IMG/VR virus record: IMGVR_UViG_3300024507_000127
Location: 1 to 54,642 of that record
Reading direction: 5' to 3' (one strand)
From: a virus
DNA: 54,642 nucleotides
In this document: piece after piece, positions 1 to 54,642 of the stretch
Layout of the letters: the number at the start of each line of letters is the position of its first letter
How positions within the stretch are numbered: position 1 is the first letter of the stretch
Program-made: the position numbers and the translations under genes
The notes under the pieces: model-generated
What the model was told of the DNA's origin: nothing
The model's database searches: none
Seen by the model: only the letters and a program-made list of their open reading frames with translations

Positions 1-1
1 C

Positions 2-952
2 AATGAGTTTGAAATAGTATGGGAAGAAGATCATATTTTATCCTATAAATATCCTAGAATGTTTGCCCTTAAAAGACCTACATGGGAAGTAAATCCTACT
101 AGAAAGATTGATGATTTTAAGATTGCATTTTTAACAGATTTAGGAGATGCCATGATGCGTTTCCTATGTACCCCAACATATTCATCTGATGCTTTCTTCA
201 AACAAAAAGAGAAGTTAGAAAAATGTATGACATTGAGAAATCCACTGGATTCTCACAGGAGGTTTGATCCTGCTTTTAAGCCAGATCCAGAAAAAACTTA
301 TTATATTCATGCTGACCTTGCACAAAAGCACGATAAGTGTGCAGTAGCAATTGCACATGTTGAACGCTGGGTGAACATTCAGGTAATTAAAGATTACGAA
401 CAGGTTGCCCCAATTGTTGTTGTGGACGCAGTTGCATGGTGGGAACCAAAGGTTGAAGGTCCAGTAGACCTATCTGAAGTTAAAAAATGGATTATGAATT
501 TACGCAGAGAAGGATTTAATATTGGTACAGTTTCTTTTGACCGTTGGCAATCATTTGATATTCAGCAGGAGTTAAAAGCGGTAGGAATGAGAACTGATAC
601 TGTTTCTGTTGCTAAAAAACATTATGAAGACCTAGCAATGATGATATATGAAGAAAGAATTGCAATGCCTATGATTCCTTTACTTCTTGAGGAAATGAGT
701 GAACTAAAGATTATGAAAAATAATCGTGTAGATCACCCAAGAAAAAAATCTAAGGACTTGGCAGATGCCGTTTGTGGGGCGGTATTTGGAGCAATATCTC
801 ACACCAGTAGGGACTCTAATCTTGAGATTGAGGTTCATACATGGAGTTCTGCTACCCGACTTGCAGAGAAGCAAAGGGCTATGGTAGAATTAGATACTAA
901 GGAAATCCCCGACGAGGTTGAGGATTACCTTAATCAATATAAACTAATATAA
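2..952 (+). CDS. terL: Terminase large subunit, C-terminal part (5' truncated by window edge)
   Basis: The frame is open from base 2, so the gene begins outside the window; the first internal ATG at 59 is not a credible start. What remains is the RNase H-like nuclease half of a phage large terminase, which cuts concatemeric DNA during packaging. Visible acidic positions fit the nuclease: YIHADLAQKHD (about residue 86 counted from 59), VSFDRWQS (about 161) and the late KDLADAV (about 235). The Walker ATPase half is missing because it lies upstream. Assignment as TerL is inference from these motifs and length; it anchors the window as a tailed-phage genome. Confidence 0.85.
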   Translation, partial: NEFEIVWEEDHILSYKYPRMFALKRPTWEVNPTRKIDDFKIAFLTDLGDAMMRFLCTPTYSSDAFFKQKEKLEKCMTLRNPLDSHRRFDPAFKPDPEKTYYIHADLAQKHDKCAVAIAHVERWVNIQVIKDYEQVAPIVVVDAVAWWEPKVEGPVDLSEVKKWIMNLRREGFNIGTVSFDRWQSFDIQQELKAVGMRTDTVSVAKKHYEDLAMMIYEERIAMPMIPLLLEEMSELKIMKNNRVDHPRKKSKDLADAVCGAVFGAISHTSRDSNLEIEVHTWSSATRLAEKQRAMVELDTKEIPDEVEDYLNQYKLI

Positions 953-976
953 ATACGATGAATTATAAGGAGAAAA

Positions 977-2107
977 ATGAATTCATTTAAGAAGATCGCT
1001 CTTGGCGTGGTTGCAGCCCTGTCACTGAGCACAATTGTCGCAACACCTGCAAGTGCTGCCCCAATGACAGTGGCAATCACGGTTAATGGTTCTGCTCCGA
1101 CAAACAATGGTTTGTCAACAACAGCAGCCGTAGCACTTCCAGTTCCTTCAGATAACTCTGTAGATGCAACAGACGCTCTTAAGTTTGTTGCTACAGTAGA
1201 TACTGGCACAGTAGTTACAGTTTCAGCAACTAATGCTTCAATCATTCTTGCTACTGCAACATCTGCTGCTCCAGTAACAGCATCTGCTGGTTCTGCTTCT
1301 GCAACCATTGCAACTGGTACAGGCACAACTGCAACATTCTTTGTTTTTACAAAGACTACTGCTGTTGGTACTGTTGTAATTACAAATCAGGGTACAACTA
1401 CAACATATTATGTTCAGGGTACTGCTGGTAACGTAAATACAGTATCTGTTGCTGGTGATGATACCGCTGCATCAGGAACACAAAAAACTTATACAGTTAC
1501 AACTACTGACGTGTTTGGTAATAAAGTAACTGGCGTTGCTCTTACTGCAACTGTTTCTAATGGAACACTTGATACAGTAACTGCAACAACTGGTTCTGGA
1601 CTAACAAACTTTGGAACTGCTGACTTTAAGGTAACAATGGCTGCCTCTGGCAATGCTGTTGCTATTTTTGGTCTTGGTTCTTCTGTTACAGCACAGTCTG
1701 CAATTGCAGGTTTTGCTACTCCAGTTCTAACAGCATCAAAGGTAGTTGCAAATCGTGATCTTGCAACTGAACTTGCATCAATGACTGCTGCTCGTGATGC
1801 TGCTAATGCTGCACTTACTGCAGAAAAGGCTGCTTCTGCAAAGGCTCTTGCTGATGCAAAGGCTCTTTCTGATGCAGAACTATTGAAGGCTAACGCAGAA
1901 ATTGCAAAGTTAAAGGCTGAAGCCGTAACCGCTAAGGTTGCTTCAGACAAGGCTCTTGCTGATGCACAGGCTGCTGCTAAGACAGAACTAGATGCAGTTA
2001 AGGCAGAAAACGCTAAGGCTCTTGCTGCACTAAAGAAGTCATTCAATGCACTTATTGTTAAGTGGAATAAGGCTAATCCAAAAGCAAAAGTTGCACTTGT
2101 TAAGTAA
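977..2107 (+). CDS. Secreted bacterial-Ig-like protein with Ala/Lys coiled-coil tail
   Basis: Encodes 376 residues after a good ribosome site (AAGGAG, 7 bases before ATG). Residues 1-27 are a clear Sec signal peptide ending T-P-A-S-A. Then come Ser/Thr/Val-rich beta repeats; residues about 165-235 resemble a Big1/invasin-type immunoglobulin fold (DVFGNKVTGVALTATVSNG). The last 120 residues are an Ala/Lys/Glu-rich heptad stretch, probably a long coiled coil. It looks like an actinobacterial cell-surface protein rather than a virion protein. A terminator follows at 2127. Function unknown; superinfection exclusion or surface remodelling are only guesses. Confidence 0.75.
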   Translation: MNSFKKIALGVVAALSLSTIVATPASAAPMTVAITVNGSAPTNNGLSTTAAVALPVPSDNSVDATDALKFVATVDTGTVVTVSATNASIILATATSAAPVTASAGSASATIATGTGTTATFFVFTKTTAVGTVVITNQGTTTTYYVQGTAGNVNTVSVAGDDTAASGTQKTYTVTTTDVFGNKVTGVALTATVSNGTLDTVTATTGSGLTNFGTADFKVTMAASGNAVAIFGLGSSVTAQSAIAGFATPVLTASKVVANRDLATELASMTAARDAANAALTAEKAASAKALADAKALSDAELLKANAEIAKLKAEAVTAKVASDKALADAQAAAKTELDAVKAENAKALAALKKSFNALIVKWNKANPKAKVALVK

Positions 2108-2126
2108 TTAACAATTAAAAAAGATT

Positions 2127-2158
2127 AGGGCGCAGAGAAATCTGCGCTCTTTTCTTTT
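2127..2158 (+). terminator. Rho-independent terminator
   Basis: A ten-pair stem (2127-2136 with 2141-2150, one G-U) closed by a GAAA tetraloop is followed by a T-rich run. It ends the surface-protein gene before a new -10 box (TATAAT, 2166-2171). Confidence 0.9.
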
Positions 2159-2205
2159 ATCATGATATAATATGTATAATTAAACAATTAAATAGGAGTG
2201 CCCCC

Positions 2206-3819
2206 ATAAATAAATTCCTACGCATAATTGCAGTGGCAGGGATTGCTTTAAGTGGTTTGCTAACATTTCCAGAAAACGCATATGCAACCTGTGTAAATTA
2301 TATTGAATCACAAACTATTGCAGCAGCGTATAATGGTGATGAAGTTCCGACTGTACACACAATGGATACTTGCGGTGGAGATGATACCTCTTATCAAATA
2401 CCTATAGCAACAACAATTACGTTTGATGGAGTTCAATACTCAAATATTTATGCAACAACTAATTCTGTAATTACATTTGGACAACCAGACAATACGTATT
2501 GGCAGTATCCAAATACCCCATCTATATCTCTTTATTCTATGGATTGGGTTTCAGGATGGTATAACGCACCAGACACTCTTAACATATCTTATTCTGAAGG
2601 CGGATTTCAATTAGATCTAGAAGTAATTCCATTTGGACAATGGTCTGCCCCTACTCCAAGTAATATTAATATTATTGTTGCTATTACAAATACTGGTGGT
2701 ATTTCTGTAGCCTATAGTTATCAAGGTCCAGAATATCCTAACTTAAGAACAGGAGTAAGGCTTCATAGTGGTCAAATAGTTTCTCTTGAAGAGTGGGGTG
2801 CTACACAAATACAAGCAGGAGAACCAATCCCAACTTTGTCTGCAGAACCTATTCCAGAGCCTAGCCCAACACCAACTGGACCAACTCAAGAAGAAATAGC
2901 ATTTCAAGAAGAGGCTAGAGTAACTGCATCATTAATTGCAAATGCTATTGCTGCTGCTCAGTCAACTGTAGTGCCTGAGCCAGATCCAACTCCAGAGGTT
3001 ATAATTCCAACACCAGAACCAACTCCAGAACCAACACAAGAACCAGATATAGAGATTGAGCCAGAAATAATTACTCCAGAGGATCCAAGATTCCCTGATG
3101 ATATAGAACAAACTGAACCAGAAAATCCCAATCCTTCTCCAAGCCCTGATATAACAGATGGGGTAGATGAAGAGACTGATCCAACTCCAGAGCCTTCACA
3201 AGAGCCTTTACCTCAGCCAACGGATACAGATCTAAATTCAACTCCTGAACCAGAGCCAACTCTTGACGAACCTTCTGAAGAACCATCACAAGAAGATACT
3301 ATCATAAATCTTGTTCCAGAACAAGGCGAGGGTACCACTGAAGATTTAAGCAGAGTTATTGCTAATCTTACAAGCAAAGATAACAAGATAGTTAAACTAA
3401 CAGCGGATCAAATGGCTGCAATTGGAAATACATTGTTGGCATTAACAGAAGAAGCAAAGGCTGAGGTTGCAAAAAATCTTGGTGTAAAGTCAAATGAAGT
3501 AGAAATTCTTGCAAAATCAGCAAAAGATAACCCAGCAGTTGCTATTGCTATTGCAACATTTGCTGACAAGGCAGAACAAAATGCAGATGCTCCAATGCCA
3601 TACACTGTAGCAGATGCTATTACAGAAGCACAGGCTGATCAATTTTTATCTGATCCGTTAGGAACATTAACAAATATAGATTTTGATAAGGTATTTAGCC
3701 CATCTGAATGGGGTAAAGATATGACAGATGACCAAAGAGAAAAGGTTCAAGAGGTGGTAGTCCCTGTTATTTTAGTAGGAAATATAGTTAGTTCTGTTAT
3801 GTCAATAAGGAGGTTATAA
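2206..3819 (+). CDS. Secreted Pro-Glu-Pro-rich surface protein, apparent ATA start
   Basis: I place the start at ATA 2206: AGGAG lies at 2194-2198, seven bases upstream, and reading from there gives a textbook signal peptide (N-K-F-L-R, hydrophobic core, then N-A-Y-A). The nearest conventional start, GTG 2233, has no ribosome site and loses the positive n-region. The product is 537 residues: an N-terminal globular part (about 30-215), a long P-E-P/T-P-E-P spacer (about 215-370), an Ala-rich helical domain and a C-terminal hydrophobic segment followed by R-R-L, like a membrane anchor. Function unknown. The unusual start could also be a sequencing error or a point mutation of ATG. Confidence 0.7.
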   Translation: MNKFLRIIAVAGIALSGLLTFPENAYATCVNYIESQTIAAAYNGDEVPTVHTMDTCGGDDTSYQIPIATTITFDGVQYSNIYATTNSVITFGQPDNTYWQYPNTPSISLYSMDWVSGWYNAPDTLNISYSEGGFQLDLEVIPFGQWSAPTPSNINIIVAITNTGGISVAYSYQGPEYPNLRTGVRLHSGQIVSLEEWGATQIQAGEPIPTLSAEPIPEPSPTPTGPTQEEIAFQEEARVTASLIANAIAAAQSTVVPEPDPTPEVIIPTPEPTPEPTQEPDIEIEPEIITPEDPRFPDDIEQTEPENPNPSPSPDITDGVDEETDPTPEPSQEPLPQPTDTDLNSTPEPEPTLDEPSEEPSQEDTIINLVPEQGEGTTEDLSRVIANLTSKDNKIVKLTADQMAAIGNTLLALTEEAKAEVAKNLGVKSNEVEILAKSAKDNPAVAIAIATFADKAEQNADAPMPYTVADAITEAQADQFLSDPLGTLTNIDFDKVFSPSEWGKDMTDDQREKVQEVVVPVILVGNIVSSVMSIRRL

Positions 3820-3820
3820 T

Positions 3821-4030
3821 ATGAACATGATAGGTAAGATAGTTAAAGGTCTACTTAAATGGTTTAAGGCTGCAATTATTGAAAGTATTGCTCAGGTATT
3901 TACCATTTTGGGCTTTTTTATTGCTTGGCTTACCCTTACAGGTACTGCTCAACAAATCGTGGGATTAGCCACACTAGTATCTATAGTGCTATGGCTGGTT
4001 ACAATTCCCCTTCGTGAAGAAAAGGAATAA
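3821..4030 (+). CDS. Small membrane protein with two hydrophobic segments
   Basis: Encodes 69 residues; AGGAGG at 3809-3814 supports ATG 3821. An amphipathic lysine-rich N-terminus is followed by two hydrophobic segments (about 20-40 and 44-62) and a charged R-E-E-K-E tail. Size and topology are holin-like, and a CHAP endolysin lies four genes downstream, but a plain membrane accessory of the preceding anchored protein is equally possible. Confidence 0.7.
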   Translation: MNMIGKIVKGLLKWFKAAIIESIAQVFTILGFFIAWLTLTGTAQQIVGLATLVSIVLWLVTIPLREEKE

Positions 4031-4047
4031 CTGATATAATGGTGGGT

Positions 4048-4251
4048 ATGATCAGGATAATTGGAGTAGCCCTCCTAGGGCTATTGTTAACAGGATGTGG
4101 CTATGATGGTCACTATCGTTATCCTTGTCAAGATTCAGCCAATTGGGATAAAGCAGAATGTAATCCACCTGTTTGTGAAACAAGTGGAACATGCTCAAAA
4201 GACCTAGTTAGCAAAACAACATGGGAAGAATATCAAAAAAGTAAAGGGTAG
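4048..4251 (+). CDS. Small lipoprotein
   Basis: Encodes 67 residues with a short signal sequence and a lipobox L-T-G-C near residue 17, so the mature protein should be lipid-anchored. The mature part is Cys- and Pro-rich (Y-P-C, N-P-P-V-C, S-G-T-C). I chose ATG 4048 over 4039 because TATAAT (4035-4040) overlaps the upstream ATG and leaves seven bases to 4048, implying a leaderless message. In a lysis cluster a lipoprotein could act as a spanin; that is inference. Confidence 0.7.
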   Translation: MIRIIGVALLGLLLTGCGYDGHYRYPCQDSANWDKAECNPPVCETSGTCSKDLVSKTTWEEYQKSKG

Positions 4252-4254
4252 AGA

Positions 4255-4665
4255 ATGAGCAAAGAACGATTAACTCCACAAGAACTAGATGCTAGATTAA
4301 AATTTATTCTAGGCATTACACTTGGATCAATTTTATTTTTAACAGCAGTAGGAATTCTTTATGGACTACTGTTTGTAACTCAACCAATTGGAGCACAGTC
4401 AGAGAATGACAAAATGTTCTTCAACGTGCTTGGATCAGTTGCAACATTTATTACAGGAACACTTGCTGGTCTATTGATTGGTCAATCTGGTGCTAAAGAT
4501 ATTATGAAGGCACAACTTGATAATAAAGAGATGGATGCAAAGAACACTCAAGCAGATAAAAAACTTGAAGCAGAAATTGATGCTACTATGGCAAGGCTTG
4601 CAGCAAAACCAGATGGTCAGATGCCAGAGCCACAACCAGTAGATACAGATTGGGATAAGGATTAA
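4255..4665 (+). CDS. Two-TM membrane protein with cytoplasmic coiled-coil tail
   Basis: Encodes 136 residues: a charged N-terminus, transmembrane segments at about 19-40 and 58-78, then a Lys/Glu/Ala-rich helical tail ending in acidic residues. The start follows the lipoprotein by 3 bases and the stop precedes the endolysin by 2 bases, so they are co-transcribed and probably form the lysis module. Holin is the most likely role; a Mg-transporter-like accessory cannot be excluded. Confidence 0.7.
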   Translation: MSKERLTPQELDARLKFILGITLGSILFLTAVGILYGLLFVTQPIGAQSENDKMFFNVLGSVATFITGTLAGLLIGQSGAKDIMKAQLDNKEMDAKNTQADKKLEAEIDATMARLAAKPDGQMPEPQPVDTDWDKD

Positions 4666-4667
4666 TT

Positions 4668-5249
4668 ATGGCAGAGCAAGGTACGGCAGCACGTTTAATT
4701 GAGGTTGCTACAGCAGAACTAGGAACCATTGAGGGTCCAAAAGATAACGAAACAAAGTACGGTGCTTTTACTAAAGCAAACTTTCAACCATGGTGTGGTT
4801 CGTTTGTTATGTGGTGTGCAAATGAAGCGGGTGTAAAAGTTCCTAATACTGTTTATACTCCAGGTGGAGCACAAGCATTTAAGAAGGCTGGAGCATGGAT
4901 CGATGGAGATTTAGCAGATCCAGAACCAGGAGATATTGCCTATTTCGATTTCCCCTCAGATGGTGTCGATAGAATTTCTCACGTTGGAATTGTTATTAAA
5001 GATAATGAAGACGGAACTGTTTGGTGCATTGAAGGAAATACTAGCCCAGATAAAAAGGGTAGCCAGCGTAATGGTGGACAGGTTTCAAAAAAACTTCGTG
5101 CATTTAGAAAAAATAAACAAGGCGAAATGATTTCTATCGTAGGTTTTGGTCGTCCAAAATTTAAAGGTGACACTAAGGCTAAGGTAAAGACTGATAGTAC
5201 TGCTAAAAATACAAAAACCTGCCCAACCTGCGGACAAACTGTAAAATAA
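4668..5249 (+). CDS. CHAP-domain endolysin
   Basis: Encodes 193 residues. The CHAP/NlpC-type amidase core is clear: W-C-G-S-F-V-M-W-C with the nucleophilic Cys at about residue 43, the catalytic His in R-I-S-H-V-G-I-V (about 106) and the polar partner in I-E-G-N-T (about 124). It should cleave peptide bonds of host peptidoglycan during lysis. The C-terminus carries a Lys-rich linker and a C-P-T-C-G motif, possibly a minimal zinc or wall-binding tail. No signal peptide is visible, so export would depend on a holin such as the neighbouring membrane proteins. Confidence 0.88.
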   Translation: MAEQGTAARLIEVATAELGTIEGPKDNETKYGAFTKANFQPWCGSFVMWCANEAGVKVPNTVYTPGGAQAFKKAGAWIDGDLADPEPGDIAYFDFPSDGVDRISHVGIVIKDNEDGTVWCIEGNTSPDKKGSQRNGGQVSKKLRAFRKNKQGEMISIVGFGRPKFKGDTKAKVKTDSTAKNTKTCPTCGQTVK

Positions 5250-5255
5250 CGGTAT

Positions 5256-5284
5256 TTGACGTATAAAAATCTGTCTGCTATACT
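5256..5284 (+). promoter_or_regulatory. Sigma70-type promoter TTGACG-N17-TATACT
   Basis: -35 TTGACG at 5256-5261, 17-base spacer, -10 TATACT at 5279-5284, upstream of the Ntn-hydrolase gene. The leader of about 22 bases holds a weak purine-rich site (AAGGGG). Confidence 0.75.
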
Positions 5285-5312
5285 AGAAAGACAAGAAAAC
5301 TAAGGGGTTGGC

Positions 5313-5834
5313 ATGACTTGTATTGCTGCAATAATTAAAGATGGAAAGTCTTATATGGCTGGAGAAAGAGCCGTTGTAGATGAATCACAACAAATGAAAT
5401 CAGACATTCCTAAAATATGGAAGTCTGGAGATTATTTATTTGGCTATTGTGGCACCTTAGAAGGTCAAATAATTCAAAATAATTTTATACCACCTAAAGT
5501 TGAAGGTAATATAGATAAATTTATGCGTGGTAAATTTCTTGAATCAATTAAGTTATTTTATGATAAGTGGGGTATGCCTGCTGAAAAAGAGTCTGATTTA
5601 ACATTACTTATATGTGTTAAAGGCAGAATGTATGAACATGAATCTGCCAATTTAACCATGATATCCTATGACACAAATTTTGCTGCCATAGGTTCAGGTT
5701 CAGCCTACGCAATGGGTTCTTTACATGCCACCCAAAACTATAAAGATCCAAAGCGTAGGCTGACTCAAGCATTAGATGCTGCTATTTTATATAGTCCACA
5801 TTGTTTATATCCAATTGACTTTCTTAGCAAGTAG
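5313..5834 (+). CDS. Proteasome/HslV-like Ntn hydrolase
   Basis: Encodes 173 residues beginning M-T-C-I-A-A-I. Removal of Met would expose Thr, the nucleophile of proteasome beta and HslV subunits, and D-G/M-A-G-E-R resembles the next strand and turn of that fold. The later G-Y-C-G and I-G-S-G-S-A-Y-A-M-G motifs also match the family. It would be a self-contained peptidase subunit; no unfoldase ATPase is nearby. It might use a host ATPase or act as a peptidase or scaffold protease. Family call fairly firm, role inferred. Confidence 0.75.
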   Translation: MTCIAAIIKDGKSYMAGERAVVDESQQMKSDIPKIWKSGDYLFGYCGTLEGQIIQNNFIPPKVEGNIDKFMRGKFLESIKLFYDKWGMPAEKESDLTLLICVKGRMYEHESANLTMISYDTNFAAIGSGSAYAMGSLHATQNYKDPKRRLTQALDAAILYSPHCLYPIDFLSK

Positions 5835-5849
5835 GGATATACTTTATAT

Positions 5850-6053
5850 ATGAATCATATTAGTGAAGAAAATCTTTCTCCTGAAGAACAGGAGTTTGGT
5901 ATTTGGCTATCTAACGGCATTGAAAAAGGTTGGATTAGTGAGCCATACTGTCATACACATGACGGTGGATATCAGTATATGAGTGAAGAAGAGATAGAAG
6001 AATGGGAAGCAGGAGGCGACCCATGCGAACACGTTATTAGAATATTCATCTAA
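5850..6053 (+). CDS. Small acidic protein, unknown
   Basis: Encodes 67 residues, strongly acidic, with a central H-T-H-D-G-G motif and one Cys near the end. TATACT (5838-5843) followed by exactly six bases then ATG suggests a leaderless message. Not recognised. Confidence 0.6.
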   Translation: MNHISEENLSPEEQEFGIWLSNGIEKGWISEPYCHTHDGGYQYMSEEEIEEWEAGGDPCEHVIRIFI

Positions 6054-6068
6054 TATAAAAGGAGAAAA

Positions 6069-6887
6069 ATGAAAAAGGTAGTGGGGCTACTAGTAATTCT
6101 ATTTACTGCTGCGTTTTTGCCAGCGGTAAGTGCAAACCAAAAACCAGCAATTGCAATTCTAGATACAGCAGTAGATACAACCAAAGTAAATGTTGCATAT
6201 GAAGTATGTATTATGGAAGAAAAGCGTTGCCCAAATAAGCAGACTTTTCAGGAAGGTCCTGGATCTGCAACAATGATCAATCCAATCAATGGATTTGAGC
6301 ATGGTACACATATGTCTGCTATTGCACAAAAGGTAAATCCAAATATGGATATTATTTTTATTCGTATTGTTCCAGCAACAAATAGTGGAACTCTTGGTAT
6401 TTATACAGACAATACTATTAATGAAGCAATGAAGTGGGTTATTGCAAATAAAACTAAGTTTAATATTGTTGCAACATCTATTTCATTTGGATCAAATAGA
6501 TTTACAAAGAAGGGGCACTATTGTCCTGTAAATCAAAATCTTCGTAATACAATTGTTACATTGCAGTCAATGGGAGTAGCATCTTTATTTGCTGCTGGAA
6601 ATCGTTATGATAAAACTCGTGTAGACTACCCAGCCTGTATCTCGGAGGCTGTAGCAGTTGGAGCAATTGGAGAGCGTGGAAACATTGAAAACTATAGTAA
6701 TACTGGTGCAGAATTAGATTTTTATGCTCTTGGCACCCATGATGTAGTTGGAAGACGTATTATTGGAACTTCTGGTGCTACGGCAGCACTAGCAGCATTT
6801 TGGGCTAAATCATATCAGGGAGCATATCAGCCAACATATGATTTTCTTAAAAATAATTCTTCTCAACTTGCAGTAAATGTAGGGTAG
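6069..6887 (+). CDS. Secreted subtilisin-like serine protease (S8)
   Basis: Encodes 272 residues with a signal peptide (1-22, ending V-S-A) and AAGGAG before the start. The triad is visible in order: Asp in A-I-L-D-T-A-V-D (about 32), His in E-H-G-T-H-M-S-A (about 79) and Ser in G-T-S-G-A-T-A (about 237); the oxyanion Asn is in A-A-G-N-R (about 178). No propeptide of normal size is present. It should be exported and act outside or in the envelope, for example on host surface proteins. Secreted subtilases are unusual cargo for a phage. Confidence 0.85.
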   Translation: MKKVVGLLVILFTAAFLPAVSANQKPAIAILDTAVDTTKVNVAYEVCIMEEKRCPNKQTFQEGPGSATMINPINGFEHGTHMSAIAQKVNPNMDIIFIRIVPATNSGTLGIYTDNTINEAMKWVIANKTKFNIVATSISFGSNRFTKKGHYCPVNQNLRNTIVTLQSMGVASLFAAGNRYDKTRVDYPACISEAVAVGAIGERGNIENYSNTGAELDFYALGTHDVVGRRIIGTSGATAALAAFWAKSYQGAYQPTYDFLKNNSSQLAVNVG

Positions 6888-6890
6888 TGG

Positions 6891-6931
6891 TATAATAGGT
6901 AGTGCACCTGCCAAATGGGGGTGCACTACTT
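6891..6931 (+). promoter_or_regulatory. -10 box with inverted repeat over the Hsp20 transcription start
   Basis: TATAAT at 6891-6896 is followed at once by a ten-base perfect inverted repeat (6899-6908 with 6920-6929, extendable by two weak pairs). The expected start near 6903 falls in the left arm, so this looks more like an operator than a mRNA hairpin. It matches neither CIRCE nor HAIR heat-shock operators. Confidence 0.5.
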
Positions 6932-6953
6932 ACTCGCTGAAAAGGAGAACAAA

Positions 6954-7385
6954 ATGGTAAGTTCATTTACATTGGATCTTTTTAAGGATCCATTTTTTAT
7001 TGGTTTCAACCGTGAGTTGGACCGTTTTAATACAGTACATAACGTAGCAACACGTCAATCTTATCCACCTTATGATTTAATTAAGGTTGATGAAGATACC
7101 TATAAGTTGTCTGTAGCAGTTGCTGGCTTTACAAAAGATGATGTAAAGGTAACTGTTGAAGATGGAACTCTTATTGTAAAGGGTGAAATTACTACAGAAA
7201 CTGAAGGCGAAGCAATTCATAAGGGTATTGCAACACGAAAGTTTACCCGCACATTTGCTCTTGGTGAATATATGGAAGTAACTGGGGCAGAGATGAAAGA
7301 TGGAATGCTTCATATTGACATTGATCGCATTGTTCCAGAAGAAAAAAAGCCAAAGGAAATTGCAATCAAAGTTGCTAAAAAGTAA
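6954..7385 (+). CDS. Hsp20/alpha-crystallin small heat-shock protein
   Basis: Encodes 143 residues from ATG 6954, set by AAGGAG eight bases upstream. The alpha-crystallin domain runs from about 40 to 130, with Y-K-L-S-V-A-V-A-G-F early, G-T-L-I-V-K-G-E in the centre and a T-R-K-F-T-R-T-F-A-L strand. The canonical A-x-x-x-n-G-v-L is recognisable as A-E-M-K-D-G-M-L, and I-A-I-K is close to the C-terminal I-x-I motif. It would hold unfolded proteins, perhaps structural intermediates, during infection. It sits next to two protease-like genes. Confidence 0.9.
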   Translation: MVSSFTLDLFKDPFFIGFNRELDRFNTVHNVATRQSYPPYDLIKVDEDTYKLSVAVAGFTKDDVKVTVEDGTLIVKGEITTETEGEAIHKGIATRKFTRTFALGEYMEVTGAEMKDGMLHIDIDRIVPEEKKPKEIAIKVAKK

Positions 7386-7400
7386 TATACAATAGTAGAA

Positions 7401-7478
7401 CCCCACACAGGACTTAGGGTGGATTAGTTACCTACTTTATATTCCGTGGCTATTGTGCCTGGATTTCCCTGTGTGGGG
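7401..7478. ncRNA. Long-stem structured element
   Basis: An eleven-base perfect stem (7401-7411 with 7468-7478) encloses 56 bases without a tandem T run, so it is not an ordinary terminator. It lies between hsp20 and the HNH gene, whose TATAAT box (7493-7498) follows. It could be a processing site, an attenuator or a small RNA. Confidence 0.4.
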
Positions 7479-7508
7479 CTTGTATATTTTGATATAATAT
7501 TAAGTGCT

Positions 7509-7784
7509 ATGACTGAAAAAGAATTAGTACATAGACAAAAACAGCAATACAAAAAAAGGCTGGTAGAGATAAAGCAAGCCAGCGGATGTGTTGACTGCGG
7601 AGAAAATAATCATATAGTTCTTGATTTTGATCATGTTAGAGATAAAAAATATAATGTTTCTAGAATGATTCATGACGGTTTTTCGTGGAAGGCAATCATG
7701 AAAGAAGTACAAAAGTGTGAAGTTGTATGTGCCAATTGTCATAGAATACGTACATATGCTAGATTGACAACTAAGACAGCATAA
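7509..7784 (+). CDS. HNH-type endonuclease-like zinc protein
   Basis: Encodes 91 residues from ATG 7509 (TATAAT at 7493-7498). It shows C-V-D-C-G, then L-D-F-D-H-V (His of the HNH fold) and finally C-E-V-V-C-A-N-C-H-R, the usual layout of small phage HNH proteins with a structural zinc. Likely a nicking or homing-type nuclease. HNH nucleases often assist terminases; linkage to packaging here is inference. Confidence 0.75.
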   Translation: MTEKELVHRQKQQYKKRLVEIKQASGCVDCGENNHIVLDFDHVRDKKYNVSRMIHDGFSWKAIMKEVQKCEVVCANCHRIRTYARLTTKTA

Positions 7785-7798
7785 GGTATACTTAAGTT

Positions 7799-7972
7799 AT
7801 GCCAGTATACGATTATAAGTGTTTGCAGTGTTCTTCTAGCATTGAATTTCAGCGTGGTTTTGGTGAAGATAGAGAACCAGTTTGCTGTGGAAATACAATG
7901 CAAAGACAGTGGTCATCTCCTGGCGTTTTATTTAATGGTTCAGGGTTTTATTCAACAGATAATAGAAAGTAG
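7799..7972 (+). CDS. FmdB-family zinc ribbon microprotein
   Basis: Encodes 57 residues starting M-P-V-Y-D-Y-K-C-L-Q-C, the diagnostic FmdB/CxxC_CXXC start, with a second Cys pair (V-C-C-G) near residue 30. TATACT at 7787-7792 and a six-base gap to ATG suggest a leaderless transcript. Function of the family is poorly defined; it probably binds zinc. Confidence 0.75.
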   Translation: MPVYDYKCLQCSSSIEFQRGFGEDREPVCCGNTMQRQWSSPGVLFNGSGFYSTDNRK

Positions 7973-8248
7973 ATGTATAATCAAATTATGACAAACATAG
8001 TAGAAGATCATCCAAGTGTAAAGCCAAAAGAATATATTTTAAAGGCTATAGATCGCTGTGATAGATGTGGGGCACAGGCATATGTTCAAGTCAAAGGTTC
8101 TACTGGTGATCTTCTTTTTTGTGGTCATCATTATGAAAAAATTATGAATGATCCAAACTCTTATACCAAGATGATGGCTTTTATGCTTGAAATTATAGAT
8201 GAGCGTGAACGATTGATAGAAAATAGACTGATAGGAAGTGCTAACTAA
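7973..8248 (+). CDS. DUF7455-like zinc protein
   Basis: Encodes 91 residues; the core I-D-R-C-D-R-C-G-A-Q-A-Y-V and L-L-F-C-G-H-H is typical of an actinobacterial family that I know as DUF7455 (two Cys pairs/His, probably zinc). It begins directly after the preceding stop; ATG 7988 is an alternative start. Its presence supports an actinobacterial host. Confidence 0.75.
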   Translation: MYNQIMTNIVEDHPSVKPKEYILKAIDRCDRCGAQAYVQVKGSTGDLLFCGHHYEKIMNDPNSYTKMMAFMLEIIDERERLIENRLIGSAN

Positions 8249-8655
8249 TGTATGAGTATTTTGTAAGAGAAGTAAAAAATGTTGTTGATGGAGACACCAT
8301 TGACGTTATTATTGATTTAGGGTTTGATATTATGTTTGCGTCTCGTGTAAGACTTGCTGGTATTGATACGCCAGAATCTCGTACAACAGACAAAGCAGAG
8401 AAGGCTTTAGGTTTAGAAGCAAAAGAATATTTAAAGAAGCATTTAAAAGATGCAAAGTCTGTAGTTATTCGTACAGAAAAGATGGACTCATCTGAAAAGT
8501 ATGGTCGTATTCTTGGCTGGGTATATGTAAACGGAGAGTCTGAATCATTAAATAATAAGATGATTAATGATGGATATGCTTGGGGATATCTTGGCGAAAC
8601 AAAAATTAAAGACTTTGATGTACTTAAAAAGGCTAGAGCAAAGTCTGGAAAATGA
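8248..8655 (+). CDS. Thermonuclease (SNase-like)
   Basis: Encodes 135 residues; start overlaps the previous stop (TAATG). Staphylococcal-nuclease motifs are in order: V-D-G-D-T (Ca-binding Asp), R-V-R-L-A-G-I-D-T-P-E (catalytic Arg and Glu), then K-Y-G-R (second Arg). No signal peptide, so it acts inside the cell, perhaps on host DNA or RNA. Overlaps the thioredoxin gene by four bases. Confidence 0.88.
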   Translation: MYEYFVREVKNVVDGDTIDVIIDLGFDIMFASRVRLAGIDTPESRTTDKAEKALGLEAKEYLKKHLKDAKSVVIRTEKMDSSEKYGRILGWVYVNGESESLNNKMINDGYAWGYLGETKIKDFDVLKKARAKSGK

Positions 8656-8936
8656 AAACGATTTATTATTTTACCGCCGAATGGTGCCAACCATGCAAGC
8701 GTACAAGACCAATTGTTGAAGAGTTAAATCGTGATCAAACAGTTGCTGGTTTTCAAATTATAGATGTAGATTATAATCCAGAACTTGTAGCAAATTTTAA
8801 CATTAAATCTGTTCCAACTTTTATTTTATTTGATGATGGAATAGAAATAAAAAGAGAAATAGGTGGAAAAACAAGAGAGCAGTTGGTGGATCTAATTAAT
8901 TATGAAAAAAATACTGAAACTGATATTCAATCCTGA
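8652..8936 (+). CDS. Thioredoxin
   Basis: Encodes 94 residues with the thioredoxin fold: A-E-W-C-Q-P-C-K active site at about 11-15 and the cis-proline in S-V-P-T-F. The W-C-Q-P-C variant differs from classical W-C-G-P-C, which should shift the redox potential. A reductant for phage or host ribonucleotide reductase, or a glutaredoxin-like partner, is the usual role of such phage genes. Confidence 0.88.
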   Translation: MKTIYYFTAEWCQPCKRTRPIVEELNRDQTVAGFQIIDVDYNPELVANFNIKSVPTFILFDDGIEIKREIGGKTREQLVDLINYEKNTETDIQS

Positions 8937-8947
8937 TGGGAAAAATA

Positions 8948-9285
8948 TGATACCAGAAGATCAAAATGCTATAGACTATCTTATCTTAAATAAGGCTCTT
9001 GAAGTTGTTGGGGTAGATTCAACAACAGGAGAACTTCTGTATGGATTTACTCCTAAAATAAAGGACATAATGCCAGAATTATATAGGGAGCATTTAAACC
9101 ACGTTAATTCTGAGATAATGACTATGTGGGAAAAAGGGTTTGTAAATGTAGATTTGTTATCTGATGAGCCTATAGTTACCCTAACAGATAAAGCATTTGA
9201 TAAAAATGAAGTGGCTAAATTATCTCAGGATCACCGCTGGGCTTTGGATGAAATGAAGCGCCTCATGAAGAGGCGAAACTTCTGA
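8948..9285 (+). CDS. Conserved phage protein, unknown
   Basis: Encodes 112 residues from ATG 8948; an earlier ATG at 8902 would overlap thioredoxin by 35 bases and has no ribosome site. Acidic, helical, with a short 'V-D-L-L-S-D-E-P-I-V-T-L-T' turn that looks like a winged-helix or structural repeat. Not recognised; lies just before a capsid-maturation-type gene. Confidence 0.6.
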
Positions 9286-9314
9286 TATAATCTATGTATA
9301 TCTAGGAGGATTAT

Positions 9315-10532
9315 ATGCCAGTAGGTGGTAAAGGAAAGCCAGCAGGCGGGTACCGTGCTGGTAAAAAAGGATCTTATGGTTGTGCAGGATTTCCAACTGT
9401 AAGTGCTGACGGCACAGTACATGGATGCCATCCAACTAAGGCTAAGGCTCAAGCACAGGCTCGTGCTATTTGGGCAAGTACGGCTAAAAAATTTATAAAT
9501 GGTGTAGAAAAAGCAATGGTCACTGAAGGTGATTATGTTATGTTTCTTTGCGAAGAAGATGAAATTAAAGTTGGTCAAGTAGAGTTTGTAATGACTGAAG
9601 GTACTTATGGACTAACAGGTTCAGAATATGCAATGGAAGCAACGCCAGAAGATCCAGTATTATCTATTCGTATTTTTGAAGAAGAAGACGGTGCTTGGGA
9701 AGCAACTGAAGATATTCATGCACACAGAGCATCTGAAGTAGTAAAAATTGAATCATTAATGGTATCAAGAGACGTTGTTGAAGAAATGTCTTCAAGTTCT
9801 TCTCCAGAAGAAACAATGCAGTCTTCAATGGATGCTTATGATAATTCAATTGGCAAATCTTATCAATCCGACAATGAAGATGAAGATAAATGGGATAATA
9901 TGACAAAAGCCTGTTGGGTAGGATATGAGCAAAGAGGCATGAAAGAAAAAGATGGAAGAATGGTTCCTAACTGTGTGCCTGTAAATAAAGCGCAGATGGC
10001 TAATGCACCATATCAAGATGCTGAATTAGATAGACAAGATAGTGCAGATATAGAATTGGCTGCTAAACCTAACTATGAAGATATGATTAAGCCACGCAGA
10101 AGTGGTTCAACACCAGCAAATCCAAGACTATATGCTTCAGTTGTGCAAGCAGCAAAAGATAAATTTGACGTTTATCCTTCTGCAGTTGCAAATGGCTGGG
10201 TAGTTCAAGAATACAAACGTCGTGGTGGTACATACAAAGGAGTTGACATGGACAAGAGAGAATTCTCTGGAGGACAACGTGAAAGAATGGCAGAGGCTGG
10301 AACAGCAATGCCTGATGGTTCTTTCCCAATTGGAAATCGTGCAGATCTTATGAATGCAATTCGTTCTGTTGGACGTGCAAAAGATTATGGTGCTGCAAGA
10401 GCACATATTATTCGTCGTGCACGTGCACTAAATGCAATGGATATGCTTCCTGAAGATTGGCGTAATAAAGCAACAAAGGGTATGGGAGATTGGTCTGGAT
10501 CAATTTTTGATCTAAATCCATTTGTAAAATAA
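9315..10532 (+). CDS. Multi-domain phage protein with DUF5872- and DUF6582-like modules
   Basis: Encodes 405 residues, AGGAGG before ATG and TATAAT at 9285-9290. N-terminal residues 1-55 are Gly/Lys/Ala-rich with C-A-G-F and G-C-H-P motifs. Residues 60-230 are acidic and Ser-rich. Residues about 277-322 (K-F-D-V-Y-P-S-A … Y-K-R-R-G-G) resemble DUF5872, and the C-terminal 80 residues (A-M-P-D-G-S-F-P-I … A-H-I-I-R-R-A-R-A) resemble the DUF6582 module commonly fused to prohead proteases. No protease active site is visible. Probably a head-assembly or DNA-binding structural protein. Confidence 0.65.
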   Translation: MPVGGKGKPAGGYRAGKKGSYGCAGFPTVSADGTVHGCHPTKAKAQAQARAIWASTAKKFINGVEKAMVTEGDYVMFLCEEDEIKVGQVEFVMTEGTYGLTGSEYAMEATPEDPVLSIRIFEEEDGAWEATEDIHAHRASEVVKIESLMVSRDVVEEMSSSSSPEETMQSSMDAYDNSIGKSYQSDNEDEDKWDNMTKACWVGYEQRGMKEKDGRMVPNCVPVNKAQMANAPYQDAELDRQDSADIELAAKPNYEDMIKPRRSGSTPANPRLYASVVQAAKDKFDVYPSAVANGWVVQEYKRRGGTYKGVDMDKREFSGGQRERMAEAGTAMPDGSFPIGNRADLMNAIRSVGRAKDYGAARAHIIRRARALNAMDMLPEDWRNKATKGMGDWSGSIFDLNPFVK

Positions 10533-10672
10533 TGTCTTCTGGCAAATATAAAACAAAACATCCTTTTAACCCCATTCAAATTAAAAATGGCATGATTGTT
10601 AGACTTAATAAGAATGGAACAGTTAAATCAATTCTTGGTAAATATGGAGAGTATAAGAAAAATGAAAAGTAA
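10532..10672 (+). CDS. Basic 46-residue protein, unknown
   Basis: Start overlaps the upstream stop by one base (TAATG) and the end overlaps the next gene by 11 bases, so it is embedded in a tight operon. Rich in Lys and Asn, no motif recognised. Confidence 0.6.
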   Translation: MSSGKYKTKHPFNPIQIKNGMIVRLNKNGTVKSILGKYGEYKKNEK

Positions 10673-11066
10673 AATTATTCAGCCTTCAGATATGTACAAA
10701 GCAGAAACATACACACCAACTTCTGGTATGAAAGCAGCAGCACGTCGTGCTTTGCGCTGGAAAGAAGAAGGTAAAGCAACAGGTGCGGGAACTCCAGTAG
10801 GTTGGGGTCGTGCAACAGATATTGTCGCTGGTCGTGCATTATCATTAGATACAGTTAAGCGCATGTATTCTTTCTTTTCTCGTCATGAAGTTGACAAAAA
10901 AGGAAAAGACTTCTATAATAATAGTAATCCATCTAATGGAAGAATTATGTGGGATGCATGGGGTGGAGACGCAGGATTCTCTTGGTCTCGTGCAATTGTA
11001 GAGCGTGAAAAGAAAAAGTCTCAGAAAGTCTGGGAAGGTAGCGCATTTAGTCCAAAAAGGGGGTAA
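10662..11066 (+). CDS. Phage protein of the capsid-maturation-associated type
   Basis: Encodes 134 residues. The core (A-A-R-R-A-L-R-W … G-R-A-L-S-L-D-T-V-K-R-M-Y-S-F-F-S-R-H-E-V-D-K-K … W-D-A-W-G-G-D-A-G) is a module I know from actinophage head-region proteins, often fused to prohead proteases. It is basic and probably binds DNA or the head. Start is ATG 10662, within the end of the previous gene. Confidence 0.65.
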   Translation: MKSKIIQPSDMYKAETYTPTSGMKAAARRALRWKEEGKATGAGTPVGWGRATDIVAGRALSLDTVKRMYSFFSRHEVDKKGKDFYNNSNPSNGRIMWDAWGGDAGFSWSRAIVEREKKKSQKVWEGSAFSPKRG

Positions 11067-11069
11067 GTC

Positions 11070-11237
11070 ATGGAAGAACTTGGGGTAGAGGAACTAAAGC
11101 AATTAGTTAATTTTTATCGTCAGAAAGCATCTGATACAGAATTTCAATTGCTACAAACACAGATCAGGTTTAATAAACTTATGATCAGCCAAGCAGAACC
11201 AGTGCCTGCAACAAAAATAACAAAAACTAAATCTTAA
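11070..11237 (+). CDS. 55-residue helical protein, unknown
   Basis: Begins three bases after the previous stop with GGGG before the ATG. One long amphipathic helix (about 5-42) then a basic tail (K-I-T-K-T-K-S). Coiled-coil scaffold or accessory; not recognised. Confidence 0.55.
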   Translation: MEELGVEELKQLVNFYRQKASDTEFQLLQTQIRFNKLMISQAEPVPATKITKTKS

Positions 11238-11251
11238 TAGTAGGAAATAAG

Positions 11252-11674
11252 ATGGAATACATTTTAGCCATAGGCTTGACTTTTGTATTGTCTTTGGCTA
11301 TAATTAAACTTAGCACAAGAAAAAGCATGAAAAATATTGGTCGTATCACGTATAGCCAAACATCTATACATGAGAGAACAAAACATTTTATGCCTAAAAA
11401 TCTATATAAAAAACCAGAAGTGGTTTCACAGTCTAGAAAACATGTAGAAGCACATATGGTAAAAATAATTGTTATAGAGGACAAGGCATACTGGGTTAAA
11501 GATAATATCTTTTATGTGGCTGAAACACAATATGGAAACATAATTCCAGAAAGTGTGAAGCCAGTTGACACTGCAGATATGTCTAAAAAAGATATTGACA
11601 AAATGCTTTTTATATTGGATAATTTAGGTAAGGGAAAGAAGAGAGATGATAGTAGTAGTACAGGGAACGAGTGA
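11252..11674 (+). CDS. N-anchored membrane protein, unknown
   Basis: Encodes 140 residues: one transmembrane helix at about 3-20 and a basic cytoplasmic domain, ending with D-S-S-S-T-G-N-E. Overlaps the next gene by 29 bases. Not recognised. Confidence 0.6.
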   Translation: MEYILAIGLTFVLSLAIIKLSTRKSMKNIGRITYSQTSIHERTKHFMPKNLYKKPEVVSQSRKHVEAHMVKIIVIEDKAYWVKDNIFYVAETQYGNIIPESVKPVDTADMSKKDIDKMLFILDNLGKGKKRDDSSSTGNE

Positions 11675-11996
11675 CTTTAATGATTATAATGTCTTCATTC
11701 GTGCTATGGGCGTTGCTATGTCAAGCATGAAAGAAGATGATCAAGACTTCTTTATCTACTCCGCTGGACCTGCAAGAATTAATTCTATGGTCTCAGAATT
11801 CTGTAACCTTTCAGAACGTGGCATGAAGGCAAGAGGAAAAAGAATTAAATACTATAAAGTTCCTATTCAATGGGTTTATGAAAATATGACTTATGTTAAT
11901 TATTTTGCATTCTTAAGTAAACCAAAACAACCAGTTTCTAAACTTGTTGCAGAAGCAGAACTAAAAAACATTGAAGTTGGAATTTTTAGATACTAG
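11646..11996 (+). CDS. SLOG/YpsA-like Rossmann protein
   Basis: Encodes 116 residues. It opens with V-V-V-Q-G-T-S-D-F-N-D-Y, close to the nucleotide-binding start of the YpsA/YspA SLOG superfamily (usually v-T-G-g-R-d-f-x-d), followed by an alternating alpha/beta pattern and F-I-Y-S-A-G-P-A-R. SLOG proteins bind nucleotide-derived ligands or process cytokinin-type substrates; in phages the role is unclear. Confidence 0.55.
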   Translation: MIVVVQGTSDFNDYNVFIRAMGVAMSSMKEDDQDFFIYSAGPARINSMVSEFCNLSERGMKARGKRIKYYKVPIQWVYENMTYVNYFAFLSKPKQPVSKLVAEAELKNIEVGIFRY

Positions 11997-12004
11997 GGGG
12001 AAAT

Positions 12005-12214
12005 ATGATAGTAACAAATTTAGAAAAAATGGAAAAGATTGTTGCTCGTAACAATAATCTTTCTTGGATTGGTTGGGATGTAGCAGATCGTAAAAGATCA
12101 GATGCTGCACGTACTGCCGTCAATGGGGTTAGAGTAAATGGAGTCTGGTACCTTCAGCGCATTTATCCAGTTAACCGCAATGGATGGGATATTCCAAATA
12201 AGTATAGGGGATAG
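12005..12214 (+). CDS. 69-residue protein, unknown
   Basis: GGGGG stands five bases before ATG. Central W-I-G-W-D-V and W-Y-L-Q-R-I-Y-P-V motifs suggest a small beta fold; basic ends. Conserved-looking but not recognised. Confidence 0.6.
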   Translation: MIVTNLEKMEKIVARNNNLSWIGWDVADRKRSDAARTAVNGVRVNGVWYLQRIYPVNRNGWDIPNKYRG

Positions 12215-12216
12215 AT

Positions 12217-12501
12217 ATGAAACAGCATCTGTGGAAAGACGATGCTCTTTGTCTAGGATCCGATACTAATGTATTCTTTGATATTTACGAAGAACAAACT
12301 GAAACAAGAGAATTTGTAGACTCTCTTTGTAGAACATGTCCAGTTGCTAATAAATGTTTTGCAGTAGGCGTATCTGGCAAAGAGTGGGGAATTTGGGGTG
12401 GAATATATTTAGAGGGCGGAGAAATCTCTAAAGAATTTAATAATCATAAGACTAAAAAAGATTGGTCTTATACCTGGCAAGCACTAACAATGGAGCAATA
12501 A
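12217..12501 (+). CDS. WhiB-family transcription factor
   Basis: Encodes 94 residues. Cysteines sit at A-L-C-L (12), L-C-R-T-C (about 38, 41) and N-K-C-F (about 47), the C-x(n)-C-x2-C-x5-C set that holds a [4Fe-4S] cluster, followed by the W-G-I-W-G-G-I turn that contacts sigma factor. WhiB proteins are known only from Actinobacteria and their phages. It probably redirects host RNA polymerase or senses redox/NO. TAATG overlap with the next gene. Confidence 0.92.
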   Translation: MKQHLWKDDALCLGSDTNVFFDIYEEQTETREFVDSLCRTCPVANKCFAVGVSGKEWGIWGGIYLEGGEISKEFNNHKTKKDWSYTWQALTMEQ

Positions 12502-12731
12502 TGTATACAGATAAAATGCGTATGGCATTTCATTCTATACCCGCTCCTAAAAACTTTGGGGTAAGTCTTATTGACAATGAGACATTCATTACGATAAAAT
12601 TAGATGAGAGATCATTTATACGAATGACTCATGATGAAAAGTTAGATGCAGTCAAGTATGTATCAATGGTAAAGAAGGCTTTAGAAATGGAAGGGGCAAT
12701 TGTGCTAGTTACTAGAGAGGTAATTAAATGA
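12501..12731 (+). CDS. 76-residue protein, unknown
   Basis: Starts at ATG 12501 inside the whiB stop; ends in an ATGA overlap with the next gene, so these three are translationally coupled. Mixed alpha/beta; no motif recognised. A WhiB partner is possible only by position. Confidence 0.6.
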   Translation: MYTDKMRMAFHSIPAPKNFGVSLIDNETFITIKLDERSFIRMTHDEKLDAVKYVSMVKKALEMEGAIVLVTREVIK

Positions 12732-12874
12732 TTAAACATTTTATAAATTATTTTAAATGTAAAATAAAGGGTCATAATTTAGCAGATGCTGGATCTTGCC
12801 CTTTTACAGGATTAAGTTATAAAGTATGCATTGTATGTACAACTACATTTCCTATTGACAAATCCAAGCAGTAA
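12728..12874 (+). CDS. 48-residue Cys-rich protein
   Basis: Contains C-K-I-K-G-H, S-C-P-F and C-I-V-C motifs, so it probably forms a small zinc site. Coupled by ATGA overlap to the gene before. The strong promoter of the next gene starts inside its 3' end. Confidence 0.6.
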   Translation: MIKHFINYFKCKIKGHNLADAGSCPFTGLSYKVCIVCTTTFPIDKSKQ

Positions 12875-12883
12875 TGGTATATT
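12855..12883 (+). promoter_or_regulatory. Sigma70-type promoter TTGACA-N17-TATATT, leaderless
   Basis: Perfect -35 at 12855-12860, 17-base spacer, TATATT at 12878-12883, then six bases to ATG 12890. The transcription start should coincide with the start codon. Confidence 0.8.
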
Positions 12884-12889
12884 AGAATC

Positions 12890-13381
12890 ATGCAAACTTT
12901 TTTACCGTCTAGTAATTTTATTACCTGTGCTCAAATGTTAGACTCTAAGCGTCTTAATAAACAGATTTTAGAAGGCTATCAAATACTCAATGTTTTATCG
13001 GGTCAATCTCCTACTGGTGGATGGCGTAATCATCCAGCCGTAAAAATGTGGCGTGGTTTTGAGAAAACTTTGCATATTTACATTAAAGCAATGATACATG
13101 AGGCTAGACTTAGAGGTATCAAGACAGATAAAAACGAAGCAAATATACAAGCACTTTTTACTAAAGTGGGAGATTCTTGGGGATCAGGAATGCCAGACTG
13201 GTTAACTAATGAGCATACAATGATGCGTGTTGTAACTACTCATAAAGCAAATTTATTTAATAAGGATCCACTATATTATGCACAGTTTCAGCCAGCAACA
13301 TTTAGTCCATATAATGTTCCATGCTGCTCAACGTGTAAATACTATTGGGTTACACATGTAAAGGAAGATAATGAAAAATAA
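12890..13381 (+). CDS. Pyrimidine-dimer DNA glycosylase (Pyr_excise/EndoV type)
   Basis: Encodes 163 residues. M-Q-T-F-L-P at the start, L-D-S-K-R-L-N-K-Q followed by G-W-R-N-H-P-A-V-K-M-W-R-G-F match the PF03013-type dimer-excision family related to T4 DenV, and a C-terminal C-C-S-T-C adds a possible metal site. It would repair UV damage in sunlit water. Transcribed leaderlessly from its own strong promoter; overlaps the next gene by 11 bases. Confidence 0.8.
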   Translation: MQTFLPSSNFITCAQMLDSKRLNKQILEGYQILNVLSGQSPTGGWRNHPAVKMWRGFEKTLHIYIKAMIHEARLRGIKTDKNEANIQALFTKVGDSWGSGMPDWLTNEHTMMRVVTTHKANLFNKDPLYYAQFQPATFSPYNVPCCSTCKYYWVTHVKEDNEK

Positions 13382-14072
13382 TATCATAACATTTGAAGCG
13401 CAAACTGAGCATGTATATGAGGTCAGAGAAAGACCAGTGCCAGCAGCCAAGATGGTTCCTGATTGGTGGAAAGACATTCCAAAGTATGCAAATGACCAAA
13501 ACATGTTAAAGTTTGATCCAAAAGCAAGTATTACAGTAAAGCAGTGTGCTCCTACAATAGATATGTTAACTGCTGGATACATTCTTCCATTATGGTCTGA
13601 CCTATATGTTACACAACAAAATAATATTCCATATGTTCAGTGGACCACAGATGAGGAAGTATTAAGTGTATGGTCTGCTGATCAGTTAAGTAGTTTTCAA
13701 GTTCCAGATGGTTATAGCCCATCCGCTTTTAAATATTATCATGGATGGAATATCATAACTCCCCCTGGCTGGTCAACATTATTCATACATCCAGTTGGAT
13801 ATCAAAATTTACCAATACGTGTAATTCCTGGCGTTGTTGATACAGATATTTTAACAACATCAATTAATTGTCCATTCTTTATTAAAGAAGGATTTAGCGG
13901 TACTATTGAAAAAGGTACTCCTATGGTACAAATGATTCCATTTAGACGAGATGCATGGGAATCAGAGTTTACTAATCCTGGTAGAAACAAAGCATACTTT
14001 GAGTCAGAAAAACTATTTACTAAACTTTATGGCTATTATGCTTCAAAAAGAGCAAAGAAAATTTATAAGTAG
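13371..14072 (+). CDS. Four-copy phage family, copy 1
   Basis: Encodes 233 residues. One of four paralogues here (others at 24270, 44258, 49056). Shared marks in order: P-x-W-W/Y-K-x-I-P near residue 30, K-x-C-x-P-x-x-D near 60, G-Y-x-x-x-L-W-S-D, then P-G-W-S-T-L-F-I-H-P, G-V-V-D-T-D, P-F-F-I-K, F-S-G-T-I-x-K-G-T-P, and Q-M-I-P-F-R-R-D-A-W. No enzyme motif that I recognise. This copy overlaps a GlcNAc-type glycosyltransferase by one base, which hints at a sugar-linked or structural role. Confidence 0.75.
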   Translation: MKNNIITFEAQTEHVYEVRERPVPAAKMVPDWWKDIPKYANDQNMLKFDPKASITVKQCAPTIDMLTAGYILPLWSDLYVTQQNNIPYVQWTTDEEVLSVWSADQLSSFQVPDGYSPSAFKYYHGWNIITPPGWSTLFIHPVGYQNLPIRVIPGVVDTDILTTSINCPFFIKEGFSGTIEKGTPMVQMIPFRRDAWESEFTNPGRNKAYFESEKLFTKLYGYYASKRAKKIYK

Positions 14073-15004
14073 TGAGCATATTTATATCAATAGCAAGTTA
14101 TAGAGATCCAGAATTAGTTAGAACTATTAAATCTGCTATTGATAATGCCGCACATCCAGAAGAACTATACTTCTCTGTAGTTCTTCAAGAGTTTGAAAAG
14201 TTTGAACCAGATTTATCTTGGGTACCTAGACTTTCTCTACAAAAGATGCATCCTAAGTATGCTAGAGGTGCTGGTTTTGCAAGAGCAAAGGCTATGGAAT
14301 CGTATGATGGGCAAGATTATTTTTTACAAATTGATTCACACACAATGTTTGAAAAACATTGGGATCTCTTATGCATTAAACAACATGAGTTAGCAAAACT
14401 ATTATCAAACAATGATAAGATAATTCTTTCTTATTTTCCTCCACCATTTTATGTAGAGACAAATAAAACAATTAATATTATAAAAAATAATAAAACTCAA
14501 TTGCCCTACCCAACAAAACAAATACCAAAACTTACTAAGCGTAATGAGTGGACTGCTGAAAGATTAGAACTAACTAATAAAAATGTTCCTGAGTTATCTA
14601 CTACAGTATTAGGTGGATTTATTTTTACCACAGGTAACATTGTACAAGAAGTTCCGTATGATCCAGAGATATCATTTTTTGGAGAAGAGTTATGTTTTGC
14701 AGTACGAGCATGGACACGAGGATGGGATATTTATTCTCCTTGCATAACAATTCTTTATCATTTTTATACTCGTGAGGGGTATAGCAAGATATGGAAAGAT
14801 CGTAATATACGTAAGGTATCTTGGAAAGAACTAGAAGACATATCTAAAGATAAACAGCGCAAGGTGTTGTGTGGAATTGAAGAGGGTATTTTTGGTGTGG
14901 GAAAATATAGGCATATTAAACTTTATGAAAAAATGACAGGTATAGACTTTAAAAAAATGTATAACCACTCTGGTGATACAATAGTATTTGGACAAAGGAA
15001 TTAA
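14072..15004 (+). CDS. GlcNAc-type glycosyltransferase (PF11397-like)
   Basis: Encodes 310 residues with GTG start overlapping the previous stop. I-F-I-S-I-A-S-Y-R-D-P-E-L opens the family, followed by a Q-I-D-S-H (DXD-equivalent) and F-F-G-E-E-L. The family transfers GlcNAc to protein hydroxyls in eukaryotes; in phages it may decorate virion proteins or wall polymers. Substrate cannot be seen. Confidence 0.8.
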   Translation: MSIFISIASYRDPELVRTIKSAIDNAAHPEELYFSVVLQEFEKFEPDLSWVPRLSLQKMHPKYARGAGFARAKAMESYDGQDYFLQIDSHTMFEKHWDLLCIKQHELAKLLSNNDKIILSYFPPPFYVETNKTINIIKNNKTQLPYPTKQIPKLTKRNEWTAERLELTNKNVPELSTTVLGGFIFTTGNIVQEVPYDPEISFFGEELCFAVRAWTRGWDIYSPCITILYHFYTREGYSKIWKDRNIRKVSWKELEDISKDKQRKVLCGIEEGIFGVGKYRHIKLYEKMTGIDFKKMYNHSGDTIVFGQRN

Positions 15005-15005
15005 T

Positions 15006-15368
15006 ATGGAAATCGCACTGGCTGTACTTAGCATCATTTCTTTATCTTTTATGATTGCATATGTTGCTGTAGTAAAAAAACTTAAAACTGTAAGTGATGG
15101 ATTTGCACAACTACTTGTTGCCTATAGTTCAATGTCAACAGCACTTGAAACTACCCAGTCTTTTGCATCATCTCCAGAAGATCAAGATATTCATAAAGAA
15201 AACTTTATTAAATTTTTATCTGATTCTCGTGATTGGGCTTTTGATTATATTGAGCGGTCTCAAGAAACTATAAAAGAAGTTATTGAAGAGTTAAATAGTA
15301 TTGATAAAAAAGAACTATCAGATAAGTTACTTACACTTTTACCAGAGAACATAGATGATAGACGCTAG
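15006..15368 (+). CDS. N-anchored membrane protein with helical domain
   Basis: Encodes 120 residues from ATG 15006. One transmembrane helix at about 3-22, then an extended acidic/Lys helical region (about 50-115). The layout is spanin- or accessory-like; not recognised. Confidence 0.55.
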   Translation: MEIALAVLSIISLSFMIAYVAVVKKLKTVSDGFAQLLVAYSSMSTALETTQSFASSPEDQDIHKENFIKFLSDSRDWAFDYIERSQETIKEVIEELNSIDKKELSDKLLTLLPENIDDRR

Positions 15369-15564
15369 GGGTATTCCAACTTGCGATTGCCCAAATTGTG
15401 GACAAAATTTATTCAGGGCATTAATATCATTTGATCCAGAAACTTATATGGTTGCTATGTATCATTTGGATATTCAGTGCGATAACTGTGGTGCGCTATG
15501 TACCGCACCAACTCCATTGGATCATCCAGAAAATCCAGACAGTGGTAAGGGGGTAAAGGGATGA
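15355..15564 (+). CDS. Zinc-ribbon protein
   Basis: Encodes 69 residues with C-P-N-C-G near residue 12 and C-D-N-C-G near 42: a simple two-knuckle zinc ribbon. Overlaps its neighbours on both sides. Role unknown. Confidence 0.65.
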   Translation: MIDARGIPTCDCPNCGQNLFRALISFDPETYMVAMYHLDIQCDNCGALCTAPTPLDHPENPDSGKGVKG

Positions 15565-15719
15565 AAGATATTATATTATCAACATTAACAGGTTTTGGAT
15601 GCGGTTTAGTATTTGCTGCATTCAAGTTGCCAGTTCCAGCACCGCCAGTTTTTGCAGGGGTGGCAGGAATTATTGGCTTGTGGGCTGGCTATGCTATACT
15701 AATAAAGGTTCTATCCTAG
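15561..15719 (+). CDS. XapX/DUF1427-like membrane microprotein
   Basis: Encodes 52 residues. The core L-P-V-P-A-P-P-V-F-A-G-V-A-G-I-I-G-L-W-A-G-Y matches the bacterial XapX domain: two short hydrophobic helices linked by a proline turn. XapX proteins are bacterial inner-membrane proteins of unknown function; a phage copy is unusual. ATGA overlap with the preceding gene. Confidence 0.75.
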   Translation: MKDIILSTLTGFGCGLVFAAFKLPVPAPPVFAGVAGIIGLWAGYAILIKVLS

Positions 15720-15728
15720 GAGGAAAAC

Positions 15729-15980
15729 ATGGAACTAAGTAAGAAACATAAAGCAATGCTTGCATCATATGGTCGTTCGATTGTTGGTGCAGTAGCAGCA
15801 TTGTACGTTGCAGGAGTAACAGATCCAAAGGATCTATGGGCAGCACTTGTTGGTGCACTCATTCCAGTAGCAGCACGTGCAATTAATCCTAACGATGCAG
15901 CATTTGGTCGTTTGCCAAAGGCTTCTGTAGTTGAAGAGGCTCTTAAGGCTGCAAAGCCAAAGAAGAAGACTGCTAAGTAA
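15729..15980 (+). CDS. Holin-like protein
   Basis: Encodes 83 residues after a perfect AGGAGG. L-S-K-K-H-K-A-M-L-A-S-Y … A-G-V-T-D-P-K-D-L-W-A-A-L-V-G-A-L-I-P-V is familiar from putative phage holins: two hydrophobic stretches (about 15-30, 34-52) and a very basic C-terminus. It lies far from the CHAP endolysin, so it may be a second pore protein. Confidence 0.7.
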   Translation: MELSKKHKAMLASYGRSIVGAVAALYVAGVTDPKDLWAALVGALIPVAARAINPNDAAFGRLPKASVVEEALKAAKPKKKTAK

Positions 15981-15996
15981 TTTAGTTAGTAACTAT

Positions 15997-16024
15997 AAGG
16001 CGGGTCTAGCAATGGACCCGTCTT
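15997..16024. terminator. Bidirectional terminator
   Basis: Ten-pair stem (15997-16006 with 16015-16024, one G-U), loop of eight bases, A-rich on the left and T-rich on the right. It separates convergent operons: the plus-strand block ends and the minus-strand sugar cluster stops at 16023. Confidence 0.88.
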
Positions 16025-17054
16025 ATTTTAATATATCAATATATTTATCTTTAAGTTTTTCAGTAGAAAAGTTATTCATAGCAATTTCAAAAGCATGTTC
16101 TTTATCTTTGTATCTACTTCTTTGATTCATAAATTTATCAACCATCTTGCCCAAATGTTTTGGATCTGCAGAATACACATCAAGCATCATTCTAGTTTTT
16201 AATGTTCCAGTTTTTTCAGAATTAGCAAGCCACTCCTTTGGTAAAACATAGTTATTAGGAGATATATTAGTCATAAACACTGGCAAACCACTCATTAATG
16301 CCTCATTCATTGGCAGGCATAAGCCTGCATATCTTCTTGGCATAATTACTAAATCAAATCCTTTATAAAGATTTTCTCTAACTGGTTCATCACTATGATC
16401 CACCTTAATCCTAGAATCTTTGGTAGAAATATTAATATGTGTTTGGGTTTTGATAACAAGTTCGTAATCTGTTTTTGAGTATCTTAACATTTCCAGCACT
16501 GAATGAGTGCCGTTTCTATCTTCAGATGCAGCCTTTCCACCTACATGTAGTACTCTAAAATGATCTTTAGACATGTTTTCTTTTCTTACCTCATTAAATT
16601 TTGTGTGATCAATTGGTGGCGGTAAATGCAAAACTTTTGCTTTATCTGAAAATAACTCCTGCATATGATCAAAATACCACATGCTAGGACCAAGCAAAAT
16701 ATCTGGTACAGATATTCTAGGATTAACAACCATATCTAAAAACTCATAATTATATTGCAATACTGTTTTAACGCCCATCTTTCTAGCAATATCTACAAAC
16801 TGATTATTATAAAATGTTTCACAGGTTAAAACAACATCAAGCCCTTTTAGAAATGCAGATATATCTCCAGCCTTTGGAAAACCCCTTACAGGATAAATAT
16901 TATATTTATCATACCACTCTGGGTGCTGTTTATTTTTATTAAAAGAATGAGAGTTGATAAGCATAACCTTTGTAGGATTTAGCATATAAGTTAATTCTCT
17001 TGTTTGATTCCCAAGACCAGTATTATCTGATCTTACAATTATTCCTAGGTTCAC
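16023..17054 (-). CDS. Glycosyltransferase, GT-B fold (GT4-like)
   Basis: Encodes 343 residues. Start I-I-V-R-S-D-N-T-G-L-G-N-Q is a GT-B glycine loop; the C-terminal half has V-L-H-V-G-G, a donor-site D-L-V-I-M-P-R and N-E-A-L-M-S-G-L-P-V, typical of retaining GT4 enzymes. Last gene of the minus-strand cluster; overlaps its neighbour by four bases. Substrate unknown. Confidence 0.8.
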   Translation of the reverse strand: MNLGIIVRSDNTGLGNQTRELTYMLNPTKVMLINSHSFNKNKQHPEWYDKYNIYPVRGFPKAGDISAFLKGLDVVLTCETFYNNQFVDIARKMGVKTVLQYNYEFLDMVVNPRISVPDILLGPSMWYFDHMQELFSDKAKVLHLPPPIDHTKFNEVRKENMSKDHFRVLHVGGKAASEDRNGTHSVLEMLRYSKTDYELVIKTQTHINISTKDSRIKVDHSDEPVRENLYKGFDLVIMPRRYAGLCLPMNEALMSGLPVFMTNISPNNYVLPKEWLANSEKTGTLKTRMMLDVYSADPKHLGKMVDKFMNQRSRYKDKEHAFEIAMNNFSTEKLKDKYIDILK

Positions 17055-17782
17055 TCTTTATATCCCCAGACTTCATCATCTGCAGTAAATTTTCTTGTTC
17101 CCTCACGTCCGTCTAAATGATAAGATCTTTTTATGTTACCTTCAGGATGATAGATCCATAGTTTATGTTTCCACCATGGGTCGTCTTGAACTTTTCCATG
17201 AAATCTATCTTCAATAAAAGTTTTTTCATCAGAGAAGGGTAGAACTATTTCTCTATAATATTTTGCTAAACTAAGATGTGGTCTTTGGCTCCATTGATTT
17301 GTTTTCATAAAACCGTTTTCAATACCAAACATTAAATGTTCGTGTTCTTTAGGAATGGATGCTTCAAAATGAAACCTAATAGTATTGGCACTATTGTATT
17401 CCATCATGTCTAAACATTTCTGCCAATCAATTGGCTGATCTGATGTAAGCGGTGCATCTCCCTCAACATATAAAAGTGCTGAAGTGTTCACCATATCAAT
17501 AGTTCTTTTCATCATTGTAGTCTGATGACAATGTTCGTCAAATATTACTGGTAAAACATTTTTCCATTCATGTATGCATTTCCAAAGTACACGATTTTTA
17601 AACTCATTGTAATCTTCTTTGCGGCTTGCTCTTTCTTCTCTAAGCCCATCAATTTGAAGGATAACCTCATTCTCTGGCAAATGGGTACGAATAGAAGCAA
17701 GTGTTTCATCAAGTATGCGGGTATCTGGATGACTTGGCAATACAGAGGTAACAAGTATAGCCGTAATATCACTCTTGTTCAT
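17051..17782 (-). CDS. Glycosyltransferase, GT-A fold (GT2-like)
   Basis: Encodes 243 residues: an N-terminal I-T-A-I-L-V-T-S Rossmann strand, D-E-T-L-A-S-I-R, a Y-V-E-G-D-A-P (DXD-equivalent) and later F-I-E-D-R-F-H. Together with its neighbours it should assemble or modify a glycan. Overlaps both neighbours. Confidence 0.7.
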   Translation of the reverse strand: MNKSDITAILVTSVLPSHPDTRILDETLASIRTHLPENEVILQIDGLREERASRKEDYNEFKNRVLWKCIHEWKNVLPVIFDEHCHQTTMMKRTIDMVNTSALLYVEGDAPLTSDQPIDWQKCLDMMEYNSANTIRFHFEASIPKEHEHLMFGIENGFMKTNQWSQRPHLSLAKYYREIVLPFSDEKTFIEDRFHGKVQDDPWWKHKLWIYHPEGNIKRSYHLDGREGTRKFTADDEVWGYKE

Positions 17783-18629
17783 GAAGTTGCCTCATAACCT
17801 TAAAACCAAAATCTCTTTTATATTTTAACCACCAACAAACTACTTGATGCATATTATTAGGATAGTTAGAAATAAGATCTGGTAGAAGTTCATTTAATTC
17901 ATTCCAATTATCTACTATTGGAAAAGGTAGATCTTTAGGATAAATATATTTAAAATAACTATCAACTTCTCCTTGAGAGTTTCTTCCATCTCCAACAGGC
18001 ATACATAACATTTCTATAGCCTCAAAAAATCTAAAAGAATCAACTACTACAGCACCCGCTGGCGCAGGGGCTATCTTTGCCTTTGAGAGCGTCTTATAGT
18101 ATTCCTTTGGTGTATCACCCTGTGCAAAGCCTTTTGTGGGCTTATAAAGGGCATTTGGAAGGGTTTGCATGACCTCTCCTAGTTGCTTTCTACGTTGATG
18201 TGTAACCTGTCCACCAAAATAAACGTCATAATCTTTGCTAGGATAATCTGGCTTTTCAGCCTTTAAATGCTGTGGAACACCAATAAAAAACTTTTGATAT
18301 TTTTCATGTTTTTTGTGGGGGTATTGAACCCATATCTTAATATTAGGATGACTAATAAGATCTACATTAAATGTAGCAGACTCGTCTCCAGTAATAAATA
18401 ATACTACTCTATCAAGATTACTAAGTTCCTTATTAATTAGTTCTTCTTTACCCGCATTACCTTGACCAGGAATTACTACAAATGCTCTTTCATCTTTTGG
18501 TATATTTTTTACAACTAATTGATCAATGTGATGACGTTCAAAAGTTTCTTTAAGCAAACCGTAATCCCATTTACCATCAGCAGCATCTAAAGGATCAATA
18601 GAAAATATATATGCTTTAGGCTGGTTCAT
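17769..18629 (-). CDS. Exostosin/GT47-like glycosyltransferase
   Basis: Encodes 286 residues from ATG 18629 (an earlier ATG at 18647 overlaps the upstream gene further). The exostosin-type donor motif A-P-A-P-A-G-A-V-V-V-D-S-F-R-F-F-E-A-I-E lies at about 200, followed by C-M-P-V. The family usually transfers glucuronic acid, xylose or galactose; here the sugar cannot be read. Confidence 0.65.
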   Translation of the reverse strand: MNQPKAYIFSIDPLDAADGKWDYGLLKETFERHHIDQLVVKNIPKDERAFVVIPGQGNAGKEELINKELSNLDRVVLFITGDESATFNVDLISHPNIKIWVQYPHKKHEKYQKFFIGVPQHLKAEKPDYPSKDYDVYFGGQVTHQRRKQLGEVMQTLPNALYKPTKGFAQGDTPKEYYKTLSKAKIAPAPAGAVVVDSFRFFEAIEMLCMPVGDGRNSQGEVDSYFKYIYPKDLPFPIVDNWNELNELLPDLISNYPNNMHQVVCWWLKYKRDFGFKVMRQLHEQE

Positions 18630-19329
18630 AATAAAAATGAACCTCATGTTGATAATCTAAAAGATATTCTTTATATCCAATGCCTTTAATAAACTGTCTT
18701 AAATCATATAGATATTCTTTCCAATACATCATCATAAATTCTGGATGACCAGATAACCAAATTTTTGGTCTAAATTCTCTCATTGTTTTTTCTGCACCAC
18801 CAAGAACACGCCATTCACTTCCCTCAACATCAAGAGAGATTACTGTTGGTGGCTTTAATCCTTTTTCATAAACAAGAGTATCAATTTTAGTTTGTCCATA
18901 TTTATCTGCTTCATACTGAAGTTCTTTAAATCCATGCGCTGCCTCAATAGGAGAATCAGCCTCTGGTGGAAACTCGCTGTAATAAATTCTTGCTAACTTA
19001 TTATCTTTATCTGATGCAAATCCAGGAATACAGGCAAGTGGCATTTTTAAATTATTAGCACTCCAAAGTAATGGAAAGTGTGACCAAACTTTTGGGTTAG
19101 GCTCAAATAAAACAACCTCAGCACCCCACATCTGACATAATGCTGGCATCTCTCCTTCTTCAGCACCAACATAGTAAACAACATCGTTTTCACCAATATT
19201 TTCATGCATAGACTTTAATCTTGGTTTCTCCCAACCTTGTGGTTGATACCAGTCTGGTCTATCTGCCCTATGCTTTGGTAATGTTATTTCAAACTCTCCG
19301 TTTATAACGGCTTTAACCATCTCTGTCAT
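18616..19329 (-). CDS. FkbM-family methyltransferase
   Basis: Encodes 237 residues from ATG 19329, which overlaps the previous stop (ATGA). SAM-binding Y-Y-V-G-A-E-E-G-E and the FkbM-type I-S-L-D-V-E-G-S-E-W … L-G-G-A-E-K-T-M are visible. FkbM enzymes O-methylate sugars or polyketides, fitting a glycan-modification operon. Confidence 0.8.
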   Translation of the reverse strand: MTEMVKAVINGEFEITLPKHRADRPDWYQPQGWEKPRLKSMHENIGENDVVYYVGAEEGEMPALCQMWGAEVVLFEPNPKVWSHFPLLWSANNLKMPLACIPGFASDKDNKLARIYYSEFPPEADSPIEAAHGFKELQYEADKYGQTKIDTLVYEKGLKPPTVISLDVEGSEWRVLGGAEKTMREFRPKIWLSGHPEFMMMYWKEYLYDLRQFIKGIGYKEYLLDYQHEVHFYYEPA

Positions 19330-20279
19330 AGGTTTAACTCCCTTATTATTGTTGCCCATCTATGAACATATGTATGTTCTTTTTTAGTTCTTTCATGTCC
19401 AGCGACCCTTATCTTTTCACGTTCTTCATCATGCTCAAGATAATAATCTATTTTGTTTTTTAGATCTTTAAAGTTACCATGTTCATAAAAAACAATTTCT
19501 TCTTTATCTACAAATAAATCTCTTAGTCCTTTAATATCAGGGTAGATTGTGAACCCACCACGACCAGTACTTTCAAATAGTCTATCACTTGTATAATACG
19601 GATAGTCAAAATTTAAATTTAAACTATCTCCAATTGCAATCTTACTTTTAGCATAAATCCTATTTAACTTTTCTCCACGCACAGTTCCAGTATCGCCATC
19701 TCCACCAACATGTAAAAATCTTTTGCCATAGGTTTGTCTTAGATAGTCAATTAACATTGGGCGATATGGATATTCTGGGTGATAACCCTTACTTCCAACA
19801 AATATAATGTCATGCTCGTAACCATTTCCATAAGAACTATCTAAATAACACTCTTCTCCATATACCCCAGCAGGAAGGTAGTGTCCTTTTACTGATGTAT
19901 TATCATTAAACCAATCAGCCATAAGTTTATCTACAGTAAAGAAGTGACCAATTGTTCTATAAAAATTATCATTTTCTAAATCTTTTTGTCGTTTTAGTCC
20001 AAACCAAAGATCAAGATGATAGGTCATTGTTGGTATGCCAGCCTTCTTTAATTCAGTTAAAACTACATCCATAGAAGGTGATCCTGGAGTCTTCCAGCCA
20101 TGAGTATGAACCCATACAAATAAATCGCTTTGTAATGCTTCAGCAAGAATAACATTGCTCTTAGCCTTTTGCTCCTGCATTTTAACGACGGTATGCCCAA
20201 GAGCCTCTAATGATTTAGCATGATGCGTTTCACTACTGTAGTCAACACTAAAGTTACCTAAGAATACAATTTTAGCCAA
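19326..20279 (-). CDS. CgeB/GT1-like glycosyltransferase
   Basis: Encodes 317 residues. N-terminal I-V-F-L-G-N-F and H-A-K-S-L-E-A-L-G-H-T-V, central D-I-I-F-V-G-S-K, and C-terminal S-D-R-L-F-E-S-T-G-R-G-G-F match the CgeB-like GT-B group. Probably glycosylates a virion or wall component. Confidence 0.75.
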   Translation of the reverse strand: MAKIVFLGNFSVDYSSETHHAKSLEALGHTVVKMQEQKAKSNVILAEALQSDLFVWVHTHGWKTPGSPSMDVVLTELKKAGIPTMTYHLDLWFGLKRQKDLENDNFYRTIGHFFTVDKLMADWFNDNTSVKGHYLPAGVYGEECYLDSSYGNGYEHDIIFVGSKGYHPEYPYRPMLIDYLRQTYGKRFLHVGGDGDTGTVRGEKLNRIYAKSKIAIGDSLNLNFDYPYYTSDRLFESTGRGGFTIYPDIKGLRDLFVDKEEIVFYEHGNFKDLKNKIDYYLEHDEEREKIRVAGHERTKKEHTYVHRWATIIRELNL

Positions 20280-20310
20280 TATTACCCCTTTTATATAATT
20301 ATAGCATCAA

Positions 20311-21234
20311 CTATATGAACAACTTAATAGTTCTAGTACCTAATGGATTTATAGTAAGCCTACAGTTTTTAATCCAATGATCGCTTCTATCTCTTTTGTG
20401 TACTGCCATAAGCACTGGCTCATATCCGTAAACAGGTATCTCTCCATTCTTAATAGTATAGTGAGATCCAACCAATTCACAGTATTCATTCTTAAATATA
20501 AGTTGTAAATCTCCTTGCATTACAGCCTCAACATTGTTTCTACCAAGCACTTGACCAAAATCATTACCAAATACGGCAAGATGTTTTAGTCTTTGATCTG
20601 ATATTTTTCTTGCTACTGTTGACGCTGGTGGAAGACTGTCATTAAAATTTTCTTTCAAAACAGAAATAAAATCTTGAGTCTCAGGATGTAAAAATATTTC
20701 TTCTTGAAATCTTTTTGATGTACCAGACCACTGTTGGAAGTCTCTAGGGCTTATACCATCTTTATGTGATACAAAACCTACTTCTTTACCATCTAAGTCT
20801 ATGAAACAAAAATCAGCCTTGGATTTATCTTCTAAAGATTTTATTGACCTTACATTATATATATTATCTATAATTTTAATTGGCACATATTCTAAGCCAC
20901 TTTCATTTTTAATACTATCCATTAAACATGCAATATTAAATATCTGTTCATCTTGTTTTGCTGTTGTATTTTGTGTTCTAGTAGAAAAATCTGAGTCTTT
21001 ATAAAGCATACTTAATGGAACTAAATCATTAGTTTCAGTTGGTAATTGTATTGATCTACCAACTTTATAATTATTTAAATCGTCAACTGATAAAATATTT
21101 TCTAAAATAGATTTATTTAACTTAACAAGTATATCTGTATTAACAAGATAAAACCCTTGACCAATGCCTATTCTATAGACAAAGGTCTGAAAGTTATTGC
21201 GCTTAGACAATTCTTTAATTGATAAGTGTGCCAC
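20311..21234 (-). CDS. Phage protein with SHKDG/FQQW motif, possible nuclease fold
   Basis: Encodes 307 residues, GTG start only one base after the tRNA-Thr. The centre carries A-D-F-C-F-I-D-L-D-G-K … S-H-K-D-G … F-Q-Q-W-S-G, which recalls restriction-endonuclease-like phage proteins (acidic strand followed by a Lys), but I cannot confirm PD-(D/E)xK. The only ribosome site, AGGAGG, is the 3' acceptor strand of the tRNA. Confidence 0.6.
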   Translation of the reverse strand: MAHLSIKELSKRNNFQTFVYRIGIGQGFYLVNTDILVKLNKSILENILSVDDLNNYKVGRSIQLPTETNDLVPLSMLYKDSDFSTRTQNTTAKQDEQIFNIACLMDSIKNESGLEYVPIKIIDNIYNVRSIKSLEDKSKADFCFIDLDGKEVGFVSHKDGISPRDFQQWSGTSKRFQEEIFLHPETQDFISVLKENFNDSLPPASTVARKISDQRLKHLAVFGNDFGQVLGRNNVEAVMQGDLQLIFKNEYCELVGSHYTIKNGEIPVYGYEPVLMAVHKRDRSDHWIKNCRLTINPLGTRTIKLFI

Positions 21235-21235
21235 G

Positions 21236-21307
21236 AGCCTCCTGTAGGATTTGAACCTACGACAACCCGCTTACAAGGCGGGTACTCTACCCCTGAGTTA
21301 AGGAGGC
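21236..21307 (-). tRNA. tRNA-Thr(TGT)
   Basis: 72 bases forming a full cloverleaf: acceptor GCCTCCT with AGGAGGC, anticodon stem CCCGC/GCGGG, anticodon TGT, T-loop GTTCAAATC. No encoded CCA. The next gene starts two bases further on, using the acceptor strand as ribosome site. Confidence 0.95.
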
Positions 21308-21432
21308 AAATGCCAGCCACAAAGTCTCCGCTGGCTGTTATTACCTAGTGGGGTAGCAGAGCAATCTCCTTCGGTCTGAACACCTTCGTATGATGCGCCC
21401 ACGAACTCAGTTTCAGTAATAACGATCTCCAT
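21298..21432 (-). CDS. Possible 44-residue protein between tRNAs
   Basis: An open frame from ATG 21432 ends with a TAA inside the tRNA-Thr gene. It encodes an acidic start (M-E-I-V-I-T-E-T-E-F) and a Gln/Arg-rich end. No clear ribosome site, and the 3' part folds as a six-pair hairpin (GCCAGC/GCTGGC), so it may instead be a tRNA spacer. Confidence 0.35.
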   Translation of the reverse strand: MEIVITETEFVGASYEGVQTEGDCSATPLGNNSQRRLCGWHLPP

Positions 21433-21457
21433 AACATTGTTCAGATGTTATTTCGAG

Positions 21458-21529
21458 TATCTCCAGAGAGAATTGAACTCTCGTTTACACCGTGAAAGGG
21501 TGTTGTCCTAACCACTAGACGATGGAGAC
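21458..21529 (-). tRNA. tRNA-Glu(TTC)
   Basis: 72 bases; acceptor GTCTCCA with TGGAGAT (one G-U), anticodon stem ACACC/GGTGT, loop CTTTCAC giving anticodon TTC, T-loop GTTCAATTC. No encoded CCA. Confidence 0.95.
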
Positions 21530-21533
21530 TTAG

Positions 21534-21607
21534 CGATCCGTATGAGACTTGAACTCACGACCTCCACCGTGACAGGGTGGCGTTCTAACCAACTGAACTA
21601 ACGGACC
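21534..21607 (-). tRNA. tRNA-Asp(GTC)
   Basis: 74 bases; acceptor GGTCCGT with ACGGATC, anticodon stem CCACC/GGTGG, loop CTGTCAC giving GTC, discriminator G, no encoded CCA. Confidence 0.95.
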
Positions 21608-21608
21608 T

Positions 21609-21682
21609 TGGAGCGAATAGCGAGAATCGAACTCGCACATTAACCTTGGCAAGGTTACGCACTACCACTATGCAATATTCGC
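21609..21682 (-). tRNA. tRNA-Gly(GCC)
   Basis: Acceptor GCGAATA with TATTCGC, anticodon stem TAACC/GGTTA, loop TTGCCAA giving GCC. The discriminator T is followed by an encoded CCA (21609-21611), unlike three of the other tRNAs here. Confidence 0.95.
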
Positions 21683-21683
21683 T

Positions 21684-21759
21684 TGGCTGGTCTGGTAGGA
21701 CTCGAACCTACGACCCAGGCATTAACAGTGCCTTGTTCTGCCAACTGAACTACAGACCA
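21684..21759 (-). tRNA. tRNA-Asn(GTT)
   Basis: Acceptor TGGTCTG with CAGACCA, anticodon stem AGGCA/TGCCT, loop CTGTTAA giving GTT; discriminator G and an encoded CCA (21684-21686). It starts immediately after the carbamoyltransferase stop at 21760. Confidence 0.95.
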
Positions 21760-23289
21760 TTATTTATTTAATATTGTATTTCCAATTATCATACAGTCTA
21801 TCATAGAAAACTCAAACAAGTCAATAGCATTCTCAGGATATCCTGCAATTGGTTTTCCATTAATGTTTAAACTAGTATTCAGAATTAATGCATGTCCAGT
21901 CAACTTATAAAATTCTTCAATTAGTTTTCTGTATGCAGATCCATCATTTTCTACCGTTTGAGTTCTACAAGTGCCATCAACGTGAGTAATTGCTGGGAAC
22001 GTATCAACCTTAAAGTCATTAGTAAATAGCATGTGTGGATCTTTTATATCATATTTAAAATAATCTAGTACATGCTCAGATAAAACAGATGCTCCAAATG
22101 GTCTATAGTTTTCTCGTTTTTTAACAGAATTAATAATTTCTTTTCCAAGCGGTATAGCAGGATTCATTAATATAGACCTATGACCCAACGCTCTAGGACC
22201 AACTTCCCCATGTCCCTGATACCAACCTACAATCTTATTTTCTGCCAACATTTTGGCTGCATACTTAATTGTTTCATCTGTAGGCTCTGTGCTTGGAGCA
22301 TAATCATTTTGACAATATGGAAAGTTTTCAAGTTTAAACTCAGGAAGATCGTGATATTTTCTTAACCATTCAATTGCACCTAAACTACATCCTTCATCAC
22401 TAGAATGTGGTGGAATAATTATATTAGGAAAATTATGAATTAGTTTTGTATTCCATACAACATTTTGTGCTACTCCTCCAGAGTACGAAACACTTTCTTC
22501 TTTATTAATATACTTACTAAATAGTTCTACTAAAAGATCCCCAACTCTTTCATGCACAGTTCTAATCCAGTCAAGAGGGGTAAGATTAGTTAACAATGGA
22601 TCTTTCATGTAGTTATTCCATCTAGTCAAGTCAAATATGGCATTAGCATTATCAATTCCAAACTCATTAATTTCTTTTAAGTATTGGTCATGAACCCTTC
22701 CGTATGACTGTAAGCCCATAACTTTGCCAGCATTGTCAAGCGAACTCACTTTGTTTACACCAAGCCACATAGCAGCATTGTTCATATGAAACCCAATTGA
22801 TCCAGCGTCAGCCTCATATACACTCTTTATAACAACATTATTTTCAAAAATTGTACATGTTTTATTATTTCCCATGCCATCTATAACAACTCTAACTCTT
22901 GGAGAATTATTCTTATCTTCTAGCATCCATGTGGATAAGGCGTGAGAATAATGATGGCTTATATGCCATGCATTTTTTATACCAAAAGATTCAAAAGGAT
23001 TGTATTTTTTTGGTATTCTATAAAATAACACTTCTGGTCTTGTTAAATCAAACTCTGGGTCTATGTTTTGAAAAAAGGTAGCATAGTCATAATCAATAAC
23101 AATATCATCTATTTCATCTAATTTAAAGTTCCATAGTTCTTGAACATCTTTAAATATTTCCCATCTATTTTCATATTCAAAGTGTTTAATTTGTTTTGTT
23201 CTTTCAAATTTATGATAGTGTAGTTTTTCTCCATCAAAATATGCTGCATTATGATCGTGATGTTGCATACCTATTGCCAATAGTTTCAT
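21760..23289 (-). CDS. Carbamoyltransferase (NodU/TobZ type)
   Basis: Encodes 509 residues. The N-terminal ASKHA/Kae1-like half has G-M-Q-H-H-D-H-N-A-A-Y, H-H-Y-S-H-A, V-I-D-G-M-G and S-G-G-V-A-Q-N; the C-terminal YrdC-like half has V-G-W-Y-Q-G-H-G-E-V-G-P-R-A-L-G-H-R-S. These enzymes O-carbamoylate sugars or aminoglycosides with carbamoyl phosphate and ATP. In this operon the natural target would be a phage-made glycan, or possibly a modified base. Confidence 0.88.
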   Translation of the reverse strand: MKLLAIGMQHHDHNAAYFDGEKLHYHKFERTKQIKHFEYENRWEIFKDVQELWNFKLDEIDDIVIDYDYATFFQNIDPEFDLTRPEVLFYRIPKKYNPFESFGIKNAWHISHHYSHALSTWMLEDKNNSPRVRVVIDGMGNNKTCTIFENNVVIKSVYEADAGSIGFHMNNAAMWLGVNKVSSLDNAGKVMGLQSYGRVHDQYLKEINEFGIDNANAIFDLTRWNNYMKDPLLTNLTPLDWIRTVHERVGDLLVELFSKYINKEESVSYSGGVAQNVVWNTKLIHNFPNIIIPPHSSDEGCSLGAIEWLRKYHDLPEFKLENFPYCQNDYAPSTEPTDETIKYAAKMLAENKIVGWYQGHGEVGPRALGHRSILMNPAIPLGKEIINSVKKRENYRPFGASVLSEHVLDYFKYDIKDPHMLFTNDFKVDTFPAITHVDGTCRTQTVENDGSAYRKLIEEFYKLTGHALILNTSLNINGKPIAGYPENAIDLFEFSMIDCMIIGNTILNK

Positions 23290-23543
23290 TTCTTTTTATC
23301 CATTCTGCTTTTTATTAAATTAATTGCAACATCTATTCCTTCAGAATATGCTTCAACATCATCTTTCATCCAAAGAAGATTGCCATCTTTATCAAAACTT
23401 GACCCACGATAAATCTGATATTCAACTTTGGTTACTTCAAGTAGTTCTAAAAGTTGTTTGCGTTCAAAAGCAACAGCCTTTTTACAGCCATTGCATGGAC
23501 AAGCCCAATCACCTCTTTGTGGAGTTTGATTTGGATCAGCCAT
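23286..23543 (-). CDS. 85-residue Cys-motif protein, unknown
   Basis: Starts M-A-D-P-N-Q-T and carries C-P-C-N-G-C near residue 15 followed by long helices. Overlaps the carbamoyltransferase and the upstream glycosyltransferase by a few bases, so it is in the same operon. Not recognised. Confidence 0.6.
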   Translation of the reverse strand: MADPNQTPQRGDWACPCNGCKKAVAFERKQLLELLEVTKVEYQIYRGSSFDKDGNLLWMKDDVEAYSEGIDVAINLIKSRMDKKK

Positions 23544-24261
23544 TTTCGGGCTTCTTAATCTTTCCGCTAGTCATAGCATCCCAATATATGTTGTAATAGT
23601 TTTTATCAAATGAAAATGTTTTCATATGCTGAACAGTTGCACCAGTATGTGCGTACAATTGGAATCCTGCTTTCTTAAGATTGCGACAGAATGAAACATC
23701 TTCACTAACAAACTTATTAGCAGCCTGTTGGTTTTCTCCAAACACAGAAATATCACCAGCAACAGCCTTTACTGGATCAATAATTGAGCGGTGCATTAGC
23801 ATAAGTCCAAACCCAGCCACATCTACTGGAACAACCTGATTTTCTGGCAAAGGATGTAAAACTTGTGTTTGATAAATATCACCTGTTTCTAAATACAACG
23901 CTGGCATTGGTCTCATAAGAGTTTGTTCGTTTTCTGCAGAAACAAAATATGTCCCCGTTACAACTGGCTTAGTCTTTTTATCTGCAACTTCCCAAAGCAT
24001 TTTTACAACTTGTGGGGTAATGATAATATCAGAATCAACCCATAACAACCATTCACTATCAGATAGGTCTGCCCAAAAATCCCATAAAGATTGTCTTTGA
24101 CGTGCAATCTGATTACCATTAACACGAATAGTGTTAATAATATTTAATCCAAATTCTTTTCCTTGAATGACAGTATTAACAATACCGCTTGCAAAACGTC
24201 CTTCTACAACTCCGTTATCGCACCATCCAATTGTTATTCTTTCTTTTACGCTGTGTGGCAT
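23536..24261 (-). CDS. Glycosyltransferase, GT-A fold
   Basis: Encodes 241 residues from ATG 24261, set by GGAG six bases upstream. L-L-W-V-D-S-D-I carries the DXD motif (about 90), followed by V-T-G-T-Y and S-E-D-V-S-F-C with the catalytic acid region. Typical small GT2-like enzyme. Adjacent to family copy 2. Confidence 0.75.
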   Translation of the reverse strand: MPHSVKERITIGWCDNGVVEGRFASGIVNTVIQGKEFGLNIINTIRVNGNQIARQRQSLWDFWADLSDSEWLLWVDSDIIITPQVVKMLWEVADKKTKPVVTGTYFVSAENEQTLMRPMPALYLETGDIYQTQVLHPLPENQVVPVDVAGFGLMLMHRSIIDPVKAVAGDISVFGENQQAANKFVSEDVSFCRNLKKAGFQLYAHTGATVQHMKTFSFDKNYYNIYWDAMTSGKIKKPENG

Positions 24262-24269
24262 ATTATCTC

Positions 24270-24962
24270 CTATAGATATTCTTTCTTTTTCCAAATTTTA
24301 TCTCTGTAATAATTAAAAAACTTTCTTTGTGATGAAATTTTTTGATCATTAGCAATTTTGAGAAGTTCTTCATTTCTTTCTGCTTTCCAAGTTTCTCTTT
24401 TGAATGGAATAATCTGAAATAAAGGAGTTCCTATTTCAATGATACCACTAAAGTCCTTTTTAAGCAAAAACGGTACATTACCAGAAGTCATAATATCATC
24501 GGCATCTACAATTCCTGTAAGTGTAACAAAGGGCAAGTCATGCCTATTAAATGGGTGAGTTACAATAGCACTGTAACCATCTGGTAATTTAAAGCAGTAT
24601 GGAGACTGCCATGCAAAACTATCATCAGTAAACTCATCTGTTGTAGTTAAAAAATGTTTATTTTTACCACGGTATAAAATAGGATCTGGTCCGATTGTCC
24701 ATCTAAAATTATGATTACCAGTATCACCAAGATTACAATAAACGTCTGACCATAGTGTAACGGTATAACCAGTGTTCATTGCATCTAAAAATGGTACACA
24801 TGATTTGACATTTTTAAATGGCTCTATGCCATCATTAAAGACTATATTCTTTTTGTTAAAAGTTGGTATATCTTTATACCATGTGGGTATAGAGTTTTTA
24901 GAAGGTTTTATATCTGGAATTGCTGTACCATCTGCAGCAAACTCAATGATTCTTTGTTTCAT
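24270..24962 (-). CDS. Four-copy phage family, copy 2
   Basis: Encodes 230 residues with the shared marks: I-P-T-W-Y-K-D-I-P, K-S-C-V-P-F-L-D-A, G-Y-T-V-T-L-W-S-D, L-P-D-G-Y-S-A-I-V-T-H-P-F-N-R-H-D-L-P-F, G-I-V-D-A-D-D, F-S-G-I-I-x-I-G-T-P and Q-I-I-P-F-K-R-E-T-W. It lies directly upstream of a glycosyltransferase, as copy 1 does. Function not recognised. Confidence 0.75.
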   Translation of the reverse strand: MKQRIIEFAADGTAIPDIKPSKNSIPTWYKDIPTFNKKNIVFNDGIEPFKNVKSCVPFLDAMNTGYTVTLWSDVYCNLGDTGNHNFRWTIGPDPILYRGKNKHFLTTTDEFTDDSFAWQSPYCFKLPDGYSAIVTHPFNRHDLPFVTLTGIVDADDIMTSGNVPFLLKKDFSGIIEIGTPLFQIIPFKRETWKAERNEELLKIANDQKISSQRKFFNYYRDKIWKKKEYL

Positions 24963-25072
24963 TTATGATCAGCCTTTTTATGGCGGTATAAAGATTGATG
25001 AGCAAAAATACCCCAACGAACTTCTATAGTTTTATTGCATAAATCACAAATAACTACTCTACCCTTTTCCAT
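24959..25072 (-). CDS. 37-residue C2H2-like zinc finger
   Basis: Single small domain with C-D-L-C near residue 9 and two histidines near the C-terminus (S-L-Y-R-H … A-D-H). ATGA overlap with family copy 2. Classical-looking C2H2 fingers are uncommon in phages; DNA binding is plausible. Confidence 0.6.
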   Translation of the reverse strand: MEKGRVVICDLCNKTIEVRWGIFAHQSLYRHKKADHK

Positions 25073-25108
25073 ACTTCTATTATATACCTACCCCTAGGTT
25101 TTGTCAAA

Positions 25109-25678
25109 TTAACCTACTTGGTTAACAGTTACAATAACAGAAGGAATTGACGGATGGCGATTTGCACCACTGCCAGTTCCAGGCTCTGCTTCTAATTTTA
25201 TAGTTGTAGTATCAGCAGACCACATTATTTGATAATAATCATTTGTACTAGCATTAACAAAAAAGTTCCATGCTGCAACATAATAAGGATTATTAGTGTT
25301 AACAATTACTTTTGTATTTGTATCCTCTATTGCTGTACCGTTTTTTGCAAGCCAAATATTTACTGTGCTACCAGATCCTCCACCGCCAGTGTGGTGCCAC
25401 TGATCAGAAAATGCAATATTGTATTTACCAGCATATAAAAAGGTAATTTTAGAATTATCTACTAACTGAATTCCATCTTCCCAATCAATATTATTTAATG
25501 TATGTGCTTGAATAGATCCACTTGTTCCAGTTTGATCTACAGTGCTCCAATATGATGCTGAATATCCAAATCCTCCAGCAGGACCAGGATCTCCTTGTGG
25601 ACCTTGCGGACCAGTAGGACCTTGTGGACCTTGTGGACCAGGTACGCCAACATCTGGTGGATTATAAAAACGTGCCAT
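25109..25678 (-). CDS. Collagen-like tail fibre with jelly-roll head
   Basis: Encodes 189 residues. Residues 12-35 are G-x-y repeats (G-P-Q-G-P-Q-G-P-T-G), giving a collagen-like triple helix, and the following 150 residues look like a C1q/TNF-type beta domain. A trimeric fibre or head decoration is likely. The next gene starts at the same base region and probably encodes a partner. Confidence 0.75.
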   Translation of the reverse strand: MARFYNPPDVGVPGPQGPQGPTGPQGPQGDPGPAGGFGYSASYWSTVDQTGTSGSIQAHTLNNIDWEDGIQLVDNSKITFLYAGKYNIAFSDQWHHTGGGGSGSTVNIWLAKNGTAIEDTNTKVIVNTNNPYYVAAWNFFVNASTNDYYQIMWSADTTTIKLEAEPGTGSGANRHPSIPSVIVTVNQVG

Positions 25679-25959
25679 TACATTCCTTGTTCTAGATTAG
25701 TCATAAGAATAGAAGCAGATAATCCACTGGTAGAACCAAGGGCATACAAAGCATCTCTTCCATTTAATTCAATTGAAATTGCATGGCTAGGATCAATTCT
25801 AAAACCATAATTTGCGTTAGTTAAATTTGATCCGCCAAGATAAACATATCCTGTAGCGTTGATATTTTGCACTGTGATATCAACTCCAGAGTGTGTTCCT
25901 GCAGGACTTAGCAATAAAGGTGAAGTTGTGCTAAGAGCAACTATTCTGTTTGTTGTCAT
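25678..25959 (-). CDS. Small virion/fibre accessory protein
   Basis: Encodes 93 residues, beta-rich: L-S-P-A-G-T-H-S-G-V-D-I-T-V-Q-N-I-N and Y-V-Y-L-G-G. Similar small proteins lie next to fibres in other phages. Overlaps the collagen-like gene by one base. Compare with 50171, which has a similar V-T-N-x-x-A-T-G layout. Confidence 0.6.
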   Translation of the reverse strand: MTTNRIVALSTTSPLLLSPAGTHSGVDITVQNINATGYVYLGGSNLTNANYGFRIDPSHAISIELNGRDALYALGSTSGLSASILMTNLEQGM

Positions 25960-25977
25960 ATGGTGAGTATAACACCA

Positions 25978-26307
25978 TTAGTGAAAACTATCACCACAAG
26001 AACATGTTCCTGTAGCATTTGGATTATCTAGAAAAAATCCTTGTTTTTCAATGGTATCAAAGTATTCTATGGTAGCCCCATCTAGATAAGGCAAAGATAG
26101 ATTATCTACTCTAAGATCAAACCCATCATAACTAAACACGCTATCATTATCACGTTTTTCGTAATCAAAATATGTTTGATGTTTTAGCCCTGAGCATCCT
26201 CCAGGCATTACAGTAACACGTAAGAATATTTCATGATTAGGGATAGCAATTTGTGTACCCTTAATTAATTCTCTAACCTTCTCCTGTGCTGCCTCTGTTA
26301 GTTTCAT
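25978..26307 (-). CDS. A-type Fe-S carrier (IscA/ErpA family)
   Basis: Encodes 109 residues. L-T-E-A-A-Q-E-K-V-R at the start and the three cluster cysteines C-S-G-L and C-S-C-G in the right spacing. It would deliver Fe-S clusters, for example to the phage WhiB or CDGSH protein or to host enzymes. Unusual phage cargo. Confidence 0.85.
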   Translation of the reverse strand: MKLTEAAQEKVRELIKGTQIAIPNHEIFLRVTVMPGGCSGLKHQTYFDYEKRDNDSVFSYDGFDLRVDNLSLPYLDGATIEYFDTIEKQGFFLDNPNATGTCSCGDSFH

Positions 26308-26524
26308 CTGGCATCCTTTCGTTTAATCCTCTGGCTATATCTGCACAAACTTCAAAAGCCTTTTTAGTTCTACGACTTTTTGTTTTGCCGTGTGTAGCCC
26401 ATACTTCATAAGTATACTCAATATCAAGAGCAATCTGCTCTCGTATTTCTTTTACTGTAAAAACAATGAACTCCCAGACTTGCTTCTTCTGCTCGTCTGA
26501 GAGTTCCTCTGTCCAATTAGGCAT
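26273..26524 (-). CDS. 83-residue helical protein, unknown
   Basis: Start at ATG 26524 (M-P-N-W-T-E-E-L), overlapping the SSB stop; the end overlaps the Fe-S gene by 35 bases. Rich in Glu/Arg, probably all-helical. Not recognised. Confidence 0.6.
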   Translation of the reverse strand: MPNWTEELSDEQKKQVWEFIVFTVKEIREQIALDIEYTYEVWATHGKTKSRRTKKAFEVCADIARGLNERMPDETNRGSTGEG

Positions 26525-26909
26525 TAGCCTTGACCCATGGATCTTCTCCACTCACTGTTGCCATAGCAGGCGATGGAACTTCTTTTGCAATTGTGTGAAG
26601 AGTTAGAGCAATTGATTCTGCATTAACTTCATAGGATGTTCTTGCATTGCCACTGCTGTCTTTCCAACTTTCTTGATAAATTGTTCCAACAATTGTTACT
26701 TCTTGTCCCTTTTTAAGGTTAGCAAGTGCTTGTTGTCCAAGAGTTTTCCAAGCCTTTACTGTCCACCAAGATGTGTCTTTATCTTCCCACTTACCCGTTG
26801 TTTCATTCTTTACTCTGTCGTTTGTGGCAACTGTAAAACGTGCTCCAGACTGTCCAATAGCCTCTGGATCTTTGCCAAGTCTTCCAACAATAGTTACTTT
26901 AGGATTCAT
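26517..26909 (-). CDS. ssb: Single-stranded DNA-binding protein
   Basis: Encodes 130 residues with an OB fold: V-T-I-V-G-R-L-G-K-D-P at the start, W-W-T-V-K-A-W and L-K-K-G-Q-E-V-T-I-V-G. The acidic C-terminal tail is short (D-P-W … A) compared with bacterial SSBs, so partner recruitment may differ. A replication gene outside the early arm. Confidence 0.85.
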   Translation of the reverse strand: MNPKVTIVGRLGKDPEAIGQSGARFTVATNDRVKNETTGKWEDKDTSWWTVKAWKTLGQQALANLKKGQEVTIVGTIYQESWKDSSGNARTSYEVNAESIALTLHTIAKEVPSPAMATVSGEDPWVKANA

Positions 26910-26956
26910 TTATATCTCGCTCTCTATATTTTAATTAGACCCTTATTATAAGGATA

Positions 26957-27073
26957 TCACATATCGTCTTCTTTTTCAAATTCCTCTAACGCTTCTTTAT
27001 TATTATAACAATAAAGGCAAGCCCCATTTTGTAGCGGGGTATTACAGTCATTACAGTATTTTAAGAAGCCCAT
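26957..27073 (-). CDS. 38-residue zinc ribbon
   Basis: C-N-D-C near residue 7 and C-L-Y-C near 19 in an acidic protein. Start ATG 27073 overlaps the preceding microprotein. Small, probably real because of motif and coupling. Confidence 0.55.
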   Translation of the reverse strand: MGFLKYCNDCNTPLQNGACLYCYNNKEALEEFEKEDDM

Positions 27074-27159
27074 ACGCCAAGTAAAAAGCCTATAATAAAT
27101 ACCATAGTCAAGATTTCTCTCCAATATGTGAAAGGATCTCTCAAGTCCTCATGTTTCAT
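27061..27159 (-). CDS. 32-residue membrane microprotein
   Basis: Hydrophilic start then a single hydrophobic helix (about 15-31). Overlaps both neighbours by a few bases, typical of coupled phage genes. Confidence 0.5.
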   Translation of the reverse strand: MKHEDLRDPFTYWREILTMVFIIGFLLGVWAS

Positions 27160-27338
27160 TACTTACCCCTGATTGCTGCGATGGCAAGCATTTTAAACCC
27201 AAGAGCATTTAGTTTGCTACCATCTATATCTATATCTTCTAATTGTTTAATAATATCATCCTTAACTGCTTTCACAATTTTATGTGTGCCGTTGCAGTCT
27301 GGATACTCAGTTGAATAACCACATTTACATTGTCCCAT
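27159..27338 (-). CDS. Miniature CDGSH-type Fe-S protein
   Basis: Encodes 59 residues from ATG 27338. C-K-C-G-Y-S-T-E-Y-P-D-C-N-G-T-H follows the CDGSH pattern C-x-C-x2-S-x3-P-x-C-x-G-x-H exactly, with D to N in the C-D-G position. That would ligate a [2Fe-2S] cluster through three Cys and one His. A second helical half follows. TATACT plus six bases to ATG implies leaderless expression. Confidence 0.75.
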   Translation of the reverse strand: MGQCKCGYSTEYPDCNGTHKIVKAVKDDIIKQLEDIDIDGSKLNALGFKMLAIAAIRGK

Positions 27339-27344
27339 ATAAAG

Positions 27345-27385
27345 AGTATACCTTATAGCAAAAATAAATGCAACTATGATAGAAT
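27345..27385. promoter_or_regulatory. Back-to-back leaderless promoters
   Basis: Minus strand: TATACT at 27345-27350, six bases to ATG 27338. Plus strand: TAGAAT at 27380-27385, seven bases to ATG 27393. The whole divergent control region is only 54 bases. Confidence 0.65.
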
Positions 27386-27392
27386 AATTCTT

Positions 27393-27575
27393 ATGTGTCC
27401 AAAATGTCATGTAAAACTATTACCAATTATTTATGGTAAATTAACGCCAGATCTATTAGACATGCAAAAAAGCGGAAAAATAATTCTCGGCGACGGTAAG
27501 TATGTTAAAGGCAAGCCAACATCACTATGTATATCTTGCGAAGAAGCATTTGATGTATTAGTTTATATGGACTGA
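27393..27575 (+). CDS. Zinc-ribbon protein
   Basis: Encodes 60 residues: C-P-K-C at the start, P-I-I-Y-G and I-L-G-D-G in the middle, C-I-S-C near residue 46. This layout is known from small bacterial zinc proteins of unknown function. TAGAAT seven bases upstream of ATG suggests leaderless expression. Ends one base before the next gene. Confidence 0.65.
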   Translation: MCPKCHVKLLPIIYGKLTPDLLDMQKSGKIILGDGKYVKGKPTSLCISCEEAFDVLVYMD

Positions 27576-27576
27576 C

Positions 27577-28221
27577 ATGAGAGTAATCATTCCAGCAGCA
27601 GGAAAAGGTACACGTTGGAATAACTTTCGTAATACCCCAAAACATCTTGCAATAATAGATGGCGAACCACTGCTAAACAGAACCATTAATCAGTTTAATA
27701 AGTTTAGCAATGATATAGTCGTAATATCTAAAAACAATATAAGTATAAATGCTGCCACTGAATATCCTCTTGAAGGCAACTGGAATGATGCAGCCAAACT
27801 GTACTCATCAGTCCATCTGTGGGGGGAAGATAGAACAATTATTGCATTTGGTGATGTTTGGTTTTCTGATCAAGCGGTAGAGACAATAGCAAATAATATA
27901 GATCCAATACAGTTTTTTCTACGCCCCAAAGCATCAAAAATTACTGGCAAAAAATATAAAGAAATATTTGCATTGAGTTTTGACGGGGGACAAAAAGAGT
28001 TCGTTCGTAATGTCCTACAGCAGGTAATAGAAGAAAACAAAAAAGGTCCTGGAACATACCTGTTGTATAAAAAGATAAGGAACCTTGAAAGCCTACGGGT
28101 ACAGCATCACTTTACAAATAAATCAAACTATGTTGAAATCAACGACTGGACTGAAGACTTTGATCATCCGCAAGATCTAGAAATATGGGAAAAGCGGCGT
28201 TTAAAGTTCGGCGCAAAATAG
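27577..28221 (+). CDS. MobA-like nucleotidyltransferase (sugar-nucleotide type)
   Basis: Encodes 214 residues. P-A-A-G-K-G-T-R-W is the nucleotide-binding signature loop of the NTP-transferase/GT-A fold; F-G-D-V-W-F-S-D gives the metal Asp; E-I-N-D-W-T-E-D-F-D-H-P-Q-D-L closes the active site. It could activate a sugar phosphate for the glycosyltransferase cluster. Followed by a hairpin terminator. Confidence 0.8.
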   Translation: MRVIIPAAGKGTRWNNFRNTPKHLAIIDGEPLLNRTINQFNKFSNDIVVISKNNISINAATEYPLEGNWNDAAKLYSSVHLWGEDRTIIAFGDVWFSDQAVETIANNIDPIQFFLRPKASKITGKKYKEIFALSFDGGQKEFVRNVLQQVIEENKKGPGTYLLYKKIRNLESLRVQHHFTNKSNYVEINDWTEDFDHPQDLEIWEKRRLKFGAK

Positions 28222-28222
28222 A

Positions 28223-28269
28223 ACCCCACAACCAACATTTGCCCCTTTGCAGGGCAATATGGTTGGGGT
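28223..28269 (+). terminator. Imperfect hairpin after the nucleotidyltransferase
   Basis: Three-part stem: 28223-28227 with 28265-28269, 28230-28233 with 28261-28264, and 28239-28244 with 28252-28257. No strong T run follows, so this may be a weak or processing terminator. Confidence 0.5.
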
Positions 28270-28272
28270 ATA

Positions 28273-28365
28273 TCAATCAATGCCTATTGCTTCATAATCA
28301 TCTATATGATCATCTGTATCCCTCATAATGGGAATAAACTCATTCTTTTCTCTGTATAGACTCAT
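28273..28365 (-). CDS. 30-residue acidic microprotein
   Basis: TATAAT (28372-28377) plus six bases then ATG. Encodes M-S-L-Y-R-E-K-N and a D-x-D-D-H-I-D-D-Y tail. Its promoter overlaps the third CAGAAAGGGAG repeat of the adjacent RNA locus. Confidence 0.45.
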   Translation of the reverse strand: MSLYREKNEFIPIMRDTDDHIDDYEAIGID

Positions 28366-28377
28366 ATCTATATTATA

Positions 28378-28512
28378 CAGAAAGGGAGCAGTTTAGACTC
28401 ATGCTCAGGAGTGCGCCTCCAGAAAGGGAGAGGCGACTTATCCGCCAGAAAGGGAGCGGATGCTAGAAGAGGTACGACCACACGGTAAACCATCAGCCGT
28501 TCATGCCTTCTA
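28378..28512 (-). ncRNA. Candidate anti-Shine-Dalgarno small RNA
   Basis: Predicted transcript from the promoter at 28519-28548. Two hairpins have different six-pair stems (28414-28419/28430-28435 and 28440-28445/28456-28461) but the same ten-base loop, UCCCUUUCUG on the RNA. A third copy of the 11-base motif is single-stranded at 28378-28388, next to a GAGCA/TGCTC hairpin. A seven-pair helix (CTAGAAG/CTTCTAG) folds the 5' part. Loops are complementary to the CAGAAAGG ribosome sites of the early genes. No terminator run is visible, so the 3' end is uncertain. Confidence 0.55.
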
Positions 28513-28518
28513 GATATA

Positions 28519-28548
28519 ATTATAGCAAAGTGTTGGCTAGTATGTCAA
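28519..28548 (-). promoter_or_regulatory. Strong promoter TTGACA-N18-TATAAT with extended -10
   Basis: Consensus -35 at 28543-28548 and consensus -10 at 28519-28524, preceded by TGC (extended -10). Nothing coding follows for 150 bases; it drives the candidate small RNA. Confidence 0.8.
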
Positions 28549-28597
28549 ATCCCATTCAATGTCATTTATACTTAGCCATTCAAGGCATGTAGATATT

Positions 28598-28963
28598 TTA
28601 TCGTAAATCATAATCTGGATCCACTGTTCCTGTCTTCTCCCAATATGGGATACCATTCTCGTCATAATCAGAGCCAAGCCTATCCATTAATTCTTGGTCT
28701 TCATCATCAAAAGATATATCGTAATGTGTTCCCCATCTACTATATGGCTTATCTAAAACATTGTATAGCCAGTTATAGGTTCTAATTCTAAGATGGTCAA
28801 ACTTCGGCGGTACAAAGGAGTTATCCTCATCATACTCATTCTCATATATATAATATATCCTTAATGACCTAGATAAGAACATATGGGATATACGGTGAAA
28901 TATCTGATTGGCTATAAACCTCAAGATTAGGTTATTGGTTTGATGCTCAGGAATGAATTGCAT
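28598..28963 (-). CDS. 121-residue protein, unknown
   Basis: I choose ATG 28963 because TATACT (28970-28975) lies six bases before it, giving a leaderless message. Basic/hydrophobic N-terminal half, acidic C-terminal half (D-D-E-D-Q-E … D-P-D-Y-D). It sits beside the DnaA boxes, so a replication-linked role is possible, but nothing is recognised. Confidence 0.55.
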   Translation of the reverse strand: MQFIPEHQTNNLILRFIANQIFHRISHMFLSRSLRIYYIYENEYDEDNSFVPPKFDHLRIRTYNWLYNVLDKPYSRWGTHYDISFDDEDQELMDRLGSDYDENGIPYWEKTGTVDPDYDLR

Positions 28964-29168
28964 ATGACAAGTATAGCCTAAATGTCCTGATTTGTATACC
29001 CCGTTTTCCACAAAATCTCATAGTTATCCACAGGTTTATCCACAAAAATATATTACTGATTATATTTTCATATACTATAGGTGGAGGAAAAGGGAGGAAA
29101 GTGGGGAATGGAACATCTTTAGAAGATGGATCGTAATGCGACAGTTCAAACCAACCCAGTTCCCAAAC

Positions 29169-29197
29169 CCCATATCATATAAAACCTTATATGTCAA
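29169..29197 (-). promoter_or_regulatory. Promoter TTGACA-N17-TATGGG
   Basis: -35 at 29192-29197 and weaker -10 at 29169-29174, reading toward the DnaA boxes. Confidence 0.5.
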
Positions 29198-29214
29198 ATA
29201 GCCAAATAGCCTGC

Positions 29215-29243
29215 ATAATACCATATCAAACCATATTTGTCAA
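29215..29243 (-). promoter_or_regulatory. Promoter TTGACA-N17-TATTAT
   Basis: Near-consensus -35 (29238-29243) and -10 (29215-29220) with 17 bases between; reads through the DnaA boxes toward 28,963. Confidence 0.7.
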
Positions 29244-29470
29244 ATGATTTGTCCCAAATTATAGACAAAATGTGGTTTAAAAATGTTTAAAAACCATAAC
29301 AAAATGTTATAAAACCATATAAAAATGTTTTAAAATGTTTGAAAATCAGGGAAAAATAAAGTGTTTTCGTAATGTTTTATATAGAGGGATTTGGGTATAT
29401 CTTTTTGTACCCCGCCAAACTTTCAGGGATTTTTTGAAAAGGGTTCTTAATGTTTTTTTGGGAAATCTCA

Positions 29471-29503
29471 CGCCCCTTCGGGGCTGCCGCCATTCGGCGG
29501 CGG
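29471..29503. repeat. Twin stable hairpins
   Basis: GCCCC-TTCG-GGGC and GCCGCC-ATTC-GGCGGC stand side by side in an AT-rich background. The first has a UUCG-type tetraloop. Could end transcription in either direction or mark the origin. Confidence 0.6.
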
Positions 29504-29517
29504 TATATAAAAGATCC

Positions 29518-29546
29518 TTGACAAACATACCTATATACAGTATAAG
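29518..29546 (+). promoter_or_regulatory. Promoter TTGACA-N17-TATAAG
   Basis: -35 at 29518-29523, -10 at 29541-29546, directly after the twin hairpins. No plus-strand gene follows; the product must be a non-coding or primer RNA. Confidence 0.7.
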
Positions 29547-29561
29547 GGATATAACCCTGAT

Positions 29562-29590
29562 TTGACAAATAAAAATTTGTTTGATAAAAT
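29562..29590 (+). promoter_or_regulatory. Promoter TTGACA-N17-TAAAAT
   Basis: -35 at 29562-29567, -10 at 29585-29590; second of two tandem plus-strand promoters without a downstream gene. Confidence 0.65.
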
Positions 29591-29695
29591 GCTGGGATTT
29601 TTTATGTTTGATCGTAATAAAAATTCTGGGAAAAAAATACTATCTTCGTAATAAAGTGTTTGGAATTTGAAAGATAGGGTCGGGGCGCAGCCCAC

Positions 29696-29724
29696 AGCAT
29701 AGCACATCTGCTGCAGGCTGTCAA
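29696..29724 (-). promoter_or_regulatory. Promoter TTGACA-N17-TATGCT
   Basis: -35 at 29719-29724, -10 at 29696-29701, just after the stop of the 29727 gene and reading into the origin region. It faces the two plus-strand promoters. Confidence 0.65.
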
Positions 29725-29726
29725 CC

Positions 29727-29999
29727 CTACTCTACATTATTAGATTTATCAAACATTTCATTCAATGATTCATAGTCTCCTTCTAGATCTAACTCTAATG
29801 CAGCACATAACAAATTAAATGTTTCTTCTATATACATTATTGCTTGATCAGCAGGTTTAACTAATTCAGTATGAACAAAATATGCTAACGGGAGTCCAAT
29901 GTCATTATATTCTATAAAGTCACTGAACTGTTCTTCATCTCTAAAGTTAATCCAGAGATCTGATAATATACCCGCTTTGTTAGCGAAGTTGGTCGCCAT
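29727..29999 (-). CDS. 90-residue acidic protein, unknown
   Basis: Last gene of the leftward early arm. Acidic, helical, with D-E-E-Q-F-S-D-F-I-E-Y. Overlaps the upstream gene by 20 bases. Not recognised. Confidence 0.6.
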   Translation of the reverse strand: MATNFANKAGILSDLWINFRDEEQFSDFIEYNDIGLPLAYFVHTELVKPADQAIMYIEETFNLLCAALELDLEGDYESLNEMFDKSNNVE

Positions 30000-30219
30000 A
30001 GTATTGTCCTATCTGCCTATACTCTGATACAGTCTTGTTGTATTCAGTTGCTTCTAATACCTCCAGCACACGAGCATAAACTACATATGGCTGTGTTGTT
30101 GCTAGATATTTTCCAACTGCCTCAAGGTCAAGACCAAAGTCAGATACAAGTCTGCCAATAGCAATAGCAACCTTTTCTTCTTTTGATATTCCTAGCCTAA
30201 GACCTCTCAATATACGCAT
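29980..30219 (-). CDS. 79-residue helical protein, unknown
   Basis: Basic start (M-R-I-L-R-G-L-R-L-G-I) and a helical body that could be a small DNA-binding fold. TAGAAT (30226-30231), the six bases GGAGGT, then ATG: either a leaderless start or an unusually tight ribosome site. Confidence 0.55.
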   Translation of the reverse strand: MRILRGLRLGISKEEKVAIAIGRLVSDFGLDLEAVGKYLATTQPYVVYARVLEVLEATEYNKTVSEYRQIGQYYGDQLR

Positions 30220-30232
30220 ACCTCCATTCTAC

Positions 30233-30279
30233 CAAAAAAGGTGGGGAGGCGCAAGACCCACCACAGCCTGCGCCTCACC
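30233..30279 (-). terminator. Rho-independent terminator
   Basis: GGTGAGGCGCA (30269-30279) pairs with TGCGCCTCCCCACC (30240-30253), followed by a run of six T on the minus strand. It ends the 30321-32844 operon. Confidence 0.85.
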
Positions 30280-30320
30280 CTGTGTGCGGAGTGACCCATT
30301 CTCCGTCTTCTCAGATAAAT

Positions 30321-30671
30321 TTATTTTGAGATAGCCATTCCATGATAATTAACAAACTCATCAAATGAATGCCAGTCTTCACCATTGCCTACAGTATTAT
30401 CTGTAAAATCAATTGTGATTGGTGTGTCCATGAATGCCTGGTCCGTAGGGTCACACCCATAGATACCAAAGCCAGTCTCGTCCATGATGTTATCCTGAAT
30501 TAAATAACTAATTGCCATACGGGTACCATATGAAGGGTCCGTCCACCTAGGTCTTGCATGATTCAATGCCGCTGCCAGGTCTGGATACAACGAGTCCTCA
30601 CCCCAGTGGCTGTATAGTGCCACGGCATGGTCCTCACTAGTTTTAAATACAAATGTACAACGTGCTCCCAT
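30321..30671 (-). CDS. 116-residue phage protein, unknown
   Basis: Begins M-G-A-R-C-T-F-V-F with Y-S-H-W-G-E-D; this opening is familiar from actinophage early proteins of unknown function. Acidic, mixed alpha/beta. One-base overlap with the gene before. Confidence 0.65.
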   Translation of the reverse strand: MGARCTFVFKTSEDHAVALYSHWGEDSLYPDLAAALNHARPRWTDPSYGTRMAISYLIQDNIMDETGFGIYGCDPTDQAFMDTPITIDFTDNTVGNGEDWHSFDEFVNYHGMAISK

Positions 30672-30946
30672 TATTCTTCTTCCTTTCTTGCTGCTATTGC
30701 GAATGATAAATCATATGTCAAACTATATAGATGAGCATATGCGTCACACATACCCTCCCAATATTTACGTTCCATAGAATCCATAGCCTCTTCAGTTTCA
30801 TCCTCCAAAGCCTGTGCATTAATTAGTTCTTGCTCTGCCTGCAGCATGAGAACTTTTAGGTGACCGTGCATGATATCGATACCGCTGATATCATGGTCTA
30901 CCTGTTTTTGCAGGTATGGTTCTAATGTTGTTGGTGATATTTCCAC
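30671..30946 (-). CDS. 91-residue helical protein, unknown
   Basis: CAGAAAGGAA lies before the start, the early-gene ribosome-site type. Glu/Ala-rich helices, one Cys. Not recognised; overlaps both neighbours. Confidence 0.6.
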   Translation of the reverse strand: MEISPTTLEPYLQKQVDHDISGIDIMHGHLKVLMLQAEQELINAQALEDETEEAMDSMERKYWEGMCDAYAHLYSLTYDLSFAIAARKEEE

Positions 30947-31143
30947 TACTGTTCCTTTCTGAACTCGTCAATTGTAGATAGAATATGATAGCAGGCAGCA
31001 ATGGCACCTGCCAAATACTCTTCCATGTACGTATCCTCATTTGAATACATACCACCTGCTTCATATTTAGTATGAATGTTTTCAATATCTTGCTCCATGC
31101 TAAGAGCATGTAACTTGATATATTCTACTAACTTGTCAATCAT
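30946..31143 (-). CDS. 65-residue helical protein, unknown
   Basis: CAGAAAGG precedes ATG 31143. Helical, resembles the neighbouring protein in having Y-x-x-G-M-x-x-A/Y-A type spacing (weak). Function unknown. Confidence 0.6.
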   Translation of the reverse strand: MIDKLVEYIKLHALSMEQDIENIHTKYEAGGMYSNEDTYMEEYLAGAIAACYHILSTIDEFRKEQ

Positions 31144-31867
31144 TGCTTACCTTTCTGTATTCTGGCACATTGTCCAAGTATACCTTGTGGGTATCACATT
31201 CCGCAACACAGTCAAGGTCTGCTTCCCCCATATAATTACACTCTGAACAAATCTCACCACAATCATTTTCACAGTATTCTAAACTATTTAGTGAATCACA
31301 ATCTCTACATTTGTTTTCATATGATTCTTCTTCAGTAGCAATACCGTTATTGAAGTTGACAGAACCACCCCAACCAGTTTCTTCCTCATAAGATAGATTC
31401 ATCTCTAGGCTAGGATACTGTTCTGATAGTTTAGTTATAGCCTCAACAGGTGGAGACCAAGCAGTATTAAACTTATACCCCACAGAACTATCAGTCTCTT
31501 CATATAACTCAGTCTCAGGATACTCATCACCGTCACGAACTGCAACATCCCATTTGGTTCCCCAGTTGCGAACATTCCAGTCGTACCAATGGTTGCCCTT
31601 GAACATAAGAGATTCTTCTAAAGGCAGGGTATGGTCAGGTTGCTTTATGTAATCCTCATCTGAGATACCGTCTTGTCTATGATTATATATATTATGAAAT
31701 GCAAAGACAGGGTTTGAATAACTTGTTTCTGATATTTCCATTTGTTTTGTATTCATATTCCATGAATCATGGCTCATGACAAATGGTTTGTTGAGTTGTC
31801 GTTTTACATCTGCAACCAAGGCTTCATCACCTGATATGTCAAGATAGTTATAGCACCAGTTAGGCAT
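31136..31867 (-). CDS. DUF1281/YubB-like protein
   Basis: Encodes 243 residues. M-P-N-W-C-Y-N, then N-W-G-T-K-W-D and T-A-W-S-P-P are the conserved blocks of the API-type DUF1281/YubB family found on plasmids and phages. The C-terminal 60 residues add a Cys-rich tail (C-x2-C … C-x3-C … C-x2-C) not seen in short members, probably zinc binding. Function unknown. Confidence 0.75.
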   Translation of the reverse strand: MPNWCYNYLDISGDEALVADVKRQLNKPFVMSHDSWNMNTKQMEISETSYSNPVFAFHNIYNHRQDGISDEDYIKQPDHTLPLEESLMFKGNHWYDWNVRNWGTKWDVAVRDGDEYPETELYEETDSSVGYKFNTAWSPPVEAITKLSEQYPSLEMNLSYEEETGWGGSVNFNNGIATEEESYENKCRDCDSLNSLEYCENDCGEICSECNYMGEADLDCVAECDTHKVYLDNVPEYRKVSND

Positions 31868-32055
31868 TACTTAACCTCCTCATCTAGTTCTACTTCCTCT
31901 TCTTCTTTTTCCCATACCTCAATAGAATAAACTTCGCCTGAGTAAGCGTGGTCTTCATAGTGCCAACCAAGTTCCTCTGCTTGTTCCTCAGTCTCTGCTT
32001 CTACTTCATAGAAATACTCTACTACTACCTTTAGGTCATACATTGGCATTTTCAT
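31867..32055 (-). CDS. 62-residue very acidic protein
   Basis: CAGAAAGGGA stands before the start, identical to the loop complement of the candidate small RNA. Alternating beta-like start then Glu-rich tail (E-E-E-E-V-E-L-D-E-E-V). Could mimic nucleic acid; no homologue recognised. Confidence 0.6.
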   Translation of the reverse strand: MKMPMYDLKVVVEYFYEVEAETEEQAEELGWHYEDHAYSGEVYSIEVWEKEEEEVELDEEVK

Positions 32056-32158
32056 TTTCCCTTTCTGTTAGAAAATAATACATAGCGCAATCACGGCAAT
32101 CACAATACGAATCGTGATAGGCTACAGTTTTGGTGAGTTCCTCTAAGTAAATGTCCAT
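32036..32158 (-). CDS. 40-residue Cys-cluster protein
   Basis: Contains Y-C-D-C-R-D-C-A near the middle. Starts six bases after a -10 (32165-32170), so leaderless. Related in layout to the protein at 32483. Confidence 0.5.
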   Translation of the reverse strand: MDIYLEELTKTVAYHDSYCDCRDCAMYYFLTERENENANV

Positions 32159-32164
32159 AGTCTT

Positions 32165-32193
32165 ATTTTCCCAAAATCAGGGGTATAAGTCAA
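32165..32193 (-). promoter_or_regulatory. Promoter TTGACT-N17-GAAAAT
   Basis: -35 at 32188-32193, -10 at 32165-32170, six bases to ATG 32158. A CRP-like palindrome (32204-32219) sits just upstream. Confidence 0.6.
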
Positions 32194-32203
32194 GCCCTCG
32201 TAA

Positions 32204-32219
32204 TGTGACTTTCGTCACA
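32204..32219. promoter_or_regulatory. CRP-like palindrome 1
   Basis: TGTGACTTTCGTCACA: perfect TGTGA-N6-TCACA, eleven bases upstream of the -35 box. Confidence 0.6.
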
Positions 32220-32340
32220 CCCTTGGACAATCCTCATATGGAAATAACTCTTGCTCTTCACAAGCACAGAAGTCAAATAAATCTACTTGTGTTTGATGAG
32301 TTAACTCTGCTAGATCTGACCAGTATAAAACTTTATCCAT
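32215..32340 (-). CDS. 41-residue acidic Cys protein
   Basis: C-A-C and a C-terminal C-P motif in an acidic chain. Coupled to the upstream frame (TAATG). Its stop overlaps the CRP-like palindrome. Confidence 0.45.
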   Translation of the reverse strand: MDKVLYWSDLAELTHQTQVDLFDFCACEEQELFPYEDCPRV

Positions 32341-32489
32341 TAGTCAAAGTACCCCTCTGCCCATAGACCTTGAAGAAATAAAGATACTTCATCTAGTCCC
32401 CTAGCAATACCTGAATTGCCTAATTGCTTAGAAGCAATGTTTACATTAGCAATCATCATGTCTAAATCTGATTTTTCATAACCTAGCAT
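32340..32489 (-). CDS. 49-residue helical protein, unknown
   Basis: Coupled on both sides by short overlaps; one predicted amphipathic helix with A-S-K-Q-L-G-N-S-G-I-A-R-G-L-D-E. Not recognised. Confidence 0.5.
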   Translation of the reverse strand: MLGYEKSDLDMMIANVNIASKQLGNSGIARGLDEVSLFLQGLWAEGYFD

Positions 32490-32620
32490 GTATAAACCTC
32501 TATTACTTTAAAGAAAGAATGTAAAGCACAATCACAGTCTCCACCATTCATATTTTCCATAAAGTCCATATGGGAATAATTATCCTCATATACTTTAATA
32601 ATTAAGTCGTCTACTAACAT
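32483..32620 (-). CDS. 45-residue Cys-motif protein
   Basis: G-D-C-D-C-A-L-H-S-F-F resembles C-D-C-R-D-C-A-M-Y-Y-F of the protein at 32036, so the two may be paralogues. Function unknown. Confidence 0.45.
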   Translation of the reverse strand: MLVDDLIIKVYEDNYSHMDFMENMNGGDCDCALHSFFKVIEVYTC

Positions 32621-32622
32621 TT

Positions 32623-32844
32623 TTATACCCTTTCCTGTTGTAAATTATACGCTTCAAGGGTAGTTACGTCAACTTCTAGTTCTACGCCAGGGTATACAGA
32701 AATCAAATGGTCTAAAGCCTCTCCAGCAGATCTATATTCACTATAGTTAGAAGAATGTCCTAAGCCTGTATATACTGTTGCTTCCCAGCAATCCTTGCCT
32801 CCTGGAGAAACAGAATATTCCATTTCATATAATTCAACTTTCAT
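32623..32844 (-). CDS. 73-residue protein, unknown
   Basis: First gene of the 30.3-32.8 kb operon. Beta-rich first half, G-G-K-D-C-W-E-A-T-V, then a helix. Driven by the promoter at 32872-32900. Confidence 0.6.
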   Translation of the reverse strand: MKVELYEMEYSVSPGGKDCWEATVYTGLGHSSNYSEYRSAGEALDHLISVYPGVELEVDVTTLEAYNLQQERV

Positions 32845-32871
32845 TTTTATTTCCTTTCTTGGTGTAAATAT

Positions 32872-32900
32872 AGAATACCAAAATTTCGGGAAAAAATCAA
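32872..32900 (-). promoter_or_regulatory. Promoter TTGATT-N17-TATTCT
   Basis: -35 at 32895-32900, -10 at 32872-32877. A TGTCCGTTTT box (32962-32967 core) and a GGGTCGGGG box lie upstream. Confidence 0.75.
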
Positions 32901-33020
32901 GTCCCTCTTAATAAAAAAATTTTAAAAAATAATACTATCATTCTTAATAAAAGGTACAAAACGGACACCCCCGACCCGTCTCACATATTAAGATTACAAT
33001 TTCAATTTATGATCTGCAAA

Positions 33021-33053
33021 AAAAATAGTGAGCAGTTTTTACACTTGCTCAGG
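33021..33053 (-). terminator. GAGCA/TGCTC hairpin 2 with T run
   Basis: Stem GAGCA/TGCTC (33049-33053 paired arm region to 33030-33034), then ACTA and eight T on the minus strand: ends the DUF932 gene. The same TGCTCACTATTTTTTTT ending occurs on the plus strand near 43,125. Confidence 0.75.
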
Positions 33054-33065
33054 TGTTGAATTAGT

Positions 33066-34088
33066 TTACACTAATTCTAATGTGTTGCGAACAATAGTTA
33101 GCAAACGATTTTTTTCTGCTGTGATAGATGGGTCAAATCCACTAGCAGCAGCGAGAATACTCTCGTTATTGCCACCACGAGCAGAACGATACCAGTCAAG
33201 GCGCTCAGTTAGAGCATTGAACGCACCCCAAGCAGTGTTAGCAATCATGCCATTGAATTCGCCAGTGTAAATATCGTTGATTGTATCAACTTTATTTTCC
33301 CACTTCTTGATTGCGCCCTTAGTATCTTTCTCAGGCTTTGGATAAGCAGCAAGAATGATTTTATTAAAATCAACGGCTGTGATTTCTTTCTGAATCATTG
33401 CGTGTGCCATCTTGTCGAATTCATCCATGTAGGTATTGGCAAGACCAAGAGCCTCACGAGCAATAGCGACTTTACCTTGTGCTGTCTGAGTATGGCGAAT
33501 CTTGAAAGATTGCTTGATACCTTTATTACGCTTACGACCTACGCCACCAAGAGCAAGGTTGAGAGTGTTAGCGCACACAACACGAACGGGAGTGATTGAC
33601 GCTTGAATAGCAATAGAGCCATCGTGTGATGTGTTGATAAGAAGATAAGTCTTTACCTTATCTGCAACACCATTAGGGTCTAGCACTGTCTCACGCTCAA
33701 GAGCAAGAGAGCCAAATACTACACGACCACCACGAATAGCGCCAGCAGTTTCCCAACGACCACCACCATCTAGGATATTGTCACCAAATGAAAATAAATC
33801 TTCATTCTGTAGAACATGATAACGCTCACCTACAACACCAAGAATATCTGTCTGAGTGTTATCTGTAGGATTGGTACGCACTACATATTGGTAGTTCTTA
33901 TCTGATGATAAGTGAGTAGGAATATTTACATCTTCAAGACGAACATTCCAGTTATTTAGATTAGCAGCAGCCAACATTTCTGCTGTATTTTTTTCTTCTG
34001 TGAATACTGTGCCTAGACCATGCCAAGCAGGTTCACGGAAAGAAGCGAAACTAGCAACACCATTTTGGGTTTCTAATTCATGAGCCAT
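33066..34088 (-). CDS. DUF932 phage/plasmid-like protein (TIGR03299 type)
   Basis: Encodes 340 residues. P-A-W-H-G-L-G-T-V near residue 20, V-V-G-E-R-Y-H-V-L-Q-N, I-T-P-V-R-V-V-C-A-N-T-L-N-L-A and the late G-E-F-N-G-M-I-A-N-T-A-W-G are the familiar blocks. Length matches the family (about 320-360). Often present next to plasmid or phage replication genes, function unknown. It has its own promoter and terminator. Confidence 0.85.
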   Translation of the reverse strand: MAHELETQNGVASFASFREPAWHGLGTVFTEEKNTAEMLAAANLNNWNVRLEDVNIPTHLSSDKNYQYVVRTNPTDNTQTDILGVVGERYHVLQNEDLFSFGDNILDGGGRWETAGAIRGGRVVFGSLALERETVLDPNGVADKVKTYLLINTSHDGSIAIQASITPVRVVCANTLNLALGGVGRKRNKGIKQSFKIRHTQTAQGKVAIAREALGLANTYMDEFDKMAHAMIQKEITAVDFNKIILAAYPKPEKDTKGAIKKWENKVDTINDIYTGEFNGMIANTAWGAFNALTERLDWYRSARGGNNESILAAASGFDPSITAEKNRLLTIVRNTLELV

Positions 34089-34117
34089 ATTTTTTTCCTT
34101 TCAATAGATTACAATCT

Positions 34118-34146
34118 AGTTTAGCATTACGGGGAAATAAAGTCAA
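34118..34146 (-). promoter_or_regulatory. Promoter TTGACT-N17-TAAACT
   Basis: -35 at 34141-34146, -10 at 34118-34123, followed by a GAAAGGAA ribosome site for the DUF932 gene. Palindrome 2 lies 49 bases upstream. Confidence 0.75.
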
Positions 34147-34194
34147 ATCATCTTAATTAAAATGGGAAAAATCGGACATGTGCTTAATCTCACA

Positions 34195-34210
34195 TGTGAT
34201 TTATATCACG
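34195..34210. promoter_or_regulatory. CRP-like palindrome 2
   Basis: TGTGATTTATATCACG, between a TCTCACA repeat and a CCCCCG hairpin in the intergenic cassette. Confidence 0.6.
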
Positions 34211-34248
34211 CCCCCCGACCCATTTGCGGGGGATCTCAAATAAAAATT

Positions 34249-34274
34249 GAGCAGTTTATTAGGACGTACTCAGG
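34249..34274 (-). repeat. GAGCA/TGCTC hairpin 3
   Basis: Arms GAGTA and TGCTC on the RNA (one G-U pair), loop ending TAAAC, followed by a T-rich run; just after the stop of the 34303 gene. Confidence 0.65.
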
Positions 34275-34302
34275 TCCTTTTCGGATAGCCCCCTATCAGA
34301 AA

Positions 34303-34758
34303 CTAGTTTTCATATGCATTATCAATATTCCAATCATGAATATCAACATTACCGCCGTAAGAATCAACGCTAATTGTATCTGACAAGAATGATTCTAAAT
34401 CAAAGTCTTCTGCTTCGTTTAGAGGAATTTCGATTGCACCATTAACATTAATTACTGCAGAGAATTCTACAGTTTTAACTGGGTTGAATTTTAAAATCTC
34501 GCAAAGGTCTTCGAGTATTGTTTCTTTTTCTGTATTAGGATTAAACCAATACTCTTCAGACATGTTATCGATAATTTTATTGATTGTAGACTGGAGTTCA
34601 TTAACTCTGTCCTGAGTGCGACGGTATTGCTCTAGTTCCCACTCAAGGTCATTAACCTTAGTAGTTGGGAATGAGGCTACGCCATCCTTGATAACCTTAT
34701 AGGTTACTAATTGATTAGCGTTATAGTGTGAGGGGACCTCTATTGTTGTCTCTTCCAT
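34303..34758 (-). CDS. 151-residue coiled-coil protein, unknown
   Basis: Long helix at about 35-75 (D-L-E-W-E-L-E-Q-Y … L-Q-S-T-I-N-K-I) between beta-like N-terminal and acidic C-terminal parts. One-base overlap with the upstream gene. Not recognised. Confidence 0.6.
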   Translation of the reverse strand: MEETTIEVPSHYNANQLVTYKVIKDGVASFPTTKVNDLEWELEQYRRTQDRVNELQSTINKIIDNMSEEYWFNPNTEKETILEDLCEILKFNPVKTVEFSAVINVNGAIEIPLNEAEDFDLESFLSDTISVDSYGGNVDIHDWNIDNAYEN

Positions 34759-35021
34759 TATTCAATGTCCTTTCCCATTGTTTCCATTTCTTTTATTGTT
34801 TCTAGCATATCATTTAGTTGGCTTTCAGTCAAGCAGGCATGAGTAACTAGAGTAGCAGTAATCGCTGATAGATGAGCAGAATACATAAACATCATTCTGA
34901 TAAATTCATCCTCTGAAACTTCATTTCGTGAATGAAAAATATGGGCAGCCATATTCATAGTTTCCTCGTCATGAACGGCTTCCATTGTTGCTTCTTGTAT
35001 TGCTAATGCGGTTGATATCAT
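34758..35021 (-). CDS. 87-residue helical protein, unknown
   Basis: Met- and Glu-rich, all-helical. AAGAAAGGAAAG precedes the start. Function unknown. Confidence 0.6.
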   Translation of the reverse strand: MISTALAIQEATMEAVHDEETMNMAAHIFHSRNEVSEDEFIRMMFMYSAHLSAITATLVTHACLTESQLNDMLETIKEMETMGKDIE

Positions 35022-35051
35022 TAGGGCTTTCCTTTCTTGTTGGTATAACTA

Positions 35052-35080
35052 AGCATAGCAAAAAAATGTGGGAAATACAA
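35052..35080 (-). promoter_or_regulatory. Promoter TTGTAT-N17-TATGCT
   Basis: -35 at 35075-35080, -10 at 35052-35057. Palindrome 3, a GGGTCGGGGGG box and hairpin 4 lie upstream in that order. Confidence 0.7.
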
Positions 35081-35112
35081 ATCTATTTCTTAATTAATCT
35101 CACATAATGAGA

Positions 35113-35128
35113 TGTGATCTTAGTCACA
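35113..35128. promoter_or_regulatory. CRP-like palindrome 3
   Basis: TGTGATCTTAGTCACA, 32 bases upstream of the -35 box at 35075-35080. Confidence 0.65.
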
Positions 35129-35145
35129 CGGGTCGGGGGGTTTTA

Positions 35146-35169
35146 GAGCAGTTTTACATCATGCTCAGG
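35146..35169 (-). repeat. GAGCA/TGCTC hairpin 4
   Basis: CCTGAGCA, loop TGATG-TAAAAC, TGCTC on the minus-strand RNA. Confidence 0.65.
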
Positions 35170-35175
35170 ATGAAG

Positions 35176-35249
35176 GCTCTCAAGGGACTTTCGCAGAAAG
35201 TTCAATCTAATCTAGTTTTAGATCGCAGTCTGCCGTGAACACAGAGAGC
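35176..35249 (-). ncRNA. Possible structured RNA after the 35257 gene
   Basis: Closing helix GCTCTC/GAGAGC (35244-35249 with 35176-35181) encloses GTTCA/TGAAC, an ATCTA-AAAC-TAGAT hairpin and an ACTTTC-TGC-GAAAGT hairpin. Nothing coding is seen here. Confidence 0.4.
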
Positions 35250-35256
35250 AATTCTG

Positions 35257-35424
35257 TTAGTATGTTTTTACCATAGCAAATCTTGTTTGATTATTTGCCA
35301 AGCGCAACATAACACGAGTTACATTTTGACGAACAGGAATAAACTTTTCAATTCTGCCTGTAACGCCTGTCTTAGAAGTAGTGAATAAATCTCCTACTTG
35401 ATAAGTGTATCCGCCTAATGTCAT
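35257..35424 (-). CDS. 55-residue SH3/KOW-like protein, paralogue A
   Basis: Y-Q-V-G-D-L-F-T-T-S-K-T-G-V-T-G-R-I then R-V-M-L-R-L: a small beta-barrel type common in actinophage early regions. Paralogue of 36022. CAGAAAGG ribosome site. Nucleic-acid binding is plausible. Confidence 0.65.
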   Translation of the reverse strand: MTLGGYTYQVGDLFTTSKTGVTGRIEKFIPVRQNVTRVMLRLANNQTRFAMVKTY

Positions 35425-35456
35425 TTGTTTTACCTTTCTGTTTGTGGTGGTTTGGT

Positions 35457-35480
35457 GAGCAGTTTTATTTCATGCTCAGG
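35457..35480 (-). repeat. GAGCA/TGCTC hairpin 5
   Basis: CCTGAGCA, TGAAA-TAAAAC, TGCTC between two coupled genes, without its own promoter: here the hairpin must work on a read-through transcript. Confidence 0.65.
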
Positions 35481-35488
35481 AAAGTGAT

Positions 35489-35908
35489 TTACAAGTATCT
35501 AGCGATAGCGTTGTAAGTTGAAGTTGAAACTACTTCCTCATCTGTCATTTTCAGAATACGGATAGCGTTTTCAATTTCCTCTACCATTTCCTTGTATTGC
35601 CAATCGTGGAAACTCTCAAAATCCTTTTCAGGTTCTTTTGGAAGTTCAATAGTTCCCTTTGGCAAGGAGAACGATACATTTATTTCGCCATTGTAGCGAG
35701 TGTGAGCAGACAAGTCCTCTGCCTTAGAGATTTGACCAAGTGCTAACTTAGCAATCTCTTTGTTATACTTTTCTTGTGCCTTTGAGAACTTTTCCTCATT
35801 GACTTTCTGATTAGCCTTATCCTTTTGGAGTTGGGCTAGTTTAGTTTCAAGTGCCTTGATTACTTTGGTCGTAGCAATCTTGACATTTATGGCTTTGCCT
35901 CTTGACAT
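35489..35908 (-). CDS. 139-residue coiled-coil protein, unknown
   Basis: Residues 10-75 form a Lys/Ala/Gln-rich helix (A-T-T-K-V-I-K-A-L-E-T-K-L-A), followed by a beta segment and a second helix. Familiar type in actinophage early regions. ACAGAAAGGAAAA ribosome site. Confidence 0.65.
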   Translation of the reverse strand: MSRGKAINVKIATTKVIKALETKLAQLQKDKANQKVNEEKFSKAQEKYNKEIAKLALGQISKAEDLSAHTRYNGEINVSFSLPKGTIELPKEPEKDFESFHDWQYKEMVEEIENAIRILKMTDEEVVSTSTYNAIARYL

Positions 35909-35943
35909 TGTTTTCCTTTCTGTTTGGTGTTTGGGCTTATCCT

Positions 35944-35972
35944 ATACTAGCATTTTCTAGTAAAGAAATCAA
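35944..35972 (-). promoter_or_regulatory. Promoter TTGATT-N17-TAGTAT
   Basis: -35 at 35967-35972, -10 at 35944-35949; the -35 starts two bases after hairpin 6. Confidence 0.75.
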
Positions 35973-35974
35973 GT

Positions 35975-36001
35975 GAGCAGTTTAGCCTCCACTTGCTCAG
36001 G
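35975..36001 (-). repeat. GAGCA/TGCTC hairpin 6
   Basis: CCTGAGCA, longer loop ending TAAAC, TGCTC, abutting the next promoter. Confidence 0.65.
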
Positions 36002-36021
36002 TGGCGTTAGCGTTTGCTAAA

Positions 36022-36192
36022 TTAGTTGGATTTAGGTGTCCAAGTAGTCCAGCGTGTAGCACCCTCAACATCTAAGCGAACACGAACATTACCATTTGCC
36101 TGTGGCACGATTTCCTTGATAACGCCTGTCTGCTTTGACTTTTGGCTTGTGTAGGTATCTCCTACTTTGTATAGTGCTGTATTTACTGCCAT
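36022..36192 (-). CDS. 56-residue SH3/KOW-like protein, paralogue B
   Basis: Y-K-V-G-D-T-Y-T-S-Q-K-S … T-G-V-I-K-E-I-V-P, then V-R-V-R-L-D-V, R-W-T-T-W. Same fold and order as 35257; diverged sequence. Own promoter. Confidence 0.7.
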   Translation of the reverse strand: MAVNTALYKVGDTYTSQKSKQTGVIKEIVPQANGNVRVRLDVEGATRWTTWTPKSN

Positions 36193-36225
36193 TTGTTTTT
36201 CTCCTTTTGTTAGGTTGATGTATTT

Positions 36226-36254
36226 ATTATTTCATTTATTTTTGGGCTTGTCAA
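36226..36254 (-). promoter_or_regulatory. Promoter TTGACA-N17-AATAAT
   Basis: -35 at 36249-36254, -10 at 36226-36231. Upstream stands palindrome 4. Confidence 0.65.
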
Positions 36255-36288
36255 GTTATTTCCCCCTAAAATCTCAAAATGTGAGATA

Positions 36289-36304
36289 TGTGAGGTAAAT
36301 CACT
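36289..36304. promoter_or_regulatory. CRP-like palindrome 4 (imperfect)
   Basis: TGTGAGGTAAATCACT, one position off consensus, preceded by TCTCAAAATGTGAGA. It overlaps the stop of the 22-residue gene. Confidence 0.45.
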
Positions 36305-36368
36305 TTCTATGTCCCATGCCTGCGAAAAACAAGGCTAAGACTAATAGTGTTATTATTAATACTTCCAT
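36300..36368 (-). CDS. 22-residue membrane microprotein
   Basis: CAGAAAGGAAAGC then ATG, with a dedicated promoter (TTGCCA-N17-TACAAT). Encodes one hydrophobic helix followed by G-M-G-H-R-K. A complete expression unit for 22 residues argues that it is real. Confidence 0.6.
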   Translation of the reverse strand: MEVLIITLLVLALFFAGMGHRK

Positions 36369-36389
36369 GCTTTCCTTTCTGTTTTTGCC

Positions 36390-36418
36390 ATTGTAGCATT
36401 TTTAGGGGTATTTGGCAA
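36390..36418 (-). promoter_or_regulatory. Promoter TTGCCA-N17-TACAAT
   Basis: -35 at 36413-36418, -10 at 36390-36395, for the 22-residue microprotein. Confidence 0.7.
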
Positions 36419-36433
36419 GTCCCCCTAGATCCC

Positions 36434-37153
36434 CTACTTTTTCTTAGCAGAGAAAACTATATTTGCTTTATTTTCAATACACAATCCACACGATACACAC
36501 GCAGAGCCAGCGGTAGAAATAAGCGGAATAGCCTTTTTATTCTCAGGGCATTTAGCGCCTACTTTACCAATCATCTCTTTCATGTCTGACTGTCCTATTG
36601 CAAAAGTATCTGCAAGGTATGCTAATTTAATTCCTTTATCTTTATTAAGATTAATAGCAATTTCTTTATTCTCACTATCAGTAGAAAAATAGAGAGATAG
36701 GTTTTCGATACCCTTTAGCATATCTGCAGCGGCAGCCACACGGGTATATACCCAAAACTTTATATCAGGATTATTTAGAATGACATGCTTCCATGCGAAT
36801 GCATATTCATCTGAAAAGAAATCGCCATCCCAATGGATACGGAATAGCATAGGTGCGTCTTTCTTTTCACAATCTTTTCTGAAATCATTAATCATATCTG
36901 TGAGCAATGCTTCCATAGTGTCATGGTCTGCGTCTTTTAGTAATTCCCAGTTATGAAGTAATACTTCTCTTACTCCTTTATATACCCTTTCAAGTTTTCC
37001 TGCGTAGCAGACTTTGCTACATACAGAGGTTTCACCAGGGCATGAGTAAGCCTTTCCACTAGGCAATCCAAAAGTGTTGGCAATTGTTGGGGTCTTTCCA
37101 TTTTTCGATACAGCATTAGTTACCTTTCTGTCCATGCTTCTTTTTAGTTTCAT
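36434..37153 (-). CDS. Gene-product-88-like protein
   Basis: Encodes 239 residues. S-C-P-G-E-T-S-V-C-S-K-V-C-Y-A near residue 40 and C-V-S-C-G-L-C-I near 222 frame an alpha/beta barrel-like centre (F-R-I-H-W-D-G-D-F-F-S). This is the layout of the mycobacteriophage gp88 family, with a Cys set that suggests a metal or Fe-S centre. Function unknown. ATGA overlap with the basic protein before it. Confidence 0.75.
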   Translation of the reverse strand: MKLKRSMDRKVTNAVSKNGKTPTIANTFGLPSGKAYSCPGETSVCSKVCYAGKLERVYKGVREVLLHNWELLKDADHDTMEALLTDMINDFRKDCEKKDAPMLFRIHWDGDFFSDEYAFAWKHVILNNPDIKFWVYTRVAAAADMLKGIENLSLYFSTDSENKEIAINLNKDKGIKLAYLADTFAIGQSDMKEMIGKVGAKCPENKKAIPLISTAGSACVSCGLCIENKANIVFSAKKK

Positions 37154-37296
37154 GAGCGCCTTTCTTTCTTTTCTAATTCTAACATTTTTTTGCTACTTTG
37201 TCTAGTGTATTTTTTCTTATTTAATTTTGGGGAAGCAGCATTAGATCGCCTTAATTCCATTAAGCGTCTTAGGTCTTCACTACTCTTTTTAAACAT
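37150..37296 (-). CDS. 48-residue highly basic protein
   Basis: Lys/Arg/Ser-rich (K-K-S-S-E-D-L-R-R … K-K-K-Y-T-R-Q-S-S-K-K). Starts five bases after TAAACT, so leaderless, and couples to the gp88-like gene. Nucleic-acid binding likely. Confidence 0.6.
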   Translation of the reverse strand: MFKKSSEDLRRLMELRRSNAASPKLNKKKYTRQSSKKMLELEKKERRS

Positions 37297-37301
37297 AATC
37301 T

Positions 37302-37330
37302 AGTTTAACATTTTTAGGGGAAAAAATCAA
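37302..37330 (-). promoter_or_regulatory. Promoter TTGATT-N17-TAAACT
   Basis: -35 at 37325-37330, -10 at 37302-37307; tandem CGGAC boxes (37351, 37360) and a GGGTCGGGGGG box follow upstream. Confidence 0.75.
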
Positions 37331-37378
37331 ATCGTACTTAATTCACAAAACGGACAAAACGGACGGGTCGGGGGGTTT

Positions 37379-37612
37379 TTATTCAGTCTCTACAAAAACA
37401 TACCATTTAACTTTATCATCTTCAGTTAAAAACAATTCTGTTTCATCACCAAAGTCATCAGATAAAATTAATTGATATCCTTCTTTTGTTTCATTAATTG
37501 AAACGACTGTCAATAAATTATCCTCTACCTCAATTAGATCTTCTTCCATTAATTGATTAGGAAAAAGATAATCAGCGAAGCGTAGTTCCATGTTTGTCAT
37601 TGTAGCAGTCAT
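37379..37612 (-). CDS. 77-residue acidic protein, unknown
   Basis: Starts at ATG 37612 in an ATGA overlap. Beta-rich with a G-D-E-T-E-L-F turn; ends next to a GGGTCGGGGGG box. Not recognised. Confidence 0.6.
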   Translation of the reverse strand: MTATMTNMELRFADYLFPNQLMEEDLIEVEDNLLTVVSINETKEGYQLILSDDFGDETELFLTEDDKVKWYVFVETE

Positions 37613-37818
37613 TTTATAGATACCCACCCATTTCTATAAAAAGTTTTGGTATACATTTTACCAATAGGGTCTGATAGGTTGTAAGTAGCATATTCTTTAG
37701 CATCGCCAAAGTCTACGCATTTATTCCAAGCATTTACAATTTCTAGTAAATCTGCGGTGCGTGTTGTTGATACAAGTTCTCCGTCATAGGAGATAGTTAG
37801 AGAATAGTTATATTCCAT
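37609..37818 (-). CDS. 69-residue protein, unknown
   Basis: Start ATG 37818 after GAGAGGA. Y-N-Y-S-L-T-I-S-Y-D-G beta start. Coupled to neighbours. Not recognised. Confidence 0.6.
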   Translation of the reverse strand: MEYNYSLTISYDGELVSTTRTADLLEIVNAWNKCVDFGDAKEYATYNLSDPIGKMYTKTFYRNGWVSIK

Positions 37819-37819
37819 T

Positions 37820-38119
37820 TTAGTAGTCCTCTCTTTCAATAATCCAAGCGTCTAAGTGGTGATTAGAAATAATAGCATGGGCAGGTGCGCTAGTCAAACC
37901 TCTCCAAGATACGCCTTCAGGCAGGGGAATTTCTAAGTCCCATAGTCCTAAATCATTTACGGCGTCAATAGCCTCAATACAAGGTTGAACCATTGACTTA
38001 GGTACGGGTGGATAGTGATTAGCAGATAAGTGAATACCTATCTGAGTTTCTAAATCTAGGTGAATACCTAAATCCTCTAGTGTTCCGTCTGCCATTTCAG
38101 TAGCAAAATTACTTCCCAT
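37820..38119 (-). CDS. 99-residue protein, unknown
   Basis: Start ATG 38119 directly after the previous stop. S-A-N-H-Y-P-P-V-P and S-W-R-G-L-T motifs; acidic end. Not recognised. Confidence 0.6.
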   Translation of the reverse strand: MGSNFATEMADGTLEDLGIHLDLETQIGIHLSANHYPPVPKSMVQPCIEAIDAVNDLGLWDLEIPLPEGVSWRGLTSAPAHAIISNHHLDAWIIEREDY

Positions 38120-38120
38120 T

Positions 38121-38345
38121 TTAGTTAGCCTCCATAGTTCCAAATATAGCAAGTTCAGGCTCAGTTAGCAAGCCGTTGTCCCAAATAACGTCTCCGTCTT
38201 GGTCTAAGATAATATCATAGAGATTACACTCACAACTTTCAGCGTCAAAGTAGTCCTCTCCATTTCCGTAGTAGTGATAACCTGTGCCATTACAAATATG
38301 GCAACTCTTTATTAGGCGTAGAGCCAATTCAAGTTTTTCTGTCAT
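38121..38345 (-). CDS. Half DnaJ-type zinc finger protein A
   Basis: C-H-I-C-N-G-T-G … S-C-E-C is half a DnaJ-type zinc centre; 74 residues, acidic. Paralogue of the plus-strand gene 42709. Confidence 0.65.
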   Translation of the reverse strand: MTEKLELALRLIKSCHICNGTGYHYYGNGEDYFDAESCECNLYDIILDQDGDVIWDNGLLTEPELAIFGTMEAN

Positions 38346-38372
38346 TAGTTTATTTCCTTTCTTTATAAATAA

Positions 38373-38401
38373 ATCCTATCATGGGGGACTGACAAAATCA
38401 A
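38373..38401 (-). promoter_or_regulatory. Promoter TTGATT-N17-TAGGAT
   Basis: -35 at 38396-38401, -10 at 38373-38378; drives the four-gene operon 38345-37379. Confidence 0.75.
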
Positions 38402-38415
38402 ATCCCCCACGCCTT

Positions 38416-38913
38416 TTACCATGAAGAAGTGTAGTAAAAGGACAATTTGGACATTTCAGGCAATTCAAGCACACGCTTCAGTTTCTTGATAGTGTCCTTG
38501 ATATCTGCCCAATACCATTCATCGATATCATATGAGCCAAAGAAAAATCCTGGCTGTGGTGGCAATAGATTAGGGTCTTTATTGAATAGAGCCTGTTGGC
38601 AGGTAGTCAATAATTCTTTCAATTTCTCATGGGATACATAGTAATCACCGCAGTCATCTTCACCCTGTTGTACATTATCTACAAACCATTTGTGTATCTG
38701 ATTAGCCTTGCGCCAATAAGCACAAGTTACATCTACATGAACGCCATAGATATCAGTAGCAACACCTGCCATTCCAGCAGTATCTACAATATCATTCCAA
38801 AGTGGATTAATCACTTCAGGGCTGTCCATACTTATATCGTTATCACGATCAAGTTTATTCCAGTCAATTTTTTCCACATACTTTCTAGCGTGGAGATACA
38901 TATCTAGTCCCAT
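38416..38913 (-). CDS. Conserved phage protein (MGLDMYL family)
   Basis: Encodes 165 residues. M-G-L-D-M-Y-L, A-Y-W-R-K-A-N-Q-I-H-K-W-F-V, D-D-C-G and P-G-F-F-F-G-S are widely shared blocks of an uncharacterised phage family. Length is normal for it. Confidence 0.75.
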   Translation of the reverse strand: MGLDMYLHARKYVEKIDWNKLDRDNDISMDSPEVINPLWNDIVDTAGMAGVATDIYGVHVDVTCAYWRKANQIHKWFVDNVQQGEDDCGDYYVSHEKLKELLTTCQQALFNKDPNLLPPQPGFFFGSYDIDEWYWADIKDTIKKLKRVLELPEMSKLSFYYTSSW

Positions 38914-38929
38914 TTATTTTCCTTCTTTC

Positions 38930-39145
38930 TTAGTAGTCTGAAACTCTTACGGCAACTGTAGCCCACTCATCTTTTAGTGAGCCTGTTGGGCGATAGCGAA
39001 TAGCAAAGTGTTCCCACCCTTCAGGTGGATAAGTGTCCTCACGCTTTTCAGCGAAGTTTATTATGCCACCATTGAAACGGCGGCGTAGTGAAGTAGGCGC
39101 ATAGTATTGGTCTACTAGTAAATCAACAATAGAATAACCTCTCAT
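38930..39145 (-). CDS. 71-residue protein, paralogue pair A
   Basis: Y-S-I-V-D-L-L-V … G-I-I-N-F-A-E-K … R-Y-R-P-T-G-S-L-K … V-A-V-R-V-S-D. The same order occurs in the protein at 40096, so these are paralogues. Function unknown. Confidence 0.65.
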   Translation of the reverse strand: MRGYSIVDLLVDQYYAPTSLRRRFNGGIINFAEKREDTYPPEGWEHFAIRYRPTGSLKDEWATVAVRVSDY

Positions 39146-39176
39146 TGTTTTTTCCTTTCTTTATTTTCAGGCTTCC

Positions 39177-39205
39177 AGCCTATCATTTTCTACTGACATT
39201 TTCAA
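39177..39205 (-). promoter_or_regulatory. Promoter TTGAAA-N17-TAGGCT
   Basis: -35 at 39200-39205, -10 at 39177-39182. Confidence 0.65.
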
Positions 39206-39246
39206 ATCGACACGCCGTAAAATCTCAAAATCTGAGAAAATATTTT

Positions 39247-39262
39247 CGTGATTATAATCACA
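39247..39262. promoter_or_regulatory. CRP-like palindrome 5
   Basis: CGTGATTATAATCACA in the same cassette position as the others. Confidence 0.55.
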
Positions 39263-39274
39263 TTCCCCTTAAAG

Positions 39275-39291
39275 TTATCCACATATCCACA
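39275..39291 (+). other. DnaA-box pair
   Basis: Consensus TTATCCACA (39275-39283) followed at once by TATCCACA (39284-39291), just before a GGGTCGGGG box. Confidence 0.6.
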
Positions 39292-39317
39292 GGGTCGGGG
39301 CATTTAGTTGAAATTTC

Positions 39318-39341
39318 AAGCAGTTTTAAATCATGCTTAGG
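39318..39341 (-). repeat. Hairpin 7 with compensatory change
   Basis: Arms AAGCA and TGCTT replace GAGCA and TGCTC; both strands of the pair changed together. Loop keeps TGAT-TTAAAAC. Confidence 0.65.
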
Positions 39342-39350
39342 ATCTGAAAA

Positions 39351-39452
39351 CTACAATCCGTTTTCTTTTATATCTTGAATCATTAATCGCACAAGATAAA
39401 TTGTTACAGTTAGCAAAGATAACTGAACGATAGTTGTTAGAAATCTACTCAT
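39351..39452 (-). CDS. 33-residue membrane microprotein
   Basis: One hydrophobic helix between S-R-F and a Q-D-I-K-E-N-G-L tail; ATGA overlap with the gene before. Confidence 0.5.
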   Translation of the reverse strand: MSRFLTTIVQLSLLTVTIYLVRLMIQDIKENGL

Positions 39453-39640
39453 GCTGGAATTAATCCTAACTCATCAATGCCACACGCTTTTTCAAATCGT
39501 GCTTTATCAAATCGCTCATTATCAGAAGCAAAATATTGTGCGAATTCCTCTACTAAATCTTCAAAAACTGCTGGGTGAATTTCCTCTGAAAATCCACGCA
39601 GAATGTCTGAAGTTTTTACATAGTCTTTTCTAGTCATCAT
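39449..39640 (-). CDS. 63-residue helical protein, unknown
   Basis: T-R-K-D-Y-V-K-T-S-D-I-L, acidic helices, familiar from actinophage early genes. Coupled to both neighbours by overlaps. Confidence 0.65.
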   Translation of the reverse strand: MMTRKDYVKTSDILRGFSEEIHPAVFEDLVEEFAQYFASDNERFDKARFEKACGIDELGLIPA

Positions 39641-39897
39641 TAGTTATTCTCCTCATCTAATAGAATGAAAGCATGAGTGCCACCATCATTTACACGCTCT
39701 AATTCTGCGAGTAATTCGTTACGAGTAAATTTAGAAGCGTTACCTATGATTTCTGTAACTGCTTGAATGTTCATGTCGTTGATAACCTGAACGGGTAGCA
39801 TAGCAATTCTGCCTGCGAATGGTGAATCATTATGTATGCGAGAAATAAATTTCACGCCATTAGTAGTGAATGGATAGTCTGTATAAGTTGTGTTCAT
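39640..39897 (-). CDS. 85-residue protein, unknown
   Basis: Starts at ATG 39897 (TAATG overlap). Beta then helix; R-N-E-L-L-A-E-L-E-R. Not recognised. Confidence 0.6.
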   Translation of the reverse strand: MNTTYTDYPFTTNGVKFISRIHNDSPFAGRIAMLPVQVINDMNIQAVTEIIGNASKFTRNELLAELERVNDGGTHAFILLDEENN

Positions 39898-40079
39898 TAT
39901 TTTAGTTTTCCTTTCAGAGTTCCTCTTACGCCAAGTAGGTCGCAAGAAATTTTTACAGAGATACCTTGTGGTAATTGTTCAGGGTAAGTAGAAATAAATT
40001 GTGCTACTGCGCCTTTAGAGGGAAGTGTGATAGTTTTTACTGAACCATTGAAGGTTTCAATTTTTACAGGATAGTTCAT
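39897..40079 (-). CDS. 60-residue protein, cross-arm paralogue A
   Basis: V-K-T-I-T-L-P-S-K … F-I-S-T-Y … V-K-I-S-C-D-L-L-G-V matches the plus-strand protein at 42931. Small beta/alpha fold; function unknown. Confidence 0.65.
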   Translation of the reverse strand: MNYPVKIETFNGSVKTITLPSKGAVAQFISTYPEQLPQGISVKISCDLLGVRGTLKGKLK

Positions 40080-40095
40080 TGTTAGTTTTCCTTTC

Positions 40096-40299
40096 TTAGT
40101 CTGAAACTTTTACAGCGAGAGTGCGATAAGTATTACGCAGAGAATTAGTAGGGCGAATTTCTACAAGATAACTTTCGCAATTCTCATACCATACAGCGTG
40201 AGGGTGCTTTTCAGCATTTACAATTTCTCCCACTACTGAGCGAGAGCGATAAGTTTTTCCTACAAGTAGATTTTCTATTGAATAGACATTTGCGGACAT
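40096..40299 (-). CDS. 67-residue protein, paralogue pair B
   Basis: Y-S-I-E-N-L-L-V … G-E-I-V-N-A-E-K … I-R-P-T-N-S-L-R … L-A-V-K-V-S-D, paralogue of 38930. First gene after the promoter at 40341. Confidence 0.65.
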   Translation of the reverse strand: MSANVYSIENLLVGKTYRSRSVVGEIVNAEKHPHAVWYENCESYLVEIRPTNSLRNTYRTLAVKVSD

Positions 40300-40340
40300 T
40301 TAGTTCCCCTTTCAAGAGACTTTCATTTTCTTACTCTGTA

Positions 40341-40369
40341 AGTTTAGCATTTATCAGCGACAAAATCAA
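40341..40369 (-). promoter_or_regulatory. Promoter TTGATT-N17-TAAACT
   Basis: -35 at 40364-40369, -10 at 40341-40346; AAAACGGACA box core at 40389-40394 upstream. Confidence 0.75.
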
Positions 40370-40483
40370 ATCCAAAATGCTATCAAAACGGACATTTTGA
40401 AAAAATGAGAGATTTATCACATCTTACGTAAGGTGCGACACGCCCGAATGCGTCGGGGCATTTTTATGCAGTGCTATGAATTT

Positions 40484-40570
40484 TTATTCATCAATCTCAT
40501 CTAGCAATTCCAAAAGAATTGGTTCTAATTCTTTTGCAGCGAGATCTAATTTTTCTTGTAGCGTTTTCAA
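40484..40570 (-). CDS. 28-residue helical peptide, TTG start
   Basis: TTG 40570 is preceded by AAAGGAG at six bases and overlaps the upstream stop (TTGA). One amphipathic acidic helix. No other start is available. Confidence 0.5.
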   Translation of the reverse strand: MKTLQEKLDLAAKELEPILLELLDEIDE

Positions 40571-40683
40571 TTGTAACTCCTTTTACATTCTGAGCAAACA
40601 AAATTAATTTTGCAATAGCAACCTACTGCAAGTAGATTATCATTCTGATAGTCATAGTAGTCATCATAGAAATCTTTTTTCAT
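40567..40683 (-). CDS. 38-residue Cys protein
   Basis: D/Y-rich start, then C-Y-C and C-S-E-C: a zinc knuckle. Function unknown. Confidence 0.55.
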   Translation of the reverse strand: MKKDFYDDYYDYQNDNLLAVGCYCKINFVCSECKRSYN

Positions 40684-40687
40684 TTAT

Positions 40688-40843
40688 TTATCCTTTCACG
40701 CAGCATGAACAATGGGTAGGTAGAGAGAATAAGTACTTTAGCAAAGCCTTACGCTCAGACATAGAAATTTCAGGGTGATAGTTTTTTACACCACCATGCT
40801 GATATTCATATACGATTTTATCTAGTGTATTTTGAGATAACAT
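40688..40843 (-). CDS. 51-residue protein, unknown
   Basis: Ends H-C-S-C-C-V-K-G; helical body. TAATG overlap with the upstream gene. Confidence 0.55.
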   Translation of the reverse strand: MLSQNTLDKIVYEYQHGGVKNYHPEISMSERKALLKYLFSLPTHCSCCVKG

Positions 40844-41076
40844 TAGGCATACACTCCTTTCGCAATTAGAGAGTCTAACTTAGCAGATAGTTCATCTGCT
40901 TCATCTGAAACCCATTCAGAGATTTCATAGGTAGTCATGAATTCAGCAAGAGTCATTAGACCCTTGTATTCATTACAAGATACGCAGAAATTTTCATTAG
41001 CGTATTGTGAGCAGAAGCAACATACGATTTTATTAGCGTATGAAGCAGGTAAAGTGTTTATTGTATAGTGAGTCAT
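40843..41076 (-). CDS. 77-residue zinc protein
   Basis: C-C-F-C-S-Q-Y-A-N-E-N-F-C-V-S-C gives a four-cysteine knuckle at about 20-34; acidic helical C-terminus. Own promoter upstream. Confidence 0.65.
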   Translation of the reverse strand: MTHYTINTLPASYANKIVCCFCSQYANENFCVSCNEYKGLMTLAEFMTTYEISEWVSDEADELSAKLDSLIAKGVYA

Positions 41077-41124
41077 TTTGACTCCTTTCTTTGAGATAAC
41101 CTTTATCTCATCTTGATAGTATCT

Positions 41125-41130
41125 ATCCTA
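41125..41130 (-). promoter_or_regulatory. -10 box TAGGAT without clear -35
   Basis: TAGGAT preceded by a spacer starting ATGTCAG; the -35 position (41148-41153, AGTAGA) is poor, so an activator at palindrome 6 is plausible. Confidence 0.5.
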
Positions 41131-41186
41131 ACATAGACCACTGACATTCTACTGACGAGTATGCGTACAAAACGGACATTTCGAAA

Positions 41187-41202
41187 TGTGATTCGTATCA
41201 CA
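41187..41202. promoter_or_regulatory. CRP-like palindrome 6
   Basis: TGTGATTCGTATCACA, consensus at all ten arm positions, beside an AAAACGGACA box (core 41173-41178). Confidence 0.65.
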
Positions 41203-41240
41203 CGCCCCGACCTTTAGGATCGGGCGTTTTAGTGTAGAAA

Positions 41241-41387
41241 TTACTCTACATCTAAAACTGTAAATGCATCAAACTTTTCTAATTCTTCATCAGAAAGTTT
41301 ATGCAAAATTTTGTTTAAACTAAACACTGCATCAATATCAGTTTCAGCATCAGTTACAAAACTAATTAAAACATTTTTCTTAGTCAA
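41241..41387 (-). CDS. 48-residue acidic protein, TTG start
   Basis: TTG 41387 lies eight bases after AGGGGG and overlaps the previous stop. Helical, acidic C-terminus. Other starts are missing. Confidence 0.55.
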   Translation of the reverse strand: MTKKNVLISFVTDAETDIDAVFSLNKILHKLSDEELEKFDAFTVLDVE

Positions 41388-41589
41388 GGTAAATTCCCCC
41401 TTTCACATTTTTATGATTTACACACACATTACCTTTTGGAATTGGTGTGTGGCACTTGAAGCAAAGCATTTGCATAGGTGCTTTAGTTACGATTGCTAAT
41501 TCAAGGTCTAGCAATTCTGCAGTGGTAGCATCTTCAATGTCTACCCACCCTGCACCCTCATTATTCATGCGGAAAATTTCTATTGACAT
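41380..41589 (-). CDS. 69-residue zinc protein
   Basis: C-F-K-C-H near residue 44 and a later C-V-N-H may bind zinc; acidic N-terminal half. Not recognised. Confidence 0.6.
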   Translation of the reverse strand: MSIEIFRMNNEGAGWVDIEDATTAELLDLELAIVTKAPMQMLCFKCHTPIPKGNVCVNHKNVKGGIYLD

Positions 41590-41603
41590 TTAGTTATCCT
41601 TTC

Positions 41604-41864
41604 TTAGAGATTACAAGCGACATGTTCGCTATGTGTATGATTTTTTTCTATGCAATTTTTTCTTAGTTCATGGAAACTACTGCAACGCATTTCGTGATAG
41701 TTTATCCAATCTTTATGGACTACCTTATCACAAGTTAGGCAGAAGTGCCATTTGTGGTTATCTTTTTTGATAACCTTTCCGTCTACTACATCGTAGCGTT
41801 CAACGAATTTTTTAGAGTGTGAGCAATCATTTACTCTACATTTATTTACTTTAGTGTTAGTCAT
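41604..41864 (-). CDS. 86-residue Cys/His-rich protein
   Basis: Starts ATG 41864. C-R-V-N-D-C-S-H, C-L-T-C-D, M-R-C-S-S-F-H, H-T-H-S-E-H-V-A-C: two possible zinc sites. First gene of the leftward arm from the divergent control region, so a regulator is plausible. Confidence 0.6.
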   Translation of the reverse strand: MTNTKVNKCRVNDCSHSKKFVERYDVVDGKVIKKDNHKWHFCLTCDKVVHKDWINYHEMRCSSFHELRKNCIEKNHTHSEHVACNL

Positions 41865-41898
41865 TTTTAGACCTAACCTTTCTTTATTTGATACTAGT

Positions 41899-41904
41899 AT
41901 CCTA
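41899..41904 (-). promoter_or_regulatory. -10 box TAGGAT of the leftward arm
   Basis: TAGGAT with a spacer beginning ATGTCAGTGG like that at 41125; -35 position CTCAAA is poor. Three palindromes lie upstream. Confidence 0.5.
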
Positions 41905-41953
41905 ACACCTACCACTGACATTTTGAGGGGTATAAAACGGACATTGTGGACAT

Positions 41954-42013
41954 TGTGATGTAAGACACATGTGATGTAGACCACAGCGCCCGACCCGTGT
42001 GGTGTAAATCACA
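41954..42013. promoter_or_regulatory. Three CRP-like palindromes in the divergent switch
   Basis: TGTGATGTAAGACACA (41954-41969), TGTGATGTAGACCACA (41970-41985) and TGTGGTGTAAATCACA (41998-42013), each with one arm change, around a CCCGACCC box. They lie between leftward and rightward promoters. Confidence 0.6.
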
Positions 42014-42034
42014 TGCGACACGCCGTGCTAGGAC

Positions 42035-42063
42035 TTGACTTTTGGAGGGTAGTGTGCTAGTAT
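42035..42063 (+). promoter_or_regulatory. Promoter TTGACT-N17-TAGTAT
   Basis: -35 at 42035-42040, -10 at 42058-42063; rightward promoter of the divergent switch, with a leader of about 85 bases. Confidence 0.75.
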
Positions 42064-42150
42064 TCTACTATAGAAAATTAAATAAGGGTAGAAATAGTAA
42101 ATAGGCGAAATCCCTGCCACTAGAATTAAAAAAAAGAAAGGTGGTCTCAA

Positions 42151-42327
42151 ATGACTACATTAACACTCAATGATAAAATCGCTATCGCTGCAGAAAAGGT
42201 AGCCAATGGCGAACTAGTATCCTTTAGAGGTGCTAGTGTTACTACATACGCTAAGGTTATGCGCCTTGCTAATAGAATTAAGCAAGAGCGAGAATTCCCA
42301 CAATGCCCATGTGGAGAGTGTGACTAA
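42151..42327 (+). CDS. 58-residue protein with C-terminal Cys triplet
   Basis: Helical body and C-P-C-G-E-C-D end. AAGAAAGG before ATG. First gene of the rightward arm; possibly a small regulator. Confidence 0.6.
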   Translation: MTTLTLNDKIAIAAEKVANGELVSFRGASVTTYAKVMRLANRIKQEREFPQCPCGECD

Positions 42328-42355
42328 CACCACACAACGCCTACGGCGTGTCGTC

Positions 42356-42384
42356 TTGACTTTTGGCGGTATGTCTGATAGGAT
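42356..42384 (+). promoter_or_regulatory. Promoter TTGACT-N17-TAGGAT
   Basis: -35 at 42356-42361, -10 at 42379-42384; very similar to the first rightward promoter. Confidence 0.75.
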
Positions 42385-42419
42385 ACTCAGTATCAAAACT
42401 AAATAAAGGACACAAGGCT

Positions 42420-42475
42420 AATGAGCCTAAGCAAATAAGTGTGATACAAATCACAATGAGCCTTAGCAAATAAGT
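42420..42475 (+). repeat. Direct repeats flanking a CRP-like palindrome
   Basis: Two 21-base copies (42420-42440 and 42455-42475) differ at one base; the perfect palindrome TGTGATACAAATCACA (42440-42455) exactly fills the space between and shares one base with each. Confidence 0.75.
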
Positions 42476-42540
42476 AGCCAAAATGTCAGCCCCCTAGTAT
42501 AAGATAGAACTATAAACAGAAAGAAAGAATAGGAAATAAA

Positions 42541-42693
42541 ATGAAAATCGAAACAGCAATTTGGAATGGTAAGAAAACACGAGTATTGGCAGTGCCATCA
42601 TTCTCATCATCAGAGGAAGCCCTAGAGTTTCTAAAAGAGATACAGAAATTAGATAAAGACGCTACTCTTACTATCACCTCAGTAAGTCAGTAA
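42541..42693 (+). CDS. 50-residue protein, unknown
   Basis: M-K-I-E-T-A-I-W-N-G-K-K-T start and S-S-E-E-A-L-E-F-L helix. ATAGGAAA before ATG. Not recognised. Confidence 0.6.
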   Translation: MKIETAIWNGKKTRVLAVPSFSSSEEALEFLKEIQKLDKDATLTITSVSQ

Positions 42694-42708
42694 GAAAGGA
42701 TAACTAAA

Positions 42709-42819
42709 ATGATAAACTCAGTTTATGTAGCAGAATGCTCAACATGTAACGGCAAAGGCATGGTGTTCTTTGGCGATAACTATGATTACTCAATAGAGCC
42801 TTGCGAGTGTGTTGCGTGA
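42709..42819 (+). CDS. Half DnaJ-type zinc finger protein B
   Basis: C-S-T-C-N-G-K-G … P-C-E-C, 36 residues, same layout as 38121 on the other arm. GTGA overlap with the next gene. Confidence 0.65.
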   Translation: MINSVYVAECSTCNGKGMVFFGDNYDYSIEPCECVA

Positions 42820-42989
42820 TATCTGAAAGAGATAGACGCAGAGCACACCTAGAAGCAGGGGGTACCATAGAAAACTATGACCGCTCACATTACCCCCAAT
42901 GGTACAAAGATAAATTAGAAAAGGAAAGAAATGAAACTAACAATAACAAGCATGGCAGGCAACACCAGCACAATGGAATTGCCAACTAA
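42816..42989 (+). CDS. 57-residue basic protein, GTG start
   Basis: GTG 42816 overlaps the previous stop. R-D-R-R-R-A-H … H-Y-P-Q-W-Y-K-D-K-L, His/Asn-rich end that overlaps the next gene by 59 bases in another frame. Moderately sure. Confidence 0.45.
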   Translation: MISERDRRRAHLEAGGTIENYDRSHYPQWYKDKLEKERNETNNNKHGRQHQHNGIAN

Positions 42990-43113
42990 AGAAAATGTAT
43001 TTTATTTTATTGACTTATACAAAAAGTCACTAAAGAAAAATCAACGTGTAAAAATTACATGTGATATTTTAGGAATTGACGGATACCTACAGGGTACAGC
43101 GCCTTTGCGCTGA
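42931..43113 (+). CDS. 60-residue protein, cross-arm paralogue B
   Basis: S-T-M-E-L-P-T-K … F-I-D-L-Y … V-K-I-T-C-D-I-L-G-I, paralogue of 39897. AAAGGAAAGAA before ATG. Confidence 0.65.
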   Translation: MKLTITSMAGNTSTMELPTKENVFYFIDLYKKSLKKNQRVKITCDILGIDGYLQGTAPLR

Positions 43114-43153
43114 TCCTTGTGGTGTGCTCACTATTTTTTTTATTTTTATTTTT
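43097..43153 (+). terminator. Probable terminator of the rightward arm
   Basis: AGCGC-CTTT-GCGCT hairpin, then TGCTCACTATTTTTTTT, the same 17-base ending as on the minus strand near 33,025, and further T runs. Confidence 0.6.
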
Positions 43154-43210
43154 ATAAATCATGCATCATACATCTTAGAAAAATTTTCAGATTTTTGCTA
43201 TAATAAAAAC

Positions 43211-43369
43211 ATGACCTTTTGCAAACATGTATATCAAGAAATGGAAGAAGAGATTTGCCCTATTTGTGGCGGGTATACACATAAACTAGATTGGGCATAT
43301 CAAGCAGAGTTACATAGAGAATGGATCGCATCTGGAAAAGCCACATTACAGGGCTGGTGGTCTATTTGA
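43211..43369 (+). CDS. 52-residue zinc protein (WWSI-ending)
   Basis: C-K-H and C-P-I-C-G-G motifs, ending G-W-W-S-I, familiar from actinophage proteins. TGCTATAAT (-10 at 43199-43204), six bases, ATG: leaderless. Confidence 0.65.
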   Translation: MTFCKHVYQEMEEEICPICGGYTHKLDWAYQAELHREWIASGKATLQGWWSI

Positions 43370-43449
43370 AATTTGCGGCGGTATTATTACTAGCAATTTT
43401 TATATTTTTAAACTACATGGCATATCTACAACAACAGTCCTGGGGATAA
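43366..43449 (+). CDS. 27-residue membrane microprotein, TTG start
   Basis: TTG overlaps the previous stop; single hydrophobic helix then Q-Q-Q-S-W-G. Weak ribosome site. Confidence 0.4.
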   Translation: MKFAAVLLLAIFIFLNYMAYLQQQSWG

Positions 43450-43656
43450 CTACCATTTCCCTATAGGACAATATGCTTTTTCTAATTGTGTTTTTAATTT
43501 CATAAAACATCCACACTTTTTACATCTCTGGGATAATTTAGAAAAATGTTCACAACCTCTGCATATTTCAAGGCGGTATGCAGCCAATTCTTCTGGCGAT
43601 CTTGGAGAACCATTAATTAAATCCCAAGGTGTAACATCCTTATTGTCTGAAGACAT
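43450..43656 (-). CDS. Conserved phage Cys protein (DNKDVTPWDL family)
   Basis: 68 residues from ATG 43656: D-N-K-D-V-T-P-W-D-L, C-R-G-C-E-H-F, C-K-K-C-G-C-F-M-K-L-K-T, Y-C-P-I-G-K-W. A zinc protein conserved across many phages; function unknown. Confidence 0.75.
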   Translation of the reverse strand: MSSDNKDVTPWDLINGSPRSPEELAAYRLEICRGCEHFSKLSQRCKKCGCFMKLKTQLEKAYCPIGKW

Positions 43657-43726
43657 TTTTAATAATACTCCATATGCCAATACTAATTATCAGAGCAATG
43701 CTCATTTCTAACAAAAACTCCCACAT
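43640..43726 (-). CDS. 28-residue membrane microprotein
   Basis: TATAAT (43733-43738), the six bases TAAAGG, then ATG. One hydrophobic helix, then K-N-V-F-R-Q; overlaps the next gene by 17 bases. Confidence 0.5.
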   Translation of the reverse strand: MWEFLLEMSIALIISIGIWSIIKNVFRQ

Positions 43727-43824
43727 CCTTTAATTATAGCCTATGCCAGAGATAAACACAACTTTCTAGACATAGTGTATGCTTGCATACATTGTTTGTC
43801 TATAGGAAGGTTTGTAACTCTATT

Positions 43825-43854
43825 TTCGGCTTCGGTTTATACCCGCCGAATTTT
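43825..43854 (+). terminator. Short terminator-like hairpin
   Basis: TTCGGC (43825-43830) pairs with GCCGAA (43845-43850), followed by TTTT. Confidence 0.6.
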
Positions 43855-43881
43855 ATCTCAAATAATGATATAATTCATTTC

Positions 43882-44109
43882 ATGACTGCACAAGATTGGG
43901 CTGGAATGATTTTAACGGTTTTGTCCATAATTGGCATTGTCGGAGTAGGTGCGAGGTGGATTGTGAAAAAATACGTCGAAGAGATTTTGTCCGAACTTAA
44001 GCCAAATTCTGGATCAAGTTTAAAAGATCAGGTTACACGGCTTGAAGATAAAATGGATAAAGTGTTTGATTTAATGATTGACCATCTTAAAGATCACCCT
44101 AGCAAATAA
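43882..44109 (+). CDS. TM plus coiled-coil protein, holin-type
   Basis: 75 residues from ATG 43882 (TATAAT at 43869-43874, seven bases). W-A-G-M-I-L-T-V-L-S-I-I-G hydrophobic helix, then W-I-V-K-K-Y, then heptads (L-K-D-Q-V-T-R-L-E-D-K-M-D-K-V). This form is known from actinophage lysis or minor tail accessory proteins. Confidence 0.65.
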   Translation: MTAQDWAGMILTVLSIIGIVGVGARWIVKKYVEEILSELKPNSGSSLKDQVTRLEDKMDKVFDLMIDHLKDHPSK

Positions 44110-44257
44110 TTACTATTTACTATATATATAATATATAAAGATATTTAATTTATTAAGATATTTCTTTTTTCTTTATATATTTAAATTATACACTTAATAT
44201 CCTGGCTTGTCAAGTCAATTCCTGGTTTTCTTTATAACTTTTTGATAACTTTTAATA

Positions 44258-44974
44258 TCACTGGTAATTTTTCTTTTTCCAATACTTATTTTTGTAGTAA
44301 CCTCTGAATTTAGAATTTTGCCTGGTCTTTTCGTAATTAGCCCATTCCATAAGTTTTCCAGTTTTATCTTGTACTCCACGCCAGTCATCACGCTTAAACG
44401 GTAATACGTGGATAATTGGAGTTCCAGCGGGGATTACACCTTCAAAACCTTTTTGTAGATAGAATGGCTGATTTCCCCAAATGCCCCACTCATCAGTATC
44501 CATAATTCCGCTTGTTGTTATAAAAGGAAGATCTGAGCGATTAAGCGGGTGCGTAAATAAACAACTATATCCTTTGGGTGTCTTAATTCCCCAATGACTC
44601 CACCAACTAAAAATTAATGGTTCAAATCCAACAGGAACAGGCATATGGCTTGGAACGCTTCTACTTTCGACTTGTCTTAACTCTTCTTCTTTATGAAGCC
44701 AAGTAATTCTTGGACCGCCATTTACTTGTCTAATTTGTATATCTGCCCAAAGATTAAAAGTATACCCACTTGTAAAAGAATCTAAAAATGGCATACATGT
44801 TTTTGCCGTTGTATTAATATCATTATTTTCTACAATCATAGTACCTTTAGGCACACCAGAAATATCTTCGTAACTAGGAATTTTTTTATACCAGTCTGGA
44901 ATCTCTACTTTTTTAGGTGCAGGAACAACTTCTTCTACAAGTTTAGAACTTGGATAAAAAATAATTTCTTTCAT
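44258..44974 (-). CDS. Four-copy phage family, copy 3
   Basis: 238 residues: I-P-D-W-Y-K-K-I-P, K-T-C-M-P-F-L-D-S, G-Y-T-F-N-L-W-A-D, T-P-K-G-Y-S-C-L-F-T-H-P-L-N-R-S-D-L-P-F, G-I-M-D-T-D, F-E-G-V-I-P-A-G-T-P and H-V-L-P-F-K-R-D-D-W. Stand-alone gene upstream of the baseplate cluster, read in the opposite direction. Confidence 0.75.
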   Translation of the reverse strand: MKEIIFYPSSKLVEEVVPAPKKVEIPDWYKKIPSYEDISGVPKGTMIVENNDINTTAKTCMPFLDSFTSGYTFNLWADIQIRQVNGGPRITWLHKEEELRQVESRSVPSHMPVPVGFEPLIFSWWSHWGIKTPKGYSCLFTHPLNRSDLPFITTSGIMDTDEWGIWGNQPFYLQKGFEGVIPAGTPIIHVLPFKRDDWRGVQDKTGKLMEWANYEKTRQNSKFRGYYKNKYWKKKNYQ

Positions 44975-45027
44975 ATTACCCCCTTAGTAAATTCTAGCAC
45001 AAATAATGTTATAATTCAAATTGCTGG

Positions 45028-45070
45028 CACCCTAGGTTGCTCTCTACCCACCCCCACTGCCCCTAGGGTG
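45028..45070. repeat. Inverted repeat between divergent genes
   Basis: CACCCTAGG (45028-45036) and CCTAGGGTG (45062-45070) around 25 bases; TATAAT of the next gene follows at 45089-45094. Operator or attenuator. Confidence 0.55.
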
Positions 45071-45102
45071 TTCAGCCTTATTTTGTGATATAATCAAACA
45101 TT

Positions 45103-45528
45103 ATGGCATGTTCTTCCTGCGCTACATCTCTTGAACAATTCGGTGCTGAACCAGTTAATGTTCAGTGGAAAGTTGTACGTGGAAGTAATGGAAGTTTAAC
45201 AATTGACTTTTTAGAGATTGATGAAACTACCTCTTTTGACACGTCTGGCTGGACCTATAAGGCAACTTCATATGATCCGCTAGGTAATGTCTTAGACAAC
45301 TTGCCAGTAGAGGCTACAACAGGATCTGTAACAATTAGCGTTGATGGTTGTATTACAGAAAATTGGGGAACAGGATATAAAAATATTGTTGCCGAATTAC
45401 CATTTGATTTACAAGTAACAATTCCAAATGAAACTGTTAGTGGAGTAACTGCAGAAGATATAATTTGGACACCAGTTATTGGTACAATATGTGTATTAGG
45501 TAATGTAACTCCAGGAGGAAGTCTATGA
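45103..45528 (+). CDS. Baseplate/fibre-anchor protein
   Basis: 141 residues. M-A-C-S-S-C-A-T start, then beta-strand-rich domain with W-T-Y-K-A-T-S-Y-D-P, typical of upper baseplate/receptor-binding anchors. First gene of the fibre block. Function by context. Confidence 0.55.
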   Translation: MACSSCATSLEQFGAEPVNVQWKVVRGSNGSLTIDFLEIDETTSFDTSGWTYKATSYDPLGNVLDNLPVEATTGSVTISVDGCITENWGTGYKNIVAELPFDLQVTIPNETVSGVTAEDIIWTPVIGTICVLGNVTPGGSL

Positions 45529-45623
45529 CAAATCTACCGCCAGTCATTAAGGTTAGTAGCCCACGTCCAGAACTTCCACCTTTAATTAAAGTCGACAATA
45601 AGGTTTATAAGGTGAGAGCATAA
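45525..45623 (+). CDS. 32-residue Pro-rich protein
   Basis: Short linker-like P-P-V-I-K-V-S-S-P-R-P-E-L-P-P-L-I-K-V; overlaps both neighbours (ATGA, TAATG). Probably a small structural peptide. Confidence 0.5.
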   Translation: MTNLPPVIKVSSPRPELPPLIKVDNKVYKVRA

Positions 45624-45970
45624 TGGCATTTCCAGGTACATATAATTTTAGTTACTATAAAGGCGATACAAATGAATTTGTTATCCGCCCAAAAAATTCT
45701 GATGGATCTGCTTTTGATCTAACAGGGTTTAGCGCAGATTTTTTTATTGCAACTAGCCGTGGTGATAATCCTACATACAGTGTTGAAGCACAGGCTGTTG
45801 TAGATTCTACAAACGATATTGTTACTTGTACAATTCTGCCAGGTGTTGGATCTACTTTAGATGCTGGCACATACGTTTATGACGTTGAAATTACATCTGG
45901 ACCTTCTGTTATTTACACTTTAATCACTGGCACAATTACGGTAACAGAACAAGTCACAGGTGCTGCATAA
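45623..45970 (+). CDS. Fibre/baseplate beta protein (BppU-like)
   Basis: 115 residues: Y-K-G-D-T-N-E-F-V-I-R-P, F-D-L-T-G-F-S-A, Y-V-Y-D-V-E-I-T-S, the layout of N-terminal upper-baseplate domains that hold fibres. Confidence 0.6.
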   Translation: MAFPGTYNFSYYKGDTNEFVIRPKNSDGSAFDLTGFSADFFIATSRGDNPTYSVEAQAVVDSTNDIVTCTILPGVGSTLDAGTYVYDVEITSGPSVIYTLITGTITVTEQVTGAA

Positions 45971-46548
45971 TGCCAGAGGTATTACTTTCTAACGACGATA
46001 TTACAGTTCTTGGTCCACCACCAATTGTTGAGGTATTGGTTGATATTGGACCACAAGGAACTCGTGGAAGCCAATTTTTTGTTGGGGTAGGAAATCCAAA
46101 TATTATAGATATTGGACAAACGCCTAACCTTAATGATTTATATATAAATACATCACCTGGTGGAGAACTAGGTTATATTTATCAGTATCAGGCTTCTCCA
46201 GGAGGAAACTCTTGGGTAGAGGTTCTTGACATTTATCCTGCTGTTTACTCAACTAACTATGATGTTACATTTGAGTCAGGCAGTGCAGAAGTAGTTATTC
46301 CAATTGCAGACATTGTTACTGTTACTGGTACCCCGCTTACTGCAGAAAACTTTAGTGTTCAGTACAGCATTGCACATACAAATCCAGTTGCTTCAGCAAT
46401 GCAGATTCCACCACTTGTAGGATCTGGAGATAACTTAGTTATTAATCTTGAAGCCATAGAATATGTAAGCAGTGCTTGGTCAGGACTTGACGAGCCAGTT
46501 ACTGTACATTTCCATATCAGTATCGTTGAGGCTCCAACGGTATCATAA
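45970..46548 (+). CDS. Fibre/baseplate protein
   Basis: 192 residues; G-P-Q-G-T-R-G-S triplet collagen remnant at about 30, then beta-rich domain. One-base overlap with the gene before; TATAAT at 46554-46559 follows for the next operon. Confidence 0.55.
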   Translation: MPEVLLSNDDITVLGPPPIVEVLVDIGPQGTRGSQFFVGVGNPNIIDIGQTPNLNDLYINTSPGGELGYIYQYQASPGGNSWVEVLDIYPAVYSTNYDVTFESGSAEVVIPIADIVTVTGTPLTAENFSVQYSIAHTNPVASAMQIPPLVGSGDNLVINLEAIEYVSSAWSGLDEPVTVHFHISIVEAPTVS

Positions 46549-46577
46549 TTATGGTATAATTTTGGAGAGGTGACCTA

Positions 46578-47726
46578 ATGGCAACAGAATCAATCGGAGT
46601 GTTAATTCCAACAGCAATCCCAGGATATGCTGATGCAGCAGACATTCAAGCAGCACTACGTGCTTATCACTACGGATCTTACTCATATGATCCAGCAAAT
46701 ACATCTGCAAACAATCTTGTTACGCCATCTATGGCAAAAACTATTTATGATATTCAGGCAGATATCACAGATCTTGAAAATCGTCCATCATCAGGTGGAG
46801 AAGTAAATAATACTCAGCCAGTACCAGGAGATTTTACTCCTGCAGAAATTCCAGACGGCTTTATCTGGGTAGATTCTGACGGTACAATTGGTGGAGCACC
46901 AACATCTGCTACAGCAATTTTTACAAACTCTGCTCCAACATCTGGATTAACAACAGGTCTTGTTTGGGTAGATAAAGATGCAGCAACAATTACAGATAAT
47001 CCTTTTATTCCACAATCAGTAATTAATGCTAAAGGAGATATCATAGTTGGTACTGCAAATGATACTGCTTCTGTTTTGAATGTTGCAGCAACTAATGGAT
47101 ATGTTCTTTCTGTTAACTCATCAACAACAAGTGGACTTGAATGGATTACTCCTCCAGGAGATATTTTAGGAGTTACAGCCTCAACAGGTTTAACAGGTGG
47201 CGGAACATCTGGTACTGTTTCTTTGGCGGTAGATACAACAGTAGTTGCAACAACAAATAATACTTTAACAATGTCAGCAAAGACATTAACATCACCAACT
47301 ATTACTGGTCCAACTATTACTGGTACAACAAATATTCAACAGTTACTTGAAAAAGTTACTGTATCAACATCTGCTCCTACAGCAACAACAACTTATGATG
47401 TTTTGACAAATGGAGCAGTTACATATATTACAGCAAGCAATACAAGCAACTGGACATTAAATGTTCGTGGAGATGCTACAACAAGCCTTAATACTGTTAT
47501 GTCAACTGGACAGTCTTTGACAATTGCTTTGCTAACTACAAATGGCGCAACAGCATATTATCAGTCAGGATTCCAGGTTGATGGAGCATCTGTTACTCCA
47601 AAGTGGCAAGGTGGAACTGCCCCTTCTTCAGGAAACACTTCTTCAGTAGATATTTATTCAATTACAATTGTAAAGACAGGAAACGCTGCTTTCACAGCAT
47701 TTGCTTCACAATCTAAGTTTGCATAG
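46578..47726 (+). CDS. Long tail-fibre stem protein, module 1
   Basis: 382 residues. Residues 1-60 helical attachment, then beta-repeat shaft (N-A-K-G-D-I-I-V-G, T-G-L-T-G-G-G-T-S-G) and a C-terminal trimer-like head (W-T-L-N-V-R-G, G-A-T-A-Y-Y-Q). 69 bases (47169-47237) are identical to part of the gene at 52123. Probably trimeric fibre. Confidence 0.75.
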   Translation: MATESIGVLIPTAIPGYADAADIQAALRAYHYGSYSYDPANTSANNLVTPSMAKTIYDIQADITDLENRPSSGGEVNNTQPVPGDFTPAEIPDGFIWVDSDGTIGGAPTSATAIFTNSAPTSGLTTGLVWVDKDAATITDNPFIPQSVINAKGDIIVGTANDTASVLNVAATNGYVLSVNSSTTSGLEWITPPGDILGVTASTGLTGGGTSGTVSLAVDTTVVATTNNTLTMSAKTLTSPTITGPTITGTTNIQQLLEKVTVSTSAPTATTTYDVLTNGAVTYITASNTSNWTLNVRGDATTSLNTVMSTGQSLTIALLTTNGATAYYQSGFQVDGASVTPKWQGGTAPSSGNTSSVDIYSITIVKTGNAAFTAFASQSKFA

Positions 47727-47737
47727 GGGAGATACTG

Positions 47738-48625
47738 ATGCCATTAATTGGAACTCGTGGTGGTGCATCTGCAAGAGGTTTTGGTAGATTTAATGGTGGC
47801 GCATCAGGAAAAATAATTTCTGTTCTTATGGTTGCTGGCGGTGGCGCTGGTCAAGGTAATATGGGTGGCGCAGGTGGTGGCGGTGCGGGTGGTGTTGTAT
47901 ATTCAGATACATTCACAGCAGCAATAGGAACACAATATTCAATTTCTGTAGGATCTGGCGGTACAGGTGCTGGATATAATAAAACAAGTGGATCTAATGG
48001 CGGTAATTCAACTTTTTCTAATTTTACTGCATATGGTGGTGCAGGAGCAGGTTGCGGTGGCTTAACAGTTAGTGGTGGATCTGGTGCAGGTGGCGGAGAA
48101 GACTGCGGTACACCTGGAAACTCAACACAAACAAACTTTAGTAGCGCAGAGGGAAATGCAACAGGATACGGTAACCCTGGAGGAAATACAAATAACGCTA
48201 ATGCACGTCGTGGTGGCGGAGGCGGAGGCGCTGGAACCGCTGGAGGAAATGCTGATGCCAATAAGGCTGGAGATGGCGGAAGTGGTTTAAGTACTTGGTC
48301 AACATGGGCAACTGTTACATCTAGTGGTTCAGGTGGATTTTATGCTGGAGGTGGCGGAGGAGCAAGTAACTCTGGTACAAATGGTAGCGGTGGTTCTGGT
48401 GGAGGAGGAAGCGCACAAGGTGGCGCTGGTACTTCATTAACTGGTGGCGGAGGAGCAGGAATTTCTCCAGGCGGTACAGTTGGTGGTAACGGTGGCTCTG
48501 GTGTTGTTATTGTTAGAATGGCTGATAGTATTACTCCAGCATCAACAACTGGATCTCCAACATCTTATACAAGTGGTGGATTCCGTTATTATAGATATAC
48601 AGGGGCAGGGAGTATAACTTTCTAA
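47738..48625 (+). CDS. Glycine-rich adhesin, module 1
   Basis: 295 residues; V-L-M-V-A-G-G-G-A-G start, then long G-G-x/G-G-G-G runs likely forming polyglycine-II helices as in T4-type fibre-tip adhesins, ending G-V-V-I-V-R and a Y-R-Y-T-G-A-G-S-I-T-F sheet. Receptor-binding tip. Confidence 0.75.
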   Translation: MPLIGTRGGASARGFGRFNGGASGKIISVLMVAGGGAGQGNMGGAGGGGAGGVVYSDTFTAAIGTQYSISVGSGGTGAGYNKTSGSNGGNSTFSNFTAYGGAGAGCGGLTVSGGSGAGGGEDCGTPGNSTQTNFSSAEGNATGYGNPGGNTNNANARRGGGGGGAGTAGGNADANKAGDGGSGLSTWSTWATVTSSGSGGFYAGGGGGASNSGTNGSGGSGGGGSAQGGAGTSLTGGGGAGISPGGTVGGNGGSGVVIVRMADSITPASTTGSPTSYTSGGFRYYRYTGAGSITF

Positions 48626-49014
48626 TGGCACATTTTGCAAAACTAGATGAAAGCAACATTGTATTAGAAGTACAACTTGTTGCTAATGAAGCCCTTGATC
48701 CTAATAATGAAGAAGGATCAGGTATTGCATTTTTAACAGAATGGTCTGGTGGACATTCTAACTGGAGACAAACATCTTATAATACAGTTGGTGGCGTTCA
48801 TCTTTTAGGTGGTACACCATTTAGAAAAAATTATGCAGGAGTTGGATATTTATATGATCCAATTAGAGATGCTTTTATTCCTGTAAAAGATTTCCCATCA
48901 TGGATTTTTAATGAAGAGACTTGTAGATGGGATCCGCCAACACCATATCCAAATGATGGTGAAGACTATTCTTGGGATGAAATAAATCAATCCTGGATTC
49001 CATCAGCAGTTTGA
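48625..49014 (+). CDS. Fibre-associated protein (YAGxGYxYD family), module 1
   Basis: 129 residues: M-A-H-F-A-K-L-D-E-S-N-I-V, R-K-N-Y-A-G-V-G-Y-L-Y-D, A-F-I-P-V, P-S-W-I-F-N-E-E-T-C-R-W. Same family as 51687 and 53924; probably a fibre chaperone or tip component. Confidence 0.75.
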   Translation: MAHFAKLDESNIVLEVQLVANEALDPNNEEGSGIAFLTEWSGGHSNWRQTSYNTVGGVHLLGGTPFRKNYAGVGYLYDPIRDAFIPVKDFPSWIFNEETCRWDPPTPYPNDGEDYSWDEINQSWIPSAV

Positions 49015-49039
49015 CATACTACTTTTAGTGTAGTATACT
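49011..49039 (+). promoter_or_regulatory. Promoter TTGACA-N17-TATACT
   Basis: Consensus -35 (49011-49016) overlapping the previous stop, -10 at 49034-49039: independent expression of family copy 4 inside the fibre block. Confidence 0.8.
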
Positions 49040-49055
49040 TTTATTAGGTGGGGTT

Positions 49056-49796
49056 ATGAAAAAAAATATTATTAAGTTTATTCCAGTTGATGACATATCT
49101 TTTATTGAGCCTGTTCCTGCATCAAAATTTATTCCAGATTGGTATAAAAATGCAGAAGGTTATGTAGGCGGTAAAAAAGCAAAAGTAAAAGATAGTCCTG
49201 TTGGCAAACCAACAATTAAAAAATGTATGCCAGTATTTGATTCAATGACTGCTGGGTATATAATGTTTACTCAGGTTGATATTTCTTTTAGTGATGAGAT
49301 GGAATATGATCCATTTGGAAATGAAATAGGAAATGTAAAATATTGGCATTATGCTTCTAGTAGTGACTTTACTAAACCAGTAACTGCTCATGACGCACAT
49401 CAATTGCCTGACTACCCTGGTTTTGATGACAGTTTAGGCGGGGCAGGAAAGTTTGAGCAACCTTTTGCAATTAAAACACCAAAAGGATATTCCTGTCTTT
49501 TTATAAATCCAGTTCATAGAGATACTCAGCCTTTTGAGATTTTAGAGGGTATAGTAGATACTGACCTTTACCATGGTCCAATTAATTTTCCATTTATTTT
49601 TAAAGACAATACATATACTGGCATAATCCCAGCAGGTACTCCAATTGCTCAAGTTATACCTTTTAAAAGAGAGTCTTGGCAGATGAATGTCGATAAAACT
49701 GACATAGATCAGGTTTTAATGCAAAATAAAAAGTTGCATACTGTTTGGTGGGAAGGCTATAAAAGATGGTGGTGGAGCCGCAAAGAATTCAAGTGA
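49056..49796 (+). CDS. Four-copy phage family, copy 4
   Basis: 246 residues: I-P-D-W-Y-K-N, K-K-C-M-P-V-F-D-S, G-Y-I-M-F-T, T-P-K-G-Y-S-C-L-F-I-N-P-V-H-R-D-T-Q-P, G-I-V-D-T-D, Y-T-G-I-I-P-A-G-T-P, Q-V-I-P-F-K-R-E-S-W. The most diverged copy, with an extra loop near 85-120. It has its own strong promoter between two fibre modules. Confidence 0.75.
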   Translation: MKKNIIKFIPVDDISFIEPVPASKFIPDWYKNAEGYVGGKKAKVKDSPVGKPTIKKCMPVFDSMTAGYIMFTQVDISFSDEMEYDPFGNEIGNVKYWHYASSSDFTKPVTAHDAHQLPDYPGFDDSLGGAGKFEQPFAIKTPKGYSCLFINPVHRDTQPFEILEGIVDTDLYHGPINFPFIFKDNTYTGIIPAGTPIAQVIPFKRESWQMNVDKTDIDQVLMQNKKLHTVWWEGYKRWWWSRKEFK

Positions 49797-49840
49797 AATG
49801 TGGTACAATTAATCTGATATAATTCCATGTAGGAGGAATA

Positions 49841-50149
49841 ATGGCAACTATCAACACCACAGATCCGAAACCAGGGTATGTATACAATCAAGACGATGAT
49901 ACATGGTATCCACTATTAGGATTAACAACACAATCTCTTGATTCACTAACAGATGTTTCTATTACATCTCCTACAACAAGTCAGGTTTTAAAATATAACG
50001 GAACAGTTTGGGTAAATGGCGAAGACGCAGGTCTACCATCACTATCTGGAAACGCTGGCAAATATTTATATACAGATGGAACCACATCTTCATGGGCTGT
50101 AGTTGATTTAAGTTCACTAGAGATCATGAATATTATGGGTGCATACTAA
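49841..50149 (+). CDS. Short fibre protein, module 2
   Basis: 102 residues; K-P-G-Y-V-Y-N-Q-D-D-D-T-W-Y-P-L and S-Q-V-L-K-Y-N-G-T-V-W-V-N, common in fibre shafts. TATAAT at 49820-49825, then GGAGGAATA before ATG. Confidence 0.65.
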   Translation: MATINTTDPKPGYVYNQDDDTWYPLLGLTTQSLDSLTDVSITSPTTSQVLKYNGTVWVNGEDAGLPSLSGNAGKYLYTDGTTSSWAVVDLSSLEIMNIMGAY

Positions 50150-50170
50150 AAGAAAAAGGAGTAGTAATTA

Positions 50171-50485
50171 ATGGCTACAACATCTAAGGTACTGTATCGT
50201 GGAGCAGCAACAACATCATCTACCACGCTTTATACACAACCAAATACCTCAACAACAACAGTAGTTACAGATATTGTTGTTACAAATACTGCTGCAACTG
50301 GTGCAACATATGAATTAAATATTGCAGGAACTGTATTAGCAAAAACAGTTTCAATTGCTGCAAATGATTCTGTTGTTATTGGCATCAAGCAGGTTATTCC
50401 ACCTAGCAATCCAGCAGCAACAATTACAGGTCTTGCATCTGCTACAACAGTAAACTTCCATATTTCTGGAGTGGAGATAGCATAA
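50171..50485 (+). CDS. Fibre accessory beta protein, module 2
   Basis: 104 residues of Thr/Ala-rich beta strands (V-T-D-I-V-V-T-N-T-A-A-T-G-A-T-Y-E-L). Similar layout to 25678. One-base overlap with the next gene. Confidence 0.6.
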   Translation: MATTSKVLYRGAATTSSTTLYTQPNTSTTTVVTDIVVTNTAATGATYELNIAGTVLAKTVSIAANDSVVIGIKQVIPPSNPAATITGLASATTVNFHISGVEIA

Positions 50486-51687
50486 TGACAATCCGCAGAT
50501 TTAGCGCATCAAGTATTAACTCTGGTGTTGAATATAATGCATTTTCTGCGGGTGTAACACCAATTCCATCTGTTCCTACTATTAGCGCTGTAACATCTAA
50601 TACACAAACAAGCGCAACACTTACTATCACACCAGGAACATATGCTGGAACTACTTATACTGCAGTATCAACTCCAGGAAATATTTCTGCATCATCAACA
50701 TCAACTACTATTACAGTAAATGGTGTAACTAGTGGTACTTCTTATACATTTACAGTTACTGCATCAAACTCTACGGGAACTTCTGCAGCAAGTGCTCCAA
50801 GTACTTCAGTAACAATTTTAAGTTTGCCTACCGTTAGCGGTGGCATTTTAACTTCAGACTCAACATACTATTATAGAACATTTACAAGTAATTCAAGCCT
50901 TACAGTTACAAATGGTCCAGTAACTGCTGACGTTCTTGTTGTTGGTGGAGGTGGATCTGGTACACAGGCAGGTGGCGGTGGTGGTGGTATTTTCTATGCA
51001 ACTAACCAATCACTTGCTTCATCTTCATGGACTGTAACAGTCGGTAGTGGTGGACCATATAATACAACACAAGTACCTTCTACGTCTTATGCTGGTCAAG
51101 ATAGCATCTTTGGAACTTTAACTAGAGGAAAAGGTGGCGGTAATGGTGGAGCAAATAATGGTATTAACGTACAGGCAAATCTAATTGGCGGTTGCGGTGG
51201 TGGTGGTTGCGGATCTGACGCACAAGCATCACAGCCTGGAGGTCAAACTAATCAGACTGGAACTGGTGGCACAGGATACGGAACTGATAATAGCAGTTGT
51301 ATCGGAGCACGTCGCTCTGGTGGAGGTGGCGCATCTCCAGCAGGAGCAGGAAGTTCTGCGGGTTCTTCCGATAATGGAGGTAACGGAGCAAATGGGTTTA
51401 CCTCATTCTCTTCTTGGATCAATGTTATTAAAACTGGAATGGATGCAACATTCCAATCTGTTGTAGGTAACTCAGGTTATCTTGGAGCAGGTGGTGGTGG
51501 ATCTGGTGAATTTAATGGCAATTCTGGCGGTGCTGGCGGAGGCGGAAATGCTTCTAGAGCATCGGCAAATGCTGGAGCAGCAAATGTTGGAGCAGGTGGC
51601 GGTGGATCTTACACACTAGGCGGTAATGGCGCTGGCGGTTCTGGTCTTGTAATTGTTCGTTATACAAAAGCACAGGTAGGTGGATAA
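50485..51687 (+). CDS. Fn3-like plus glycine-rich adhesin, module 2
   Basis: 400 residues: residues about 30-115 form a fibronectin-III-like domain (T-S-G-T-S-Y-T-F-T-V-T-A-S-N-S-T-G), followed by a beta strand and a glycine-rich tip ending G-L-V-I-V-R-Y. It fuses a shaft domain to the type of tip seen separately in modules 1 and 3. Confidence 0.75.
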   Translation: MTIRRFSASSINSGVEYNAFSAGVTPIPSVPTISAVTSNTQTSATLTITPGTYAGTTYTAVSTPGNISASSTSTTITVNGVTSGTSYTFTVTASNSTGTSAASAPSTSVTILSLPTVSGGILTSDSTYYYRTFTSNSSLTVTNGPVTADVLVVGGGGSGTQAGGGGGGIFYATNQSLASSSWTVTVGSGGPYNTTQVPSTSYAGQDSIFGTLTRGKGGGNGGANNGINVQANLIGGCGGGGCGSDAQASQPGGQTNQTGTGGTGYGTDNSSCIGARRSGGGGASPAGAGSSAGSSDNGGNGANGFTSFSSWINVIKTGMDATFQSVVGNSGYLGAGGGGSGEFNGNSGGAGGGGNASRASANAGAANVGAGGGGSYTLGGNGAGGSGLVIVRYTKAQVGG

Positions 51688-52085
51688 TGGCTCACTGGGC
51701 AGAATTAGATGAAAATAATGTAGTTCTTCGTGTAACAGTTGGAGACAATAACGATCCAGCAGGTGACGAAGGTTATTCTTGGCTAATTAATAATTTGGGT
51801 GGAAGATGGGTAAAAACTTCTTACACAGCAAGAGCAGGAAAAAAATTAAATCCAGAAGATTGGCAACCAACTGATCAACCAGGATTTAGAAAAAACTTTG
51901 CTGGTGCTGGATATACATATGATGAAGAACGTGATGCATTTATTGCACCAAAACCATATCCTTCCTGGATATTAGATGAAGATGAATGTTGCTGGTACGC
52001 ACCAGTTCCAAAACCTACAGATGATGCTTCATACGAATGGGATGAAGAAAATCAACAGTGGGTTGAAATTCCACGAGCAGACTAA
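51687..52085 (+). CDS. Fibre-associated protein (YAGxGYxYD family), module 2
   Basis: 132 residues: M-A-H-W-A-E-L-D-E-N-N-V-V, F-R-K-N-F-A-G-A-G-Y-T-Y-D-E, A-F-I-A-P-K-P-Y-P-S-W-I-L-D. One-base overlap with the adhesin, as in the other modules. Confidence 0.75.
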   Translation: MAHWAELDENNVVLRVTVGDNNDPAGDEGYSWLINNLGGRWVKTSYTARAGKKLNPEDWQPTDQPGFRKNFAGAGYTYDEERDAFIAPKPYPSWILDEDECCWYAPVPKPTDDASYEWDEENQQWVEIPRAD

Positions 52086-52122
52086 GATTAGGAGATGCAG
52101 TTAATTCTGCTATAATATCACT

Positions 52123-53019
52123 ATGGCAATAACAATAGACTCAAGCGGTAAACCTGGATATATGTTTCAGCAGGGGGCAACCTCTACTGATGGTGTTTGG
52201 TATTTACTTGCTGCTAAATCTGACACCGCTTCTGGTTACGACTGGTATGGAGCACATACATTTTTTAATACTGTAACAACAGATGCTACTGTTATTTTAA
52301 GAGATGGTTTTAATAACTTTCTTAATCCTGCTGCAAGAGATGCAGCAATAACATCTCCAGTACAGGGAACACTTGCTTTTGTTCGTCAAGACTCTGGTGG
52401 AAACACAATAAACCAAATTCAATACTACTCTGGATCTACATGGACAGCAGTAGATGCTGATATTACTGGAGTTACAGCCTCAACAGGTTTAACAGGTGGC
52501 GGAACATCTGGTACTGTTTCTTTGGCGGTAGATACAGCCGTAGTAGCAACTACAAATAACACTCTTACAATGAGTGGTAAAACATTAACAACTCCAACAT
52601 TAAATACTCCAGTAATTAATCAGGGAATTTTAGTTTCACCAGAAGAGCGTGTAAATGTTGTTGCATCTGCAGCAACTGGAACAGTAGCACTAGATGCCCT
52701 TACTGCAGGAACAATGCTTTATACATCAAATGCAACAGGTAACTGGACACTAAATGTTCGTGGTAGTTCTTCAACATCTCTTAATTCAATTTTAACAACT
52801 GGAGACTCGATTACTGTTGTATTTTTAAATACTAATGGAGCAACAGCATACTATCAAACTGCTTTCCAAATTGATGGAGCATCTGTTACTCCAAAGTGGC
52901 AAGGTGGTACAGCGCCATCTTCTGGTAATACATCAAGTATTGACTCCTATGTATTTAATATCATTAAAACAGCATCTGCTACATATACAGTTCTAGCATC
53001 TCAAACTAAGTTTGCGTAG
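52123..53019 (+). CDS. Tail-fibre stem protein, module 3
   Basis: 298 residues. N-terminal S-G-K-P-G-Y-M-F-Q, shaft T-G-L-T-G-G-G-T-S-G and head almost parallel to 46578; includes 69 bases (52468-52536) and 37 bases (52871-52907) identical to that gene. TGCTATAAT (-10 at 52111-52116), six bases, ATG: leaderless. Confidence 0.75.
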   Translation: MAITIDSSGKPGYMFQQGATSTDGVWYLLAAKSDTASGYDWYGAHTFFNTVTTDATVILRDGFNNFLNPAARDAAITSPVQGTLAFVRQDSGGNTINQIQYYSGSTWTAVDADITGVTASTGLTGGGTSGTVSLAVDTAVVATTNNTLTMSGKTLTTPTLNTPVINQGILVSPEERVNVVASAATGTVALDALTAGTMLYTSNATGNWTLNVRGSSSTSLNSILTTGDSITVVFLNTNGATAYYQTAFQIDGASVTPKWQGGTAPSSGNTSSIDSYVFNIIKTASATYTVLASQTKFA

Positions 53020-53027
53020 GTAGTCCC

Positions 53028-53924
53028 ATGAGTCCATTAACAGAACTCATAGGTGGTGCAAAGGCTTATGGATTAAATTCAAATGCAAAAACAATTACCC
53101 CAACAGTTGAACTTTTACTTATTGCTGGTGGCGGCGGTGGTGGTAATGGAAATATTGGATCTGGAGCAGGTGCTGGTGGCTATAGATATTTTGCATCTCA
53201 AACAACTCCAAATGGTTCTTTTACTATTACTGTTGGTAGTGGTGGTGGTGCACAAACAAAAGGAAATAATTCAGTTTTTTCTACTTTAACTGCTACAGGT
53301 GGTGGTAATGGAATAAATCAATCAAGCGCTCCTGGAACTGGTGGTTCTGGAGGTGGTGGATCTTGGAATGGATCATATCCATCAGGTGCACCAGGTGCTG
53401 CTGGTAATGAGGGCGGTTATTCACCAGTAGAAGGTTATGCTGGAGGTAAAGGACACGGCGCTGCTGCTTCATCTGCTTATGCATATCCACCAGGTGGCGG
53501 TGGTGGTGCAGGTGCAGTCGGTGTTGACTGGAATGGTTCAAATAAAGTAGGTGGTGCTGGCGGTGCTGGCGTTTCTTCATCAATAACTGGTTCATCAGTT
53601 ACTCGTGGTGGCGGTGGAGGTGGGGGAGCCTACGGACCTGAAGGTGGTTCTGGAGGTGCTGGTGGTTCTGGTGGTGGCGGTGCTGGAACTGGAAGCGGTG
53701 GCGCAAGTTCAGGAACTGCAAACACAGGTGGTGGAGGCGGAGGAAGTGGAACAGGTGGTAGTGGTGGTTCTGGTGGATCTGGAATTGTAATTATTGCTTA
53801 TCCAAGTTCATATCCAGATATAACAAGTATTGGTGCAGGATTAACATATACAAAAGACACTTCTTCAAGAAGTGGATATAAAGTTTATTCATTTACAGCA
53901 GGAACAGGTTCGGTGACATTCTAA
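53028..53924 (+). CDS. Glycine-rich adhesin, module 3
   Basis: 298 residues; L-L-L-I-A-G-G-G-G-G-G-N-G start, long Gly/Ser/Ala runs and end G-I-V-I-I-A-Y-P then Y-K-V-Y-S-F-T-A-G-T-G-S-V-T-F. Same architecture as module 1. Confidence 0.75.
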   Translation: MSPLTELIGGAKAYGLNSNAKTITPTVELLLIAGGGGGGNGNIGSGAGAGGYRYFASQTTPNGSFTITVGSGGGAQTKGNNSVFSTLTATGGGNGINQSSAPGTGGSGGGGSWNGSYPSGAPGAAGNEGGYSPVEGYAGGKGHGAAASSAYAYPPGGGGGAGAVGVDWNGSNKVGGAGGAGVSSSITGSSVTRGGGGGGGAYGPEGGSGGAGGSGGGGAGTGSGGASSGTANTGGGGGGSGTGGSGGSGGSGIVIIAYPSSYPDITSIGAGLTYTKDTSSRSGYKVYSFTAGTGSVTF

Positions 53925-54301
53925 TGGGACACTATGCATTTTTAGATGAAAACAACATCGTTACAGAAGTAATTACTGGAAAAGATGAAAATGAAGTTGT
54001 AGAAGGTATTTCTGATTGGGAAACTTACTATGGTGAATTCCGTGGTCAGGTTTGTAAAAGAACTTCTTATAATACATATCACAATGAACATAAATTAGGC
54101 GGTACACCATTTAGAAAAAACTATGCAGGCATTGGCTATACGTATGACGAAAAAAATGATGCTTTTATACCACCAAAACCATTTCCATCATGGATTTTAG
54201 ATACAACAATTTTTGATTGGATTTCTCCAGTTCCATATCCAGAAGATGGTGGTCTTTATATTTGGGATGAAGTAACACAATCTTGGATTGATTTTCAATA
54301 A
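53924..54301 (+). CDS. Fibre-associated protein (YAGxGYxYD family), module 3
   Basis: 125 residues: M-G-H-Y-A-F-L-D-E-N-N-I-V, F-R-K-N-Y-A-G-I-G-Y-T-Y-D-E, A-F-I-P-P-K-P-F-P-S-W-I-L-D. Last gene of the fibre block, followed by a terminator. Confidence 0.75.
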   Translation: MGHYAFLDENNIVTEVITGKDENEVVEGISDWETYYGEFRGQVCKRTSYNTYHNEHKLGGTPFRKNYAGIGYTYDEKNDAFIPPKPFPSWILDTTIFDWISPVPYPEDGGLYIWDEVTQSWIDFQ

Positions 54302-54316
54302 ATATTAAAAAAATAA

Positions 54317-54350
54317 CCCCCAAGGCATAAAGCCAAGGGGGTATTTTTAT
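54317..54350 (+). terminator. Rho-independent terminator of the fibre block
   Basis: ACCCCC and GGC pair with GCC and GGGGGT across an AA/AA internal loop, loop ATAAA, followed by ATTTTTATTT. With A runs on the other side it may also work in reverse. Confidence 0.9.
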
Positions 54351-54356
54351 TTCCAA

Positions 54357-54642
54357 TTATTTATTAGGAAATTTATTTAACCATTTATTCGCAGCACCAG
54401 TTTTTATTGATGACCATGAACTCCAGTCTTCTCCGCCTTTAGTCATGTGAAACACGGCTTCTGCGTTTTTAACTGGGCTAAATAGTTCAGCATTTAAATC
54501 AAGATCAAGTTTATCCCTACGATCTGGACCTAAAGTTCCAAGCATGTTAATCTGAAAGATACCATAAGAGGAATCTCCAGTCTTGGTGTTTCCATTAAAA
54601 GCAAATGGACGACCATTGGATTCAGCCTTAGCAACTGCCCAA
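54357..54642 (-). CDS. Lysozyme/transglycosylase-like protein, 5' truncated by window edge
   Basis: The minus frame is open to the right edge, so the N-terminal part lies outside. Visible: A-V-A-K-A-E-S-N-G-R-P-F with a likely catalytic Glu, T-G-D-S-S-Y-G-I-F-Q-I-N-M, then G-G-E-D-W-S-S-W at the end, as in SLT/GEWL-fold lytic enzymes. Probably a tail-associated muralytic protein or second endolysin. Confidence 0.75.
   Translation of the reverse strand, partial: WAVAKAESNGRPFAFNGNTKTGDSSYGIFQINMLGTLGPDRRDKLDLDLNAELFSPVKNAEAVFHMTKGGEDWSSWSSIKTGAANKWLNKFPNK

Follow-up and report, generated by a model that had tools for sequence, protein, structure and literature searches.

A candidate phage small RNA with anti-Shine–Dalgarno loops and a 3′ pseudoknot that recurs behind genes of diverse phages

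A 6C RNA is defined by a pair of hairpins, each with at least six C in its loop. The LhrC family of Listeria and the RsaE-type small RNAs (sRNAs) carry repeated UCCC motifs aimed at ribosome sites, and CsrB is a protein sponge with repeated loops. The 6C/B11 sRNA of actinobacteria (RF01066) uses C-rich loops to pair with the ribosome sites of several mRNAs. In M. abscessus, its repression is reported to persist with either of two loops mutated (PMC10470900), and the C-rich loop that is active in M. marinum is reported to lie within the terminator (PMC12395582).

We analyzed a viral sequence of 54,642 nucleotides, hereafter the window (IMG/VR record IMGVR_UViG_3300024507_000127, positions 1–54,642), and found on the minus strand of its region 28,366–28,548 a locus that likewise appears to encode a small RNA with loops complementary to ribosome sites. 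Unlike 6C/B11, the RNA is phage-encoded, its 3′ end is a pseudoknot, and its loop, UCCCUUUCUG, is not a long C run: the two hairpins of the 6C definition are there, but with three C in a row. The 6C model (RF01066) gave no match at E 10 in window positions 28200–28620 or in any of 21 phage records; by these tests the RNA is not a 6C member, although the control search was weak, with a signal in 4 of 14 genomes and none above the cut-off. Compared by description only, the LhrC and RsaE-type RNAs differ from it in architecture and host group. The host of this phage we infer to be an actinobacterium, because the phage carries a WhiB protein and its closest named terminase and DUF932 proteins (48 and 54% identity, respectively) are those of Streptomyces phages. 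At the Rfam 15 gathering score only tRNAs were matched in the window and in 10 member loci, and in the stretches searched neither the sRNA nor the pseudoknot was found to belong to a known family. The literature searched, with most subscription journals and preprint servers outside it, yielded nothing on either element in the text available, and literal pseudoknot strings returned no such element by title among the matches listed. The statement in a preliminary description of the locus, made from the sequence alone, that no phage RNA of this design had been described is thus uncontradicted in these sources, but the principle is described for 6C/B11.

Our preferred reading, to which we assign a probability of roughly 55%, is a trans-acting, 6C-like sRNA that damps early translation and carries the pseudoknot as a protective 3′ end. 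An RNA of about 105–140 nt would be made from a minus-strand promoter, and its loops would bind by base pairing to the ribosome sites of GAAAGG type that distinguish early genes. The pairing would hinder ribosome binding and so damp or end early translation, while the pseudoknot would protect the RNA end, most likely against 3′-to-5′ exonucleases. The parts of the locus are as follows.

28543–28548, minus strand: −35 element TTGACA, read from the sequence
28519–28524, minus strand: −10 element TATAAT after an 18-base spacer, from promoter comparison; probable start near 28512
28464–28512, minus strand: 5′ hairpin of the sRNA, differing in sequence and length between relatives
28440–28461, minus strand: hairpin A, six pairs, all formed in 17 of 17 sequences; loop UCCCUUUCUG at 28446–28455
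28414–28435, minus strand: hairpin B, six pairs, all formed in 17 of 17 sequences; loop UCCCUUUCUG at 28420–28429
28386–28412, minus strand: H-type pseudoknot, P1 28409–28412/28397–28400, P2 28403–28406/28386–28389
28378–28385, minus strand: pyrimidine tail CCUUUCUG behind the pseudoknot, the second part of the third motif copy
28372–28377, minus strand: TATAAT right after the tail, by its sequence and place the probable −10 element of a leaderless downstream ORF
28273–28365, minus strand: 30-codon ORF directly downstream of the sRNA, read from the sequence
28208–28268, minus strand: strong inverted repeat, probably a terminator

The preliminary description had proposed a consensus promoter on this strand followed by three copies of an 11-base motif, two of them displayed as loops on different six-pair stems, and these elements are all present. 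TTGACA (28548–28543) and TATAAT (28524–28519) are separated by 18 bases, and the 11-mer CTCCCTTTCTG occurs in exactly three copies in 54.6 kb (28446–28456, 28420–28430 and 28378–28388, all minus), with 14 further places in the window matching it with one or two mismatches each. The first two copies form the loops of hairpins A and B, whose 6-bp stems are unrelated in sequence. The third is exact too but belongs to a pseudoknot module that the description had missed: it consists of GCUC, the 3′ strand of P2, and the tail CCUUUCUG, and a third loop is ruled out. Folded from hairpin A to the tail, the 86 nt have a z score of −3.2, with 1 of 200 shuffles as stable. A coding role for the overlapping 41-codon ORF at 28368–28493 was likewise ruled out because the loop-to-loop spacing is 16 or 17 nt in relatives and the reading frame is not conserved.

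Elsewhere in the window, two TTATCCACA-like motifs, which we take to resemble DnaA boxes, lie next to an AT-rich stretch a short way upstream of the sRNA (29020–29045), and the minus strand at 21235–21759 carries five clustered tRNA genes (Thr, Glu, Asp, Gly and Asn).

To find relatives, IMG/VR was scanned for two spaced loop copies, giving 35 viral loci. Since 21 of these are this RNA in the window's layout, the double-loop layout exceeds chance; two loci (L003, L026) have a related architecture and 12 are something else, e.g., repeat arrays. A second scan, for one loop and the conserved 3′ part, returned 28 loci; 25 are compatible with the RNA and 3 (L157, L161, L162) are not. The covariance-model search of related phages that the preliminary description had suggested was run with a model of the RNA (R1) on 31 whole records, among them the Streptomyces genome of L037. 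It gave 21 two-hairpin copies (at least 96 bits) and five one-hairpin copies (38–53 bits), one per record; the numerous weaker matches were mostly single pseudoknots. From hairpin A to the tail there are 18 distinct two-hairpin sequences (17 aligned and L361), besides several one-hairpin forms; the copies of L018, L021 and L029 are identical to the window's and add no independence, and L009 differs from L008 in the 5′ hairpin only.

In the alignment of the 17 distinct sequences (A1), 97.3% of 338 cells are paired, and 11 of 20 pairs show double-sided changes, four of them in hairpin A and five in hairpin B. Neither the observed pairing nor the covariation score was reached by any of 500 shuffles, and slid partners pair in only 39–53%. 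The stems of both hairpins and P2 of the pseudoknot are 100% paired, with one P2 pair changing from A–U to G–C in 7 of the 17; the inner three P1 pairs are invariant in the counted cells (the GUC/GAC rows L023 and L027 fell on a gap), and the outermost is broken in 9 of 17. All 17 cut-out segments are predicted to form a 5′ hairpin despite differing sequence and length, with a weak one in L023 (–3.0 kcal/mol), where the start is probably misplaced. Promoter elements recur among the members in differing sequence; in L155 a −10 element was looked for and not found. All 34 loops contain the core CCUUUCUG, a count biased by the members having been found through the core, and loop identity is partly a product of a search that used loop patterns first and then a model containing the loops. 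The first loop bases vary, with UACCUUUCUG in both loops of L158, AACCUUUCUG in one of L155 and an extra C in one of L156. By sequence comparison, then, the design is a promoter, a variable 5′ hairpin, one or two anti-Shine–Dalgarno (anti-SD) hairpins with the core CCUUUCUG, a 3′ pseudoknot and usually a pyrimidine tail, and family and covariation together support the earlier idea of a conserved phage RNA presenting anti-SD loops on structure.

The alignment also bears on the strand. One pair of hairpin B is G–U in 11 of 17 sequences, G–C in 4 and C–G in 2, and the G–U form would be an A–C mismatch on the plus strand. The complement of the hairpin can fold too, as a functional plus strand showing SD decoys would need, but the promoter elements and the orientation of the early operon are those of the minus strand, and we consider such decoys extremely improbable.

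The related architecture of L003 (5707–5840) and L026 has a similar promoter and two UCCCUUUCUG hairpins, the second stem extended and ending in CCCC-CUUUCUG, without a pseudoknot. Scanning genome contigs with the double-loop pattern gave at least 118 stretches, and a stem check found two six-pair stems at one locus in none of those listed. No sRNA copy was found in 396 sampled actinobacterial genomes, in a search that had no positive control.

The position of the RNA is conserved among its carriers. In the parts examined, 17 of 24 records hold a homolog of p30321, and in all 17 the sRNA lies on its strand, behind the early operon and 2.1–3.3 kb downstream (6.7 kb in G016); three of these records belong to the window's own population, and several of the 17 are near-identical contigs. 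The best match of p29727 is on the other strand and far off in five records. The ORFs that follow the sRNA differ between members, which argues against a cis-acting leader of the downstream ORF in place of a separate RNA. An ORF does stand close behind in many members, and directly behind the window's pseudoknot there is no canonical terminator, both as expected of a leader; against this, several of the differing ORFs have, by eye, promoter-like elements of their own just before the start codon, and we regard a leader as improbable. Recurring promoter elements ahead of differing ORFs are, at the level of sequence, what suggests an independent sRNA.

A less biased set was obtained through the neighboring protein encoded at 30671–30946, for which 404 relatives were found in viral contigs and 80 were kept. 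R1 detected the RNA in 11 of them (10 two-hairpin and 1 one-hairpin), including three of the window's population, two sharing score and place, and the newly found L361 with loops ACCCUUUCUG and UACCUUUCUG. The preliminary description had named loss of the hairpins in phages that keep the neighborhood as evidence against it, and such loss is common: among the 62 loci that extend 5 kb or more past the anchor gene, near-duplicates included, 10 have the RNA and 52 lack a full match. In G016 the RNA lies 7.7 kb behind the anchor, so further cases could have escaped detection. Two of the 52, L335 (~10390–10520) and L357 (~10415–10545), carry a different RNA-like stretch at the sRNA's place: by eye, an apparent 5′ hairpin, in L335 also a TATAAT, then a different middle part without an anti-SD loop, and the pseudoknot. 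The sRNA is thus accessory, as it is missing from most relatives keeping the neighborhood, and it looks modular.

We then considered what the loops could bind. Gene calls were heuristic, with starts picked by SD pairing, and three minus-strand genes above 42.5 kb, none with GAAAGG, were excluded. GAAAGG was found in the SD window of 19 of 32 early minus-strand genes in the window and in 0 of 67 others (Fisher 3e-12), the latter being the 54 plus-strand genes and the 13 minus-strand genes below 26 kb. Two plus-strand sites, with starts at 42151 and 42709, belong to ORFs of 58 and 36 aa, too short for the length limit. In five other phages with the sRNA, it occurs at 61 of 131 early-side genes and 6 of 275 elsewhere. 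The loops therefore match one gene class, the early genes with GAAAGG sites, as the preliminary description had claimed; the individual SD matches it named are present as sequence, but near 36368 no ORF of at least 30 aa lies at the right distance. The target prediction it had suggested favors the early sites, with mean loop pairing of –8.4 vs. –4.9 kcal/mol for the others, but so does the 16S tail (–9.1 vs. –5.2), and since the tail shows the same difference, the loop adds, in this model, no preference beyond SD class and strength. The loop presumably has the same sequence as the 3′ portion of the 16S tail of actinobacteria. Its pairing with phage SDs about as well as the tail's is what one would expect of a global dampener, an anti-SD mimic that would vie with the 16S tail for all AGAAAGG sites, those of host messages too. 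The difference between early and other genes, in a comparison of phage genes alone, fits a phage-internal target set instead, and we judge global competition unlikely.

The best predicted target, at –16.2 kcal/mol, is the following site.

32057–32067, minus strand: ribosome site CAGAAAGGGAA of ORF 31867–32055, the complement of the full ten-base loop

This is the sole site matching all ten loop bases, and its ORF turned up in 3 of 25 records, all belonging to the window's own population. Just 6 of the window's 27 GAAAGG ribosome sites have the two bases required for CAGAAAGG. A conserved candidate target is the homolog of 35489–35908, with CAGAAAGG in 10 of the 11 sites shown; the homolog of 31136–31867 has it in 10 of 17, the window's own copy being GAGGAGG. 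Among GAAAGG sites, CAGAAAGG accounts for 29 of 81 in phages with the RNA and 23 of 132 in those without (p 0.003; per-locus p 0.03); the former also have a higher density of GAAAGG sites (p 0.016), in tests reduced to 8 and 21 distinct loci and ignoring phylogeny. Relatives without the RNA use a similar SD class, including six CAGAAAGG in L335. Repression of the whole early set by one RNA, the bolder part of the original proposal, we keep as a hypothesis, because at most early sites loop pairing is no stronger than that of the 16S tail, and RNA-less relatives use similar SDs. Identical repeated loops on unrelated stems would also suit a protein sponge or scaffold with an incidental anti-SD likeness, but the core loop complements the ribosome sites of the neighboring operon, and we find such a role decidedly unlikely. 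Most likely, the sRNA works like 6C/B11, with its loops on ribosome sites.

The pseudoknot is a module separate from the sRNA, with a covarying H-type fold. Its consensus is P1 (three to five pairs), CU, P2, AU, P1′ and an AAA-bearing linker, then mostly CU and P2′, spanning 26–28 nt. Scanning for the form with GAGC gave at least 120 stretches; R1, applied to 95 of these loci, found no second full-length member (best 33 bits). Among 136 distinct copies, U stands opposite the fixed A of P1 in 136, the next P1 pair, free on both sides, is Watson–Crick in 133 with all four types represented, and the following pair is Watson–Crick in 104 and G–U in 14. With P2 left free and GAGC excluded, 55 of 100 sites formed all four P2 pairs in 16 combinations, vs. 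0–3 in slid controls and 17 at +1; of the 55, 22 are GAGU/GCUC, a change from the searched form in just one of the two P2 strands. Four copies lie in the window, all on the minus strand (scan positions 28409, 35169, 35480 and 39341), three of them outside the sRNA.

35457–35483, minus strand: second copy, 5 nt after the stop of ORF 35489–35908
35146–35172, minus strand: third copy, preceded by about 75 nt of possibly structured non-coding sequence
39318–39345, minus strand: fourth copy (P2 AAGC/GCUU), 5 nt after a TAG stop

Directly before a copy, minus-strand positions 35180–35255 have a GCUCUC/GAGAGC closing stem and are not called as a tRNA.

Small H-type pseudoknots with an A-rich third loop, as in this element, include the preQ1-I riboswitch and similar RNAs; the phage pseudoknot differs from them in sequence, has no Rfam match in the searched stretches, and lies typically behind genes rather than only before them. 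With the exoribonuclease-resistant RNAs (xrRNAs) of eukaryotic viruses, the comparison is one of folds: both are compact viral pseudoknots, but the one described here spans 26–28 nt and sits behind stop codons. The xrRNAs are described as stopping 5′-to-3′ enzymes; for the phage element, exonuclease protection is proposed from its position. STAXI is a pseudoknot motif from the comparison of bacterial DNA, reported as two or three knots in tandem near DNA-handling genes (PMC2864571), whereas the phage element occurs in single copies and, in the searched stretches, without an Rfam match.

Many copies closely follow a gene: in 64 of 137 the pseudoknot starts no more than 15 nt after the stop of an ORF of at least 50 aa, compared with 10% of random intergenic places in the same loci, and the distance to the stop has a sharp lower edge at 5–6 nt with one exception. 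Only eight lie inside a same-strand ORF of at least 60 aa. Within 60 nt, 15 of the 137 have a tRNA downstream, at 4–14 nt, and none has one upstream. In a set of 204 copies, an ORF ends no more than 40 nt upstream of 118; the most frequent family on the upstream side (28) resembles the window's DUF932 protein, and 15 of the 28 are then followed by tRNA-Asp. The window's own DUF932 gene has no recognized copy. The stop codon directly before the pseudoknot is TAA in 38 of 55 cases, vs. 975 of 2,120 for all ORFs counted in those loci.

Because it follows stop codons, precedes tRNAs and closes the sRNA, the pseudoknot is best read as a 3′-end element, and protection from exonucleases would be its simplest role. 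A mere 3′ protector leaves the minimum stop distance of 5–6 nt unexplained, and this edge is suggestive of an effect on the terminating ribosome; the element may also be a processing signal or a protein site. The pseudoknot might also serve the following gene, being closer than random to downstream starts, with the next ORF beginning within 50 nt in 44% of cases vs. 28% at random. Two further roles were rejected. Stop-codon readthrough is contradicted by the lack of an open frame continuing past the stop: the 55 copies lying no more than 12 nt past a stop include 10 in which a further in-frame stop follows immediately and 31 in which one follows within eight codons. As a rule the element is not a terminator either, although runs of four T within 20 nt downstream (28 of 136) exceed the background further on (9 of 136).

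The pseudoknot occurs in phages of actinobacteria, cyanobacteria, Firmicutes and proteobacteria, as judged by sequence matches. Named phages were drawn from 5 of 60 and 10 of 50 matched records examined; strict matches are cyanophage S-RIM4, Paracoccus phages ParMal1 and ParKuw1, phage NatCom_3357, Mycobacterium phage Labelle, Arthrobacter phage Molivia (in the order ssb, pseudoknot, tRNA), Nostoc phage NMeng1 (pseudoknot, tRNA), Microcystis phage Mwe-JY13 and Lactobacillus phage phiEF-1.1. In these nine, the pseudoknot lies 6–10 nt from an annotated stop in five and 44–173 nt in four. Small variants were recognized by eye in Synechococcus phage S-EIVl (two copies), Moorella phage MTATph1 and thermophilic phage D6E, and in NatCom_6392 and Vibrio phage D456, whose surrounding genes are annotated on the other strand; 52 Vibrio records that matched query bases 1–17 only, inside annotated genes, were not counted. 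Streptomyces phage Jay2Jay, a named relative by terminase and DUF932, has no copy in the 58.5 kb read of its 133.5 kb. In cellular genomes of the one phylum sampled, the element is rare: the exact pattern of the GAGC form was found in 3 of 396 actinobacterial genomes, and a reversed control in 0.

More tentatively, and at somewhat less than even odds, the pseudoknot may be an undescribed phage-wide 3′-end module that fixes and protects the ends of mRNAs and noncoding RNAs in phages of at least these four bacterial groups, with the sRNA an exchangeable cassette on the module (compare L335 and L357) and a switch reading the shared SD class of the early genes. If so, a phage group with probably actinobacterial hosts would time expression through one RNA reading the SD class of an operon, which simple reporters could test. 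A covarying pseudoknot of 26–28 nt behind genes of unrelated phages would make the 3′-end biology of phage RNA directly testable and would account for many intergenic gaps. Its presence in many unrelated phages suggests that bacterial viruses have a level of RNA control of which little is known.

Other hairpins were seen in relatives near the anchor gene. Terminator-like hairpins of 12–13 bp stand behind an ORF in L397 (~8760) and L339 (~4331) with CCUUUCU in the loop. In hairpin loops of RNA-less relatives this motif is not enriched (3 of 25; 19 of 60 permuted motifs as high), and since it is not, we make no claim for extra anti-SD hairpins of the L339, L379 and L397 classes. In L359 (~5480–5600) and L398 (~5440–5560), a GAAAGG hairpin, a CAUCCUUUCUU hairpin and a pseudoknot-like stretch follow a stop codon in a row, and the GAAAGG and CAUCCUUUCUU loops could kiss.
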